Positions 1 to 64,000 of a stretch of DNA of 64,000 nt are shown in pieces. Under the pieces are notes generated by a model that was not told where the DNA came from, searched no databases, and worked only from the letters and a program-made list of their open reading frames with translations. The translations under genes and the position numbers were made by a program. Within the stretch, counting starts at the first letter, position 1, and every line of letters starts with the position of its first letter. The stretch covers positions 18,587 to 82,586 of the forward strand of contig NZ_JAUYFA010000005.1 in NCBI RefSeq assembly GCF_030691135.1. The letters are read 5' to 3'. Source of the DNA: Phreatobacter sp. (GTDB lineage: Bacteria; Pseudomonadota; Alphaproteobacteria; Rhizobiales; Phreatobacteraceae).

Positions 1-2
1 AG

Positions 3-254
3 GTGAACACGATGAACTCGCCGGTGATCGATGCCATCGGCCGCATCATCGCCCGTGGTACTGCCGACGGCTCGATCCGGGGCGGCCTCGATGCCCGCCA
101 CCTCTGGGTGACGATCATCGGCATCTGCTATTTTTTCTTCTCCAACATCTACACCTTGTCGGTGATCTTCGACGCCGACATGGAGGATCCCGTCTCCATC
201 GCCGCTCGGCGGGCACATGTGGTGGATTTCGTGCTCAGGGGCGTCAGGGCTTAG
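3..254 (+). CDS. TetR/AcrR family transcriptional regulator, C-terminal part (truncated by window start)
   Basis: Open at the left edge; C-terminal ligand-domain-like sequence GICYFFFSNIYTLSVIFDADMEDPVSIAARRAHVVDFVLRGVRA. Confidence 0.6.
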   Translation: MNTMNSPVIDAIGRIIARGTADGSIRGGLDARHLWVTIIGICYFFFSNIYTLSVIFDADMEDPVSIAARRAHVVDFVLRGVRA

Positions 255-263
255 GGGCCGCCT

Positions 264-1130
264 TCACACCACGCTTCGGTGCCGCGCGATGCAGGTCTGC
301 AGCACCTCGTCCATCGGACGCTGCCACCAGTCGAGCTCGGAGAAGATCTCGACCTCGGAGAAACCGGAAAAACCCTCGGCGTCGACCGCCGCCCGGATCT
401 TCTTCAGTTCTATCACCCCGTCACCCATCATGCCGCGATCAGTGAGGAGGTCGCGGGTCGGCACCAGCCAGTCGCAGACATGGTAGGCGAGGAGCCGCTC
501 CCGCCCTGCCCGGCGGATATCCCGGAAGAGATTGGGGTCCCACCAGATGTGATAGACGTCCGCCGCCACGCCGAGTGCACCGGTCTTTCCCGGGTCGAGC
601 CGGTCGCAGATGTCGAGGGCCTGTTCGAGCGTGTTCACGCAGGCCCGGTCGGCGGCATACATCGGATGCAGCGGCTCGATGGCGAGCGGCATGCCAGCGG
701 GCCTCGCGTATTCGAGCAACTCGCCGATGCCGTCCTCGACCTGGCGGCGCGCCGCACCGAGATCGTGCGAGACCCCCGAGCCCGGTCGCGAAAACTGCGG
801 CAGGCCGCCCACCACCAGCACCAGGCAGACGGCGCCCAGCGCGGCGGCCTCGTCGACGGCACGGCGGTTGTCGTCGCGCGCCTCCTGCCGCCGTGCCGCA
901 TCGGCCGGGAACATGCCGCCACGGCAATAACCGGACAGCTTCAGGCCATGGGCCTTTACCGCCTTGACCGCGGCGTCGAGACCCACGGTCGCCACCTGGT
1001 CGCGCCAGGGCGCGATTGCCTGGATGCCATGGCGGGCGCAGGCCGCGATGATGGCGAGGAGGTCGCCCTGCTTCCTCACCGTGGCTGTATTGATGGAGAG
1101 GAGCGAATGGTCGGTGGAAAAGTCGCGCAT
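264..1130 (-). CDS. Sugar phosphate isomerase/epimerase (AP-endonuclease-2-like TIM barrel)
   Basis: 288 aa; TIM-barrel motifs (PLHPMYAADRACVNT, GFSGFSEVEIFSE); co-directional with the downstream-coordinate sugar genes. Confidence 0.85.
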   Translation of the reverse strand: MRDFSTDHSLLSINTATVRKQGDLLAIIAACARHGIQAIAPWRDQVATVGLDAAVKAVKAHGLKLSGYCRGGMFPADAARRQEARDDNRRAVDEAAALGAVCLVLVVGGLPQFSRPGSGVSHDLGAARRQVEDGIGELLEYARPAGMPLAIEPLHPMYAADRACVNTLEQALDICDRLDPGKTGALGVAADVYHIWWDPNLFRDIRRAGRERLLAYHVCDWLVPTRDLLTDRGMMGDGVIELKKIRAAVDAEGFSGFSEVEIFSELDWWQRPMDEVLQTCIARHRSVV

Positions 1131-1167
1131 GGGAGCGTCCGCGGGTCAGGCCGTGTTCCTCATCGCG

Positions 1168-1252
1168 TCATGCCCGGGCTCGTCCCGGGCATCCATGACT
1201 TGAACACGGCGCCAAAGGAATTCGTGGATGCCCGGCCCAAGGCCGGGCATGA
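1168..1252. repeat. Pair of REP-like palindromes in inverted orientation (BIME-like)
   Basis: ATGCCCGGG-CTCGT-CCCGGGCAT (1170-1192) and ATGCCCGGCC-CAA-GGCCGGGCAT (1228-1250); flanks GTCATG..GCATCCA and TGGATGC..GCATGAC are mutually inverted. Confidence 0.8.
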
Positions 1253-1288
1253 CGGCGAGACGGGCGGCGCCTCGTCTCGAAACGGCCC

Positions 1289-2473
1289 TCACGCCACGCC
1301 GCGCGTCGCCATCACCGCGGCCATCCGCGCCGCGGCCATGTCGGGGTCGCGGAATATCCCGGCCTGGTCGGCGAGGCGGAACAGCTCGGCGAGGTGCTGC
1401 GTCGAACGCGTGCTCTCCTGGCCGCCGACCATGGTGAAATGGTCCTGGTGGCCGTTGAGATAGGCGACGAAGACGACGCCGGTCTTGTAGAACCGCGTCG
1501 GCGCCTTGAAGATGTGCCGCGACAGCGGAACCGTCGGTGCGAAAATTTCGTGGAAGGTGGCGGTGTCGCCGTCCGCCAGCGCCGAGAGCGCCCCCGCCGC
1601 GGCGGGGGCGATGGCGTCGAAGATGCCGAGCAGGGCGTGGGAGAAGCCCTTCTCGTCGCCGGCGATCAGCTCCGCATAGTTGAAGTCGTCGCCGGTATAC
1701 ATCTTGATGCCGGGCGCCAGGCGCCGCCGCATTGCGACCTCCTTGTCCTTGTCGAGGAGGGAGATCTTGACGCCGTCCACCTTGGCGGCGTTGCGGTTGA
1801 TCACGTCCACCGCGGTGTCCATGGCGGCGTCGAGATCGGGCGTACCCCAATAGCCGGACAGGGCGGGATCGAACATGTCGCCGAGCCAGTGGATGATCAC
1901 CGGCTGTGCCGACTGCGACAGGATTCGGTCATAGACGCGACCGTAATCGTCGGGGCTCTTCGCGACGCGCGCGAGCGCCCGCGAGGCCATGAGGATGATC
2001 CTCCCGCCGAGCGCCTCGATGGCCTCGAACTGGGTCTCGTAGGCGCGGATGACGTCGTCGACCGAACGCGCCGCGGCGAGGTCGAGATGGTCGGTCCCCG
2101 CCCCCGAAAACACCACCGCCCCCGGCGTCGCCTTGGCCTGCCGCACCGAACGCCCGATCAGGTCGAGCGCTCCGGCCCAGTCGAGACCCATGCCGCGCTG
2201 GGCGGTGTCCATGGCTTCGGCGACGCCGAGGCCGAGGCCCCAGAGATAGTCGCGGTAGGCGATGGTGCGGTCCCAGTCGATGGCGTTGGTCAGCCAGGGA
2301 TCATTGTCGGCGAGTGGATCGGCGACCATGTGGGTCGCCGCCAGCGCCACGCGGTTCAGCGGCCGGGTGATCTTGTCGGGGAAGTTCCTCGGCACCGAGA
2401 GCCGATAGGTCTCGATCCCGCGATCGACGGTCGGCAAGCGCACCGCGGCGGCTGTCTTCGGCTTGTCGAGCAT
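1289..2473 (-). CDS. DUF993 family protein (dihydrodipicolinate synthase-like TIM barrel)
   Basis: ORF trimmed to ATG at 2473 (MLDKPKTAAAVRLPTVDRGIETYRL); upstream part of the ORF overlaps the next gene antisense-free but out of frame with it. Confidence 0.75.
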   Translation of the reverse strand: MLDKPKTAAAVRLPTVDRGIETYRLSVPRNFPDKITRPLNRVALAATHMVADPLADNDPWLTNAIDWDRTIAYRDYLWGLGLGVAEAMDTAQRGMGLDWAGALDLIGRSVRQAKATPGAVVFSGAGTDHLDLAAARSVDDVIRAYETQFEAIEALGGRIILMASRALARVAKSPDDYGRVYDRILSQSAQPVIIHWLGDMFDPALSGYWGTPDLDAAMDTAVDVINRNAAKVDGVKISLLDKDKEVAMRRRLAPGIKMYTGDDFNYAELIAGDEKGFSHALLGIFDAIAPAAAGALSALADGDTATFHEIFAPTVPLSRHIFKAPTRFYKTGVVFVAYLNGHQDHFTMVGGQESTRSTQHLAELFRLADQAGIFRDPDMAAARMAAVMATRGVA

Positions 2474-2487
2474 GGTCGCCTCCCTCC

Positions 2488-3636
2488 TCAAACCGTCAGT
2501 TTCGGAACGTCGATCCAGCGACGCTCCTTCGAGCTCTGCAGCGCGCATTCGACCAGTTGCACGCCCTTGGCGCCTTCCATCAGCGTGTAGGAATAGGGTG
2601 CGTCCTCCACCACGTGGCGGATGAACATCTCCCACTGGGTCTTGAAGCCGTTGTCGTAGACCTGGTTGTCCGGCATCTTCTGCCAGGTCGAGCGGAAGTC
2701 GATGGTCTGTTTCTGATCCGGATTCCACACCGGGCGCGGCGTCGCGTTGCGCGGCTGGATCACGCAGTCATGGAGGCCGGCGACGGCCGAGCCGAGCGTC
2801 CCGTCGACATTGAAGGTGACGAGGTCGTCGCGATAGACGCGCGTCACCCAGCTCATGTTCATATGGGCGATGACGCCGCCGTCGAGCTCGAAGGTCGCAT
2901 AGGCCGAGTCGTCGGCTGTCGCCTTGTAGGGCTTGCCGTTCTCGTCCCAACGCTCGGGAATGTGGGTGGCGCCGAGGCAGGAGACGGATTTCACCTCGCC
3001 GAAGAGGTTGTCCAGCACATAGCGCCAGTGGCAGACCATATCGAGGATCATGCCGCCGCCGTCCTCGCTGCGGTAGTTCCACGAGGGCCGCTGGGCCGCC
3101 TGCCAGTCGCCCTCGAAGACCCAGTAGCCGAACTCGCCTCGGACCGAGAGCATCTTGCCGAAGAAGCCGCTGTCGCGCAGCGACTTCAGCTTCATGAGGC
3201 CCGGCAGGAACAGCTTGTCCTGCACCGTGCCGTTCTTGACGCCCTTGTCGCGGGCGAGCCGCACGATCCTGAGGGCCTCCGGCAGGTTGGTCGAGATCGG
3301 CTTCTCGCAATAGATGTGCTTGCCGGCATGGATCGCCTGTTCCAGCAGGGTCGGGCGCATCTGCGTCGTCGCCGCGTCGAAGAAGATCTGGTTCTGCGGA
3401 TCGGCGATCGCCGCATCGAGATCGGTCGACCAGCGCTCGACGCCGTTGGCCTTGGCGAGTTGCGCCACCTTGTCGGCGTTCCGCCCGATGAGGATCGGGT
3501 CGAGCTGGACGCGGCTGCCATCCGACATCAGCACGCCGCCCTGGGCGCGGATGGCGGCGACGGAGCGCACGAGGTGCTGGTTGGTGCCCATGCGGCCGGT
3601 CACGCCGTGCATCACGACACCGAGGGTCCTGGTCAT
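2488..3636 (-). CDS. Gfo/Idh/MocA family oxidoreductase
   Basis: 382 aa; N-terminal Rossmann segment, EKPISTNLPEALRIVRLA motif (EKP). Confidence 0.9.
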   Translation of the reverse strand: MTRTLGVVMHGVTGRMGTNQHLVRSVAAIRAQGGVLMSDGSRVQLDPILIGRNADKVAQLAKANGVERWSTDLDAAIADPQNQIFFDAATTQMRPTLLEQAIHAGKHIYCEKPISTNLPEALRIVRLARDKGVKNGTVQDKLFLPGLMKLKSLRDSGFFGKMLSVRGEFGYWVFEGDWQAAQRPSWNYRSEDGGGMILDMVCHWRYVLDNLFGEVKSVSCLGATHIPERWDENGKPYKATADDSAYATFELDGGVIAHMNMSWVTRVYRDDLVTFNVDGTLGSAVAGLHDCVIQPRNATPRPVWNPDQKQTIDFRSTWQKMPDNQVYDNGFKTQWEMFIRHVVEDAPYSYTLMEGAKGVQLVECALQSSKERRWIDVPKLTV

Positions 3637-5033
3637 GCGGGTTGTCCTTCTGGGGAGAGCATCGAAAGAGGCAGGAGAGACGAAAGGTCCGGCACGGCGC
3701 CCGAGGCGAAGCCCGGTCCGTCGAGGCCGGCGAGGTTGAGGTTGCCGCTGCCGACGGCGAGACGCACGCGGTCGGTGCGGGCATAGAGGCCGGGATGGGC
3801 CGCGAGGAAACCATCCGCCTCCGCCTCGGGCGCCGGTCCGAAACCATCGACATAATGATGGCCGTTGCGCTCGACGTGGGTCAGGCCGAGGGCGGCGACG
3901 AAAGCCGTGTCCTGCTGCACGGCGAGCCCCGGCTGGCAGGTCAGATCCTCCGCGGAGACGAGGTAGCGGGGCTCAACCGCCTCGCCGTTCCAGACCGCGA
4001 CGCGCGCGGCATTGAGCAGCGCCTTGTAGAAGCCCTTGCAGCATTTCGACGACACGCCGCGGTAGCCGAGCGCCCGCGCGCGCGGGAAGGCGTCGTAGCT
4101 GTCGTCGGCCTCGTCGATGATGACGCCGCGGGCAGCGACCAAGGGGTCGAGCGCATTCTCGAAGGTGACCCGCCGGTCATAGGGCTGCTCGATGAAGAGA
4201 AGGCGGGAATTCAGGGTGCCGAGACGGGGCTCGGCATCCACCATCTCGAGAAGGGCGAGGAGATCGCCGGGCGCATATTGCTCGTTGGCGTCGACGGTCA
4301 CGCGATAGTCCGCGCAACGCCGGTCCAGCAGCGCCGCGATCTCGACGAGCCGCCGGCAGTCGGCCTGCGGGTCGCCGCCGAGCTTGATCTTGAAGTAGCG
4401 GAGGGCTGCGGCATCGAGTTCACCGGCGAGGCTATCGGCCCCCTCGATCCGGTCCATCAGACCGACCGTGTGGCGCAAGGCGATGCTGCGGCCGGGCGAA
4501 AGCGCCGCCAGCCGCGCGTCGATCGCGGCCTGGTCGAGATCCGGCGTCAGCCGTGCGTCGAGCCCCACACCGTTGCCCGCCAGCACGGTGACGAAGCTCC
4601 GGCCCATGGCCTTCGACAGGCCGTCCAGCACGGCCTTGTCGATCTGCGCGACGCCGAATGCGGCGGAGAGCGGCGTGACGTCCGCCTCGCGGGCCCAGGC
4701 GAGCTGCCGCCCGTGGAGGTCGCCATGGAGGCCGAAGGCTGTATCGCGGCCGCGGAGGCTGCCCGCCTGGTCGACCGCATGGGCGAGGCTCGCCGCGAGG
4801 TCGCGAACCGTCTGGTCGGTCATGCGCTCGGGCCGCTTGTCGAACCATTTCGGCGGCATGAGCTCGGCCGTCATGCCGGTGGCCCGGCCATGGCCCTCGA
4901 CCTCCAGGTCCACGGTGACGAAGGCCTGGTAGGCTCCCTCCACCGTCACGGCGCCGAAGCGGAACGGCCGGACGAACGGCGTCCAGCGCACAAAGGCGCG
5001 GAGGTCGTCGAGGCGGATGAAAGGTGCGCTCAT
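3633..5033 (-). CDS. Mandelate racemase / enolase superfamily protein
   Basis: Trimmed to ATG at 5033 (MSAPFIRLDDLRAF); KIKLGGD and VTVDANEQY motifs; 4-nt overlap with the next gene start. Confidence 0.8.
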   Translation of the reverse strand: MSAPFIRLDDLRAFVRWTPFVRPFRFGAVTVEGAYQAFVTVDLEVEGHGRATGMTAELMPPKWFDKRPERMTDQTVRDLAASLAHAVDQAGSLRGRDTAFGLHGDLHGRQLAWAREADVTPLSAAFGVAQIDKAVLDGLSKAMGRSFVTVLAGNGVGLDARLTPDLDQAAIDARLAALSPGRSIALRHTVGLMDRIEGADSLAGELDAAALRYFKIKLGGDPQADCRRLVEIAALLDRRCADYRVTVDANEQYAPGDLLALLEMVDAEPRLGTLNSRLLFIEQPYDRRVTFENALDPLVAARGVIIDEADDSYDAFPRARALGYRGVSSKCCKGFYKALLNAARVAVWNGEAVEPRYLVSAEDLTCQPGLAVQQDTAFVAALGLTHVERNGHHYVDGFGPAPEAEADGFLAAHPGLYARTDRVRLAVGSGNLNLAGLDGPGFASGAVPDLSSLLPLSMLSPEGQPA

Positions 5034-5098
5034 CGCGCCCCCGATCCCGTCGTCACCCGGACCATGAGCTTCTCTCCCGGCGGCCCTCTGGTGGAGCC

Positions 5099-5122
5099 GT
5101 AATTCACTCACTGGTTACTTAC
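5099..5122. promoter_or_regulatory. Candidate operator (imperfect inverted repeat) upstream of the 5033-264 operon
   Basis: Minus strand GTAAGTAACC-AGTG-AGTGAATTAC, 7 of 10 arm positions pair; lies in the divergent intergenic region. Confidence 0.35.
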
Positions 5123-5279
5123 AAAGAGGGGCAGGGCGAAGTCAAGCGGGGGCGCCGACCGAAACGCGCGCGGCCACCGGGCCGCGCCTGCGTAACGTTC
5201 CGACCCCGCAGGACGAAAACACCGCGAGCCGAACGGGGTCGTCACCCTGATCACACCGGATCGGCAGGAGAGAACCGCG

Positions 5280-6203
5280 ATGACTGCCTCCGTTCGGTTG
5301 TCGCGGCAGATCGGAATTCTGATGATCGCCCCTGACAGCCTCGCCCTTTTGCCGACCGCCCCGCTCCTCGTCTTCGGCGGGCCCTATTCCAACCTCCAGG
5401 CGATGCAGGCTCTGCTCGCCGAAGCCGCCCGCCTCGGCATTTCCGGCGACAGGATCGTCTGCACCGGCGACATCGTCGCCTATGGCGCCGATCCCGCCGC
5501 CTGCTGTGACCTGGCGATGGCCAGCGGCATGCATGTGCTGATGGGCAATTGCGAGCAGAACCTTGCGGCCGGCAGTGCCGATTGCGGGTGCGGCTTCGAC
5601 GAGGGGACGGAATGCGACCGCCTGTCGAGCGCCTGGTATGCCTATGCGGCCGGACAGATCTCGTCTGCCCACCAGCAGTTCATGGCTGCCTGTCCGCAGC
5701 GGATCACCATCGGCTTGCCGGATGGGCGTCGGCTCGCGGTGATCCACGGCGGCGCCTCGGACATCAGCCGCTTCCTGTTCGCTTCGACGGACGACGCGGT
5801 GCTGGCGGACGAGATCGCCGATACCGGCTGCGACGGCGTCATTGCCGGCCATTGCGGCATCCCTTTCGTCCGCGAAGTCGGGGCCGGCCTCTGGCTCAAT
5901 GCCGGAGCCATCGGCATGCCGGCCCATGACGGCACCCCGCGCGTCTGGTTTTCCGTTCTGACGCTGGAGCCGGACGGACTGCGCGTGGACATCCGCCCTC
6001 TGTCCTATGATCAGGCGGGCGCCGCAGCGGCGATGCGCGCCGCGCGGCTCCCCGAGGGCTATGCCGCCGGACTGGAGACTGGTCTCTGGCCCTCGGAGGA
6101 TGTCCTTCCCCCGGCCGAGAAGGCCAGCCGCGGCGTGCCGTTGCAGCCGGTCACGCATCTCTGGCGGGCGGAGGTTGCGACAAGACGGTCAGGCACCGGC
6201 TGA
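5280..6203 (+). CDS. Metallophosphoesterase family protein with divergent metal-binding motifs
   Basis: GDIVAYGADP, GNCE, IHGG motifs; first motif reads GGPYSN, last reads GHCG; plausible RBS before 5280. Confidence 0.75.
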   Translation: MTASVRLSRQIGILMIAPDSLALLPTAPLLVFGGPYSNLQAMQALLAEAARLGISGDRIVCTGDIVAYGADPAACCDLAMASGMHVLMGNCEQNLAAGSADCGCGFDEGTECDRLSSAWYAYAAGQISSAHQQFMAACPQRITIGLPDGRRLAVIHGGASDISRFLFASTDDAVLADEIADTGCDGVIAGHCGIPFVREVGAGLWLNAGAIGMPAHDGTPRVWFSVLTLEPDGLRVDIRPLSYDQAGAAAAMRAARLPEGYAAGLETGLWPSEDVLPPAEKASRGVPLQPVTHLWRAEVATRRSGTG

Positions 6204-6364
6204 GCCGTACACGGTGCAGCCGGCGCTGCCTGTCCGGGGTCGAGGTCCTGCGACCTTTTCCGCCACCCTGCCGAACCGCTCGTCGAGAAGCATCTCGATG
6301 TTGCGGCAGCCGTGGGTGGCACGATCGCGCGATGGGTCGGGGGGCGGTGTCGCCTCCCTCAGGA

Positions 6365-8791
6365 TCAGGCGGCCAGGACCGTCTCGATGCTGCGCGGCAG
6401 CTTGGCGAGCGGGGTGTCGAAGGCGATTCCGGTTCCGCCGTCATTGACCCAGATGACGCGGCCCTTGGCGGCAATGCCGTCCAGAACCAGCACGAGGGCG
6501 CTGCCCGGGGCAGCGTCGATCACCGCATCGAGCCGGGCGCCCTCACGGCTGATGTCGACGACCTCCACATCGAGCTGACGACCCTTGAGTTCGATCGTGC
6601 CGGGTTCACACAGGGTCGTGCGGCTGGTCCGGCGCCGTTCGGACAGGTCGGCGTTGACGCTGTCGAGGAAGCCCGCAACCGAATTCGCCAGGGCATCGGA
6701 GGCCTCCCCAAGCGACTGGGCCGTGTTCATGACACGAGTCACCTCCCCGGTGGTGTCGGAAGCCGACGAGGCGACACCTTCCACATTGGCCGTCACGATC
6801 TGGCTGCCGTCTGCGGCACGCGCCACGTTCTGGGCGATCTCGCGGGTCGCCGCATCCTGTTCCTCGACCGCGGCTGCAATGGCAGCGTTCAGGGACGAGA
6901 TGTCGGCGATGCGGACCGCCATCGCGCCAATGGCACTGACCGCAGTATCGGTCGACGACTGGATGGCGAAGATCTGCGCGGCGATCTCGTCCGTGGCGCG
7001 CGCCGTCTGCGTGGCGAGGCTCTTCACCTCGCTCGCCACGACCGCGAAGCCGCGTCCTGCTTCGCCGGCACGGGCCGCCTCGATCGTGGCGTTGAGCGCC
7101 AGGAGGTTGGTCTGGTCGGCGATGCTGCGGATCAGTTCGACAACCCGGCCGATGGACTTGGCACCCTCGGCGAGGGTGGTCACGTCGTCATTGGTGGCGA
7201 GCGCCTGCTGGCGGACCTCGTTGACGATGGCGCTGGCCTTGTGGGCCTGGCCGGCGATCTCACGGATCGAGACGCCGAGTTCTTCGGAGGCGGCAGCGAT
7301 CGTCTGGGTGTTGCCGTTGGCGTCCGTCGAGGCGGAGCTGGCTCGCGTGGCCTGATCGAGCGTCGTCGCGGCGACACGGGACAGGACCGCCGCGGCCGAC
7401 CGCATGGACGTGGTGCCGTTCGACAGATTGGAGATGACGCCGGACACCTCGCCTTTGAACTGCTCGACCAGCATTTCCATATTGGTCCGGCGGGCCATGT
7501 CGCGATCGCGTTGGCGGCGCGCCTGCGCCTCCAGCCTCTCGCGGCGGATGGCGTTTTCGCGAAACACGCCGACGGCACGCGACATCAGGCCGATCTCGTC
7601 GCCGCGATCGAGCCCCACGAGGGAGATGTCGTGCTTGCCGCGGGCGAGAGCCCCCATGTCGGCCACCAGAGCGACGATCGGCCGGGTCAACGTCTGGGCG
7701 ACGAGATAGCCGAGCACGCCGACAGCCAGAAGGACGAGCAGGGCGATGACGATCAGGTTCTGGCGAAGCGCGTTGACGGGCGCCAGGGCCTCGCTTTCGG
7801 CCTGCGTGGCCGTGACCGCCCAGCGCAGGTCGCCGAACTTGAACGGGACCGAAGCCACCAGGCTCGCCCCGTCCCGGTAGGTCATGTCGCCGCTGCCGGC
7901 CTGACCGCGCAGGGACTGGGTGATAACAGGCGCCTGGACGCTGGTCTTCAGGATGTCGCTGGAACCGGTCGCGGTGAAACGGGAATTGGACCTCATCAGC
8001 CCGTCCTGTCCAACGATGATCGCATCGCCGGTGGTGCCGAGACCATGGGGAGCGTTCATCACCGCGTTGATGCGGTCGACGGGCATCTGATAGGCGAAAA
8101 CGCCGATCGTCTTGCCGTTCTCGTCGGTGATGGGCGTGGAAATGAACGAGGCGGGAACATTGTCGGACGGCGCATAGGCGCGGAAGTCGGTCACATGAAC
8201 GGCACCGGCAGCCAGAGCGAGGCCGTTGCGGAAGGCGACGCCGAGATCGCTGTCGCGCCACTCGCCCGAAACGAGATTGGTCGCGTAATCACGCTCCTTG
8301 AACACGGAATAGACGAGGTTGCCCGCCGTGTCGAAGACGAAGACGTCGTAATAGCCGCGCTCGCGCTGGAGACGATGGAACCAGGGGTGCAGCCGGGCGT
8401 GGTTGCGGGAATAGGCAGAACCGTCGCCGGCATCGGCGAGTTCGTCCTTCTTGCCGGTCGGATGAGGATTGGCGTCGATGTAGAGCCGCTGCAGACTGGC
8501 CTCGGCGTTCGGACCCAGGTCGCGCCAGGACGAGGAAAAGCTGCGCACCGCATCGCGCGCCATGTCGCTCCCGGCAATGAGCAACGTGTCTTCGCGAATC
8601 GCGCTGAAATAGCTCTCGAGTGCCTTTTGGCGCTCGGTCGCCACTGCGACCATCGACTGCTGGATCATCGCGATCGAATTCGTGCGTGCCGCCATGAAAG
8701 ACGATATGCCCATCACGGCTGCCGTCGTCATTGCAGCCGCGACGACCAGCGCGGGGATCTTGACGCTCATGCGTATGCTGGCCAAGGTCAT
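6365..8791 (-). CDS. Methyl-accepting chemotaxis protein with Cache sensor, HAMP, MCP signalling and C-terminal PilZ domain
   Basis: 808 aa; N-terminal TM, Cache-like region, HAMP, MCP hairpin ([40 protein letters not shown]), PilZ motifs RRTSR and DISREG. Confidence 0.93.
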
Positions 8792-8938
8792 GGGTCGGCA
8801 CTCTCGATTGATCTCATCGCAATTTATCGATAGCGCTTAAATTTTTTGTAAATCGTGAGCCTAGATATTCCCTTGCGGCGTCAAGACCATCTAAAGTGAC
8901 GTTAGGGCATTATTGTCGAAGTCCCCTCGCCGACGGAT

Positions 8939-9826
8939 GTGACAAATTTGATGCCGAAGAAGATGGACGGCATATTGCTGGTGACGCTCGCCTGGCTGGT
9001 CAGGATCGGCCTGTTCCGCAGCGTCATCGCGGTCACGGCCGTGTCCATCGCCCTGTCGCTGGCGTTCACGGGCCTGCATCTGCAGGTCTTCCTGGCCGAA
9101 CCGGTACCTTACGACCAATGGGTCTTTACAGCGATCGCCGTGCCGTCGATCGTCGCGCCGCTGGTCTCCTCGGCCGTCCTGTCTCTCGCCTACCGCCTCA
9201 TAGCGGCGCAGACGGCCCTCGAACTTGCGGTGCGCACTGACCACCTGACCGGCATCGGCAATCGTCGGGCCTTCTTCGACCTCGCAGAGCGTGAGCTCGC
9301 GCGTTTCGTCCGCGGCGGGAAGTCCTTCAGCATCCTCATCGTCGACGTCGATCACTTCAAGACGCTGAACGACCGGCATGGCCATGCCGCGGGTGATGAG
9401 GCGCTCATTGCGATCGCGACGCTGTGCGCGTCCATCCTCCGACGCTCCGACCTGTTCTGCCGGTGGGGAGGCGAGGAGTTCATCGCCCTGCTCCCCGATA
9501 CGGAAATGGGCGATGCCGTCAAGGTCGCCGAGAAACTCAGGACGGCGATGCACGGTCTGGTTCCGGCGAGCGGCCATGAATTGACCTGCAGCATCGGCGC
9601 CGCCACCAGTACGACAGGCCGGCACAAGCTCGACGAGATCATCCGGGAGGCCGATCGGCAACTCTATCTGGCAAAGGCCCAGGGCCGCGACCGGACGATG
9701 CCGCAGCCGCCCGGCCTGCCCGCCCACCCTATGGCGGCCCGAGGCCGGTCGGCGATCGAGGGGAATGCAACCAGCAGGCGCGGCGGACCGGATCCCGTCC
9801 TCGACGGTGGCCTCCCCTCCGTCTAG
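8939..9826 (+). CDS. Membrane-anchored diguanylate cyclase (GGDEF)
   Basis: TM helices then GGDEF domain with RWGGEEF active site and RRSD I-site 5 aa upstream; GTG start as in the track, ATG 8951 is an alternative. Confidence 0.92.
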   Translation: MTNLMPKKMDGILLVTLAWLVRIGLFRSVIAVTAVSIALSLAFTGLHLQVFLAEPVPYDQWVFTAIAVPSIVAPLVSSAVLSLAYRLIAAQTALELAVRTDHLTGIGNRRAFFDLAERELARFVRGGKSFSILIVDVDHFKTLNDRHGHAAGDEALIAIATLCASILRRSDLFCRWGGEEFIALLPDTEMGDAVKVAEKLRTAMHGLVPASGHELTCSIGAATSTTGRHKLDEIIREADRQLYLAKAQGRDRTMPQPPGLPAHPMAARGRSAIEGNATSRRGGPDPVLDGGLPSV

Positions 9827-9895
9827 TGCCGGCTCCGCGGCGCGCTTGATCCGCAACAAAGCAGGCACGACGTGGATCTGGGAGGAGAGAGCGTC

Positions 9896-11137
9896 ATGCA
9901 CCCGCCCTCCCCCGCAACTCCGCCCGCCGGCAAGCTCGCGCGCGAGCTGACCCTCGCGCACGCTGTGCTCTACGGCCTCGGCATCACGATAGGCGCCGGC
10001 ATCTACGTGCTGGTCGGCCTCGCGGCCGGCCGCAGCGGCATGCATGCGCCCCTCGCCTTTGTGCTGGCGGCACTGGTGATGGGCTTTTCGGCTGCCACCT
10101 TCGCCGAACTCGGCACCCGCATGCCGGTCGCGGCCAGCGAGGCGGCCTATGTCGAGGAAGCCTTCCGGCGGCGACGCCTCGCACTGGCTGTCGGCTTGCT
10201 CAGTGTCGCGACCTCGGTGGTCTCGGCGGCCACGATCAGTTCCGGCGCCGCCGGTTATATCGCCGTCTTCCTGCCTCTCCCCGGGCCTGTCCTGATCGCC
10301 GGAGCGATCCTCGTCATGGGCGCCATCGCCATGCGCTCCACGGTGCAGTCGGTCAGCTTCGCCGGAGTGATGACCATCGTCGAGGTGGCGGGGCTCGCCG
10401 TCATCGTGGCTGCCGGTATGACGCACCCAGACGTCGTCACGCGGCTGCCTGAAATGACCGCCGATCTCGGCAGCGGCCTCGTCTGGGCCGGCATCAGTTC
10501 GACGGCGCTGCTCGCCGTCTTCGCCTTCATCGGGTTCGAGCATCTCGTCAACATTTCCGAGGAGATGAAGGACCAGCGGCGGACCCTGCCGCGCGCCCTG
10601 TTCGCGACGCTGGGCCTGAGCGCGGTTCTCTATGCGCTGGTCGTCTGGATCGCGGTCGTCGCCGTGCCGCCGCAGGAACTGGCGGCCTCGGGCGCGCCGC
10701 TGGCGCTCGTCTTCGAGCGGCTGACCGGCTGGCCCTTCGCCGTCATGAGCGCGGTGGCGGTTGCGGCGACCCTCAACGGGGTGATCGTCAACATGATCAT
10801 CATTGCCCGCGTCTTTTACGGGCTCGCCGACCGCGGACAATTGCCCGCGGCTCTCGCGCGCGTCCACCCCCGCAGCCAAGCCCCGGTGATGGCGACGGCG
10901 GTCGGTGTCGCCCTTATCCTGGTCCTGGCCCTCGCCATTCCGCTCGCCGGGCTCGCGGATCTCGCCTCCAAGGGCACGATCCTGATCTTCGTCATCGTCA
11001 ATGTCGCGCTCGTCCGCATCAAGCTGCGCGAGGAGCGACCGCCGGAAGGCGTCTTCGTCTGCCCAATCTGGGTTCCGGTCTGCGGCGTCCTCGCCAATCT
11101 CGGTCTGCTCGCCGCCGATTTCGCCGCACGATCGTGA
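9896..11137 (+). CDS. APC family amino acid permease
   Basis: About 12 hydrophobic segments; LARELTLAHAVLYGLGITIGAGIYVLVG motif; ATG at 9896. Confidence 0.88.
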   Translation: MHPPSPATPPAGKLARELTLAHAVLYGLGITIGAGIYVLVGLAAGRSGMHAPLAFVLAALVMGFSAATFAELGTRMPVAASEAAYVEEAFRRRRLALAVGLLSVATSVVSAATISSGAAGYIAVFLPLPGPVLIAGAILVMGAIAMRSTVQSVSFAGVMTIVEVAGLAVIVAAGMTHPDVVTRLPEMTADLGSGLVWAGISSTALLAVFAFIGFEHLVNISEEMKDQRRTLPRALFATLGLSAVLYALVVWIAVVAVPPQELAASGAPLALVFERLTGWPFAVMSAVAVAATLNGVIVNMIIIARVFYGLADRGQLPAALARVHPRSQAPVMATAVGVALILVLALAIPLAGLADLASKGTILIFVIVNVALVRIKLREERPPEGVFVCPIWVPVCGVLANLGLLAADFAARS

Positions 11138-11149
11138 CGAGGATCCGTC

Positions 11150-12424
11150 TCAGCCGAGGACGTGGCGTCCGCCGTCGACGGGGATGACCGTGCCGGTGAT
11201 GCGGCGCGCCGCATCGCTGACGAGGAAGCGGGCGAGCGCGCCGACATCGGCGATGTCGGCCAGGTGGCGCTGCGGCGCGACGGCCGCCTCGCGCGCCATC
11301 AGTTCGTCGAAGCGGTCGATGCCGCTGGCTGCGCGGGTGCGGATCGGGCCCGGCGAGATCGCGTGGACACGAATGTCATGCGGACCGAGTTCGGCCGCGA
11401 GATAGCGGACGCTGCTCTCCAGCGCAGCCTTGACCGGTCCCATCAGATTGTAGTGCTCGACCACCCGCGACGACCCGTAGAAGGTCACGGTCAGGAGGGT
11501 GCCTCCCTCGCTCATCAGCGGCTCGGCGAGACGCGCCATGCGCAGAAAGGAATGGCAGGAAACGTCCATCGCGGTGGCGAAACCTGCGGCCGACGTATCG
11601 GTCAGCCGACCGTGAAGGTCCTCGCGCGGTGCATAGGCGATGGAATGGAGCACGAAGTCGAGGCGCCCCCATGCCTTCGCCACAGACGCGAAGGTCTCTT
11701 CCAGCTGGCCCGGCTCGCGCACGTCGCAGGGCAGGACGAGGCTGCACCCCAGTTGCTCGGCAAGGGGGCGCACATGCGGCTGCGCCTTGTCGTTCAGATA
11801 GGTGACGGCGAGCTCGGCGCCGGCCTGGCGCATGGCGCGGGCGCAGCCATAGGCGATCGACTGATCGTTGGCGATGCCGATGACGAGGCCCCGCTTGCCA
11901 GTGAGGTCCTGCGGGTCGGGACCGCCGTCATGGAGCGCGACGCTCGGCAGGGCGACGCGTGGCCGGACGACCTTTTCCGTCGGGGCCTTCACATGAGCGC
12001 GGCCCTCGACGACGGTCTCTCCGAACTGATTGGTCAACTGGCAGTCGAAGACGGCGACGACCTTGTCGGCGTGCTTCTCGACGAGCGTGACGCGTGCCGT
12101 CACCGCGTCGCCGAGCTTCACCGGACGCCGAAACTTCAGCTCCTGGCCGAGATAGATCGTGCCGGGGCCGGGCAGCACGGTGCCGAGAACGGCGGACACC
12201 AGGGCGCCGCCCCACATGCCGTGGGCGATGACCTCATGGAACATGTCGGTCTCGGCATAGGCCGGGTCGAGATGCGCCGGGTTCACATCCCCCGAGACGA
12301 TGGCGAAAAGCGCGATATCACGCTGGGTCAGCACGCGCGACAGGCTGGCGGCGTCGCCGATTTCCAGTTCGTCGAAGGTGCGGTTTTCGATGAGGGCATG
12401 ATCGGATACGGGCGGCATGGTCAT
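11150..12424 (-). CDS. Fusion protein: N-terminal MaoC-like (R)-enoyl-CoA hydratase domain plus C-terminal FabI-like enoyl reductase (SDR) domain
   Basis: N-term hot-dog FAIVSGDVNPAHLDPAYAETDMFHEVIAHGMWGGAL; C-term GKRGLVIGIANDQSIAYGCARAMRQAGAELAVTY and YNLMGPVKAALESSVRYLAAELG (Y-x6-K); single uninterrupted ORF. Confidence 0.88.
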   Translation of the reverse strand: MTMPPVSDHALIENRTFDELEIGDAASLSRVLTQRDIALFAIVSGDVNPAHLDPAYAETDMFHEVIAHGMWGGALVSAVLGTVLPGPGTIYLGQELKFRRPVKLGDAVTARVTLVEKHADKVVAVFDCQLTNQFGETVVEGRAHVKAPTEKVVRPRVALPSVALHDGGPDPQDLTGKRGLVIGIANDQSIAYGCARAMRQAGAELAVTYLNDKAQPHVRPLAEQLGCSLVLPCDVREPGQLEETFASVAKAWGRLDFVLHSIAYAPREDLHGRLTDTSAAGFATAMDVSCHSFLRMARLAEPLMSEGGTLLTVTFYGSSRVVEHYNLMGPVKAALESSVRYLAAELGPHDIRVHAISPGPIRTRAASGIDRFDELMAREAAVAPQRHLADIADVGALARFLVSDAARRITGTVIPVDGGRHVLG

Positions 12425-12428
12425 GTTT

Positions 12429-14219
12429 TCAGCGGCCGAAGACATAGGTACCGGGAGCCGGCATCAGGGCTGGGTAGCCCTTGTCGGGCGCGCCGATGGC
12501 CGGCGGCGCGACGAGCGTCTCAGACCCGCGCTCGGCGAGCCAGCCGAACCATTCCGGCCACCAGGAGCCGGCACGCGGTTCATGGTGCGCAATCCAGGCA
12601 TCCGGACTGACATAGGGCTCGCCGGGACGGCGCGTGGCGATGCGGTGCCGGCGGTTCCTGTGGCCCGGCTCCGAGACGATGCCGGCATTGTGGCCCCCGC
12701 TGGTCAGGACGAAGGTCGTCTCGGCATCGGTGAACAGCTGGATCTTGTACACCGAGCGCCAGGGCGCGATGTGATCGGTTTCGGTCCCGACGACGAAGAG
12801 CGGACAGCGGATGTCCTTAAGCGCCACGGTGGCGCCATCGACGGCGAAGCGGCCGGCGGTGAGGCGGTTCTCGAGGAAGAGGCCGCGCAGATATTCCGAG
12901 TGCATGCGATAGGGCAGGCGCGTCTGATCGGCATTCCAGGCGGTGAGATCGGATTCCAGCGCCTGTTCGCCCAGCCAGTAGGCCTTGATGGCCTGTGCCC
13001 AGACGAGGTCGTCGGAGCGCAGGGAGCGGAAGGCCGCTCCCATCTGGTCGGTCTGGAGCACGCCCTGCCCCCACATCAGGTCCTCGAGCGCGGTCACCTG
13101 GCTCTCGTCGATGAACATCATGAGCTCGCCGGCCTCGCTGAAATCCACCTGAGCGGCGAGAAGGGTGACGCTGGCGAAGGGCGACTTGCCCTCGCGGGCA
13201 GCGACGGCCGCAGCGATGGCGAGCATGGTCCCGCCGAGACAATAGCCGCAGGCATGCACGGGCGTGTCTGGCACGATGGCTTCGACGACCTGCAGCGCCT
13301 CGAGAAGGCCGCGGCGGCGATAGTCGTCGAAGACGTTGTCGCGGTCCTCGGCCGTCGGGTTCTTCCACGACATGACGAAGACAGTGTGGCCCTGCTGCAC
13401 GAGATGGCGGATCAGCGACCGGTCGGGCGCGAGATCCAGGATGTAGTATTTCATGATCCAGGCCGGAACGATCAGGACGGGCTCGCGTCTGACCTCGGCG
13501 GTCGCAGGCGCATACTGGATCAGTTCCATCAACGCGTTGCGGTACACGACCGTGCCCGGCGTCGCGGCGGTGTCGATCCCCACGCGAATGGTTGCCGCGG
13601 CCGTCTCGCCCGAGGCGCTGCGCACAAGTTCATCCTTCAGTGCCTTCGCTCCGCGGACGAGGTTGGCGCCGTTCTCGACGCGGGTCTTGCGCAGGACCTC
13701 GGGGTTGGTGGCCGGCCAGTGGGCGGGCGATGCGATGGCCATGGCCTGGCGCATCATGAAGCCGACGCGGCGGGCATTGCCGGGCTGCATGCCGGGGACC
13801 GGCTCGGTGGACTTGGCGACGATCCGCTCGGCGGCGAGGAAGCCGTCGCGCCAGGCCCGGAAAGGCTGGTTCTGCCAACCGGGATCGACGAAGCGGTGAT
13901 CGACAGGGCTGGCCTCGTCCGGGCCGCCGGCGACGACCGGCTGGCTGAGATTCGCCAGCTCGCGTGCAGCCTCCAGCGCGATCTCGATCCGCCGGCCGGG
14001 AGCGATGGTCATGTGCCAGGCCCAGTCGAGCCAGGCCGAAGCCATCGAATAGGCCGAGACGCCCCCGGACGCATGTGCCGCGAGCGCCCGGAGCGACTGG
14101 TCGAACGTCGCAAGCGCCGACAGGGCGGGAGGTCCAGTGGAGGCAGCGGCCGGCGGCACCGTGGCCGAAGGCAAGGATGGCGGGATGGCCGGTGCGGTGC
14201 CGCTCGTGGTCTCGGTCAT
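12429..14219 (-). CDS. phaC: Poly(3-hydroxyalkanoate) synthase
   Basis: 596 aa; lipase-like box GYCLGG (G-x-C-x-G-G), WKNPTAEDRDNVFDDYRRRGLLEAL, C-term GGHNAGIVSEPG. Confidence 0.92.
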   Translation of the reverse strand: MTETTSGTAPAIPPSLPSATVPPAAASTGPPALSALATFDQSLRALAAHASGGVSAYSMASAWLDWAWHMTIAPGRRIEIALEAARELANLSQPVVAGGPDEASPVDHRFVDPGWQNQPFRAWRDGFLAAERIVAKSTEPVPGMQPGNARRVGFMMRQAMAIASPAHWPATNPEVLRKTRVENGANLVRGAKALKDELVRSASGETAAATIRVGIDTAATPGTVVYRNALMELIQYAPATAEVRREPVLIVPAWIMKYYILDLAPDRSLIRHLVQQGHTVFVMSWKNPTAEDRDNVFDDYRRRGLLEALQVVEAIVPDTPVHACGYCLGGTMLAIAAAVAAREGKSPFASVTLLAAQVDFSEAGELMMFIDESQVTALEDLMWGQGVLQTDQMGAAFRSLRSDDLVWAQAIKAYWLGEQALESDLTAWNADQTRLPYRMHSEYLRGLFLENRLTAGRFAVDGATVALKDIRCPLFVVGTETDHIAPWRSVYKIQLFTDAETTFVLTSGGHNAGIVSEPGHRNRRHRIATRRPGEPYVSPDAWIAHHEPRAGSWWPEWFGWLAERGSETLVAPPAIGAPDKGYPALMPAPGTYVFGR

Positions 14220-14440
14220 GGTCGGGTTTTCCTCGGGTTGTCCGCGGCACTAGACCCGCCATGTGACAAACACATCGCGACCTGGTGGTCCGAGCCGCCG
14301 ATCGGCGTCCCGGAGCCTTCGTGTTTGCGCCAGATCAATCATTTCAGGGACTTCGACCCCGCGAGAGGCGCTGGCGGCCCATCATCGCAACGTCATGGTC
14401 GCGGCAACATGCGAGGGCCGCGGAGCCCCAGTCAGCCGGT

Positions 14441-14728
14441 CTACCGGGCCCCCGGCGCCTTGTTGGGGCGGTCCATCAGATCGTCCCGGGGGCCGCCGGG
14501 CTGGCTTTCGACATAGTCGTCGCGACCGCCCTTGGCGACGATCTCCTCCCGGGCTGCCAACAGGTCGTGAAGGCGCCCTTCCTGCGTCGAGAGCATGTCC
14601 GCCAGACGCTCCTCCGTCGCGCTGCCGGCGGCGCTCGCAGCACGCTCGCTGATGTCCCTGAGGTCGGCGCGCAACCGCTCGATCATCTGGTCGATCTCGG
14701 CGAGGTGGTAGACTGAGGCGGAAGCCAT
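14441..14728 (-). CDS. Small coiled-coil-like hypothetical protein
   Basis: 95 aa; preceded by an EcfG-like promoter about 40 nt upstream. Confidence 0.55.
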   Translation of the reverse strand: MASASVYHLAEIDQMIERLRADLRDISERAASAAGSATEERLADMLSTQEGRLHDLLAAREEIVAKGGRDDYVESQPGGPRDDLMDRPNKAPGAR

Positions 14729-14766
14729 GCAGGGAGCTTTGGGTCGGAGTTGCGCTGACAGTCGGT

Positions 14767-14791
14767 AACCCGTAGGCCCGGATATGGTTCC
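14767..14791 (-). promoter_or_regulatory. Candidate EcfG (alphaproteobacterial general stress sigma) promoter
   Basis: Minus strand GGAAC-N16-GGTT (plus-strand AACC..GTTCC 14767-14791), about 40 nt upstream of the 14728 start. Confidence 0.55.
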
Positions 14792-14916
14792 AAAACGGAG
14801 CGGCAGGACAGGACGGCGCGTCGGCGATCAAGGGCGTAACTTATGGCTGCGTTCACCCGCTGCGGGACGGCGAGGCTAGCTTCGCGAGGCCGGCGCGGCG
14901 GTTCGATCGGGACACG

Positions 14917-15255
14917 CTATTGTTTGGCGGGACGGCCGGAAACAGCCTCCGGCGGTCCGGCCGTCCCGGCGAGAGCCGGTTCGGGTGCCGGGAGCTTGGC
15001 CGGACTGATTCCAGGCTTGCGGCCGCGCCGCTGCGGCTTGTCACTCACCGGGCGCAGGAGGAGTTGCGGCATGGCGAAGGTCCTGTCGCCCAACCGGCAG
15101 AGCGCATCGCCGTTGCCCTCGTAGCCGACGACCTGCATCGGCGCGCCGCCCGAGCGGACCTGGACCCAATCGCCGGCATCGTAACGGCGATCCCGCATCG
15201 CGGGGGCGATCAAGGTCTTCGGCGGCGGGTCGCGCGGTTTTTGATTCAAGCTCAT
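14917..15255 (-). CDS. Small DUF2158/YodC-like protein
   Basis: MSLNQKPRDPP..; GDWVQVRSGGAPMQVVGYEGNGDALCRLGD resembles DUF2158. Confidence 0.6.
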   Translation of the reverse strand: MSLNQKPRDPPPKTLIAPAMRDRRYDAGDWVQVRSGGAPMQVVGYEGNGDALCRLGDRTFAMPQLLLRPVSDKPQRRGRKPGISPAKLPAPEPALAGTAGPPEAVSGRPAKQ

Positions 15256-15474
15256 GGAAAGACGTCTGCCCTTCATCCGTGCCGGCTGAACTCACCCCGG
15301 AAGGTCCGGAACCCGGGGGCGTCGGAACCGCGTGGGGACCGCCGCCCGCCCCCTCCGTGACCCCGACGCGCCGCGTCGGCGCAATGTCTTGAAACGTCTC
15401 GCGGCAATCTCGTGGATGGCATCGGGCGCATCGGCCGTCACGAACCCCCCGGTTTCGCGGCAGCGTGCCTGGAC

Positions 15475-15499
15475 AACTGTTCGGGCCCGTGGACGTTCC
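15475..15499 (-). promoter_or_regulatory. Weaker EcfG-like promoter candidate
   Basis: Minus strand GGAAC-N16-AGTT; about 220 nt upstream of the DUF2158-like gene. Confidence 0.3.
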
Positions 15500-15601
15500 T
15501 AAACGCGATTCTCGCGTGCGACGGGGCGGCGGAGGCCCCGGTGCCACCCTGACCCGGAGGATGTCTTTGCCCCCGTGTCAGGATCGTCGGTCGCGGGGAT
15601 G

Positions 15602-16150
15602 TCAGGACGCGCGGCCCTGCCAGCCTTCGCTCCGCCAGGTCTGCGAACGCTCGTTGACGTCATAGGCGCCCTCGTCGAGCAACTGGCGGATCCGGGCGGG
15701 ATCGCCATTGCGAACGCGGACCGTCACGACGGTGCCGCCGCGGCGCAGGCCCTCGGCATAGCCATGCGCGTCGTCCTCGGACAGGCCGGAGCCCACGAGT
15801 GCACCGACGAGGCCGCCGGCAACGCCACCGGCGCCGGCACCGACGAGCGTCGCGGCGAGCCAGCCGGCTGCGACCACCGGGCCGAGGCCCGGAATGGCGA
15901 GGAGCCCCATGCCGGCGAGCAGACCTGCGGCACCACCTGCGACGGCGCCCATGGTGGCACCGGTGCCGGCACCAGTGCCTTCATCGGCCGCCTCGTTGTG
16001 TGAATAGTTCCGGTAGGACGACCGCTCCATCGTCGTGTCGTTCGACATGACGGACACATCGCGATCGGCGATGCCCTCTCGCCTCACCCGATCGATGGCG
16101 TTGGAGGCGGCGGCATAGGTGTCGAAGATTGCCGTGACTGATTGATCCAT
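15602..16150 (-). CDS. General stress protein, YflT-like domain with glycine-zipper membrane segment
   Basis: 182 aa; N-term VTAIFDTYAAASNAIDRVRREGIADRDVSVMS; Gly/Ala-rich hydrophobic centre. Confidence 0.75.
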   Translation of the reverse strand: MDQSVTAIFDTYAAASNAIDRVRREGIADRDVSVMSNDTTMERSSYRNYSHNEAADEGTGAGTGATMGAVAGGAAGLLAGMGLLAIPGLGPVVAAGWLAATLVGAGAGGVAGGLVGALVGSGLSEDDAHGYAEGLRRGGTVVTVRVRNGDPARIRQLLDEGAYDVNERSQTWRSEGWQGRAS

Positions 16151-16168
16151 GAGTTTCTTCCTTGCTGT

Positions 16169-16546
16169 TCAGTGCGCCTGGATGTTGCCGCGGTAGTCGA
16201 TGCCGATCTCGACGGCCCGGCCCTGCCACTGGCCGCGGCCGCGCCAGATCCCGTTGGCGTCCTTGGCCAGCCCGGTCATGGCGGTGATCCCGGCTTCGAG
16301 GAAGCGCTCGCTCGCCTGGCCTTCGGTGAAGCTGTTGGCGCCGTTCTCGAGGGGTGAGGCGTTGACGGTGCGCGCCGTGGTGGTGGCCGCCGGTGCCGTC
16401 GGGGCGGTGGTGCGGGGAGCCGTGGTCGGCGCAGTGCCGGAGGGGGGCGCCGTCGGCGTGGTTCCTGCGGGCGGGTTCGTCGTCTGGGCCAGCGCGCCGG
16501 TACTCACCAGCGCCAGGACGGCCACTGCGGATAGGATCGTCTTCAT
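16169..16546 (-). CDS. Secreted hypothetical protein, Thr/Pro-rich linker
   Basis: Signal peptide MKTILSAVAVLALVSTGALAQ; T/P-rich segment; conserved-looking C-terminal domain. Confidence 0.65.
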   Translation of the reverse strand: MKTILSAVAVLALVSTGALAQTTNPPAGTTPTAPPSGTAPTTAPRTTAPTAPAATTTARTVNASPLENGANSFTEGQASERFLEAGITAMTGLAKDANGIWRGRGQWQGRAVEIGIDYRGNIQAH

Positions 16547-16576
16547 GTGTCATGCCTCCGTTGACAGTGAGGGCTC

Positions 16577-16602
16577 AACGGAGAGGGCTTGGGACAGGTT
16601 CC
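16577..16602 (-). promoter_or_regulatory. Candidate EcfG general stress sigma factor promoter
   Basis: Minus strand GGAAC-N17-CGTT, exact match to the canonical consensus, about 30 nt upstream of the 16546 start. Confidence 0.7.
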
Positions 16603-16751
16603 TAACCGCGGGGCCGGCTGAGGACGGGTCGACGACCGACAGGCGGCGGCGAGGCGAACGCCTTGGCCGGGCCTTGCGGCGGGCGCCGCCGGATGCTGCT
16701 CTCCCGTCGTTCCGAACCGCGACCCGACGCGCGATGCCCGAGGAGAGGCCC

Positions 16752-17147
16752 ATGGCGAAGATGATCCACACGATGATCCGTGTGCTCGACGAGGCGCGAT
16801 CCCTCGCCTTCTACCGGACGGCTTTCGGGCTTGAAGTGGCAGAAAGGCTCGACTTCGAGACCTTCACGCTGGTCTATCTCGCCAATCGCGAGACCGGGTT
16901 CGAGCTCGAACTCACTATCAACAAGGGCCGGACCGAGCCCTATCAGCGCGGCGACGGCTACGGTCATCTCGCCGTTTCGGTCGACGATTTGGATGGGGAA
17001 CACATGCGGCTGACCGCCGCCGGCCTGGCGCCACGCAAGCTCGTCGACTTCGCCCCCGGCGGACAGGTGCTGGCCCGCTTCTTCTTCATCGCCGATCCCG
17101 ACGGCTATGAGATCGAGGTGCTGCAGAGGTCCGGCCGCTATCTGTGA
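16752..17147 (+). CDS. gloA: Lactoylglutathione lyase (glyoxalase I)
   Basis: MIHTMIRVLDEARSLAFYRTAFGLEVAERLDFETFTLVYLANRETGFELELT; GYGHLAVSVDDL; DPDGYEIEVLQR. Confidence 0.9.
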   Translation: MAKMIHTMIRVLDEARSLAFYRTAFGLEVAERLDFETFTLVYLANRETGFELELTINKGRTEPYQRGDGYGHLAVSVDDLDGEHMRLTAAGLAPRKLVDFAPGGQVLARFFFIADPDGYEIEVLQRSGRYL

Positions 17148-17425
17148 CGCCGCCGAGTTGATAGAGAAGTTGACATCAGCCATAAGCCAGATGCGTCGCA
17201 GGTCACGGAATCGGTCGATCGGCGTTCTGGTTGGAGGAGCCACTTTCAACGGCAATTCTGAACGCTACGCCTTAGTTGGCGCCAATGCCTCTGCATCCGA
17301 CGGCCGGGAAGCCCTTAAGATCGCGGAGGGTCTGGTGGGATTGGTGCCGCGATCCCACGCAGGCAATTGAACCGTGACCTTGACGCCCGCATTCCCGAAG
17401 CGAACGACCAACAGCGAAGCTTCTC

Positions 17426-18838
17426 ATGTCAACGCCTGATCCCAACGCATTGGTCGGTCTTGATGGAAAGACGGCGATGGCTATCGCCTCGATCGTCGCA
17501 GATATCGTCCTCGTGGTCGACAGCGACGGTATCGTTCGCGACCTGCAGACCAGTACCGACACGGCGATCGCCGGCGACGCGCGGACCTGGATGGGGCAGC
17601 CGTGGATCGACACGATCGCCCCGGACAGCCGGCAAAAGGCCGCCGCCCTGCTGAGCGAGGCCACCAGGGGAGCCGCCTCGGCGCTGCGCGAGATCAATCA
17701 CAAGGGTGCGGACCCGCAGGCGACCATTCCCATCCGCTACTCCGCCGCCAAGGGAAAATCCCCGGGCAACGTCGTGATCGTCGGCCGCGACCTCAGCGCC
17801 CTGTCCGGTCTGCAGCAGCAGCTGGTCAAGGCACAGCAGGCAATGGAACGCGACTACGTCAGGTTGCGGGCCGCGGAGACGCGCTACCGTGCCCTGTTCC
17901 AGATGACGAGCGAGCCCATCCTGATCGCCGAGATCACCTCGCGAAAGGTGGTCGAGGCCAATCCTGCGGCGCTCGAAGCCCTCGCGCCCTCCTCCGGGCG
18001 CCTCATCGGACGCGCGCTCGGCCAGTTGTTCGACGACAAGGGCGCAAGCGACATTGAGGCGCTGCTGTCGCGGTCGGCAGGCGGGCAGACCTCCGTCACC
18101 GTGCGCGTCGCCAGCGCCGCCAACGGGCGCCATTTCGACGCGACCGCATCGCTGTTCCGCAACGATGGCACGACCCTCGTCCTGGTGCGCCTGATCGCGC
18201 TCGAAGAGGCCGGCAGCAAGGCACAGTCTTCCGGTTCGACGCGCTATCTCGACCTGATCGAGAAACTGCCCGACGGTTTCGTCGTCACCGACCTGGAAGG
18301 CAATGTCGTGGAGGCCAATCCGGCCTTCCTCGAAGTCGTCCAGCTCGCCACGATCGACCAGGCCCGCGGCCACCAGCTGGGCGAGTGGCTCGGGCGGATG
18401 GGGATCGACTTTCCGACCCTGACCTCGACGCTGCGCGACTTCGGGTCGGTGCGCAACTTCTCGACCATCATACGCGGCGCCTTCGGTGTCACCGAGACGG
18501 TGGAAGTCTCGGCGGTCCTGGTCGAAGCCTCGGATTTCCCCTGCTACGGCTTCGTCATTCGTTCCACGGCGAGGCCCGCACCCGCGGCGAGCGGCAAGAA
18601 CCAGCTGCTGCCGCGGTCGGTGGACCAGTTCACTGAACTCGTCGGGCGCGTCTCGCTGAAGGAACTCGTGCGCGAGACGACCGATATCATCGAGAGGCTG
18701 TGCATCGAGGCCGCGCTCGAAATGACCCACGACAACCGCGCCACAGCGGCGGAACTCCTCGGCCTGAGCCGCCAGAGTCTCTATCTCAAGATGCGTCGCT
18801 TCGGGATCATGGACGATCCGACTCTCGATTCCGATTGA
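17426..18838 (+). CDS. ppsR: PpsR/CrtJ-type transcriptional regulator (PAS domains plus Fis-type HTH)
   Basis: 470 aa; tandem PAS; C-term IIERLCIEAALEMTHDNRATAAELLGLSRQSLYLKMRRFGI typical of PpsR; only two Cys, one in the HTH helix. Confidence 0.88.
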   Translation: MSTPDPNALVGLDGKTAMAIASIVADIVLVVDSDGIVRDLQTSTDTAIAGDARTWMGQPWIDTIAPDSRQKAAALLSEATRGAASALREINHKGADPQATIPIRYSAAKGKSPGNVVIVGRDLSALSGLQQQLVKAQQAMERDYVRLRAAETRYRALFQMTSEPILIAEITSRKVVEANPAALEALAPSSGRLIGRALGQLFDDKGASDIEALLSRSAGGQTSVTVRVASAANGRHFDATASLFRNDGTTLVLVRLIALEEAGSKAQSSGSTRYLDLIEKLPDGFVVTDLEGNVVEANPAFLEVVQLATIDQARGHQLGEWLGRMGIDFPTLTSTLRDFGSVRNFSTIIRGAFGVTETVEVSAVLVEASDFPCYGFVIRSTARPAPAASGKNQLLPRSVDQFTELVGRVSLKELVRETTDIIERLCIEAALEMTHDNRATAAELLGLSRQSLYLKMRRFGIMDDPTLDSD

Positions 18839-18848
18839 CATTTTTTAA

Positions 18849-18889
18849 TGTAAAGAAAAATTGACACTTCGGCGAGGCGATCCTACGCT
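18849..18889 (+). promoter_or_regulatory. Candidate PpsR operator overlapping a sigma70-like promoter
   Basis: TGT-AAAGAAAAATTG-ACA (18849-18866) equals TGTN12ACA; TTGACA (18861-18866)-N17-TACGCT (18884-18889). Confidence 0.65.
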
Positions 18890-18895
18890 GCCGGA

Positions 18896-19200
18896 ATGAA
18901 CAATCCGGGTGCGCCTGACGTTCTCGCCCTGTCCAAGCCCATCGCCTGGTGGCCGGCGATCGGCCGCCCTTGGTCTCGTCCTTGTCGACGGCTATGTCCC
19001 TACCCTGCTGTTGGTGGTGTCTGGCGGTGTTGTCTCCACCATCGCCACGCTTCTCGGCGTCACCGCACCAGGCGTGCATGCGCGCTCCCGGACCACGCGC
19101 GGCCGCGCGGCCCGCCTCTCCCCGCGATCGACTATGCGCGCATACCGATGCCGTCGTCCTGGCGCAGCACCGGCACGCCCTATACGGCCTGACGGAACCG
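18896..19200 (+). pseudogene. Possible frameshifted gene remnant downstream of the PpsR-type promoter
   Basis: GC3-rich coding-like signal moves between frames: MNNPGAPDVLALSKPIAWWPA (18896 frame), ALGLVLVDGYVPTLLLVVSGGVVSTIATLLGVTA (18909 frame), HTDAVVLAQHRHALYGLTEPLG (18949 frame). Confidence 0.3.
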
Positions 19201-19208
19201 CTTGGTGC

Positions 19209-20132
19209 TCACCGGCCCCAGGTGAGCACCATCGCTCCCCGCTCGCGTGCGAGTTCGATCAGCCCCTCCTGCGCCGCCGGATGCGGCAGAGCGAGGGGGT
19301 GGCGGAGCGCGGCGGATGCGATGACGCCACCCTCCTGCATCAGGATCTTGGCGGCGGCGAGCCCGCATTGCCGGTTCTCGTAATTGATCAGCGGCAGCCA
19401 GCGCTCATAGGCGGCCTTGGCCGCGGCGCGGTCTCCGGCGAGATAGGGGTCGATGATGGTGCGGATCCCGTCGGGATAACCGCCCCCCGTCATCGAGCCG
19501 GTGGCGCCGGCATCGAGATCGGCCATCAGCGTGATCGCCTCCTCGCCGTCCCATGGGCCCTCGATGGCGTCGCCGCCGAGTTCGAGGAGCGTCCGCAGCT
19601 TGGCGGCGGCCTGGGCCACCTCGATCTTGAAATAGGCGACGTTCTCGATCTCGCGCGCCAGTTTCGCCAGGAAGGCGGGCGACAGCGGCGTGCCGGCGAC
19701 CGGCGCATCCTGGATCATGATCGGGATGGAGATCGCGTTGGACACGGTGCGGAAGAACGCCTCGATGGCCGGCTCGCCGACGCGGAATGTCGCGCCGTGA
19801 TAGGGCGGCATGATCATCACCATGGCGGCGCCGAGATCCTGTGCCCGCCGCGAACGCTCGGCGCAGATGTGGCTGGCGAAATGCGTCGTCGTGACGATGA
19901 CCGGCACGCGCCCGGCCACATGAGCGAGCACGGCCTGCATCACCGTCTCGCGCTCATCGTCGGTCAGGACGAACTGCTCGGAGAAATTGGCGAGGATGCA
20001 CAGGCCCTGCGAGCCAGCATCGATCATGAAATCGACGCAGCGGCGCTGACCGTCGAGGTCGAGCGTCCCGTCGGCGTGGAAGATGGTGGGCACGACGGGA
20101 AAGACGCCGCGATAGGGGCGCGGATGGGGCAT
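19209..20132 (-). CDS. Dihydrodipicolinate synthase (DapA)/N-acetylneuraminate lyase family protein
   Basis: 307 aa; YRGVFPVVPTIFHADGTLDLDGQRRCVDFMIDAGSQGLCILANFSEQF. Confidence 0.88.
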   Translation of the reverse strand: MPHPRPYRGVFPVVPTIFHADGTLDLDGQRRCVDFMIDAGSQGLCILANFSEQFVLTDDERETVMQAVLAHVAGRVPVIVTTTHFASHICAERSRRAQDLGAAMVMIMPPYHGATFRVGEPAIEAFFRTVSNAISIPIMIQDAPVAGTPLSPAFLAKLAREIENVAYFKIEVAQAAAKLRTLLELGGDAIEGPWDGEEAITLMADLDAGATGSMTGGGYPDGIRTIIDPYLAGDRAAAKAAYERWLPLINYENRQCGLAAAKILMQEGGVIASAALRHPLALPHPAAQEGLIELARERGAMVLTWGR

Positions 20133-20238
20133 GGACGGTCTCCCTCACGGCCGCGCATCCGGCGGCTCTGTTGTGGTTGTGGCGGGCCCGCCGGCAAGGC
20201 CGGCAGCGCCCTTCTCGTCAAGACGCCGATCGTTCTTG

Positions 20239-21435
20239 CTAGCGCGCGGTGGCCAGCGCGACGGCCAGCCGGCAGGCGTTCTGGAAGGCGGGGATGTCGA
20301 CCCATTCGTCGACGGTATGGGCCTCGTTCTGCCCGGCGCCGAAGGTCACGGTCTGGATGCCGTGCAGCGTCAGGTAATTGGCGTCGAGGCCGCCGTTGAC
20401 GAGGCGCGGATTGGGGGTGAGGCCGATGGCCTCGACCGCCTGGATGCCGCGCTGCACGACGGGCGCATTCCGGTCGATGGCGAAGGAATGGTACTTGCGC
20501 TGGCGCTTGAAGACGACGCGGCCGGTCTTGCCCTCGCTGCTGATGAGGGTCGCGGCAGCCTTGTGGAAGGCGGCCTCGAAGGCATCGGTGATGGCGTCGA
20601 CGAAGGCCATGTCGTGGCTGCGGCTCTCGCCCTCGACATAGCAATAGTCGGTGACGACATTGGTGGCGTCGCCGGCGCCGCGGCCGTCGCGGCCGGCGAC
20701 GGTGCCGACATTGCTGGTGCCGGTCTTGTCGCCCTTGACGACCTTGCCGAACCAGCCGCCGGCCTGGGCATCGGCGAGCGCCATGGCGGCGATCATGCTG
20801 GCGGAGATGCCGCGCTCGGGCGCGACCCCGGCATGCGAGGCGCGGCCGAAGATCTCCACCGACCAGCCGTCGCCTCCGACCGCGCCGGTGACGACGTCGG
20901 CCGGGCGCGAACCGTCATAGTTGAAGCCCATGGCCACGGGGCCGACCATGTCGAGATCGATGTAACGGGCGCCCCACAGGCCGCTCTCCTCGCGGACGCA
21001 GAAGACCAGCACCAGCGGCGGATGGTCGAGGTTCTGCCGGGCGAGTTCGGCCGCCAGCGAGACGAGCACGGCGCAGCCGGTGCGGTTGTCGCCGCCGAGC
21101 GCGGTGTCGCCGCCGGAGACGATCCTGTCGCCGACGATGCGCGCCTTGGCGCCGGCGCAGAGCGGCACCGTGTCGAGATGGGTCGAGAACAGGAGGGGCT
21201 CGCCGTTGCTGAGGCTGCCCCGGCCCGGGATCTTGACGATGAGGTTGCCCGTCTCGGTGGGCACGGGAATGCGCGTGTTGGCATCGTCATAGGCGATGGC
21301 CTCGGCCGGCACGCCGGCCTCCACCAGCGCCCGGGCGACATCCTCGGCAATGGCCTTTTCCTGGCCGGTCACGCCCTCGACGGCGAGGAAGCGCATCAGG
21401 CGGTCGAGCGCGGCTTGGGAATCGTGGGTGATCAT
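20239..21435 (-). CDS. M20 family metallopeptidase (peptidase T-like)
   Basis: 398 aa; STHLDTVP, GGDNRTGCAVLV, REESGLWGARY motifs. Confidence 0.88.
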   Translation of the reverse strand: MITHDSQAALDRLMRFLAVEGVTGQEKAIAEDVARALVEAGVPAEAIAYDDANTRIPVPTETGNLIVKIPGRGSLSNGEPLLFSTHLDTVPLCAGAKARIVGDRIVSGGDTALGGDNRTGCAVLVSLAAELARQNLDHPPLVLVFCVREESGLWGARYIDLDMVGPVAMGFNYDGSRPADVVTGAVGGDGWSVEIFGRASHAGVAPERGISASMIAAMALADAQAGGWFGKVVKGDKTGTSNVGTVAGRDGRGAGDATNVVTDYCYVEGESRSHDMAFVDAITDAFEAAFHKAAATLISSEGKTGRVVFKRQRKYHSFAIDRNAPVVQRGIQAVEAIGLTPNPRLVNGGLDANYLTLHGIQTVTFGAGQNEAHTVDEWVDIPAFQNACRLAVALATAR

Positions 21436-21544
21436 GTCGGTCTGGCCTGCCGTGGAATGGAGCGGGCATCATGCCGATCGCCGCGCCGAGGAACAGTGCG
21501 CCAGCGGCAAGGCCGCCCTGCCGGCGCCGCGGGAGGGGCGCCCG

Positions 21545-21997
21545 TCAGGTCACCTCATAGACGTCGAGGACGACGCGATCGGGGTGCCGCGTCCCCGCGC
21601 AGAGGAAGAGCGAGCGCATCAGCCAGGCATGTTCGGGCGCCGTCGCCTCGAAGCGCGGCACGGTGCGGAAATAGATCTGCGCCGCATCCACCGGCTCGCC
21701 ACGCCGCAGCCGGGCGATCAGGTCGGGCGGTCCGCGGCGGATGCCGGTGTTCTCGACATAGATGCGCGCCCCGTTCGGGGTCTCGATGACATAGCGCGCA
21801 TGGATCTCGGCGAGGCCGGCATCGCGGACCAGCTGGTAGTCGGTGCCGCCCGGCAGGATGATCCCCGACAGGCGTGGCCCCGCGACCGTGCCGCCGGTGA
21901 TCGGTATGAGGCGGCGCTCGCCGAGGGGTGTCGGCCCGACCTCGATCGCGGGCTCCACCGCGGCGGTGATCGTGAATGCCCGTTCCAGTCCGGCCAT
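21545..21997 (-). CDS. DUF3237 domain-containing protein
   Basis: 150 aa; GPRLSGIILPGGTDYQLVRDAGLAEIHARYVIETPNGARIYVENTGIRRG. Confidence 0.85.
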   Translation of the reverse strand: MAGLERAFTITAAVEPAIEVGPTPLGERRLIPITGGTVAGPRLSGIILPGGTDYQLVRDAGLAEIHARYVIETPNGARIYVENTGIRRGPPDLIARLRRGEPVDAAQIYFRTVPRFEATAPEHAWLMRSLFLCAGTRHPDRVVLDVYEVT

Positions 21998-22092
21998 GAT
22001 GATCAGCGTCTCCTTGCCCGCTGCCGGTTGACGGGCAATGGACCGGAAGCATCCGGTGCCGGGGCCTGCGGGTCAACGGCCCGCCGCGGCGC

Positions 22093-23040
22093 TCACACCT
22101 CCATCGCCACGATGGCGGCACCGAGCTGGTCGCCACTGTCGAAGGCCGCCTCGACCCGCGCGCCGATGCACCCGTCGCCGCAGGCGCCGATGCGGTGCGC
22201 CGCCTCCCACAGGAAGGGCTCGCCCAGGGCCTCCTCGACGAGGGCGTAGCGCCAGCGTTGGGCGACGGCATGGACGGGCTCGGCGGTGGTGCCGGTGAGG
22301 GCGCGGAAGGCCTGGAGCAGCAGGACGGCGATCGCCTCCGGCGGCATCTCCAGATGGGCCCTGGACCAGTCCGGCGTCGCGTGGACGACGAGGGTTTCCC
22401 ACCCGGCGGGGCGGCCGGGCTTGGTGTCGTCGCGGGCGATCCAGCCGATGGCTACGTCGCCGACGGGGCGCAGGCTCGCGCCCATCTCAACCGATCCCGC
22501 CGCGAAGGCCAGCATCAGTGCACAGCAGGGTGCATAGCGGACGCGGGCGAGGCCCGGCCAGTCGATGCCGGCGCTCGTCGCCAGCGGCACGGCCTGCGGC
22601 GCCGGCACGGCAATGACGACGCCGTCGAAGGCGCCGTTGCCGTCGACGGTCGCCGACCCTTCCGCCGTCGACAGGGTCCAGCCCTGCGGGCCGCGGCGCA
22701 GCGCCGTGATCTCCTGGTTGCCGACCAGGGTCAGGCCGGCCGCGAGACCCTTGGCGAAAGAGCTCATGCCGGGGGTGCCGACATAGCCCTGTTCTCCCCA
22801 GAACGCCGCCTGCCCGCTCGCCACCAGTGCGGCGACGGCGTCGGAGAAGGCCGCGCCCCGGGCGGTGAAGAACTGGGCGCCGTGGTCGAACTGGAAATCC
22901 CCGGCGCGGCGCGTCGCCATGCGTCCACCGATGCCGCGACTCTTGTCGAGGACGGTGACGCGGTAGCCCGCCGCGACGAGGCGGCGCGCGGCGGCAATCC
23001 CTGCGATCCCCGCCCCGACGACCGCCCAATGCTTCTGCAT
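22093..23040 (-). CDS. NAD(P)/FAD-dependent oxidoreductase (renalase-like)
   Basis: WAVVGAGIAGIAAARRLVAAGYRVTVLDKSRGIGGRMATRR dinucleotide-binding motif. Confidence 0.9.
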   Translation of the reverse strand: MQKHWAVVGAGIAGIAAARRLVAAGYRVTVLDKSRGIGGRMATRRAGDFQFDHGAQFFTARGAAFSDAVAALVASGQAAFWGEQGYVGTPGMSSFAKGLAAGLTLVGNQEITALRRGPQGWTLSTAEGSATVDGNGAFDGVVIAVPAPQAVPLATSAGIDWPGLARVRYAPCCALMLAFAAGSVEMGASLRPVGDVAIGWIARDDTKPGRPAGWETLVVHATPDWSRAHLEMPPEAIAVLLLQAFRALTGTTAEPVHAVAQRWRYALVEEALGEPFLWEAAHRIGACGDGCIGARVEAAFDSGDQLGAAIVAMEV

Positions 23041-23113
23041 GTCCGAAACCCCGGTTTCACTCTGTGCCACAGCTTACGCCGGAGGTAGCTGTTGCGATCA
23101 GTCGCCTGCGCCA

Positions 23114-23899
23114 TCAGCCGCGCAGGAGGATCCCGTAGCCGTCGCGACGGGCCTCCACGCCGGTCACCTTAAGGGCGTGCCACAGGCTCGCCTGGTTGGC
23201 GGTAACGACGGGCCGGCCGAGGGCCTGCTCCAGTGCCGCGATGATGGAGACGCAGCGCAGTCCGGTGCCGGCCAGCAGAATGGAATCGGCGTCGGGCGGG
23301 CATTCCGCGACGATCTGCTCGAACAGCAGGACGGTCTCCTGATCGGTCGCCATGCCGGCCGCGTAGAGTCCGTCCGGCGCCACCGCCTGCCATTTCGCCA
23401 AAGGACGGTAGCGCCAGGCATGGGGGACGGCGAGCCCGAAGGCCGCGTAGTAGCCGACAGCCGCCGCGATGATGCCATCGCTCATCCAGGCCGGCATGAT
23501 CAGGAAGGGACGCTTCGCGCCGAGAGCCGCCAGCGCCAGGCGGATGTCGAGCCCGTTGGTGGTGGCGGTCGTTCCCGCCGGCAGGTGTTCGGCGAGAGCC
23601 GCCACCGCCGCCTCGTCCCAGCCGGGGCCGCCAACGAAGCTGCTGGAGGAATGGGCGAGGACCGCGACATCGACGGCGATCGCCGCGAAATCGCGGCAGC
23701 CGCGTGCGAGATCGGGGGTAAGGGTCGCGCCGCCGCGATCGGCGTTCCAGGGCGCCCAGGGCGAGGCCGCCGTGACGCGCGCGGCATGGACCGAGACGCC
23801 GTCGGGCCGCATGGCCCACCACTCGGCCTCGGGCACCACTTCACGGCCGACCACGAAAAGGCCGATGCGGGCGCGATCGCCCCAATTGTCCGCCGCCAT
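23114..23899 (-). CDS. Maleate isomerase / arylmalonate decarboxylase-like Asp/Glu racemase superfamily protein
   Basis: RIGLFVVGREVVPEAEWWAMRPDGVSVHAARV; LLAGTGLRCVSIIAALEQALGRPVVTANQASLWHAL. Confidence 0.8.
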   Translation of the reverse strand: MAADNWGDRARIGLFVVGREVVPEAEWWAMRPDGVSVHAARVTAASPWAPWNADRGGATLTPDLARGCRDFAAIAVDVAVLAHSSSSFVGGPGWDEAAVAALAEHLPAGTTATTNGLDIRLALAALGAKRPFLIMPAWMSDGIIAAAVGYYAAFGLAVPHAWRYRPLAKWQAVAPDGLYAAGMATDQETVLLFEQIVAECPPDADSILLAGTGLRCVSIIAALEQALGRPVVTANQASLWHALKVTGVEARRDGYGILLRG

Positions 23900-24016
23900 G
23901 ACACGCTGCCCTCGGCGGGGTGGCCGCACCTGCGGCTACTCCCACCATCCCTGCCTACACCATCGCGCGGTCCGGATCGAAGGCCGGCTGTCGCCGCGAG
24001 ACTGATGCTTGCGCGT

Positions 24017-24046
24017 ATTCCATGATGATGGAATTATGGTCCATCA
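24017..24046. promoter_or_regulatory. Compound palindromic operator candidate in the divergent region
   Basis: ATTCCAT-GATG-ATGGAAT (24017-24034) overlapping TGATGG-N9-CCATCA (24026-24046) and ATGG-T-CCAT (24036-24044). Confidence 0.5.
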
Positions 24047-24057
24047 CGTAAGAATGG

Positions 24058-24408
24058 ATGACCGCCATGCGTCTCAGGAGGACCTCCACCCATGGCGCCG
24101 CTGCCGCTCCGCCGGACCTCGCGCCGCGGCATAACGGCGGCCCGCCGATCGAGGATTATGAGGGTCCGCCCTGGGGCAAGGGCGACCCGCATGTGTTCCT
24201 GCACTGGCAGCGAGCGCACCGGGCCGCCTGGAAGAGCGTGCCGCGGGAGGTCATGTTGTTCCGCATGGCGAAGGCCGACAGGCTGGGGCTGACCTACGCC
24301 GAATACACGGTCGAGATCATGGAGCGGGGTCGCCACCTGCAGGTGGAGGACGCGGCGCGGATCGCCGAGATCAAGGCCTTGCGCAGGAGGCGGCGGCGGC
24401 CGGCATGA
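24058..24408 (+). CDS. Small conserved hypothetical protein with HNGGPP motif
   Basis: 116 aa; PRHNGGPPIEDYEGPPWG then basic C-terminus; start uncertain. Confidence 0.55.
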   Translation: MTAMRLRRTSTHGAAAAPPDLAPRHNGGPPIEDYEGPPWGKGDPHVFLHWQRAHRAAWKSVPREVMLFRMAKADRLGLTYAEYTVEIMERGRHLQVEDAARIAEIKALRRRRRRPA

Positions 24409-24489
24409 CGGTCTGCATGCCACATGGCCTCTGCACCCCCTTACTGTGACGGGGCCGGTCGTGGCAGCTTCTGCGGCGGGAGCGCCTCC

Positions 24490-25929
24490 ATGACCATCTA
24501 TTCCACCGCCATCTCGGAACTCGATGCCTTCGCCCTCGCCGATGCCTTCCGGCGGCGGACGCTGTCGCCCGTCGAGGCCGCCAACGACGCCCTCGACCGC
24601 GCCGAGGCGAGCCAGGCGAGCATCAACGCCTTCGCCCTGATCGACCGCGAGCGGACGCTCGCATGGGCCCGTGAATCAGAAGCGCGCTGGGCGAAGGGCG
24701 AGCCGCTCAGTCCGGTGGACGGCATCGGCGTCACCGTGAAGGACAATATGGCGGTGGCTGGCTGGCCGTCCCTCAAGGGCTCGAAAGCCGTCTCACGCGA
24801 TCCCGCGACCTTCGATGCGCCGGTCACGGCGCGCTGCAAGGAGGCGGGCCTCGTCATCCTCGGCACCACGACCATGCCGGAATTCGGCTGGATCGGCCTG
24901 TCCACCTCGCCGCTCACCGGCCATACGCGCAACCCCTGGAACCGCGAGCGCACCGCCGGCGGCTCGACCTCGGGGGGCGCCGCCGCGGCCGCCCTCGGCA
25001 TCGGCCGCTTCCACCTCGGCTCCGACGGTCTCGGCTCCATCCGCATTCCCGCCGCCTTCTGCGGCGTCGCCGGCATCAAGGCGACCTATGGGCGGGTGCC
25101 GGCCTATCCGATCTCGGTCATGGGCGAGCTCGCCCATCTCGGCCCGATCGCCCGCGACGTCAGGGAGGTGGCGGCCCTCCTTACCATCCTGTCCGGTCCC
25201 GATGCCCGCGATCCGATGGCCTGGAACACTCCGGCTCCGGACTACCGGATCGGCCTCGACGAGGGCGTGCGCGGCCTGCGCATCGCCTATTCGCCGCGCC
25301 TCGGATTCGTGAAGAAGCTCGATCCGCAGGTGGAGCGGGCGGTGGCCGCCGCCGCCGCGACCTTCGCGTCCATGGGCGCCGTCGTCGAGGAGGTGGATCC
25401 GCCGATCGAGGACCCCGCCCCCATCGCCTGGGACATCTGGAACGCCGGCGCGGCGCTGGCGCTGTCCTCCTTCTCCGAGGCCCAGCGCCAGGCGATGGAC
25501 CCCGGCCTCGTCGGCTGCGCCGAAACGGGGGCGCGCTTCTCGGCTGCCCAGCTCATCGACGCCCTGCTCTACCGCCGCACCAGGACCGTCATCGCCATGG
25601 CGGAATTCTTCACCCGCTACGACCTGTTGATCACGCCGACCATGCCGACCGGCGCCATCCCGCTCGGCGCCGACCTGCCGCCGGCCGGGTTCGCCGGCCA
25701 GGACCAGTGGGGCCCGCTCTGGACGGACTGGTGCCCCTATACGCCGCCGTTCAATGTCACGCAGCAGCCGGCAGGAACGGTGCCCTGCGGCCTCGACGGC
25801 GACGGGCTGCCGATCGGCCTGCAGATCGTCGGCTGGAAGCGCCAGGAGGCCCTCGTGCTAAGGGCGATGCGGGCCTTCGAGTCGGAACGTCCCCCGGCAC
25901 GCGTCCCGATGTCGCATACGCGCGCCTAA
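24490..25929 (+). CDS. Amidase (amidase signature family)
   Basis: VTVKDN (Lys), GGSTSGGAAAAAL, LGSDGLGSIRIPAAFCG; ATG 24490. Confidence 0.92.
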   Translation: MTIYSTAISELDAFALADAFRRRTLSPVEAANDALDRAEASQASINAFALIDRERTLAWARESEARWAKGEPLSPVDGIGVTVKDNMAVAGWPSLKGSKAVSRDPATFDAPVTARCKEAGLVILGTTTMPEFGWIGLSTSPLTGHTRNPWNRERTAGGSTSGGAAAAALGIGRFHLGSDGLGSIRIPAAFCGVAGIKATYGRVPAYPISVMGELAHLGPIARDVREVAALLTILSGPDARDPMAWNTPAPDYRIGLDEGVRGLRIAYSPRLGFVKKLDPQVERAVAAAAATFASMGAVVEEVDPPIEDPAPIAWDIWNAGAALALSSFSEAQRQAMDPGLVGCAETGARFSAAQLIDALLYRRTRTVIAMAEFFTRYDLLITPTMPTGAIPLGADLPPAGFAGQDQWGPLWTDWCPYTPPFNVTQQPAGTVPCGLDGDGLPIGLQIVGWKRQEALVLRAMRAFESERPPARVPMSHTRA

Positions 25930-26078
25930 GTCTCAGCCGGCTGCCCGGAATTTGCGCGACAGTTGCCTGCGCTTCGGGATTGACACCCTCGGATCAAGCA
26001 TCGTCTGATCCAGTCTTCTCGCGGCCAGGGGTCGAACAGGGATCGGACCCGGTTGCGAAGTTCCAGGGGAGAGTGATC

Positions 26079-27683
26079 ATGAAATCCGTCAAATTGTCCC
26101 GCCGCACCGTGATGGCCGGCGCCGCCGCCGCCGGCGCGCTGGCGAGTTCCACGGGCGCCTCCGCCCAGGGCTCGGCCAATGTGCTGCGCGTCGTGATGCA
26201 CTCGGATCTGCGCATCATCGATCCGATCTGGACGACTGCCTATATCGTCCGCAACTACGGCTACATGATCTACGACACGCTGTTCGCCCTCGATGCCAAG
26301 GGCGAGGTGCAGCCGCAGATGGTCGACAAGTATACCGTCAGCGACGACAAGCTGACCTATACGTTCACGCTGCGCGACGGCCTGATGTGGCACGACAACC
26401 AGCCCGTCACGAGCGCCGACATCATTCCCTCGATCCGCCGCTGGGCCGCCCGCGACCCGCTCGGCCAGACCGTCATGGGCTTCATCGGCTCGATGGAGGC
26501 CAAGGACGCCAAGACCTTCGAGATCAAGCTGAAGGAAGCCACCGGCCTCCTCATCTTCGCCCTCGGCAAGCCGTCCTCGAACGTGCCCTTCATGATGCCG
26601 AAGCGCGTCGCGGAGACCGATCCGAACACCCAGATCACCGAGTTCATCGGCTCGGGTCCGTTCGTGTTCATGCGTGACGAGTGGAAGCCGGGTGACCGGG
26701 CCGTCTACACGAAATTCGCCGGCTACAAGCCGCGTTCCGAGCCCGCATCGGGCCTCGCCGGCGGCAAGGTTGCCAAGGTCGACCGCGTCGAGTGGCGCGT
26801 CATCACCGACCAGCAGCAGGCCGTCAACGCCCTGCAGGCCGGCGAGATCGACCTCATCGAAGCGCCGAGCCACGATCTGCTGCCGCTGCTGAAGGCCGAC
26901 AGGAACATCAAGCTGTTCAACTGGAACGTGCTGGGCAACCAGTACACGATGCGCTTCAACCACACGACGGCGCCCTTCAACAATCCGAAGATCCGCCAGG
27001 CGGTGCTCTATGCGCTGAACCAGGAGGACTTCCTGAAGGCGACCATCGGCGACCCGGAATATTACAAGGTCTGCAAGGCCATGTTCGTCTGCGGCTCGCC
27101 GCTGGAGACGATGGCCGGCATGGAAGACAAGCTGGAATCGAACTTCGCCAAGGCGCGCCAGCTCCTCCAGGAAGCCGGCTACAACCGCGAGCCGGTCGTG
27201 CTCCTGCACTCCACCGACCTGCAGGTGCTCACCAACCTCGCACCGGTCGCCAAGTCGCTTCTCGAGCGCGCCGGCTTCGTCGTCGACATGCAGTCCATGG
27301 ACTGGCAGACGGTCGTCGCCCGCCGCGTGAAGCGCGATCCGCCGACCCAGGGCGGCTGGAGCGCCATGCTCACCTCATGGGTGGCCGCCGACATCCTCAA
27401 CCCGGTCATGGCCGGCTTCTTCAACGCTTCCGGCGACCGGGCGGCCTTCGGCTGGCCGACCGACCCGGAGATCGAGACGCTGCGTGCCCGCTTCGCCCGC
27501 GCCAACACGGCGGCCGAGCAGAAGCAGATCGCCGAGGCGATCCAGCGCCGCGTGTCGGAAGCCCCGACCCACGTCCATCTGGGTCAGTGGTACTCGCCAG
27601 GCGCCCACCGCGGCAACATCTCCGGCTGGCTCGAGGCACCGGCTCCGGTGTTCTGGAACATGGAGAAGGGCCGCGGCGCGTGA
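26079..27683 (+). CDS. ABC transporter substrate-binding protein, family 5 (peptide/opine/nickel type)
   Basis: Tat/Sec-like signal KLSRRTVMAGAAAAGALASS; YTFTLRDGLMWHDNQPVTSADI. Confidence 0.92.
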   Translation: MKSVKLSRRTVMAGAAAAGALASSTGASAQGSANVLRVVMHSDLRIIDPIWTTAYIVRNYGYMIYDTLFALDAKGEVQPQMVDKYTVSDDKLTYTFTLRDGLMWHDNQPVTSADIIPSIRRWAARDPLGQTVMGFIGSMEAKDAKTFEIKLKEATGLLIFALGKPSSNVPFMMPKRVAETDPNTQITEFIGSGPFVFMRDEWKPGDRAVYTKFAGYKPRSEPASGLAGGKVAKVDRVEWRVITDQQQAVNALQAGEIDLIEAPSHDLLPLLKADRNIKLFNWNVLGNQYTMRFNHTTAPFNNPKIRQAVLYALNQEDFLKATIGDPEYYKVCKAMFVCGSPLETMAGMEDKLESNFAKARQLLQEAGYNREPVVLLHSTDLQVLTNLAPVAKSLLERAGFVVDMQSMDWQTVVARRVKRDPPTQGGWSAMLTSWVAADILNPVMAGFFNASGDRAAFGWPTDPEIETLRARFARANTAAEQKQIAEAIQRRVSEAPTHVHLGQWYSPGAHRGNISGWLEAPAPVFWNMEKGRGA

Positions 27684-27696
27684 GATTCTGACGATC

Positions 27697-27721
27697 GGCG
27701 GCCGGACCCGTTCCGGCCGCC
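27697..27721 (+). terminator. Intercistronic hairpin between substrate-binding protein and permease genes
   Basis: GGCGGCCGGA-CCCGT-TCCGGCCGCC, 10-bp perfect stem, no strong T-run. Confidence 0.5.
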
Positions 27722-27752
27722 GCCTTCTCATTGCAGTCAGGCCTAAGGTCCA

Positions 27753-28694
27753 ATGATTTCCTATATTCTCCGACGCCTAGCGGCGACCGTCCCTGTATTG
27801 TTCACCGTCGCCGTGATGGTGTTCCTGATGCTGCGGCTGACGCCGGGCGATCCCGCCGCGATCATCGCCGGCGACAACGCCACGACGCAGCAGATCCTCG
27901 ACATCCGCACCAAGCTGGGCCTCGAACAGCCCATCCTGCAGCAGTTCTTCATCTGGCTCGGCGGCCTGATGCGCGGCGATCTCGGCGAGAGCTTCTTTTT
28001 CCGCAAGACCGTGTTCGAACTGATCTCGGAACGCATCGAGCCGACGCTGTCGCTCGCCTTCCTGACCATCGTGCTCGCCGTCGCCGTCGCCATTCCGCTC
28101 GGCGTGCTCGCCGCCTACAGGCAGGGCACCTGGATCGACCGCGTCGTCATGGGCTTCTCGGTGATCGGCTTTTCGGTGCCGGTCTTCGTGATCGGCTACC
28201 TGCTCGTCTATATCTTCGCCATCCAGCTCGGCTGGTTCCCGGTGCAGGGTTATCAGCGCATCGGCAACGGCCTCGGCCCGTGGTTCCGCAGCCTGGTCCT
28301 GCCGGCCGTCACCCTCTCGGTCATCTATATCGCGCTGATCGCCCGCATGACCCGCACCAGCGTGCTGGAGGTCCTCTCGGAGGACTACATCCGCACGGCC
28401 CGCGCCAAGGGGCAGACGGAAATGAAGGTGCTGTTCCAGCATGCGCTGAAGAACGCCGCCGTGCCGATCGTCACCGTCGTGGGCATCGGCGTCGCCCTGC
28501 TGATCGGCGGCGTCGTCGTCACAGAGAGCGTCTATTCGATCCCGGGGCTCGGCCGTCTCACGGTCGATGCCGTGCTCGCCCGTGACTTCCCCGTCATACA
28601 GGCGATCATCCTCGCCTTTTCCTTCGTCTATGTCATGATCAACCTGCTGGTTGACCTGTCCTATACGATCTTCGATCCGAGGATCCGCTATTGA
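27753..28694 (+). CDS. ABC transporter permease (DppB-like)
   Basis: MISYILRRLAATVPVLFTVAVMVFLMLRLTPGDPA; EVLSEDYIRTARAKG. Confidence 0.93.
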   Translation: MISYILRRLAATVPVLFTVAVMVFLMLRLTPGDPAAIIAGDNATTQQILDIRTKLGLEQPILQQFFIWLGGLMRGDLGESFFFRKTVFELISERIEPTLSLAFLTIVLAVAVAIPLGVLAAYRQGTWIDRVVMGFSVIGFSVPVFVIGYLLVYIFAIQLGWFPVQGYQRIGNGLGPWFRSLVLPAVTLSVIYIALIARMTRTSVLEVLSEDYIRTARAKGQTEMKVLFQHALKNAAVPIVTVVGIGVALLIGGVVVTESVYSIPGLGRLTVDAVLARDFPVIQAIILAFSFVYVMINLLVDLSYTIFDPRIRY

Positions 28695-29629
28695 CCGCCC
28701 CCGCCTCCTCCGAGCCGATCGCGAGCGCTGACGCGCCGATCGCCGCCCCCGCCAAGCCGACGGTCTGGCGCAAGCTGTTCCGCAGCCCCAGCGTGGTCAT
28801 CGGCCTCGCCATCGTCCTGGTCATGATGTTCATCGGCCTGATCGCGCCGCTGATCGCCACCTCCGACCCCTCCGCCATCAATCCCGGCGCACGCAACCGC
28901 GTGCCGATGGCGACCAGCACCATGCGCCTCGACGACGGGACGCGGGTGACGGTGACGCACTACATGGGCACCGACACGCTCGGCCGTGACGTGTTCTCGC
29001 GCGTCGTCTACGGCGCCCGGGTCTCGATCTTCATCGGTGTCGCCGTGGCGCTGCTGTCGGTGAGCATCGGCCTCGTCGTCGGCATGATCGCCGGCTATAT
29101 CCGCTGGCTCGACGGCATCATCATGCGGATCATGGACGGGTTGATGGCGATTCCAGCCATCCTGCTCGCCATCGCCGTGGTCTCGCTGTCCCGAGCCGGC
29201 ATCGTGTCGGTCATCATCGCCATCGTCGTGCCGGAGGTTCCACGCGTCGTGCGTCTCGTGCGCTCGGTCGTGCTCTCGGTGCGAGAGGAGCCCTATGTCG
29301 AGGCCGCGGTGGTCTCCGGAACGCCGACGGTGAAGCTCGTCGTCCGCCACATCCTGCCGAACACCGTGGCGCCGCTGATCGTCCAGGGCACCTTCATCTG
29401 CGCCTCCGCCATCCTGGTCGAGGCCATCCTGTCCTTCCTCGGCATCGGCATCCCGCCGGATATCCCGACCTGGGGCAACATCATGGCCGAGGGGCGACAG
29501 CTCTTCCGCATCTTCCCGCACAACATCCTTTATCCGGGCATCTTCCTCGCCCTCACGGTTCTCGCCGTGAACATGCTGGGCGACGGGCTTCGCGACACGC
29601 TCGATCCGAAAATGGAGAAGCGCGGATGA
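28691..29629 (+). CDS. ABC transporter permease (DppC-like)
   Basis: GTDTLGRDVFSRVVYGARVSIFIG; EEPYVEAAVVSG; TTG start overlapping preceding stop. Confidence 0.92.
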   Translation: MTAPASSEPIASADAPIAAPAKPTVWRKLFRSPSVVIGLAIVLVMMFIGLIAPLIATSDPSAINPGARNRVPMATSTMRLDDGTRVTVTHYMGTDTLGRDVFSRVVYGARVSIFIGVAVALLSVSIGLVVGMIAGYIRWLDGIIMRIMDGLMAIPAILLAIAVVSLSRAGIVSVIIAIVVPEVPRVVRLVRSVVLSVREEPYVEAAVVSGTPTVKLVVRHILPNTVAPLIVQGTFICASAILVEAILSFLGIGIPPDIPTWGNIMAEGRQLFRIFPHNILYPGIFLALTVLAVNMLGDGLRDTLDPKMEKRG

Positions 29630-31242
29630 GCGCCCCTATCCTCGACATCCGGAACCTCACCGTCGAACTGCCGAAGGGCGCCGACCGCAAGAACGCGGTG
29701 GAGAACGTCTCCTTCGCCGTCTATCCCGGCGAGATCGTCTGCGTGGTCGGTGAATCCGGCTCGGGCAAGTCCGTCTCCTCCCATGCGGTGATGGGGCTGC
29801 TGCCCAAGGGCCAGCTGAAGGCCACCGACGGGGAAATCCTGCTGGAGGGCGAGGATGTCCTGCAGGCGACATCGAGCCGCCTCAGGGCCCTGCGCGGCAC
29901 GCGCATGTCGATGATCTTCCAGGAGCCGATGACGGCACTCAATCCTGTCGTCACCTGCGGCGCGCAGATCGACGAGGTGCTGCAGATCCACACCGACCTC
30001 GGTGCCGCCGAGCGCAAGGAGAAGGTGCTGGCGGTGATGGAATCGGTGCGCCTGCCCGATCCGACCAAGCTGTTCGACGCCTATCCGCACCAGCTTTCCG
30101 GCGGCCAGCGCCAGCGCATCATGATCGCCCAGGCCCTGGTGCTCGACCCCGTGTTGCTGATCGCCGACGAGCCGACCACGGCCCTCGACGTGACGACGCA
30201 GGCGCAGATCCTCAAGCTCATCGCGGAAATGCAGGAGCGCCGCGGCACCGGCGTGCTCTTCATCACCCATGACTTCGGCGTCGTCGCCGAGATCGCCCAC
30301 CGTGTCGTCGTCATGCAGCGCGGCAAGGTCGTCGAGACCGGCACCGCCATGGAAGTGCTGAAGAACCCGCAGCATCCCTATACCAAGATGCTGATCAACG
30401 CGGTGCCCACCCTCACCCCACCGGTGCGCGAGGAGCGGACCGGTGCGCTGGCGCTGGAAACCGTCAAGCTCTGCAAGGTCTATGGAGGCGGCGGCTTCTT
30501 CCAGAAGAAGCGCGAGGTGCGTGCAGCATCCGATGTCGAGATCCGCGTCCGGCGCGGCGAGACGCTCGGCATCGTCGGCGAATCGGGTTCGGGCAAGTCG
30601 ACCGTCGCCCGCTGCATAGCCCGGCTGATCCAGCCGACCTCCGGCGGCATCGTCGTCAGCAACATCGACATCGCCAACCTCCCCGAGCGCCAGCTCCGGC
30701 CGCACCGCAAGCACTGCCAGATCGTCTTCCAAGATCCCTACCGCTCGCTCAACCCGCGCCGGTCGGTCGGGGCCTCGATCATCGAGGGGCCGATGAATTT
30801 CGGCATGAGCGAGGCTGCCGCCATCGCCAAGTCGCGCGACCTGATGAACCTCGTGGGACTGTCGCCCGATGCCCTCGACCGCTATCCGCACCAGTTCTCG
30901 GGCGGCCAGCGCCAGCGCATCTGCATCGCCCGGGCGCTGGCGATGGAGCCGGAGATCCTGATCGCCGACGAGGCGGTCTCGGCCCTCGACGTCTCGGTCC
31001 AGGCGCAGGTTCTCGATCTCCTCGACGACGTGCGCAAGAAGTTCGACCTCGCCGTGCTCTTCATCACCCATGACCTCAGGGTCGCGGCGCAGATCTGCGA
31101 CCGCATCGCGGTGATGCAGAACGGCGTCGTCGTCGAACACGGCAAGACCGCCGACATCTTCGCCGCGCCCCAGCACGAATATACGCGGGCGCTGTTCGAG
31201 GCGGCACCGGGCCGCAACTTCCAGTTCGCGCGGGTGGCCTGA
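29626..31242 (+). CDS. ABC transporter ATP-binding protein with two fused ATPase domains (DppD/DppF type)
   Basis: Two Walker A (GESGSGKS) and two signature (LSGGQRQRI / FSGGQRQRI) motifs. Confidence 0.94.
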
Positions 31243-31357
31243 CAAATCGGCGGCGGCGTGGGATCATCCGACATGATCCACGCCGTCCTGACGCCCCTTC
31301 CGACATCCTCCGGCGCCGGTCGACCGACCGTCCTCCGACGGGCGGCGGGGTAGCACC

Positions 31358-33073
31358 ATGACCATGACCCGCCTCACCCCCGATCTCATCGCCCGGCGCA
31401 TCGGCCAGGGACGCGGCGCCGGCGAGGCCGACCTCGTGGTGAAGAACGTCCGGCTCTTCGACCTCGTCACCGGCAATCTCTTCGTCACCGACATCGCCAT
31501 CTGCGGCGACACCATCGTCGGCACCTATGGCGGCTATCGCGGCGCCCGCGAGATCGACGGACGCGGCCGCATCGCGGTTCCCGGCTTCATCGACACCCAT
31601 CTCCATGTCGAGAGTTCGCTGGTCACGCCGATGGAGTTCGATCGCTGCGTGACGCGCCACGGCGTCACCACGGCCATCTGCGATCCGCACGAGATCGCCA
31701 ATGTGCTGGGACCCGCCGCCCTCGACTACATGCTGGAAGGGGCGAGCCGCACGGTCATGGACCTGCGCGTGCAGCTGTCGTCCTGCGTTCCCGCGACGCA
31801 CCTTGAGACGGCCGGCGGGCGGCTCGACGTCGCCGATCTCGTCGCCCGGCGCGACCATCCCAAGGTGATAGGCCTCGCCGAGTTCATGAACTTTCCCGGC
31901 GTGATCCATGCCGATCCCGGCTGCCTCGGCAAGCTCGCCGCCTTCTCGGACCGCCATATCGACGGCCATGCGCCGCTGCTCGGCGGGTTCGACCTCAACG
32001 GCTACATCGCCGCCGGCATCCGCACCGACCACGAGACGACCACGTCCGACGAGGCGCTCGAAAAGATCCAGAAGGGCATGACCGTGCTGATCCGCGAGGG
32101 CTCGGTGTCGAAAGACCTGCATGCCCTCGCGCCGCTGCTGACGGTGGCGACCTCGCCCTTCCTCGCCTTCTGCACCGATGATCGCAACCCCCTCGACATC
32201 GCCGAGGAGGGCCATCTCGACTTCCTCATCCGGACCGCCATCCGTCTCGGCGTGCCGCCGCTGGCCGCCTATCGCTCGGCCTCGCTGACCGCCGCCACCG
32301 CTTTCGGTCTGAGCGATCGCGGCCTGATCGCGCCGGGCAAGCGCGCCGACATCGTGCTGATCGACGATCTCGAGGTCTGCGCCGTCTCCGACGTCATCGC
32401 CGGCGGCGTGCTGGTCGGGCCGGAGGCCTATGCCGGCCGCGCGCCGGTCCCCCCCGTCGGGCTCGACAGCATGAAGGCGCGGCGGGTTTCGGCGGAGGAT
32501 TTCCAGGTACCGGCGAGCGGCGCCACCGCTCATGTCATCGGCGTCATCCCCGGCAAGATCATCACCGCGCACCTCACCCTCGACCTGCCGGTCGTCGACG
32601 GCGCCATGCAGCCCGACCTCGACCAGGATGCGGTGAAGGTCGCGGTCGTCGCCCGCCACGGTATCAATGACAATATCGGCCGCGGCTTCGTCCACGGCTT
32701 CGGCCTGAAGCGCGGGGCGATCGCTTCCTCGGTCGGGCACGACAGCCACAATGTCTGCGTGGTCGGGGTCGACGACGCCGACATGGCGACGGCCGTCAAC
32801 CGGCTCGTCGCGATCCGCGGCGGCTTCGTCGTGGTCGAGGGTGGCCGCGTCCTCGCCGAGCTCGCGCTGCCCATCGCCGGCCTGATGAGCGACAGGGCGT
32901 TCGAGGAGCTGATCCAGCCGCTGAAGGACCTGCGGACTGCTGCGACGGGCCTCGGGGTGGTGCTGGCCGAGCCCTTCCTGCAGGTGGCCTTCCTGCCGCT
33001 GCCGGTGATCCCGCACCTGAAGATCAGCGACCGCGGCCTGGTCGACGTCGACCGGTTCGAACTGATCGGGTGA
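31358..33073 (+). CDS. ade: Adenine deaminase
   Basis: 571 aa; [45 protein letters not shown]. Confidence 0.9.
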
Positions 33074-33171
33074 CGGCGCCGCCGCATCGGCACCGATCGC
33101 AGAGAACGGGCGGAGAGATCGGGTGTCGGGCGGTATCCGCCCCTGTCACGAAGGGTCATGGAGAACGCCCC

Positions 33172-34416
33172 GTGACCGAACCCCGCGACGTCCCGCCCCC
33201 GACCCTTTTCCCCCGGCTCCTCGCCACGGCCGGCCTCGTCCAGGCCGCCGACCAGATCGCGCTGGCGGCGCTGCCCATCACCGCCGTCCTGGTGCTCGGC
33301 GCTGGCCCCGGCCTTGTCGGCGCGCTGGTGGCGGCGCAGACCGCCGCCTGGCTTCTCGTCTCGCTCCCCGCCGGCGTGCTCGTCGACCGCCTGCCGCGCC
33401 GCGCGGTGCTGCTCACAGCGCTCGCGATCAGCCTCGCGGGATCGCTCGCAGCGCTGGCGGCAGCAGCCTTCGACCAGGGGGTTCTGCTGGGTGCGGCCGC
33501 CTTTCTCGCCGCGTCCGGCACGGTGACCTTCGTCCTCGTCCAGATCGGGCTGGTGCCGCAGGTCGTACCCTTGGCGGCGCTGCCGCGGGCCAATGCGCGC
33601 ATCGAACTGGCACGTGCCCTCGCCAGCACCGCCGCACCCCTCGTGGTCGGGTTCCTCGCCACCCGCGTGTCGCCCCTCGCCGGCTATCCCCTGGCCGCGT
33701 TCCTGGCATTCGCGGCCCTCGCCTGCGCGGCGACGCTGCGTTTCGAAGCCATGCCGGCGCCGGCCGCAAGACCTCCCGTCCTCGCAGCCATCGCCGAGGG
33801 CGCTCGCTTTGTCGTCGCCGATCCCCTGCTCAGGGCGATCGGGCTCTGCGCCATCTTCTGGAACTTCGCCTTCGTCGCCCTGCTCGCCGTCTTCGTGCCC
33901 TTCGCGCTGTCGCGGCTGGGCACCGATGCGGCGGGGGCGGGCCTCGCCCAGGGGATCAACGGCCTCGGCATGATCGCCGGTGCGGCGGCAGCGCCCTTCA
34001 TCTTCGCGCGGGTGCAGCCGCGCGCCGTGCTGCTGTTCGGGCCGCTCTCGTCTGCTCTCGGCGCCGTGCTGATGGCCCTTTCACCCATCACGGGCGGCAT
34101 CGCCATGGCTGCCCTCGCCTTCGGCCTCATCGGCTTCGGCCCCATGCTCTGGCTGGTCATGCAGACCTCCGTCCGCCAGATCGTCACCCCGCCGGCGCTG
34201 ATGGGACGGGTCACGGCCACCATCCAGGTGGCGATCTACGGCGTCCGCCCGCTCGGGGCTCTCGCCGGGGGCGGCGTGGCGCAGGCTTTCGGCCTGGAGG
34301 CGGCGCTGGGGCTCGTCGCCGCGGCCTTTGCCGCATCGGCCCTGGTGTCCATCGCCTCGCCGCTGGCACGCCTCGCGACCATGCCGAATCCCGCATCGGC
34401 GGCAGGCGGGATATGA
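33172..34416 (+). CDS. MFS transporter
   Basis: About 12 TM; GVLVDRLPRRAVLL loop motif; GTG start at 33172. Confidence 0.85.
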   Translation: MTEPRDVPPPTLFPRLLATAGLVQAADQIALAALPITAVLVLGAGPGLVGALVAAQTAAWLLVSLPAGVLVDRLPRRAVLLTALAISLAGSLAALAAAAFDQGVLLGAAAFLAASGTVTFVLVQIGLVPQVVPLAALPRANARIELARALASTAAPLVVGFLATRVSPLAGYPLAAFLAFAALACAATLRFEAMPAPAARPPVLAAIAEGARFVVADPLLRAIGLCAIFWNFAFVALLAVFVPFALSRLGTDAAGAGLAQGINGLGMIAGAAAAPFIFARVQPRAVLLFGPLSSALGAVLMALSPITGGIAMAALAFGLIGFGPMLWLVMQTSVRQIVTPPALMGRVTATIQVAIYGVRPLGALAGGGVAQAFGLEAALGLVAAAFAASALVSIASPLARLATMPNPASAAGGI

Positions 34417-34487
34417 CGATCATGTGCTTGGCGCTGTGCCGGCTTTGGCCTAAGACAGCCCCATCATTCGCTTGAAGGATCATTGCC

Positions 34488-35705
34488 ATGGCCGTCGCCG
34501 CGCTCACCCCCGCTTCGGGCTCCTACGTGAAGGACAACGAGGAATTCAACTGGGAAGACCCGCTGAACCTCGACGGTCTGCTGACGGAAGAAGAACGCAT
34601 GGTGCAGGAAACCGCCCGCACCTATTGCCAGGAGAAGCTGCTGCCGCGCGTCACCTCGGCCTTCCTCGACGAGCGCTTCGACCGCGAGATCATGACCGAG
34701 ATGGGCGAGCTCGGCCTGCTCGGCTCGACGCTGCCCGCCGAATATGGCGGCGCCGACCTCGGCTATGTCTCCTACGGCCTCATCGCCCGCGAAGTGGAGC
34801 GGGTCGATTCCGGCTATCGCTCGGCCTGTTCGGTCCAGTCCTCGCTCGTGATGTACCCGATCCATGCCTATGGCTCGGAAGAGCAGCGCAGGAAGTACCT
34901 GCCGAAGCTCGCCTCGGGCGAGTGGGTCGGCTGCTTCGGCCTGACCGAGCCCGATGCCGGTTCGGATCCCGCCGGCATGAAGACCCGCGCGGTCAAGGTC
35001 GACGGCGGCTACATCCTCAAGGGCTCGAAGATGTGGATCACCAATTCGCCCATCTCGGATGTGGCGGTGGTCTGGGCCAAGACCGACGAGGCCATCCGCG
35101 GCTTCATCGTCGAACGCGGCATGAAGGGCTTCACCACCCCGAAGATCGAGGGCAAGGTCAGCCTGCGCGCATCGATCACCGGCGAGATCGTCCTCGACGA
35201 CGTCTTCGTCCCGGCCGAGAACATGCTGCCCAATGCGAAGGGCCTGTCCGGCCCCTTCGGCTGCCTCAACCGCGCCCGCTACGGCATCGCCTGGGGCACC
35301 ATGGGTGCGGCCGAGGATTGCTGGCACCGTGCCCGCCAGTACACGCTCGACCGCAAGCAGTTTGGCCGGCCGCTGGCCGCCACACAGCTGGTGCAGAAGA
35401 AGCTCGCCGACATGCAGACCGAGATCACCCTCGGCCTGCACGGCGTGCTGCGCCTCGGCCGGCTGATGGAGGACCACAACTTCGCGCCCCAGGCCATCTC
35501 GCTGATGAAGCGCAACAATTGCGGCAAGGCGCTCGACATCGCCCGCATGGCCCGCGACATGCACGGCGGCAACGGCATCTCGGCCGAGTATCACGTCATC
35601 CGCCACATGGTGAACCTCGAGACGGTCAACACCTATGAGGGCGCCCACGACGTCCACGCGCTGATCCTCGGCCGCGCCCAGACCGGCATCCAGGCGTTCT
35701 TCTGA
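34488..35705 (+). CDS. gcdH: Glutaryl-CoA dehydrogenase-like acyl-CoA dehydrogenase
   Basis: 405 aa; [54 protein letters not shown]. Confidence 0.88.
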
Positions 35706-35732
35706 GCCCTGGCGACCGTATCGTTCACGCAG

Positions 35733-35757
35733 AGCCCGGCCATCGTGCCGGGCTTTT
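35733..35757 (+). terminator. Rho-independent terminator of gcdH
   Basis: AGCCCGGC-CATCGT-GCCGGGCTTTT. Confidence 0.8.
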
Positions 35758-35834
35758 GCTTATGGGGCGGCAGCGCACTCACACCCGCCACCTCTGGCGA
35801 TCCGGGTGCCAGAGGAAGGAGCCCGGGAGCGACG

Positions 35835-35881
35835 GGCGCCAGCTTCACCTCTCCCCGGCGGGGAGAGGTGAAGCTGGCGCC
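35835..35881. repeat. REP-like perfect palindrome, 23-bp arms
   Basis: GGCGCCAGCTTCACCTCTCCCCG-G-CGGGGAGAGGTGAAGCTGGCGCC; core recurs at 57315-57343. Confidence 0.85.
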
Positions 35882-35941
35882 TCATGCGGAGAACAAGGGG
35901 CGCCTCATGTGGAGATTCGCGGCGATGAGGGCACGTCCCCC

Positions 35942-36304
35942 TCACCTTCTCTGCGGGCGGGCGTTCGGCTCGGTCTGGATCGCCGAGAGATAGGCGACGA
36001 TGGCCGCCGCCCGGTCGGCGGAAAAGGTGAATTCCGGCATGGCGGGATGGCCGGCGGTGAAGCCCTCCGCCAGCGCCTCCTCCAGCACGTCGACCGGGTA
36101 GCGCTTGCTCAGATCGCGGAACAGCGGCGCCCCGGGATAGGGGCTGGCGCCGTCGCGCCCGACGGCGTGGCACAGGGCGCAATGCTGGCGCACCAGCGTC
36201 TCGCCGCGCTGGACGAGGACGCGCTGGCTCTGCGCCGCGGTCTCAGTGGCGACAAGGCCGGCCAGAGCGGCGGCGAGGAGGGTCGGCAGACGGCGGGGGA
36301 GCAT
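35942..36304 (-). CDS. Small c-type cytochrome
   Basis: Signal peptide, CALCH (CxxCH) haem motif, MPEF distal Met. Confidence 0.85.
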   Translation of the reverse strand: MLPRRLPTLLAAALAGLVATETAAQSQRVLVQRGETLVRQHCALCHAVGRDGASPYPGAPLFRDLSKRYPVDVLEEALAEGFTAGHPAMPEFTFSADRAAAIVAYLSAIQTEPNARPQRR

Positions 36305-36371
36305 GGCGGCCTCACGGGATCGGGGATGCCGTCAGGGTCTCATGGGCGCCGCCGCGCGGCCTTGCGGTCGA

Positions 36372-37196
36372 TCAACCCGCCAGACGCACCAGCTCCGTCG
36401 TGAGGGCCGAGCCGGGAACGGCGAAGGGCGCGATGACCGTGAAATGGTTGGCGCCGGGCACGACGATCTCCCGCGCCTCGGCGCCGAGGGCACCCCAGCA
36501 TTCCACCAGCATGCGGGTCTGACGGTGATATTCGCCCGATTCGTCACCGCCGACGACGGCCGTCACCTTCAGGCCCTTCGGCGGCGTCCAGACGAGGGGG
36601 GAGAGGGCGGCGGCCTCACCTGCATCCATGCCCATCGCCCTGTTGACGAAGGTCGGCACCAGCGGCGCGAGGTGGAACAGGCCCGAGATCGGCATGGCCG
36701 CGGTGACGATGTCGGCGGCCTCGCCGATGCGCGGCCAGTCGGCGGCGGCCATGCAGGCGGTGAGGTGACCGCCGGCGGAATGGCCGAAAGGCAGGACGCG
36801 GCGGCCGGTGCGCTCGCGCAACTGCCGGATGCAGGCGATGACATTGTCGACGATGACGGCGAGCTTCACCTCGGGGCAGAGGTCGTAGCTCATCACCGCG
36901 ACGTCGAGGCCATGGGCATTGGCCCCCGCAGCCATGTGGCTGAAGGCGGTCTTGTCGAGCGCCTGCCAGTAGCCGCCGTGGATGAACAGCGCCACCGGCG
37001 CGCCCGGGCGCGGCGCGGCGGCCGGAAACAGGTCGTAACGGTGCCGCTCGCCGGCGCCATAGGCCTGGTCGAGGACGGCATCGGGCCGCGCCGTCCGGAA
37101 GGCGGCGGCATCGGCGGCCCAGCCGGCCATGAGGGCGGGGTGGTCCGGCACCATGGCGCGGTTGTTGTACTGGGCGTCGAGGTCGATGGCGGGCAT
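36372..37196 (-). CDS. Alpha/beta hydrolase (esterase/kynurenine formamidase-like)
   Basis: FIHGGYWQ (HGGYW) and FGHSAGGHL nucleophile elbow. Confidence 0.85.
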   Translation of the reverse strand: MPAIDLDAQYNNRAMVPDHPALMAGWAADAAAFRTARPDAVLDQAYGAGERHRYDLFPAAAPRPGAPVALFIHGGYWQALDKTAFSHMAAGANAHGLDVAVMSYDLCPEVKLAVIVDNVIACIRQLRERTGRRVLPFGHSAGGHLTACMAAADWPRIGEAADIVTAAMPISGLFHLAPLVPTFVNRAMGMDAGEAAALSPLVWTPPKGLKVTAVVGGDESGEYHRQTRMLVECWGALGAEAREIVVPGANHFTVIAPFAVPGSALTTELVRLAG

Positions 37197-37338
37197 GGCT
37201 GCGGGTCCGGATGGGGCCGGCGCCCAACGGACCCTGCCCGCCGCCCAGCGTCAAGGCCGGCCGATCGGTCGGCGCAGGGCGATTGACCCGCCGCGGAGCA
37301 GGGACTAGGCCTCCCTCTCAGACTCAGAGGTGCCGGCC

Positions 37339-38733
37339 ATGGTCTCCATCAAGCAGAAGGCGGCGCTCGTCTCGATCCTGGTCACGATCGTGCTGACGGC
37401 GGCCAAGGCCGCGGTCGGTTTCACCAGCGGCTCCATCGCGATCCTCGCCGAGGCGGCCCACGGACTGGTCGACACCGCCGCGACCCTGCTGACCTTCTAC
37501 GCCGTGCGCCTGGCCGACAAGCCGGCCGACGACGACCACCAATACGGCCACGGCAAGGTCGAATCGATCGCCGCCCTCGCCGAGACGGCCTTCCTCTTCC
37601 TCGTTTCCGGCATCGTCGTCACCGAGGCCGTCAGGCGGCTGACCGGCGACGGCCATCCCGTCGAGGTCACCCCGATCATGGCAGGGCTGATGGTCGCCGT
37701 CATCGCCGTGGACTACTGGCGCGTGCGGATCCTCGGCCGCCTCGCCCGGGAAACCGGCAGCCATGCGCTCGAATCCGGCGCGCTGCATTTCGCCGCCGAC
37801 ATGGCGGGCTCCGCCGTCGTGCTGGCCGGCCTTTTCTTCGTCTGGATGGGCTATCCCCAGGCCGACGCCGTCGCCGCCATCGGCGTGGCGGTCATCATCT
37901 GCGTGATGAGCTGGAATCTCGGCCGCCGCACCATCGACACGCTGATGGACCGGGCCCCGAAGGGCGCGACCTCGGCCGTCCTCGAGGCGGTCGAAGCGGT
38001 TCCCGGCGTCGTCGCGGTGGAGAGTGTCCGGCTGCGCGAGGTCGGCACCGACACGCTGGCCGAGATCACCGTCAAGGTGAACCGCACGCTGCCGCTGGAA
38101 CGGGTGGCCGAGATCAAGACCGCCATCGGTGCGGCGGCGGCCGGCGCCCATGCCGGAACCGTGCCGACGGTGACCACCGAACCCGTCGCCCTCGACGACG
38201 AGACCGTGATGGAACGCGTCCACCTGACGGCGCGGCGCCATGCGCTGGCGGTCCACCACGTCACGGTGCAGCATCTCGGCGAGCGGCTCTGTGTCGGTCT
38301 CGACCTGGAGGTCGACGGTGCTCTCACCCTCGGCGAGGCGCATGACATCGCCAGCCGGCTGGAAGCGGCCATCGGCGGCGAGCTCGGCACCGATGTGGAG
38401 GTCGAGACCCATATCGAACCCTTGCAGGTGGAGATGCTGGTCGGCAGCGACGCCGCGCCGGCGCAGGTCGCGCAGATGGGCGCGGCGCTGGCGGAGCTCG
38501 CCGCCGCCACCGGCAAGATCACCGATGTCCACAGCGTCAGGGTGCGCGATACGACGCAAGGCCTCGTGGTGACCTATCATTGCCGCGCCGACCCGGCCCT
38601 CACCGTCGAGTCCGTCCATGAGGCGGTCGACACGATCGAGCGCGGCTTCCGCCGCAGCCAGCAGCGGATCATCCGCGTGATCGGCCATACCGAGCCGGTC
38701 CGGACCCTTTCAACGCCGGCACCGGCACCCTAG
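37339..38733 (+). CDS. Cation diffusion facilitator family transporter with extended C-terminus
   Basis: N-term KAAVGFTSGSIAILAEAAHGLVDTAATLLT, YGHGKVESIAAL; long cytosolic region. Confidence 0.88.
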   Translation: MVSIKQKAALVSILVTIVLTAAKAAVGFTSGSIAILAEAAHGLVDTAATLLTFYAVRLADKPADDDHQYGHGKVESIAALAETAFLFLVSGIVVTEAVRRLTGDGHPVEVTPIMAGLMVAVIAVDYWRVRILGRLARETGSHALESGALHFAADMAGSAVVLAGLFFVWMGYPQADAVAAIGVAVIICVMSWNLGRRTIDTLMDRAPKGATSAVLEAVEAVPGVVAVESVRLREVGTDTLAEITVKVNRTLPLERVAEIKTAIGAAAAGAHAGTVPTVTTEPVALDDETVMERVHLTARRHALAVHHVTVQHLGERLCVGLDLEVDGALTLGEAHDIASRLEAAIGGELGTDVEVETHIEPLQVEMLVGSDAAPAQVAQMGAALAELAAATGKITDVHSVRVRDTTQGLVVTYHCRADPALTVESVHEAVDTIERGFRRSQQRIIRVIGHTEPVRTLSTPAPAP

Positions 38734-38773
38734 TGTCGCGGCGCTCCGGCAGACGGCATTCAAGGATCAGGGC

Positions 38774-41413
38774 ATGCGCAGCGAACAGGCAAAGCCGGTG
38801 AGGCTCTCGGACTACCGCGTCGCCGACCACGTGGTGAAGACCGTGTATCTCGCCATCGTGCTGCACCCGACCGCGACGCGCGTGACCGCCGATCTCGTCG
38901 TCGAGCGCCACCCTCAGGGCCAGGCCGATGCGCCGCTCGTCTTCGACGGCGACGGCCTGACGCTCACCGCCATCGCCGTCGACGGACAGCCGCTGGCGCC
39001 CGAGGCCTATGAGGCGACGGCGGAGCGCCTGGTCATCCACCGCCCGCCGGCCGGTGCCTTCCGCCTCAGGGTCGAGACCGTCATCGATCCCCAGGCCAAT
39101 ACCCAGCTGATGGGCCTCTACCGCTCGTCGGGCACCTGGTGCACCCAGTGCGAGGCCGAGGGTTTCCGCCGCATCACCTATTTTCCCGACCGGCCGGACG
39201 TGCTGGCCGTCTACACGACCCGGATCGAGGCGGAAAAGAAGACGGCGCCGGTCCTCCTCGGCAACGGCAACCTGGTCGAGGCCGGCGACCTGGCCGAAGG
39301 GCGGCACTATGCCGTCTGGCACGACCCGCATCCCAAGCCGAGCTATCTCTTCGCCCTGGTCGGCGGCGATCTCGCCGAGGTGACCGACACGTTCACCACC
39401 GTCTCCGGCCGCGTCGTCAGGCTCGGCATCTTCGTCGAGCACGGCAAGGAGGACCGCTGCGCCTATGCCATGGATGCGCTGAAGCGCTCGATGCGCTGGG
39501 ACGAGGAGGCCTTCGGCTGCGAATATGACCTCGAGGTCTTCAACCTCGTCGCCGTGTCGGACTTCAACATGGGCGCGATGGAGAACAAGGGCCTCAACAT
39601 CTTCAACGACAAATATGTCCTCGCCCTGCCGGACACGGCGACCGACCAGGACTATGCGGCGATCGAGGCCATCATCGCCCACGAGTATTTCCACAACTGG
39701 ACCGGCAACCGCATCACCTGCCGCGACTGGTTCCAGCTCTGCCTGAAGGAAGGCCTGACCGTCTTCCGCGACCAGGAATTCTCCGGCGACATGCGCTCGC
39801 GGGCGGTGAAGCGGATCGCCGACGTGCGGCTCCTCAAGAGCCACCAGTTCGCCGAGGACGCGGGACCGCTGTCGCACCCGGTCAGGCCCGAGATCTATCA
39901 CGAGATCAACAACTTCTACACGGCGACGGTCTACGAGAAGGGGGCGGAGATCATCCGCGCGCTCAAAGTCCTGATCGGCGCCGAGGCGTTCCGCGGCGGC
40001 ATGGACCTCTATCTCGCGCGCCACGACGGCGATGCGGCGACGGTGGAGGATTTCATCGCCTGTTTCGCCGAGGCGAGCCGACGCGACCTGACGCAGTTCT
40101 TCCTCTGGTACCGGCAATCGGGAACGCCGCAGGTCGGCGTCAAAACCCGCCACGACCCGGTCGCCGGCACCTTCACCGTCGACCTCGCGCAGAGCCACCT
40201 GCCGACACCCGGCCAGACCGACAAGCAGCCGATGGTCATTCCGCTGGCCTTCGGTCTGATTGGCCCGGACGGTGCCGAGCGCGCCCTGTTCACCGAGGAG
40301 GGCGAGGCCATGCCCGGGGTGATCGCCCTGGACACCGCCCAGCGCAGCATCACCTTCAGCGGCCACCCGACGCGGCCCGTCCTGTCGATCAACCGCGGCT
40401 TCTCGGCGCCTGTCGTCCTGAAGACCGACCTGACCGCCGCCGATCTCGGCTTCATCGCCCGTCACGACAGCGACGCCTACAACCGCTGGCAGGCGATCCA
40501 GACGCTGGCGACAGAGCATCTGGTGGCGGCCAGCCGCAAGGGCGCTGCATCTGTTGAAAACCAGGGCGCCGAGACCCTCGCCGAAGCCCTTGCCGGTGCC
40601 CTCGCCGAAGCCGAGCGCGACCCCGCCTTCGCAGCCCAGGCCCTGACGCTGCCCTCCGAATCCGACATCGCCCGCGAACTCGGTTCCGACGTCGACCCGG
40701 ACGCGGTCTTCACCGCCCGCAAGGCGCTGCGGCAGGCGGTCGGATCCCGGCTCGATGCAGCGCTCGGCACGGTTCTGGCGCGTTTCGCCACGCCCGGCCC
40801 CTATGCACCCGATGCGGGCTCGGCCGGACGGCGGGCGCTCTGCAACGTCGCCCTCGACCTCTGGGCCTCGGGCGGCGCGGCGGACAGGCTCGCGGCAGTC
40901 GCGGCCCGCCATCGCGACGCCGACAACATGACCGACCGCTTCGCCGCGCTGGCGGTGCTCGCCCAGCATCCGGGGGCGGAGCGCGAGGCGGCGCTCACCG
41001 CCTTCCGCGAGCGCTACCGCGCCGACGCGCTGATCCTCGACAAGTGGCTCGCCCTGCAGGCGGCGATCCCGGAAGCGGGAACGCTGGCGCGGGTCGAGGC
41101 CCTGCTCGCCGACCCGGCCTTCGCCATGACCAATCCCAACCGGCTGCGCGCCCTCGTCGGCAGCTTCGCCAGCGGCAACCAGACCCAGTTCAACCGGCCG
41201 GACGGCGCCGGTTACACCTTCCTCGCCGAGGTCGTCGTCGAGACCGATCCGCGCAACCCGCAGGTCGCGGCCCGCCTGCTGTCCGCCTTCCGCAGCTGGC
41301 GGGCGCTCGAGCCGGGCCGACGGGCGCTGGCCCGTGCGGCACTGGAACATGTCGCCGCGGCCGCGACCTTGTCCGCCGACGTACGCGACATCGTCGCCCG
41401 TTCGCTGGGATGA
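38774..41413 (+). CDS. pepN: Aminopeptidase N
   Basis: 879 aa; GAMENKGLNIFN, HEYFHNWTGNR zinc motif. Confidence 0.95.
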   Translation: MRSEQAKPVRLSDYRVADHVVKTVYLAIVLHPTATRVTADLVVERHPQGQADAPLVFDGDGLTLTAIAVDGQPLAPEAYEATAERLVIHRPPAGAFRLRVETVIDPQANTQLMGLYRSSGTWCTQCEAEGFRRITYFPDRPDVLAVYTTRIEAEKKTAPVLLGNGNLVEAGDLAEGRHYAVWHDPHPKPSYLFALVGGDLAEVTDTFTTVSGRVVRLGIFVEHGKEDRCAYAMDALKRSMRWDEEAFGCEYDLEVFNLVAVSDFNMGAMENKGLNIFNDKYVLALPDTATDQDYAAIEAIIAHEYFHNWTGNRITCRDWFQLCLKEGLTVFRDQEFSGDMRSRAVKRIADVRLLKSHQFAEDAGPLSHPVRPEIYHEINNFYTATVYEKGAEIIRALKVLIGAEAFRGGMDLYLARHDGDAATVEDFIACFAEASRRDLTQFFLWYRQSGTPQVGVKTRHDPVAGTFTVDLAQSHLPTPGQTDKQPMVIPLAFGLIGPDGAERALFTEEGEAMPGVIALDTAQRSITFSGHPTRPVLSINRGFSAPVVLKTDLTAADLGFIARHDSDAYNRWQAIQTLATEHLVAASRKGAASVENQGAETLAEALAGALAEAERDPAFAAQALTLPSESDIARELGSDVDPDAVFTARKALRQAVGSRLDAALGTVLARFATPGPYAPDAGSAGRRALCNVALDLWASGGAADRLAAVAARHRDADNMTDRFAALAVLAQHPGAEREAALTAFRERYRADALILDKWLALQAAIPEAGTLARVEALLADPAFAMTNPNRLRALVGSFASGNQTQFNRPDGAGYTFLAEVVVETDPRNPQVAARLLSAFRSWRALEPGRRALARAALEHVAAAATLSADVRDIVARSLG

Positions 41414-41574
41414 GCCGGGCAAACATTCCTGGCGGCGTTAACCAAATATTTCCCGTGGTGTGATTCCCCGACTCTAGACAGCCCTCGTTCAAATCGATTC
41501 TTATGACCGCGATTCGGAGGGGCTGGGGCTCGCATTCCGGACGCCAATTCAGAGATTCGACGGGGGTACCGGCG

Positions 41575-43884
<2,310 letters not shown>

Positions 43885-43977
43885 GGCGGGGCGCCTGCGC
43901 CGCGCAAGTGCGTCCTTCGAGGCTCGCCGCCCCGCGATGCTGACTCATCTGGCTGATGCCGGGCGCCCGAAATCCCC

Positions 43978-46947
43978 TCAGACCGGCCCGACGATGGCGA
44001 TGAAGGCCTTGCGCACCTGTTTCTGCACCTCGGCCAGATGGGCATCCACCGTGGCGAAATCGGGGAGCTCGCCGGCCCGCGCCAGCAGCCGCTTCAGGCC
44101 GGGGGCGGCGGTCTGCGGATCGAAGCCGTCGACGAGACAGAGGCGCAGGATCTGCGTCAGGCGCTGGTAGAGGCGGCAGGCCGAACGCAGCACGTCACCC
44201 TCGGTCGGCTTCAACAGCCCGGCGGCCGCCGCCCTCTCGAGGACGCGGATGGTGTTGGTGTCGAGAATGTCGGGGTGGCGCGCGGCGTGGACGAGCTGCA
44301 GCGCCTGGGCGATGAACTCGATGTCGATGAGGCCGCCGCGGGCATATTTGAGGTCCCAGCGGTTGTCGTCGCCCTTGTCCTCGGCGATGGCCCGCCGCAT
44401 GTCGACGATGTCGGCGAGCGTCGCCTTGGCCGACCTTTTGGTGGTGAGGACGCGGCGGATCGCCTCCATCACCTCGGTCTCGAAGCCGGGCGTCGACGCG
44501 ACGACCCGGGCGCGGGTCAGCGCCATGTGCTCCCAGGTCCAGGCTTCCTTCACCTGATAGGCGCGGAACCCGTCGATATGGGTGGCGACCGGCCCGGAAC
44601 GCCCCGAGGGCCGCAGCCGGAGATCGACGTCGAAGAGCACGCCCTCGCTGGTCGGTGCCGACAGGGCGCTGATGAGGCGCTGGGTCAGGCGCGCGAAATA
44701 ATGGCCGCCGCTGAGCGGACGCGGCCCCTTCGAGGCGCTCTCCTTGGGGTCGTGGTCATAGAGCAGGATGAGGTCGAGATCCGAGCCCGCCGTCATCTCG
44801 CGACCACCGAGCTTGCCCATGGCGATGACGGCGGTCCGCATGCCGCGGATTGATCCGTGCGAGGCGACGATCCACTCCGTCACCGCCTTGTAGAGAGCCT
44901 TGATCAGCTGTTCGGCGAGCCGCGCGAAGGCCTGTCCCGCCGCCTCCGACGAGACCGTGCCGGCGAGAACCCTCACGCCGGTGAGAAAGAGCTGTTCCTG
45001 GCCGAAGACACGGGCCCGGTCGAGCACGTCCTCGGCGTCGCGGGCCATGCCGAGCGTCTCGGCGAGGCGCGCCGCCAGATCGGCGTCGGAGGGCAGTTCG
45101 CCGAAGAAGGCGGGCTCCAGCAGCGCGTCGAGCACGTGGGCGCGGCGGCCGAGGAGATCGGCGAGGCGCGGCGCCGAGCCGAGGATCTGGGAGATGAGCT
45201 CGAGGAGATCGGGATGGGTGCGCAGGATGGCGAGGAGTTCGATCGGCTGGGAATGGCGCGTCAGCAGCCGGTCGAAGGCGCGCAGGCCGAGATCGGCATC
45301 GCCGGTGCGCGACAGCGCGTCGAGCAGGGCCGGCGCCAGTTCCCCGACGCGCTCCCGCGCATCCCGCGCCCTGAGGCCGCCGGACTTCGGCTGTTGCCAG
45401 GCCTGGACGGTCGCCACCACTGCGCAGGGATCGGCGAAGCCGAGATCGGCCAGCGCCGCCAGCGTCGTCGCCCTGGGCGGATCGGCGGTGAGGTCGAGGG
45501 TGCCCTTGACCTCGGCGAGCGGTGGCAGCGTCTCGAACAGCTTGGCATAGGCCGCCTCGACCGGGCGCAGTTCCGCCGTGAGCGCCGCGGCGAAGGCGGC
45601 GTAGTCGCGGTAACCGAGGAACTCGGCGATGCCGGTGACCGCCTCGGTGGTCTCGGGCAGGCTGTGGGTCTGCTCGTCGGCGACCATCTGCAGCCGGTGC
45701 TCGACGCGCCGCAGGAAACGATAGGCGCGCTCCAGCGCCGCGCGCGTCTCCTCGGTCACCCAGCCGGCCTCGCGCAGCCGGAGCAGCCCGGTGACCGTGT
45801 CGCGCACCCTGAGCGCCGGGTTGCGACCGCCGGCGATGAGCTGCTGGGTCTGGACGAAGAACTCGATCTCGCGGATGCCGCCGCGGCCGAGCTTGATGTT
45901 GTGGCCCTCGACGGCGAGGGCGTCATGGCCGCGGAAAGCGTGGATCTGCCGCTTCATCGCGTGGACGTCGGCCACCGCCGCATAGTCGAGATACTTGCGC
46001 CAGATGAAGGGCTGCATCTCCTTGAGGAAGGACTCGCCGGCCGCGATGTCGCCGGCGCAGGGCCGCGCCTTGATGAAGGCGGAGCGCTCCCAGGTCTGGC
46101 CGATCGTCTCGTAATAGTGGAGCGCCGCGGGCGTCGAGATCGCCACCGCCGTCGCGCCGGGGTCGGGGCGAAGCCGCAGATCGGTGCGGAAGACATAGCC
46201 GTCGCCGGTGCGCTCCTGCAGGATCTTCACCAGCCGCTGGGTGAGACGCACATAGGCGGGCTGCGCGTCCCTGCCCGGGCGCATCGGCGCCACGTCCGGA
46301 TCGAAGAAGACGATGAGGTCGATGTCGCTGGAATAGTTCAGCTCGAAGGCGCCGTGCTTGCCCATGGCGAGCACGATGTAGCCGGAGCCGACCTCCGCCT
46401 GTTTCGCATCGGCAGGGGCGAGGATGCCCTGATCGGCGAGATCGCGCATCAGATGCGCCACTGACTCGGCCACGGCGAGGTCGGCGGTCTCGGTGAGGGC
46501 GCGCGTCACCTGTTCCAGCGGCCAGACGTCGCCGATATCGGCGAGTGCCACGAGCAGGGCGACCTGGGCGCGGAAGCGCCGGAGCGCCCGCCCGACGCCC
46601 TCGTCGCTGCGCGCCTTGCGGCAGGCGGCCACCGCCTCGGCCTTGAGGCGGGCAAAGGACGCCTCCGGCGCCTCCGTCAGGCAGGCGAGGAGATGGGCCG
46701 GGTCATGGGTGGCGATGGAGGCCAGGAACGGCGAATGGGCGAGGATGCCGGCGACCAGCGCCCGCGCCTTCGGCGGCTTCAGCGCGAGGTCGAGCGCCGC
46801 GCCGAGATCGGCATCGTCGATCCCGTCGAGATAGTCGCCGATGCGCTTCGCCGCCGTCGCGCCTTTCGGCAGGACGGGCGCCGCGGCGAGCCTGCCGGAC
46901 AGGCTCGGGGACGAATCAGAGAGGGCGGTCCGGGACGATCGCGGCAT
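43978..46947 (-). CDS. glnE: Bifunctional glutamine-synthetase adenylyltransferase/deadenylase
   Basis: 989 aa; two nucleotidyltransferase motifs YSSDIDLIVFFDPD and AGSDLDLILLYDHD. Confidence 0.95.
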   Translation of the reverse strand: MPRSSRTALSDSSPSLSGRLAAAPVLPKGATAAKRIGDYLDGIDDADLGAALDLALKPPKARALVAGILAHSPFLASIATHDPAHLLACLTEAPEASFARLKAEAVAACRKARSDEGVGRALRRFRAQVALLVALADIGDVWPLEQVTRALTETADLAVAESVAHLMRDLADQGILAPADAKQAEVGSGYIVLAMGKHGAFELNYSSDIDLIVFFDPDVAPMRPGRDAQPAYVRLTQRLVKILQERTGDGYVFRTDLRLRPDPGATAVAISTPAALHYYETIGQTWERSAFIKARPCAGDIAAGESFLKEMQPFIWRKYLDYAAVADVHAMKRQIHAFRGHDALAVEGHNIKLGRGGIREIEFFVQTQQLIAGGRNPALRVRDTVTGLLRLREAGWVTEETRAALERAYRFLRRVEHRLQMVADEQTHSLPETTEAVTGIAEFLGYRDYAAFAAALTAELRPVEAAYAKLFETLPPLAEVKGTLDLTADPPRATTLAALADLGFADPCAVVATVQAWQQPKSGGLRARDARERVGELAPALLDALSRTGDADLGLRAFDRLLTRHSQPIELLAILRTHPDLLELISQILGSAPRLADLLGRRAHVLDALLEPAFFGELPSDADLAARLAETLGMARDAEDVLDRARVFGQEQLFLTGVRVLAGTVSSEAAGQAFARLAEQLIKALYKAVTEWIVASHGSIRGMRTAVIAMGKLGGREMTAGSDLDLILLYDHDPKESASKGPRPLSGGHYFARLTQRLISALSAPTSEGVLFDVDLRLRPSGRSGPVATHIDGFRAYQVKEAWTWEHMALTRARVVASTPGFETEVMEAIRRVLTTKRSAKATLADIVDMRRAIAEDKGDDNRWDLKYARGGLIDIEFIAQALQLVHAARHPDILDTNTIRVLERAAAAGLLKPTEGDVLRSACRLYQRLTQILRLCLVDGFDPQTAAPGLKRLLARAGELPDFATVDAHLAEVQKQVRKAFIAIVGPV

Positions 46948-48391
46948 GAACCGATCGTGGCAGACGCAGCGCCACCTTTAAACCCGGCCGGTTGTCGTCG
47001 AGCACCAGCCGGCCGCCGTGGAGGCGGGCGACCGCCGCGGCGAGGCTGAGACCGAGGCCGGAACCGGGGCGCGTGCGGCTCGTCTCCAGCCGCACGAACC
47101 GGTCGAGAACCCGGCCACGGTCGGCATCGGCGATGCCAGGGCCGCGGTCGGCGATGGTGACGACGGCTTCGCCATCGTCGGCGGCGACGGTGACGGCGAC
47201 TGCACCACCCTCACCCGTCGCGCCGTATTTCAGCGCGTTGTCGAGGAGGTTGGCGACGACCTGGCCGAGCAGCTCGCGGTTGCCGATGACGGCAACGGGC
47301 GCCGTCGTGACGGTCAAGGCCACATGGGCCTCCTCCGCCACCGGCTCGTAGAGCTCGACGACGCCGCGGGCGATCTCGGCGAGGTCGAGCGGCACCATGC
47401 CCTCACGCTGGTTGCCGGCCTCGGCGCGGGCGATCATCAGGAGGGCGTTGAAGGTGCGGATCAGGCCGTCGGATTCCTCGATGATCCCGGTCAGCGCGGC
47501 GCGATAGGCCACGTCGGAGCCGCCGACCCGGAGGGCCTCCTCGGCCTTGTTGCGCAGCCGCGTCAGCGGCGTCTTGAGGTCGTGGGCGATGTTGTCGGAG
47601 ACCTCCTTCATGCCGGCCATCAGCGCCTCGATGCGGGCCAGCATGTCGTTGACGCTGCCGGCGAGGCGGTCGAGTTCGTCACGCGAGCCGGCGGTGGGCA
47701 GGCGGCCGGTGAGATCGCCCTCCATGATGCGGCGGGACATGTCGGTCATGGCATCGACGCGCTTCAGCACCCGCCGGGTGACGAAATAGGCGCCGAGCAG
47801 GCCGAGCACGAGCGCCACTACCACTGACAGGCGGAAGCCGCGCCCGAAGATCTCGCGCATGCGGTCGCGCTCCTCGAGGTCGCGGCCGACGAGCAGGCGG
47901 AAATTGCCGGGAAGGCCGTAGACCTGGGCGATGGCGCGGTGCGGCCCCTCACTCATGTCCTCGCCGGCGCGGCGATAGTCCGTCTCGATCCAGCCCTGGC
48001 GGGTGAGCGTCCCCGGGGGCAGTTCGCCGATATTGCCAGCCAGCGGCAGGCCGGTGAAGGTGGTGACCAGATAGAGCGAGGCGCCGGGACGGTTGCCGCG
48101 CTCCTCGACCACCTCGACGAGGCGCCGGATGCCGCCGATCGCATATTGCTCGGCGAGCCCGCGCACCTCGGCGGTGATCGTCTCGGTCAATTGTCCGGTG
48201 AGCTGGCGCTGGGTGGCAAATCCCAGCCAGCCGATGACGAAGCCGGCGAAGAGGATGAAGATGAAGAGATAGGCCGCGATGATCTTGAAGGCGGTGGTCG
48301 ACAACAGCGAGCGGAAACGCGAGGGCGGCCGCGCCGGCTTGGCCGCCTTTCCCCCGGTCGCAGGAGCCGCCGACGCGGGAACGGGCGTCAC
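46916..48391 (-). CDS. Sensor histidine kinase (HAMP, HisKA, HATPase)
   Basis: 491 aa; DNIAHDLKTPLTRLRNKAEEAL; NLLDNALKYGATG; GSGLGLSLAAAVA. Confidence 0.93.
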   Translation of the reverse strand: MTPVPASAAPATGGKAAKPARPPSRFRSLLSTTAFKIIAAYLFIFILFAGFVIGWLGFATQRQLTGQLTETITAEVRGLAEQYAIGGIRRLVEVVEERGNRPGASLYLVTTFTGLPLAGNIGELPPGTLTRQGWIETDYRRAGEDMSEGPHRAIAQVYGLPGNFRLLVGRDLEERDRMREIFGRGFRLSVVVALVLGLLGAYFVTRRVLKRVDAMTDMSRRIMEGDLTGRLPTAGSRDELDRLAGSVNDMLARIEALMAGMKEVSDNIAHDLKTPLTRLRNKAEEALRVGGSDVAYRAALTGIIEESDGLIRTFNALLMIARAEAGNQREGMVPLDLAEIARGVVELYEPVAEEAHVALTVTTAPVAVIGNRELLGQVVANLLDNALKYGATGEGGAVAVTVAADDGEAVVTIADRGPGIADADRGRVLDRFVRLETSRTRPGSGLGLSLAAAVARLHGGRLVLDDNRPGLKVALRLPRSVHAAIVPDRPL

Positions 48392-49068
48392 GGGCGCACC
48401 GTATATCCCGCGCCGCGGATCGTGTGGATCAGCGGCTTGTCGAAACCCTTGTCGATCTTGGAGCGCAGCCGCGAGACATGCACGTCGATGACATTGGTCT
48501 GCGGGTCGAAGTGATAGTCCCAGACATGTTCGAGCAGCATGGTGCGGGTGACCACCTGGCCGGCATTCTTCATCAGATATTCGAGCAGGCGGAATTCCCG
48601 TGGCTGCAGGATGAGTTCCTCGCCGCCGCGGCTGACCCGGTGCGACAGGCGGTCGAGTTCGAGGTCGCCGACCCGGTAGACCGTCTCAGGCGCGCCCGAG
48701 GCGCGGCGGCGGGAGAGAACCTCGACGCGGGCCAGCAGTTCCGAGAAGGAATAGGGCTTGGGCAGGTAGTCGTCGCCGCCGGCCCGCAGGCCCTTGACGC
48801 GGTCGTCGACCTGGCCAAGGGCGGAGAGGATCAGGACGGGCGTCTGGCGTCCGGCTGCGCGCAGATCGGCGATGACCGACAGGCCGTCCTTCTTCGGCAG
48901 CATGCGGTCGACGATCAGCACGTCGTAGGGGCCGTCTGACGCCATGGCGAGACCGCCCTCGCCGTCGGCGGCGTGGTCGGCGACATGTCCCGCCTCCCGG
49001 AAGGCCTTGACGAGGTAGGACGCCGCCTCGCGATCGTCCTCAATGATCAGAATCCGCATGGTGGTCAT
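48388..49068 (-). CDS. OmpR-family response regulator
   Basis: MRILIIEDDREAASYLVKAF; LIVDRMLPKKDGL; winged-helix C-terminus. Confidence 0.93.
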   Translation of the reverse strand: MTTMRILIIEDDREAASYLVKAFREAGHVADHAADGEGGLAMASDGPYDVLIVDRMLPKKDGLSVIADLRAAGRQTPVLILSALGQVDDRVKGLRAGGDDYLPKPYSFSELLARVEVLSRRRASGAPETVYRVGDLELDRLSHRVSRGGEELILQPREFRLLEYLMKNAGQVVTRTMLLEHVWDYHFDPQTNVIDVHVSRLRSKIDKGFDKPLIHTIRGAGYTVRP

Positions 49069-49120
49069 GGTACACGGGCTCTCGGGGAATTTGCGAGACG
49101 GCGGCCGTCGAAACCCCACG

Positions 49121-49159
49121 AAAAACGGGGCGGCCGGACATGGAGTTCCGACCGCCCCG
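49121..49159 (-). terminator. Rho-independent terminator downstream of degP
   Basis: Minus strand CGGGGCGGTCGGA-ACTCCATG-TCCGGCCGCCCCG followed by TTTTT (one G-U-type mismatch). Confidence 0.8.
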
Positions 49160-49264
49160 CTCAAGATGATCCCGTCCGGCGGGGGGCGACTGGGGTTGCC
49201 GGCGCGGGATCACTCGTGAGTGGCTGCCGGCGCCGAAAAGGTTCGACGCCGGTGACGATTTTCG

Positions 49265-50791
49265 TCAGCTCGGGTTGAGCGGGATGGCGACGAAGCGCTG
49301 GCCCTCGCCCGAGCGGAGCCGGATCAGCGCCGAGCGGCGGCCGTCGGCCCGCGCGGCGGTCAGCGCCTCGCGCATGTCACGCATCGAGGCGACCGACCGG
49401 CCGGCAACGTCGAGGATCACATCGCCCGGGCGGATGCCGCGCTGGGCGGCAGGCCCGGCAGGGTCGACCTCGGTGACGACCATGCCCTCGCCGCGGCCGG
49501 CCGGCTCGACCGACATGCCAAGGCGCGGAGCGATCGGAGCCGTCTCGGGCGCCGCCTCGCCGCGGGAGCCGCGGCGGGGGTTGGGCAGCGCCGCCTGGTC
49601 GTCGCCCGGCAGGCGGCCGAGCGTCAGCGGCAGGGCGCGTTCGGCACCCTCACGCATTACGGTCAGGCGCACCGTGGTGCCTGGACGGACGGCGCCGATG
49701 CGGCGGGTGAGTTCGCGGGCATCGCGCACCGGCTGGCCGTCGACGGCGACGATGACGTCGGACGGCTTGATGTCGGCGCTCGCCGCGGGGCTGCCCGCCT
49801 GCACGCCGGCGACGAGTGCGCCTTCGGCACGCGGCAGCTTCAGGCCCTCGGCGATCTCGGGCGTGATCGCCTGGATCTGGACGCCGATCCAGCCGCGGGC
49901 GACCGAGCCACCCTCGCGCAGCGCCGCGACGACAGTCTGCGTCGTCTCCGAGGGGATGGCGAAGGCGATGCCGACATTGCCGCCCGAGGGCGAGAAGATC
50001 GCCGTGTTGACGCCGATGACCTCGCCATTGGCGTTGAAGGTCGGGCCGCCGGAATTGCCGCGGTTCACCGCGGCGTCGATCTGCAGGAAGTCGTCATAGG
50101 GGCCCGAGCCGATGTCGCGGCCGCGGGCCGAGACGATGCCGGCCGTCACCGTTCCGCCGAGACCGAAGGGATTGCCGACGGCGAGCACCCAGTCGCCGAT
50201 GCGCGGGGCATTGGCGGCGAAGCGCACGAAGGGGAAATTCGTGCCCTCGGCCTTCAGCAGGGCGAGGTCGGTGCGCGGGTCGGTGCCGACCACCTTGGCC
50301 TTGATGGTGCGGCCGCTGTCCATCACGATATCGGCCTCGGTCGCGCCGCGGACCACGTGATTGTTGGTGACGATGTAGCCGTCGGCCGAGATGAAGAAGC
50401 CGGAGCCCTGCGACATGCCGCGCGGACCACCCGGGCCGCCCGGACCACGGGGGCCGCCGGGACCACCCGGACCGCCGAAGCGGGGATCACCACGGAACTG
50501 CTCGCCGAAGCGTCGCATGAAGCGATCCATCTGGCCGTTCTCGTCCTCGTCCATGCCCGGCTGTTCGCGCATGTTCATGGGCTGCGGCGCGGCCTGGGTG
50601 ACGCGGACCGAGACGACGGCGGGCTTCACCCGCTCGACGACGTCGGCGAAGGACATGGGGCCGGACTGGACGCCCTGAGCGGTGGCGCTGGCGACGAAGG
50701 GCACGCGGGAGGGCTGGAGGGACAGGGCACCGGCGCCGACGGCGAGGACTGCGACGGTGCCGAGCAGGGCGGCGCGAATGCGGGACGTCAT
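49265..50791 (-). CDS. degP: Do-family serine endoprotease
   Basis: Catalytic motifs YIVTNNHVV, TDLALLK, RGNSGGP; two PDZ domains; Gly/Pro-rich insertion. Confidence 0.93.
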   Translation of the reverse strand: MTSRIRAALLGTVAVLAVGAGALSLQPSRVPFVASATAQGVQSGPMSFADVVERVKPAVVSVRVTQAAPQPMNMREQPGMDEDENGQMDRFMRRFGEQFRGDPRFGGPGGPGGPRGPGGPGGPRGMSQGSGFFISADGYIVTNNHVVRGATEADIVMDSGRTIKAKVVGTDPRTDLALLKAEGTNFPFVRFAANAPRIGDWVLAVGNPFGLGGTVTAGIVSARGRDIGSGPYDDFLQIDAAVNRGNSGGPTFNANGEVIGVNTAIFSPSGGNVGIAFAIPSETTQTVVAALREGGSVARGWIGVQIQAITPEIAEGLKLPRAEGALVAGVQAGSPAASADIKPSDVIVAVDGQPVRDARELTRRIGAVRPGTTVRLTVMREGAERALPLTLGRLPGDDQAALPNPRRGSRGEAAPETAPIAPRLGMSVEPAGRGEGMVVTEVDPAGPAAQRGIRPGDVILDVAGRSVASMRDMREALTAARADGRRSALIRLRSGEGQRFVAIPLNPS

Positions 50792-50880
50792 GGGGGATCT
50801 CCGGGGATCGCGTCACACGGGGGTGGTGCCGCCTGTGGAGAAGACCATGAAGGACGGCGGATTACGCCATCCTGTCGGGA

Positions 50881-50900
50881 ACATTACATCTTCGTAATGT
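50881..50900. promoter_or_regulatory. Palindrome in degP upstream region, candidate operator
   Basis: ACATTAC-ATCTTC-GTAATGT, 7-bp perfect arms. Confidence 0.5.
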
Positions 50901-50939
50901 GGACGGCGGCAGGAACGGCAGCGCCTTGCACCCGTCCGC

Positions 50940-51398
50940 TCAGGGCTTCAGGGCCGCCTCGAGCCGGGCCTTTTCCTCGTCAGTGAGCGGCAGCGGCGCG
51001 GTGACCACCGCGACCCGCCGGCGGCGGACGAGGACAAAGAGATAGGCGATGCCGGCGACGAGGAACACCAGCGGCGCGATCCACAGCACCGCCGTATGCC
51101 AGCCGAAGCGCGGGCGCAGCAGCACGAACTCGCCGTAGCGGGCGACAAGGAAATCGATCACCTGCCGGTCGCTGTCACCCGCCGTCAGCCGCTCGCGGAC
51201 AAGGACCCTGAGGTCGCGCGCCAGCGGGGCATCGGAATCGTCGATGGCCTGGTTCTGGCAGACCATGCAGCGCAGGTCCTTGCTCAGGGCCCGGGCGCGT
51301 TCCTCCAGCCGGGGGTCGGACAGCCGCTCGCCGGGCAGGACAGCGAGGGCCGGGGTCGCGGTCATCAGAACGGCGAGAGCGAGGACCGGGAGACGCAT
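50940..51398 (-). CDS. ccmH: Cytochrome c-type biogenesis protein CcmH/CycL
   Basis: LRCMVCQNQAIDDSDAPLARDLRVLVRERL. Confidence 0.95.
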   Translation of the reverse strand: MRLPVLALAVLMTATPALAVLPGERLSDPRLEERARALSKDLRCMVCQNQAIDDSDAPLARDLRVLVRERLTAGDSDRQVIDFLVARYGEFVLLRPRFGWHTAVLWIAPLVFLVAGIAYLFVLVRRRRVAVVTAPLPLTDEEKARLEAALKP

Positions 51399-51403
51399 CG
51401 CCG

Positions 51404-53395
51404 CTACTCCGCCGGCTGGACGGTGGCGGCGACGCGGCGGGCCGAGGGTTTCGGCGCGCCGACCCGCAGGCGCCGGTCGGAGAGCGAGAGAAGGCCGCCG
51501 AACATCATCACCAGCGTGCCGATCCAGATGAGCAGGACCATGGGCTTGTAGAAGAAGCGCAGGGCGATCGAGCCGTCGGTGCCGGGATCACCGGGCGAGA
51601 CATAGAGCTGCGACACGCCGCGTGTCTTCAGTGCCGCCTCGGTGGTCGGCATGGCACGCGCCGTATAGACGCGCTTCGCCGGTTCGAGCATGCCGGCATC
51701 GACGCCGCCCTCGCGGACCGTCAGCCGGGCGACGAGGTCGCGGTAGTTCGGCCCCTCGACCGGGACGAGACCCTGCAGCGTGATGTCGTAGCCGGCGACG
51801 GCGATGCTCTCGCCGGGCCGCATCTGCACGATGGTCTCCTGCTTGTAGGCGGTCTCGCCGACGATGCCGAGCAGCATGACGCCGACGCCGGCATGGGCGA
51901 CGGCGGCGCCCCAGGCGGCACGCGGCAGGCCGCGGGCGCGGGCGAGGCTGGTCGCGGCCGGGGCACGGAACAGCTGGATGCGCTCGGCGACGTCGAGGAT
52001 GGCTCCGACGATGACATAGAAGGCGAGGCCGACGAAGAGCGGCGCGAGGACGGGTCCGCCCGTCGTCACGGCATAGGTGACGAGGGTGGCGAGGATGGCC
52101 GCGGCGAAGGCCAGCGTCAGGCGCTGCGCCACGGCGGCGAGATCGCCGCGCTTCCAGGCAAGGAACGGCCCGAAGACCATGGCCAGCATCAAGGGCACCA
52201 TCAGCGGCCCGAAGGTCCAGTTGAAGAAGGGCGGGCCGACCGAGATCTTCGCTCCCGTCAGCGTCTCCAGCGCCAGCGGATAGAGCGTGCCGACGAAGAC
52301 CGCCGCGCAGGAGGCCGTCAGGAACAGGTTGTTGAGGACCAGCGCGCCCTCCCGCGAGACCGGCGCGAAGAGGCCGCCCTGCTTCAGGGTCGGGGCGCGC
52401 CAGGCATAGAGCGCCAGCGAGCCGCCGATGAAGACGACGAGAATGGCGAGGATGAAGACGCCGCGCTCGGGGTCGACGGCGAAGGCATGGACCGAGGTCA
52501 GCACGCCGGAGCGGACGAGGAAGGTGCCGAGCAGCGAGAGCGAGAAGGTGAGGATGGCGAGCAGAACCGTCCAGACCTTCAGCGCCTCGCGCTTTTCCAT
52601 GACGATGGCCGAGTGCAGCAGCGCCGTGCCGGCGAGCCAAGGCATCAGGGAGGCGTTCTCCACCGGATCCCAGAACCACCAGCCGCCCCAGCCGAGCTCG
52701 TAATAGGCCCAGTAGGAGCCCATCGAGATGCCGGCGGTCAGGAAGATCCAGGCGACCAGCGTCCAGGGACGGACCCAGCGCGCCCAGGCGGCGTCGAGCT
52801 TGCCGTCGATCAGGGCTGCGACCGCGAAGGCGAAGGACATCGAGAAGCCGACATAGCCGATGTAGAGCAGCGGCGGATGGATGGCGAGGCCGACATCCTG
52901 CAGCAGCGGGTTGAGGTCGCGGCCCTCCATCGGCGCCGGGATGATGCGGGCGAAGGGATTGGAGGTCTTCAGAATGAACAGCAGGAAGGCGACGGTGATC
53001 CAGCCCTGCACGGCCAGGACATTCGCCTTCAGGGTGAGCGGCAGGTTGCGGCCGAAGACCGCGACCAGCGCCGAGAACAGGGTGAGAATGACCACCCAGA
53101 GGACCATCGAGCCCTCGTGGTTCCCCCAGACGCCGGAGATCTTGTAGATCAGCGGTTTGGTCGAGTGGCTGTTCTGGAAGACGTTCTCGACCGAGAAGTC
53201 GGAGACCAGATAGGCGTAGGTCAGCACCACGAAGGAGAGCGTGACGAAGGCGAACTGGCCGAGCGCCACCGGAGAGGCGGTGGCCATCAGGGCGGTGTCG
53301 CCGCGGCGCGAGCCCCAGATCGGCACGACGGATTGGACCAGCGCGAGGGCTAGGGCGAGAACGAGCGCGAAATGGCCGACTTCGGGGGACATCAT
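51404..53395 (-). CDS. ccmF: Haem lyase CcmF/CycK
   Basis: 663 aa; [32 protein letters not shown]. Confidence 0.96.
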
Positions 53396-53928
53396 GGCGA
53401 CCTCGCCGGGGATTGCGGGGCCGACGACCGTGCCGCGTTCGGATTCGGCGCGGGATCGCCGGGCTTCCAGTGGCCCTGCCGCTTCAGGCTGTCGGCCACT
53501 TCCTTGGGCATGTAGTTCTCGTCATGGCGGGCCAGCACGCTGTCGGCGCGGAATTGGCGATCACCGGACAGGACGCCCTCGGTGATGACGCCCTGCCCCT
53601 CGCGGAAGAGGTCGGGCAGGATGCCGCGATAGGCGACAGCGATGGAGGTGCGCCCGTCGGTGACGGCAAAGGACACTTCCATGTTCTCGCCGCGCCGGAC
53701 GGAACCGGCCTCCACCAGGCCACCGAGCCGCATCCGGGCGCCGGGCTGGAGGTTCTTCTCGACGATGTCGGTGGGCGACTGGAACAGCGTGATCGAGCCC
53801 GACAGCGAATAGAGCACGAGGCCGGCGGCGACGCCCAGAACGCTGAGCGAGATGCCGATCAGCGTCATGCGGCGTTGTTTGCGCGTCATGCCGCCGCGGG
53901 GGAGAACGGGTGTGCTGGTCGTGCTCAT
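53392..53928 (-). CDS. ccmE: Cytochrome c maturation protein CcmE/CycJ
   Basis: 178 aa; [15 protein letters not shown]; haem-binding HDENYMP. Confidence 0.95.
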
Positions 53929-55028
53929 GAGCCGCCTATCCCCAGTTCGTTCACCAGGCCGTCGAGCCGGCCGATCTTGTCCGCCTCGCCGGCGAAGCGC
54001 TGGCGGGCGCTGGCCACCGCCGCCCGCGCCTTCTCGGCCTCGCCGAGCACGGCATAGGAGCGCACGAGCCGGATCCAGCCGTCGAAATCCGCGCCGTCAG
54101 AGGCGAGGCGTGCCGCCAGCCCGTCGACCATGGCACGGATCTCGGGGGCGACGACCGCCGGCGCGGGTGTCGCGGGGGCCGGCGCCGTGGCCACGGCCGG
54201 GCCGCCGAGACGGGCGATCTCGGCCTGCAGCAGGGCGATCCACGGCGCTCCCGCCGGTGCCTCGGCGACCAGCTTCGCCCAGATGGCGCGCGCCTCGTCG
54301 GGCTTGCCGTCCTGTTCGGCGGCGAGACCGATGAAATAGCCGGCCTTGGGATGGCCGGCCCCGAGGACGAGCGCCCGTTCGAAGCCGGCCTTGGCTTCGG
54401 CGGTGACGACGCCGCCCGCCGAGAGGGTCTGTGCCTCGGCCAGATCCGCCTCGCGGTCGGCGGAGGGCCCGAGGATGCGCAGGGCGTTCGCCCGGGCACG
54501 AACGGCGTCGGGCACCCGGCCGAGGCGGAGATAGACCGGCCCGACCACTTCCCAGCCGCGGCCGTCGCCGGGGTTGGCCGCCAGATGCGCCTCGATCCGC
54601 GCGATGAGACCCGCCATGTCCGTCTGGGCCGGCTCAACACGCTGGCGCTCGGCCAGCGGCTGGCCGGCATAGCCGGGATGGCCCCTGGAGCCATAGGCGA
54701 AGGCGGCGATGGCGGGAATGACGACGATGGCGCCGACAGCGACGAGGCGACGGCGGCGTGCCGCGCCCTCCCCGGCTGTGGCGGCGATGCGTTCGGAGGC
54801 GGCGATCAGGCGACGCGACACCTCGATGCGCGCAGCTTCAGCCTCGGCGGCGCCGATCAGGCCGGCGTCGGAATCGCGGCCGATCTCGGCCAGTTGGTCC
54901 TTGTAGACGGCCACGTCCATCTCGGACTCCGCCGCCGTCACCGGGCGTGACAAGGGCAGCAATACCGCGAAGATCGCTGCGGCCGTCATGACAGCGATGG
55001 CGAGCCAGATCGTCAGGGAGCCTTCCAT
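53925..55028 (-). CDS. ccmI: Cytochrome c-type biogenesis protein CcmI/CycH
   Basis: N-term TM segment, [23 protein letters not shown]-like C-terminus; position in operon. Confidence 0.88.
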
Positions 55029-55171
55029 GGCCTTGGGGCGACGTCCGATCATGCGGGGGCGCCGACGGGCACCCAACCTGGAAAGATGCTAAATAGAGCA
55101 CCAGTCCCGGACCGACAACGCTCAGGATGTCGCGTTCAGCAAGGTTTGATGTCGCGCAAAGACGCGGCGGC

Positions 55172-56626
55172 TCAGCGTCCGGAGCCCTTGCCGCTGTTGA
55201 TGGCGACGTCCGCGGCCTTCTGCAGGAGCTGGGCGTAGCTCGCCCCGAAGATCCGCGCCGAGAAGCGCACCGCCGCCTCGATCTGGCTGATCTTGAGCGC
55301 CCGGTCCACGTCGGGCGAGGAGCGGATGTTCTCCATCAGCTGGGTCAGTGTCGGGTCGAGATAGCCCTGGATCTCCGAGAAGGCGCGCGTCGTCAGTTCG
55401 TTGAGCGCGATCTCGGAGGCGTGGTTGCGGCAGGTGAGGAGGAGATCGAGCCGCGCCTCGACCTCGGTGACGACCTCCTCGGTGATCGGCGCCATGGGCT
55501 GGTCGGTGCGCTGGCGTGGCCGGATCAGGCGCCGGACCTCGCCGGGAATGCCCTCGATCTCGCCGGTGAGCAGCGTCGCGAGATCGGACCTCAGCTTGGC
55601 GACACGTCGCTGCCAGGGTCCATCGCCCGTCAGGCTCATGTCGGTGCGCAGCGAACGAACCGAATCGTGGAACTCCTTGATGCCGGCGGCGGCACGGTCG
55701 CCGCGCCCCTCCTTGATGGCGCGCGCGACACGCTGGGTGGAGCGCTCGATGTCGCCGATCACCAGATCGACGGCGGCGCGGTAGGGGATAGCGGCGATCT
55801 TGCTCGGCTCGTCACTGTCGGCGGCCAGCACGGCGAGGCGGACCAGCTGGGCGCGATGGGTGAGCCGCGACTGGAACAGCGCGAGACTGAAGGGCAGCAG
55901 GCCGGGTCGGGAGGCCGCCATGGGGTCGAGCATGGCGCGGGCATTGGCGAGACCCTCGTCGGCGAGGTTCTTGATCGCGGCCGGCGCCTTGGCGATGACG
56001 CCGTTGATCACGGTCGCATCGTTGAGGATCGCGAGGACGTCGGCGAGGTCCTCGCGCGCGCGCTCGTCGCCGAGGCGCATGTTGAGTTTCTTGCGCTCCA
56101 GTTCACCGGCATTGGCGTGTTCGAGCGCGGCATAGGCCGTGGTGCTGAGTTTCGGCACGAATTCGGCGATGGCAGCAGCCACCGGTGCCTCGTCGCCGGT
56201 GATCTCCGCATTGCGGCAGGTATGCTCCAGCGCGGCCACATCATCGGGCATCAGGTCGCGTTTGAGAAAGGTCCAGATCGCCGTCAGCGAGGCGCGCATG
56301 ATGCGGCCGCGCACCTTCACCTCGAGCCTCTCGTCGATGAGGAACGGGTCGAGCGGACGGAAAAGCAGCCGCGGGGCGGCATCGGCGCGCGCGCGGTTCT
56401 CGGCGGCGGCAGGGGCAGGCTGCGACGCGGGCTCATCACCCATCCTCAGTGCGGCGATGATCAGGTCGCCGCCAGGGACATCCTCGCCGCGGGCGCGGGC
56501 ACGCTTGATCTCGGCGGAGAGCAGTTGTTTGGCAGCTTCCGGCAATGCCGACAGATAGGCGCGCAACCGCTCAACCGGCGAGGGAGCGGCGGCACTGTCC
56601 GGCTTTTTGGCGGTGGCCTCGGTCAT
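55172..56626 (-). CDS. Conserved hypothetical protein, largely helical
   Basis: 484 aa with no antisense competitor of better quality; normal codon phase. Confidence 0.7.
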   Translation of the reverse strand: MTEATAKKPDSAAAPSPVERLRAYLSALPEAAKQLLSAEIKRARARGEDVPGGDLIIAALRMGDEPASQPAPAAAENRARADAAPRLLFRPLDPFLIDERLEVKVRGRIMRASLTAIWTFLKRDLMPDDVAALEHTCRNAEITGDEAPVAAAIAEFVPKLSTTAYAALEHANAGELERKKLNMRLGDERAREDLADVLAILNDATVINGVIAKAPAAIKNLADEGLANARAMLDPMAASRPGLLPFSLALFQSRLTHRAQLVRLAVLAADSDEPSKIAAIPYRAAVDLVIGDIERSTQRVARAIKEGRGDRAAAGIKEFHDSVRSLRTDMSLTGDGPWQRRVAKLRSDLATLLTGEIEGIPGEVRRLIRPRQRTDQPMAPITEEVVTEVEARLDLLLTCRNHASEIALNELTTRAFSEIQGYLDPTLTQLMENIRSSPDVDRALKISQIEAAVRFSARIFGASYAQLLQKAADVAINSGKGSGR

Positions 56627-56677
56627 CGGGCCCGAAGTTAACCCGCCGGCGTTAAGAAGTGGTGGCCAGCGCCGGCC

Positions 56678-57124
56678 TCAACCGACCTGGGTCCAGCTGC
56701 CGTCGGGGTTGCGGCAGGCGGTGCCGACGGCAGTCTGCGGCCGGCCGCCGACATAGATCGTGTGGGTGTATTCGCGGCAATAGACGGCGCCGCGGTAATA
56801 GGTGCGGCCCGGCTCGACATAGCCGTAGGCCTTTTCCGAGCGCCATTCGGAGCGGCGGCCCTCGACCCAGACGACGCGCTCGGCCTCATAGGCGCGCTGG
56901 CGATCCTGGGCATCGAGATCGCGGCCGATCGCATTGCCGATAAGGCCGCCGATGGCGGCACCGGCGAGGCCTGCCGCCAGGCGCTCGCCCGGTCCGCCGC
57001 CGAACTGGGAGCCGATCAGGGCGCCGGCGACGGCGCCGACCGCGGTGCCGGACTGTTCGCGGGTTTCGCATCCGGCGACGGTGAGGCCGATCAGGACGGT
57101 GGCAGCGACGAGACGGAGGCGCAT
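56678..57124 (-). CDS. Glycine-zipper surface-antigen-like lipoprotein
   Basis: Lipobox LTVAGC; GTAVGAVAGALIGSQFGGGPGERLAAGLAGAAIGGLIGNAIG. Confidence 0.85.
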   Translation of the reverse strand: MRLRLVAATVLIGLTVAGCETREQSGTAVGAVAGALIGSQFGGGPGERLAAGLAGAAIGGLIGNAIGRDLDAQDRQRAYEAERVVWVEGRRSEWRSEKAYGYVEPGRTYYRGAVYCREYTHTIYVGGRPQTAVGTACRNPDGSWTQVG

Positions 57125-57270
57125 GGATGGACCCGTTCAGGAGACCGGCGCGGGCCGGCGGATGAATGACCGGGCCAATGTCCAGCCAATTGTGGCGGAA
57201 AGGGGGCGCATTACCGTCGGCGGCGGCGTGAGGGCGCGTGGGCGGTGGGCGGGCGCGGCGGCGCCGCCGC

Positions 57271-57343
57271 TTCACCTCTCCCCGGTGGCCAGGAGGCGAT
57301 GACTGCGCCACCGCTTCACCTCTCCCCGCCGGGGAGAGGTGAA
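57271..57343. repeat. REP-like element: half-site (57271-57284) plus full palindrome (57315-57343)
   Basis: TTCACCTCTCCCCG-C-CGGGGAGAGGTGAA; same core as 35835-35881. Confidence 0.85.
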
Positions 57344-57365
57344 CGTCGCGCCGCGCCCGCCGCCC

Positions 57366-58754
57366 TCACACCGCCGGCAGACGCAGCACTGCGCGCAGGC
57401 CGCCGAGCGGGGCGGCGTCGAGCCTGAGGCTGCCGCCATACAGACCGGCGAGTTCGGAGACGATCGACAGGCCGAGGCCCGAACCCGGCTTGGTCTCGTC
57501 GAGCCGGCGACCGCGCAGGCCGACCGCGTCGCGCTCGACGGGTGTCAGCCCCGGGCCGTCGTCGTCGACGGTGATGGAAAAGAACGCACGATCCGCCGAG
57601 GTCGGGCTCTGCTCGCGTTCGCCGGTGACGACGACGCGCCCGTCGGCCCATTTGCAGGCATTGTCGACGAGGTTGCCGATCATCTCCTCCAGATCATTGC
57701 GCTCGCCGCGGAACATCACCTCGTCCGGAACGGTGCAGGAGACGTCGAGGTCGCGGTCGCGGTGGACCTTCTGCAGGGTTCGGGCGAGGCTTTCGACGAC
57801 GTCGGCGACCGGCACCAGGGTGGTGGCGACGCGGGCGCGCGCCGCAGCCCGGGCGCGGTCGAGATGGTGATTGACCTGGTCGCGCATCACCTGCGTCTGC
57901 TCGGCGACCTTCAGGGCGAGCAGATCGTCGCGGCCGGCCGCCTCGTTCTGGATGACGGAGAGCGGCGTCTTCAGCGCATGGGCGAGATTGCCGACATGGG
58001 TGCGCGAGCGCTCGACGATCTCGCGGTTGCTGTCGATCAGGGCGTTGACCTCGCGCGCCAGCGGGGCGATCTCGACAGGGAAGTCGCCCTCCAGGTGCTC
58101 CTGCTCGCCGGCACGGATGGCCGTGAGCCCGCCGACCAGCCGCTGCAGCGGCGTCAGGCCGACGCGCACCTGCAGCATGGCGGCGACGATCATGCCGACG
58201 GCCAGCATCAGCAGCGTGGCGATCAGCGTCAGGTTGAAGCTGCGCACCGACATCAGGATGTCGTCGGCCGGGCCGGCGACGACGATGGTGAAGTCGCCGT
58301 CCTCGCCGAGTTCGATGATCCGCTCGACGGCCCTGAGGCGAACGCCGTTCGGCATCTCGATATAGCCCTCGCGCGAACGGGTCGGGCCGTCGGCGGCGGC
58401 TTCCGGGCCGAGACCGGGCAGCCGGCCGTCGAACAGCGAGCGCGAGGCGCGCAGCTCGTTGCGGCCGGCATCGGTGCGCATGATCTGCCAGTACCAGCCG
58501 GATTGCGGCAGTTCGAACAGGGGCTCGCCGAGATTGGCGCCGACGACGATCGACGTGTCGTCGACGGCGCCGGCGAGATCGGCGATCAACAGCTTCACAT
58601 AGACCTGGATGCGGCGGTCGAAGCCGCGTTCCACGGCGGTCCGGTTGACCGCGGCGAGCACGATGCCGGTGACGGTCAGCAGGACGACCGCGAAGGTCAG
58701 CGCGAGCAGGAAGAGGCGCCGCGCCAGCGAAGGCGCGCGGGACGCAGCGGCCAT
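57366..58754 (-). CDS. Sensor histidine kinase, FeuQ/PhoQ-like
   Basis: TM segments, HAMP, VGNLAHALKTPLSVIQNEA, NLVDNACKWADG; paired with the adjacent response regulator. Confidence 0.9.
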   Translation of the reverse strand: MAAASRAPSLARRLFLLALTFAVVLLTVTGIVLAAVNRTAVERGFDRRIQVYVKLLIADLAGAVDDTSIVVGANLGEPLFELPQSGWYWQIMRTDAGRNELRASRSLFDGRLPGLGPEAAADGPTRSREGYIEMPNGVRLRAVERIIELGEDGDFTIVVAGPADDILMSVRSFNLTLIATLLMLAVGMIVAAMLQVRVGLTPLQRLVGGLTAIRAGEQEHLEGDFPVEIAPLAREVNALIDSNREIVERSRTHVGNLAHALKTPLSVIQNEAAGRDDLLALKVAEQTQVMRDQVNHHLDRARAAARARVATTLVPVADVVESLARTLQKVHRDRDLDVSCTVPDEVMFRGERNDLEEMIGNLVDNACKWADGRVVVTGEREQSPTSADRAFFSITVDDDGPGLTPVERDAVGLRGRRLDETKPGSGLGLSIVSELAGLYGGSLRLDAAPLGGLRAVLRLPAV

Positions 58755-58755
58755 G

Positions 58756-59430
58756 TCAGGGGCTCGCGGCGGGCGGCGGCTGCAGAATGTAGCCGAGACC
58801 CCTGACCGTCTGGATGACATCGACGCCGAGCTTCTTGCGCAAACGGCCGATGAAGACCTCGATCGTGTTGGAATCGCGGTCGAAATCCTGGTCGTAGATG
58901 TGCTCGACCAGTTCCGTGCGCGACACCACCTTGCCCTGCTGGTGCATCAGATAGGCGAGCAGGCGGTATTCGTGCGACGTCAGCTTGACCGGGTTGCCGT
59001 CGACGGTGACGCGGCCGGCGCGGGCGTCGAGGCGGACGGGGCCGCAGTTGAAGTCGTTGGTGGCCTGGCCGGCGACCCGGCGCAGCAGGGCGCGCAGGCG
59101 GGCGAGCACCTCCTCCATGTGGAAGGGCTTGGCGACATAGTCGTCGGCGCCGGCATCGAAGCCCTGCACCTTGTCGGACCAGCGGTCGCGGGCGGTGAGG
59201 ATCAGCACCGGCATGGTGCGGCCGGAGCGGCGCCATTGCTCAAGGACCGAGATGCCGTCCATCTTCGGCAGGCCGATATCGAGGACGACGGCGTCATAGG
59301 GCTCGCTGTCGCCGAGATAATAGCCCTCCTCGCCGTCGAAGGCCTTGTCGACGACATAGCCGGCATCGGTCAAAGCGGTGGTGATCTGCCGGTTGAGATC
59401 CGGATCGTCCTCGACGACGAGCAGGCGCAA
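58756..59430 (-). CDS. OmpR-family response regulator, FeuP/PhoP-like
   Basis: MRLLVVEDDPDLNRQITTALTDAGYVVDKAFDGEEGYYLGDSEPYDAVVLDIGLPKMDGISVLEQWR. Confidence 0.93.
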   Translation of the reverse strand: MRLLVVEDDPDLNRQITTALTDAGYVVDKAFDGEEGYYLGDSEPYDAVVLDIGLPKMDGISVLEQWRRSGRTMPVLILTARDRWSDKVQGFDAGADDYVAKPFHMEEVLARLRALLRRVAGQATNDFNCGPVRLDARAGRVTVDGNPVKLTSHEYRLLAYLMHQQGKVVSRTELVEHIYDQDFDRDSNTIEVFIGRLRKKLGVDVIQTVRGLGYILQPPPAASP

Positions 59431-59460
59431 GGGGAGGACTCCTGAATTCTGGCCGGGTGG

Positions 59461-59763
59461 CTAGCGCACCTGGACGATCTGGCCGTTCGTCGCATCGACG
59501 CGCACGCGCATGACCTTGCCATGCCGGGCCACGACTGTCAGCAGATAGACGAGGTCGTCGCCGGACCGGCAGAGCCGCGCATTGATGACCTCGCCGCGAT
59601 GCTCGCTCCTGAGCGCCCGCTGGGCCTGGGCCAGCGGGATCGCCTTGCCCTCGGCCACCGCCACCCGGCGCTCGGCCGGCGACAGGCACGCCATCTGCGC
59701 GAGCGCCGGCCCGGCGGAAACCGCCAGGACGAAAGCCAGGGCCAAAGGGCGTGCGAGGGTCAT
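59461..59763 (-). CDS. Secreted PepSY-domain protein
   Basis: Signal peptide MTLARPLALAFVLAVSAGPALAQ; IPLAQAQRALRSEHRGEVINARLCRSGDDLVYLLTVVARHGKVMRVRVDATNGQIVQVR. Confidence 0.8.
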   Translation of the reverse strand: MTLARPLALAFVLAVSAGPALAQMACLSPAERRVAVAEGKAIPLAQAQRALRSEHRGEVINARLCRSGDDLVYLLTVVARHGKVMRVRVDATNGQIVQVR

Positions 59764-59851
59764 GAGACATCGTGATCGGGGTGAGGCCGTCACGCTAGTC
59801 AGCTGGCCTGAACCCCTGATGAATACGCGTTCAGATTGCCGTGATCGGCGC

Positions 59852-60076
59852 TCACGCGGTGAGTTTGCAGCGCGCCAGAACGCGAAAAACGATGGTGCCG
59901 GCGAAGCTTACGCCGGTTGCGGCCTGCAGCAGCGCCTCGGCGAGCGCCCCCTGGTCGATCAGCTGGGTCTCGACGCCGAAGATCGAGGCGACGAGACAGG
60001 CGAGGCCGACGAGGCTCGACCAGACGGTGCGGCTGGCGAGGATCGGCTTGACGTCGAGCGTGGTGAGATCGGTCAT
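59852..60076 (-). CDS. Small two-TM protein, possible holin-like gene of the GTA/phage module
   Basis: 74 aa with two hydrophobic segments, 46 nt downstream of the tail gene on the same strand. Confidence 0.55.
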   Translation of the reverse strand: MTDLTTLDVKPILASRTVWSSLVGLACLVASIFGVETQLIDQGALAEALLQAATGVSFAGTIVFRVLARCKLTA

Positions 60077-60122
60077 GATCAGTCTCCTGTGCTGGGGTGA
60101 AATGTCCCGGCGCCGCCCGCCT

Positions 60123-63100
60123 TCACAGGGCGATGACGACGTCGAGGGCGTGTCCGGGACCGGCGATGGCCGAGACCTGGGCGACGGTGAGGCGGAGCAG
60201 CGCCTGGGGCGCGCCGAAGTCGGCGATCTCCTCGGCTGCGACGTAGAGATGGAAGGGCGCCGTCGTCTCGACGCTGCGCAGCGGCGTCCCGTCCGCGTCG
60301 AGAATGGTCAGGCGGTAGCGCTCGGCGGCCTCGCCGAGGCCGATCTCGGCCACGTCCCAGCCGTCACCGCCAAGGCGGGTGCGGCGGGTCCAGGCGATGC
60401 GGATGCCCTCGGCCTCGCGCCGTGCCCGGGCATGAACCGGCGCGAAGGGGGTCAGGGCAGTCAGGTCGGCGGTGGCGTCCACCTGCGCCACGGCGGGATC
60501 GGCGGCGAGCAGGACGGCGGAACCGATCCGGTAGCGGAACGGCCGTCCGACGAGGTCGAGCCCCGTGCCGAGCGACACCAGCGGCCCGCCGAGCAGGACG
60601 CAGACAGCCCCCGGCGGCACCGGACCGGTCCGGTGCTCGGTGCCGCGCTGGCCGCGCATGAGGCGGGAGAGGAGATAGGTGCGGTCGGCGACCAGCATGG
60701 CGTCGCGGAACTGCAGAACCTCCCAGCCGCCGTCGGGATGGCGCAGCGCCATGGCATTGGCACCGTCCAGCACCGCCGCCTCTGGCTGGCCGGCGAGCGC
60801 GCCGGTGACGAGTTCGACGGTGACGCCGCCGCCGCGGTCCCAGCGCCAGGGGCGGCCGGGGGCGAGCGCCGTCAGCGTCCGGCCCATCAGCGAGGGCCGC
60901 TCCAGCGTCCCGACCGCCGTGTCGCCGAGGCCCTCGCCGCCGCGCCAGACTGAATAGGGCCCCCGCCAGGGATCGGCGGCGGCGGCGCAGAAGGCGAGCG
61001 GCGCCGGCTCGGCCTCGGTCAGCGGCGGCAGGGCAAGGATGGCGACAGCGGGACGGCCGACACCGGCCGGCCCATCATAGGCGCGGCGGGCAGGTCGCGG
61101 GCGGCGCGCCCGCACCGGCGCGGCGAGGCTCTCGGCCTCGGCACGGCGCATCAGCCCGCCTTCGAGACCGGTCAGGCGGAAGGCGGGCGCCCCGCCCTCC
61201 CCGGCGATCGTCACCGCATCGCCAGGCTCGAAGCGCAGGGCCGAGGGCGGCAGGGCGAAGGCCGCCCGGTCCCGCGAGGCCCAGAGCCGGTGCAGCAGGG
61301 CCTCGGCGCGCAGCGTCATCTCGCCGGGATCGGCCGCGGCCGAGAGCGACAGGCCGGAGACCCGGCTCCCGCCCCCGGCGATCCGCCGGCTGGTGACCGC
61401 CGTGGCGCGAAAATCGGCATCGGTCTCGGCGAAGGCGACGGAGAGTTCGGCGGGCAGATCCTGCGTCTCGCCGCGTGTCACCGCGAGGGTCGCGCGCTCC
61501 TCCTCCTCGACGAGATCGCCCGTGGTCAGGACCGCCACGGCCGGCGCCGCGCGGCCGAGCAGCACGAGGCCCTCGCCGCGCTCGACGCCGTCGACGCCGA
61601 AGGCACGGGCGAGGCCCTCCAGCGCATCGCGGGCGGTCATCGGACGGTCGATGGAAAAGCCGTCGAGCACGCCTTCGACAGTGTCGGCCTCGACGGCGGC
61701 GATGCCGTGATCTGCCAGCACCGCCCGCATCAGATCGCCGACCGGAGCGGCACCCAGCCGGCCGTTCAGCCAGTGCCCGGTCTCCCAGTTGGTGCCGTCG
61801 GCCCAGATGTCGCCGGCGCGCGGAAAGGCCGGCCAGGGCCGGGCATCGAAGGCCCAGAGGGCGATGCACGCCGGGTCGATCATCCGCCCGCCATAGAGTG
61901 GCGAGACGGGGTTGGCCGCCAGGGTCGCGCCGAAGGCGGGATCGAGCCGTGACAGCACCGCCTCCAGGGCGCGGCGCTGGATCAGGTCGTCGCGGTCGCC
62001 GCTGGAGAAGGGCGGCAGGCCGCTCTCGCTCGATTTCGGATCAGGAAAGACCGAGGGCCGGTTGGCGCCGCGGTCGACGGCGGGAAAGCCGAGTTCGGTC
62101 AGCCAGATGGGTTTCGACATCGGCACCCAGGCCGTCGGTGCGGTCTCCACCCCGCCGACGCGCGGCCGATGCCGCTGCGACCACCAGGACACCAGATCCT
62201 TCTGGCGGAAGACCCAGGGCTTGCCGAGCCCGTCGGTGATCGGCGTGCGGGTGCCTGCGGCGCGGGCGAGGTCGGAGGCATAGTACCAGTCGAAGCCCTC
62301 GCCCGCGGCGAAGCCCGCCGCCAGCGCCGCGCCGTCATAGGGCGCGTCCGGCATGTCGTCGCGGTGGTCGGCGAGCGGCGCGTACCAGTCGATGCCGACG
62401 GCGCCGATCGCCTCGCTCGCCCAGAGCGGGTCGAGCGGGAAGTCGAGATCGGCGCCACGGGCCTGCCCGCCATATTCGGTCCAATCGGCGGCATAGGAGA
62501 GCATCGCCTCGGGCAGCAGCGCCCTCACGTCGGCGGCGAGCGCCGCGAGACCGTCGACGAAGGGATGGCCGGCGGCGCCGCGCACCCGTGTCAGCCCGAC
62601 CATTTCCGAACCGACGAGGAAGGCGTCGACGCCGCCGGCGGCCTTGGCGAGGGCCGCCATGTGCAGGATGAAGCGGCGATAGCGCCATTCGTCCGGGCCG
62701 GCATAGGCGACGGTGTCGCCGGTCACGGTGAAATCCGAAGCCGCGGCCGTGCCGAGAAAGGCGTCGATCTCGTCGGCCGCCGCAGCGCCGCCATCGGGCG
62801 AGCCGGGTCGTCCCGGTGCCGGGGTGCAGGTGATGCGGCCGCGCCAGGGATGCGGCGGCTGGCCGGCGGCGCCGGTGACAGGATCGGGCAGGCCGTTCCC
62901 CGCCGGCACGTCCATCATGACGAAGGGGATGAGCGTCACCTTCAGGCCGCGGGCCTTCAGCGCGGCGATGGCGCGAATGACGGTGGCGTCGGACGGCGAG
63001 CCGCCATAGGCGGGCCTGCCCTCGACCTCGCTGACGAGCCGGGCGGTCTCCCGCGTCTGGCCGGCGGCGCCCCAGGTGAGGCCCGTGACCTCCTTGTCGC

Positions 63101-63953
63101 GGCGCTCGACGGCGGGCGCGATGGTGCAGGCGCCGGCACGCAGGTCGTCGCCGAACCAGGCGACGACGAGCGAGACGCTCTCGAGGTTCGGGCAGAGCGC
63201 CTGCGCCTCGTCGAGAGCGACGGTGATATCGGCACCGTCGCGGCGGCTGTGCCGCGTCTCCGGGGCCGAGCGGCCGAAGCCGAAATCGCGGACATGGATG
63301 CCGGGGTCGTAGCCGAATTCGGTCGCGCCGGGGATGACGACGAGGGCGCGCACCATCGGCTCCAGCCGGCCGACCGGGCGCATCACCTCGCAGGTGAGCT
63401 GCGGGATGCGGCTGCCGAAATCATCCAGCGGTAGCCGTTCGAAGACGATATAGGCGAGGCCGCGATAGGCCGGCGTGTCGCCCGCCCCCTCCTTCGCGAC
63501 GATCAGCGGATCGGCCGCCTGGTCCCCGGTGCCGCGGTGGACGCGGATGGTCAGCCCCGCCTGGTCGAGTTCCTTGCCGTCGGCCCAGATGCGGCCGATG
63601 CCGGCGATCGGTCCTTCGCAGAGACCGACGGCGAGATTGGCCGTGTAGCTGTAGCTGCGGCCGCGGGGGCTCCCCTTACCGCCGCCGGAGGCCTGTTCAT
63701 CGAGGGCCGTCGCCCAGATGACCTGGCCGGCGACGCGCATGCGGCCATAGACGCGCGGGATCGGCGCGCCCTCGGTGGAGGAGAGGACGTCGAGATCCTT
63801 CAGCCGCGGCCCGTCCGGCGGCCGCGCGCCGAACAGCGCCCGGTCGATCACCGCCCCGGCGAGCGCGCCGGCGAGACGCCCGGCGACGGCGCCGGCCGCG
63901 CCGAAACTGCCGCCGAGGGCGGCGCCGGCGAGCGAGAGGACGAGCGCGGCCAT
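60123..63953 (-). CDS. GTA/phage multidomain tail (baseplate/host specificity) protein with glycoside-hydrolase TIM-barrel-like domain, RcGTA gp15-type
   Basis: 1276 aa; GTA TIM-barrel features (MLSYAADWTEYGG, DPLWASEAIGAVGIDWYAPLADHRDD, FRQKDLVSWWSQRHRPR) and phage-tail C-terminus. Confidence 0.9.
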   Translation of the reverse strand: MAALVLSLAGAALGGSFGAAGAVAGRLAGALAGAVIDRALFGARPPDGPRLKDLDVLSSTEGAPIPRVYGRMRVAGQVIWATALDEQASGGGKGSPRGRSYSYTANLAVGLCEGPIAGIGRIWADGKELDQAGLTIRVHRGTGDQAADPLIVAKEGAGDTPAYRGLAYIVFERLPLDDFGSRIPQLTCEVMRPVGRLEPMVRALVVIPGATEFGYDPGIHVRDFGFGRSAPETRHSRRDGADITVALDEAQALCPNLESVSLVVAWFGDDLRAGACTIAPAVERRDKEVTGLTWGAAGQTRETARLVSEVEGRPAYGGSPSDATVIRAIAALKARGLKVTLIPFVMMDVPAGNGLPDPVTGAAGQPPHPWRGRITCTPAPGRPGSPDGGAAAADEIDAFLGTAAASDFTVTGDTVAYAGPDEWRYRRFILHMAALAKAAGGVDAFLVGSEMVGLTRVRGAAGHPFVDGLAALAADVRALLPEAMLSYAADWTEYGGQARGADLDFPLDPLWASEAIGAVGIDWYAPLADHRDDMPDAPYDGAALAAGFAAGEGFDWYYASDLARAAGTRTPITDGLGKPWVFRQKDLVSWWSQRHRPRVGGVETAPTAWVPMSKPIWLTELGFPAVDRGANRPSVFPDPKSSESGLPPFSSGDRDDLIQRRALEAVLSRLDPAFGATLAANPVSPLYGGRMIDPACIALWAFDARPWPAFPRAGDIWADGTNWETGHWLNGRLGAAPVGDLMRAVLADHGIAAVEADTVEGVLDGFSIDRPMTARDALEGLARAFGVDGVERGEGLVLLGRAAPAVAVLTTGDLVEEEERATLAVTRGETQDLPAELSVAFAETDADFRATAVTSRRIAGGGSRVSGLSLSAAADPGEMTLRAEALLHRLWASRDRAAFALPPSALRFEPGDAVTIAGEGGAPAFRLTGLEGGLMRRAEAESLAAPVRARRPRPARRAYDGPAGVGRPAVAILALPPLTEAEPAPLAFCAAAADPWRGPYSVWRGGEGLGDTAVGTLERPSLMGRTLTALAPGRPWRWDRGGGVTVELVTGALAGQPEAAVLDGANAMALRHPDGGWEVLQFRDAMLVADRTYLLSRLMRGQRGTEHRTGPVPPGAVCVLLGGPLVSLGTGLDLVGRPFRYRIGSAVLLAADPAVAQVDATADLTALTPFAPVHARARREAEGIRIAWTRRTRLGGDGWDVAEIGLGEAAERYRLTILDADGTPLRSVETTAPFHLYVAAEEIADFGAPQALLRLTVAQVSAIAGPGHALDVVIAL

Positions 63954-64000
63954 CAGGCGGTCTCCGGGACGGTGTGGGGAAAGGCGAAGGCGAAGGCGAG
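63953..64000 (-). CDS. C-terminus of the preceding gene in the GTA/phage module (partial; possibly NlpC/P60 peptidase gp14-type)
   Basis: 15 codons LAFAFAFPHTVPETA then TGA overlapping the next ATG by 1 nt. Confidence 0.4.
   Translation of the reverse strand, partial: LAFAFAFPHTVPETA

Follow-up and report, generated by a model that had tools for sequence, protein, structure and literature searches.

Published PpsR/CrtJ sites follow the pattern TGT-N12-ACA and overlap −35/−10 elements, as has been reported for pucB and bchC (PMC4452267, PMC9144470). According to one account, CrtJ binds pairs of palindromes that are usually separated by 8 bp (PMC9144470). Rhodobacteraceae have been discussed as a case of secondary loss of photosynthesis gene clusters (PMC6052148). 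The locus analyzed here lies in a 64,000-nt stretch of a Phreatobacter genome (the window, to which all coordinates refer unless a contig is named). It resembles the operators of Rhodobacter bchC and puc and of Rubrivivax pucB and crtI in that the same TGT-N12-ACA lies over a core promoter and PpsR is present in the genome. Whereas such operators are usually paired, here there is a single perfect palindrome, and the typical 8-bp tandem spacing is only partly echoed by a TCT-N12-ACA upstream. Unlike in the known cases, the target here is a stump, truncated and frameshifted, and the genome lacks reaction-center and bacteriochlorophyll genes. Gene order, operator position and the 29–31 nt geometry from TTGACA to bchG are the same as in the aerR-ppsR-bchG-pucC-bchP segment of proteobacterial and Gemmatimonadota clusters, yet here the deletions have taken everything outside the stretch from the aerR 3′ end to the bchG 5′ end. 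As in Rhodobacteraceae, close lineages with and without the cluster can be found; in contrast to that case, the scar is visible, and the regulator, the operator and an outlying pucBAC remain. The features are as follows.

16752–17147, plus strand: glyoxalase-family gene, left neighbor (family matches)
17151–17370, plus strand: aerR/ppaA 3′ fragment, last ~70 codons, left edge of the island (aligned with intact aerR)
17426–18838, plus strand: ppsR, intact, 470 amino acids (TIGR02040, PAS domains and Fis-type HTH)
18823–18840, plus strand: degenerate upstream site TCT-N12-ACA, one mismatch, overlapping the ppsR stop codon
18849–18866, plus strand: predicted PpsR operator TGTAAAGAAAAATTGACA, a perfect TGT-N12-ACA with no mismatch
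18861–18866, plus strand: −35 element TTGACA, the right half of the operator, 6/6 consensus
18867–18883: 17-nt spacer between TTGACA and TACGCT
18884–18889, plus strand: −10 element TACGCT (TACCCT or TAGCAT in relatives)
18896–19126, plus strand: bchG 5′ remnant (aligned with intact bchG of genomes G003 and G010 and with the remnants of G004, G007 and G009)
19126: right deletion junction, where cluster-derived DNA ends and the DNA flanking the DHDPS gene resumes
19209–20132, minus strand: DHDPS-family gene (PF00701)

The earlier note had described a TGT-N12-ACA palindrome whose right half supplies the TTGACA of a promoter spaced by 17 nt from TACGCT, in an A/T-rich patch starting at the ppsR stop. 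All of this was confirmed from the letters, with exact coordinates. The operator starts 10 bp past the ppsR stop codon and GC content drops to 0.34 in 18825–18874. Within this patch ACATTTTTTAATGT (ACATT-TTTT-AATGT), which includes ACA-N8-TGT, occupies 18838–18851, and its first base is the last base of the stop codon. Judged by its letters, the TCT-N12-ACA looks like a degenerate second PpsR site, which accounts for this inverted repeat; it is separated from the main operator by exactly 8 bp, and its ACA half is kept in most relatives, while the left half is not conserved. The −10 element is weak (3/6 consensus matches, vs. 6/6 for the −35), and a generic sigma70 promoter scan called no promoter at this site. 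TACGCT is followed by GCCGGA and then by an ATG at 18896; the A of this codon, ~7 nt past the −10, is the predicted transcription start.

The closest relatives of this ppsR are found in Phreatobacter genomes, with 88–94% protein identity (one of the three nearest is labeled only as ‘Rhizobiales bacterium’, but belongs to the same genus set). All six aligned Phreatobacter loci keep the operator, in the form TGTAAA[GC]AAAA[AG]TTGACA, together with the 17-nt spacing and the start codon that follows. In G003 and G010 this codon begins a bchG that is intact (TIGR01476, ~360 bits). Because the next gene is intact bchG in these two aligned loci, we assign the ATG at 18896 as the bchG start. A family search of the open reading frames downstream (18896–19192 and the one starting at 18909) returned no family, so the identity of the stump relies on DNA alignment to relatives. 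The stump has an extra +1 frameshift after ~24 codons and is truncated at the deletion junction. What follows the promoter is thus this 5′ stump and then the 3′ end of the minus-strand DHDPS-family gene, in agreement with the statement that no intact gene lies downstream.

The DNA resembles that of the three closest phototrophic sisters (G007, G009 and G004) from ~275 bp before ppsR, through the gene, to at most ~288 bp past it, where the similarity ends. In these three genomes the bchG copy beside ppsR is likewise a stump (loci L006, L007 and L008) with pucC-like and bchP genes behind it, and the cluster holds an intact bchG at another place; in this clade bchG was apparently replaced within the cluster. 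The intact copy lies ~30 kb off, after bchH and beside an alpha/beta-hydrolase gene (G009, contig C20, 51181–52041).

The segment shared with the clusters of relatives forms an island of 1,976 bp (17151–19126), which holds the aerR 3′ end, ppsR, the operator/promoter and the bchG 5′ end. Both junctions are sharp: homology to relatives starts at 17151 on the left, and at 19126 on the right the match to the G004 flank begins and the match to the G007 and G009 bchG remnants stops. In phototrophic sisters, a photosynthesis cluster of ~50 kb is located between the glyoxalase and DHDPS genes. In G007 (contig C26) the homologous glyoxalase gene lies at 993–1388, directly next to dxs, the left end of the cluster, at 1489. 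In G009 the right end of the cluster stands directly before the DHDPS-family gene, and the gene in the window is colinear with this outer edge at 91–95% identity. Compared with G009, ~16 kb are missing to the left of ppsR (dxs to aerR) and ~32 kb to the right (bchG to the far end). A PpsR-type site, TGTCAATATATTCTGACA, is present just upstream of the cluster dxs in G009 (contig C20, position 3759) and G007 (contig C26, position 1459), which suggests that isoprenoid supply may be under PpsR control.

No Photo_RC protein was found in the source genome, which is rated 99.93% complete, nor was an intact bchG, and pufLM, bchEJ and the other tested cluster genes are likewise absent. When 20 kb of the G009 cluster were used as a probe, only the ppsR island and weak or paralogous matches came up, and among 12 congeneric genomes this is the sole one with ppsR but without pufLM. 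A third deletion was detected outside the window, as bchE-bchJ and the next gene of G009 (contig C7) are missing at 127684–127812 of contig C111 of the source genome (G000; loci L204 and L207). There, the match to the preceding gene stops exactly at the gene end and resumes beyond. Misassembly at several places at once is unlikely. Going beyond the earlier note, comparison with relatives indicates that the predicted promoter is that of bchG, and that bchG and nearly all of the photosynthesis cluster are deleted. The loss of the cluster, and with it of phototrophy, is judged to be recent. Among the papers that a literature search brought up and that were read, none dealt with photosynthesis loss in Phreatobacter.

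The earlier note had compared the architecture to that of repressed bch/crt promoters. This view is supported, as the same operator/promoter is found between ppsR and bchG both in relatives and in other genera, and so is the interpretation of the site as a putative operator overlapping a sigma70-type −35 just after ppsR. Among 80 ppsR loci fetched, bchG was the next gene in most, and the aerR-ppsR-bchG order is widespread. In the 64 loci from other genera and phyla in which bchG lies within 700 nt of ppsR, TGT-N12-ACA was present in 31 gaps and the stricter TGTMAN8TKACA in 18, while the reversed form of either pattern did not occur. Where the site ends in TTGACA (19 loci within L014–L084), the in-frame bchG start lies 29–31 nt past it in 17 cases. 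Once the 17-nt spacer and the six bases of the −10 are subtracted, 6–8 nt remain, and therefore transcription would begin at the bchG start codon. The bchG mRNA is thus predicted to be leaderless and PpsR-repressed. Several Gemmatimonadota loci differ: there, the end of the site is separated by 3 nt from an in-frame start codon. No paper on a PpsR-controlled bchG promoter was found in a literature search.

A genome scan for TGT-N12-ACA had been proposed as a check. The raw motif gave no enrichment, either in the window (3 vs. 2.8 expected) or in the genome (291 vs. 289 for the reversed pattern), and was rejected as evidence on these grounds; it is conservation and position, not the raw count, that set the operator above chance. 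In the 4.2-Mb genome there is one match to the stricter genus motif TGTMAN8TKACA, at 18849–18866 (control 1). The same motif occurs 5–10 times in phototrophic sisters (control 0–2) and 1–3 times in non-phototrophic congeners (control 0–4). A one-mismatch scan of the genome remained at control level overall (37 matches vs. 44 in the control).

The PpsR protein reaches 432 bits with TIGR02040, above the curated cut-off of 275.4, and retains PAS and HTH_8 domains. Its dN/dS is ~0.08, with no substitution in the HTH on the source-genome branch. This branch carries 12 nonsynonymous and 70 synonymous changes in ppsR, vs. 13 and 63 in two phototrophic sisters, so that a decaying ppsR is not supported. 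The aerR fragment shows 5 nonsynonymous and 5 synonymous changes (Fisher p = 0.017 vs. ppsR). Constraint on ppsR is thus not visibly relaxed, while that on the aerR fragment may be; these counts are small, and a loss that happened very recently would fit them too. The synonymous divergence of ppsR from the sisters (0.42) exceeds that of the right-flank genes (0.11–0.33), and the value between G007 and G009 is an ordinary 0.25.

The possibility that the orphan bchG site is the lone target of PpsR was rejected, as the one-mismatch scan revealed a tandem PpsR-like pair, TGTAAAAATATTATTACG-N8-TGTCACATTAAGTTGACG, with the exact 8-bp spacing on contig C43. The pair stands before intact pucB, pucA and pucC, and the same arrangement is found in G009. 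Given that one-mismatch matches are at control level overall, its weight comes from the pairing, the gene behind it and the orthologous pair. The pucBAC operon, encoding the LH2 antenna, is intact (locus L198, contig C43, 3986–6482) in a genome where no reaction-center or bacteriochlorophyll genes were found. Its dN/dS values vs. G009 are 0.075 (pucB), 0.18 (pucA) and 0.105 (pucC). PpsR thus probably still has a real target in pucBAC. We can only tentatively propose that PpsR has persisted after photosynthesis was lost because it remains of use, a constrained PpsR controlling a leftover regulon of pucBAC and the orphan bchG promoter; an equally speculative example of such a use would be that antenna proteins devoid of chromophores are kept off. 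Outside the photosynthesis cluster of G003, a PpsR-type site TGTCAAGTTGAACTGACA (locus L202, contig C3, 5046–5063) lies upstream of what by eye appears to be a sodium/solute symporter gene pair, a possible extra PpsR target. On contig C26 of the source genome (locus L139, 5000–13000), a pair of AT-rich TGT-N12-ACA palindromes separated by 14 bp was noted at contig positions 8857–8906, where a response-regulator open reading frame ends; ~300 bp downstream lies a gene resembling, by eye, enzymes of the sulfite-oxidase type.

In the light of these data, we consider it highly probable that the site is a PpsR-repressed bchG promoter left over from deletion of the photosynthesis cluster. The alternative that deserves most attention, improbable as we find it, is that selection keeps the site for a new role, e.g., acting on the convergent DHDPS-family gene through an antisense RNA or transcriptional interference. 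Such a role could be read from the single change in the 47 nt of the operator/promoter on the source branch, vs. 25 in the 252 nt of the bchG stump, from a terminator scan that called none between the orphan promoter and the DHDPS-family gene, and from the unrelaxed ratio of changes in ppsR. Yet the difference between promoter and stump on this branch is not significant (p = 0.09), and no sign of a new function was found, with neither a conserved RNA nor a conserved open reading frame seen. Conservation across the clade is explained by the phototrophs, in which the promoter still has pucC-bchP behind it and is under constraint.

Transplantation of the ppsR island by horizontal transfer or recombination would agree with the elevated synonymous divergence of ppsR, but both flanking genes are those that border the cluster in G007 and G009 and the aerR-ppsR-bchG′ order is retained, and we regard this origin as less probable still. 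Control of ppsR itself from its 3′ side, through a loop or an antisense promoter, seems hardly likely: the site does lie close behind the ppsR stop codon, and TGT-N12-ACA is absent upstream of ppsR within the window, but the promoter is directed away from the gene, and bchG in relatives accounts for the arrangement. We give least credence of all to a chance TGT-N12-ACA unrelated to PpsR, for which the AT-rich gap downstream of ppsR and the control-level frequency of the raw motif could be invoked, since the site is kept in every aligned Phreatobacter locus, recurs at the same place in other genera where the reversed pattern is missing, and in its refined form is unique genome-wide.

Under the preferred reading of a leftover bchG promoter, PpsR bound to TGTAAA-N6-TTGACA in phototrophic sisters would cover the −35 element and block RNA polymerase, and relief of repression would yield a leaderless transcript of bchG (or of the stump and pucC-bchP) from the ATG. 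In the source genome, two deletions flanking ppsR would have produced the present aerR′–ppsR–operator/promoter–bchG′ arrangement. The orphan promoter, if active, would give no more than a short transcript, non-coding or frameshifted, running antisense into the 3′ end of the DHDPS-family gene. The site, the promoter geometry, the orthology, the deletion junctions, the lack of reaction-center and tested bacteriochlorophyll genes and the constraint on ppsR were observed; PpsR binding, repression, the transcription start and any present activity are inferred.

This type of site is itself known; the points of interest are the scar, the surviving regulator with an antenna operon and the leaderless geometry that crosses phyla. 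With a PpsR site over the −35 and the bchG start 29–31 nt on, this geometry predicts leaderless bchG in many phototrophs. The island represents a scar of recent phototrophy loss, as sisters hold the full cluster at the same place, and it allows a test of whether selection or mere lag lets regulators survive the loss of the systems they control.
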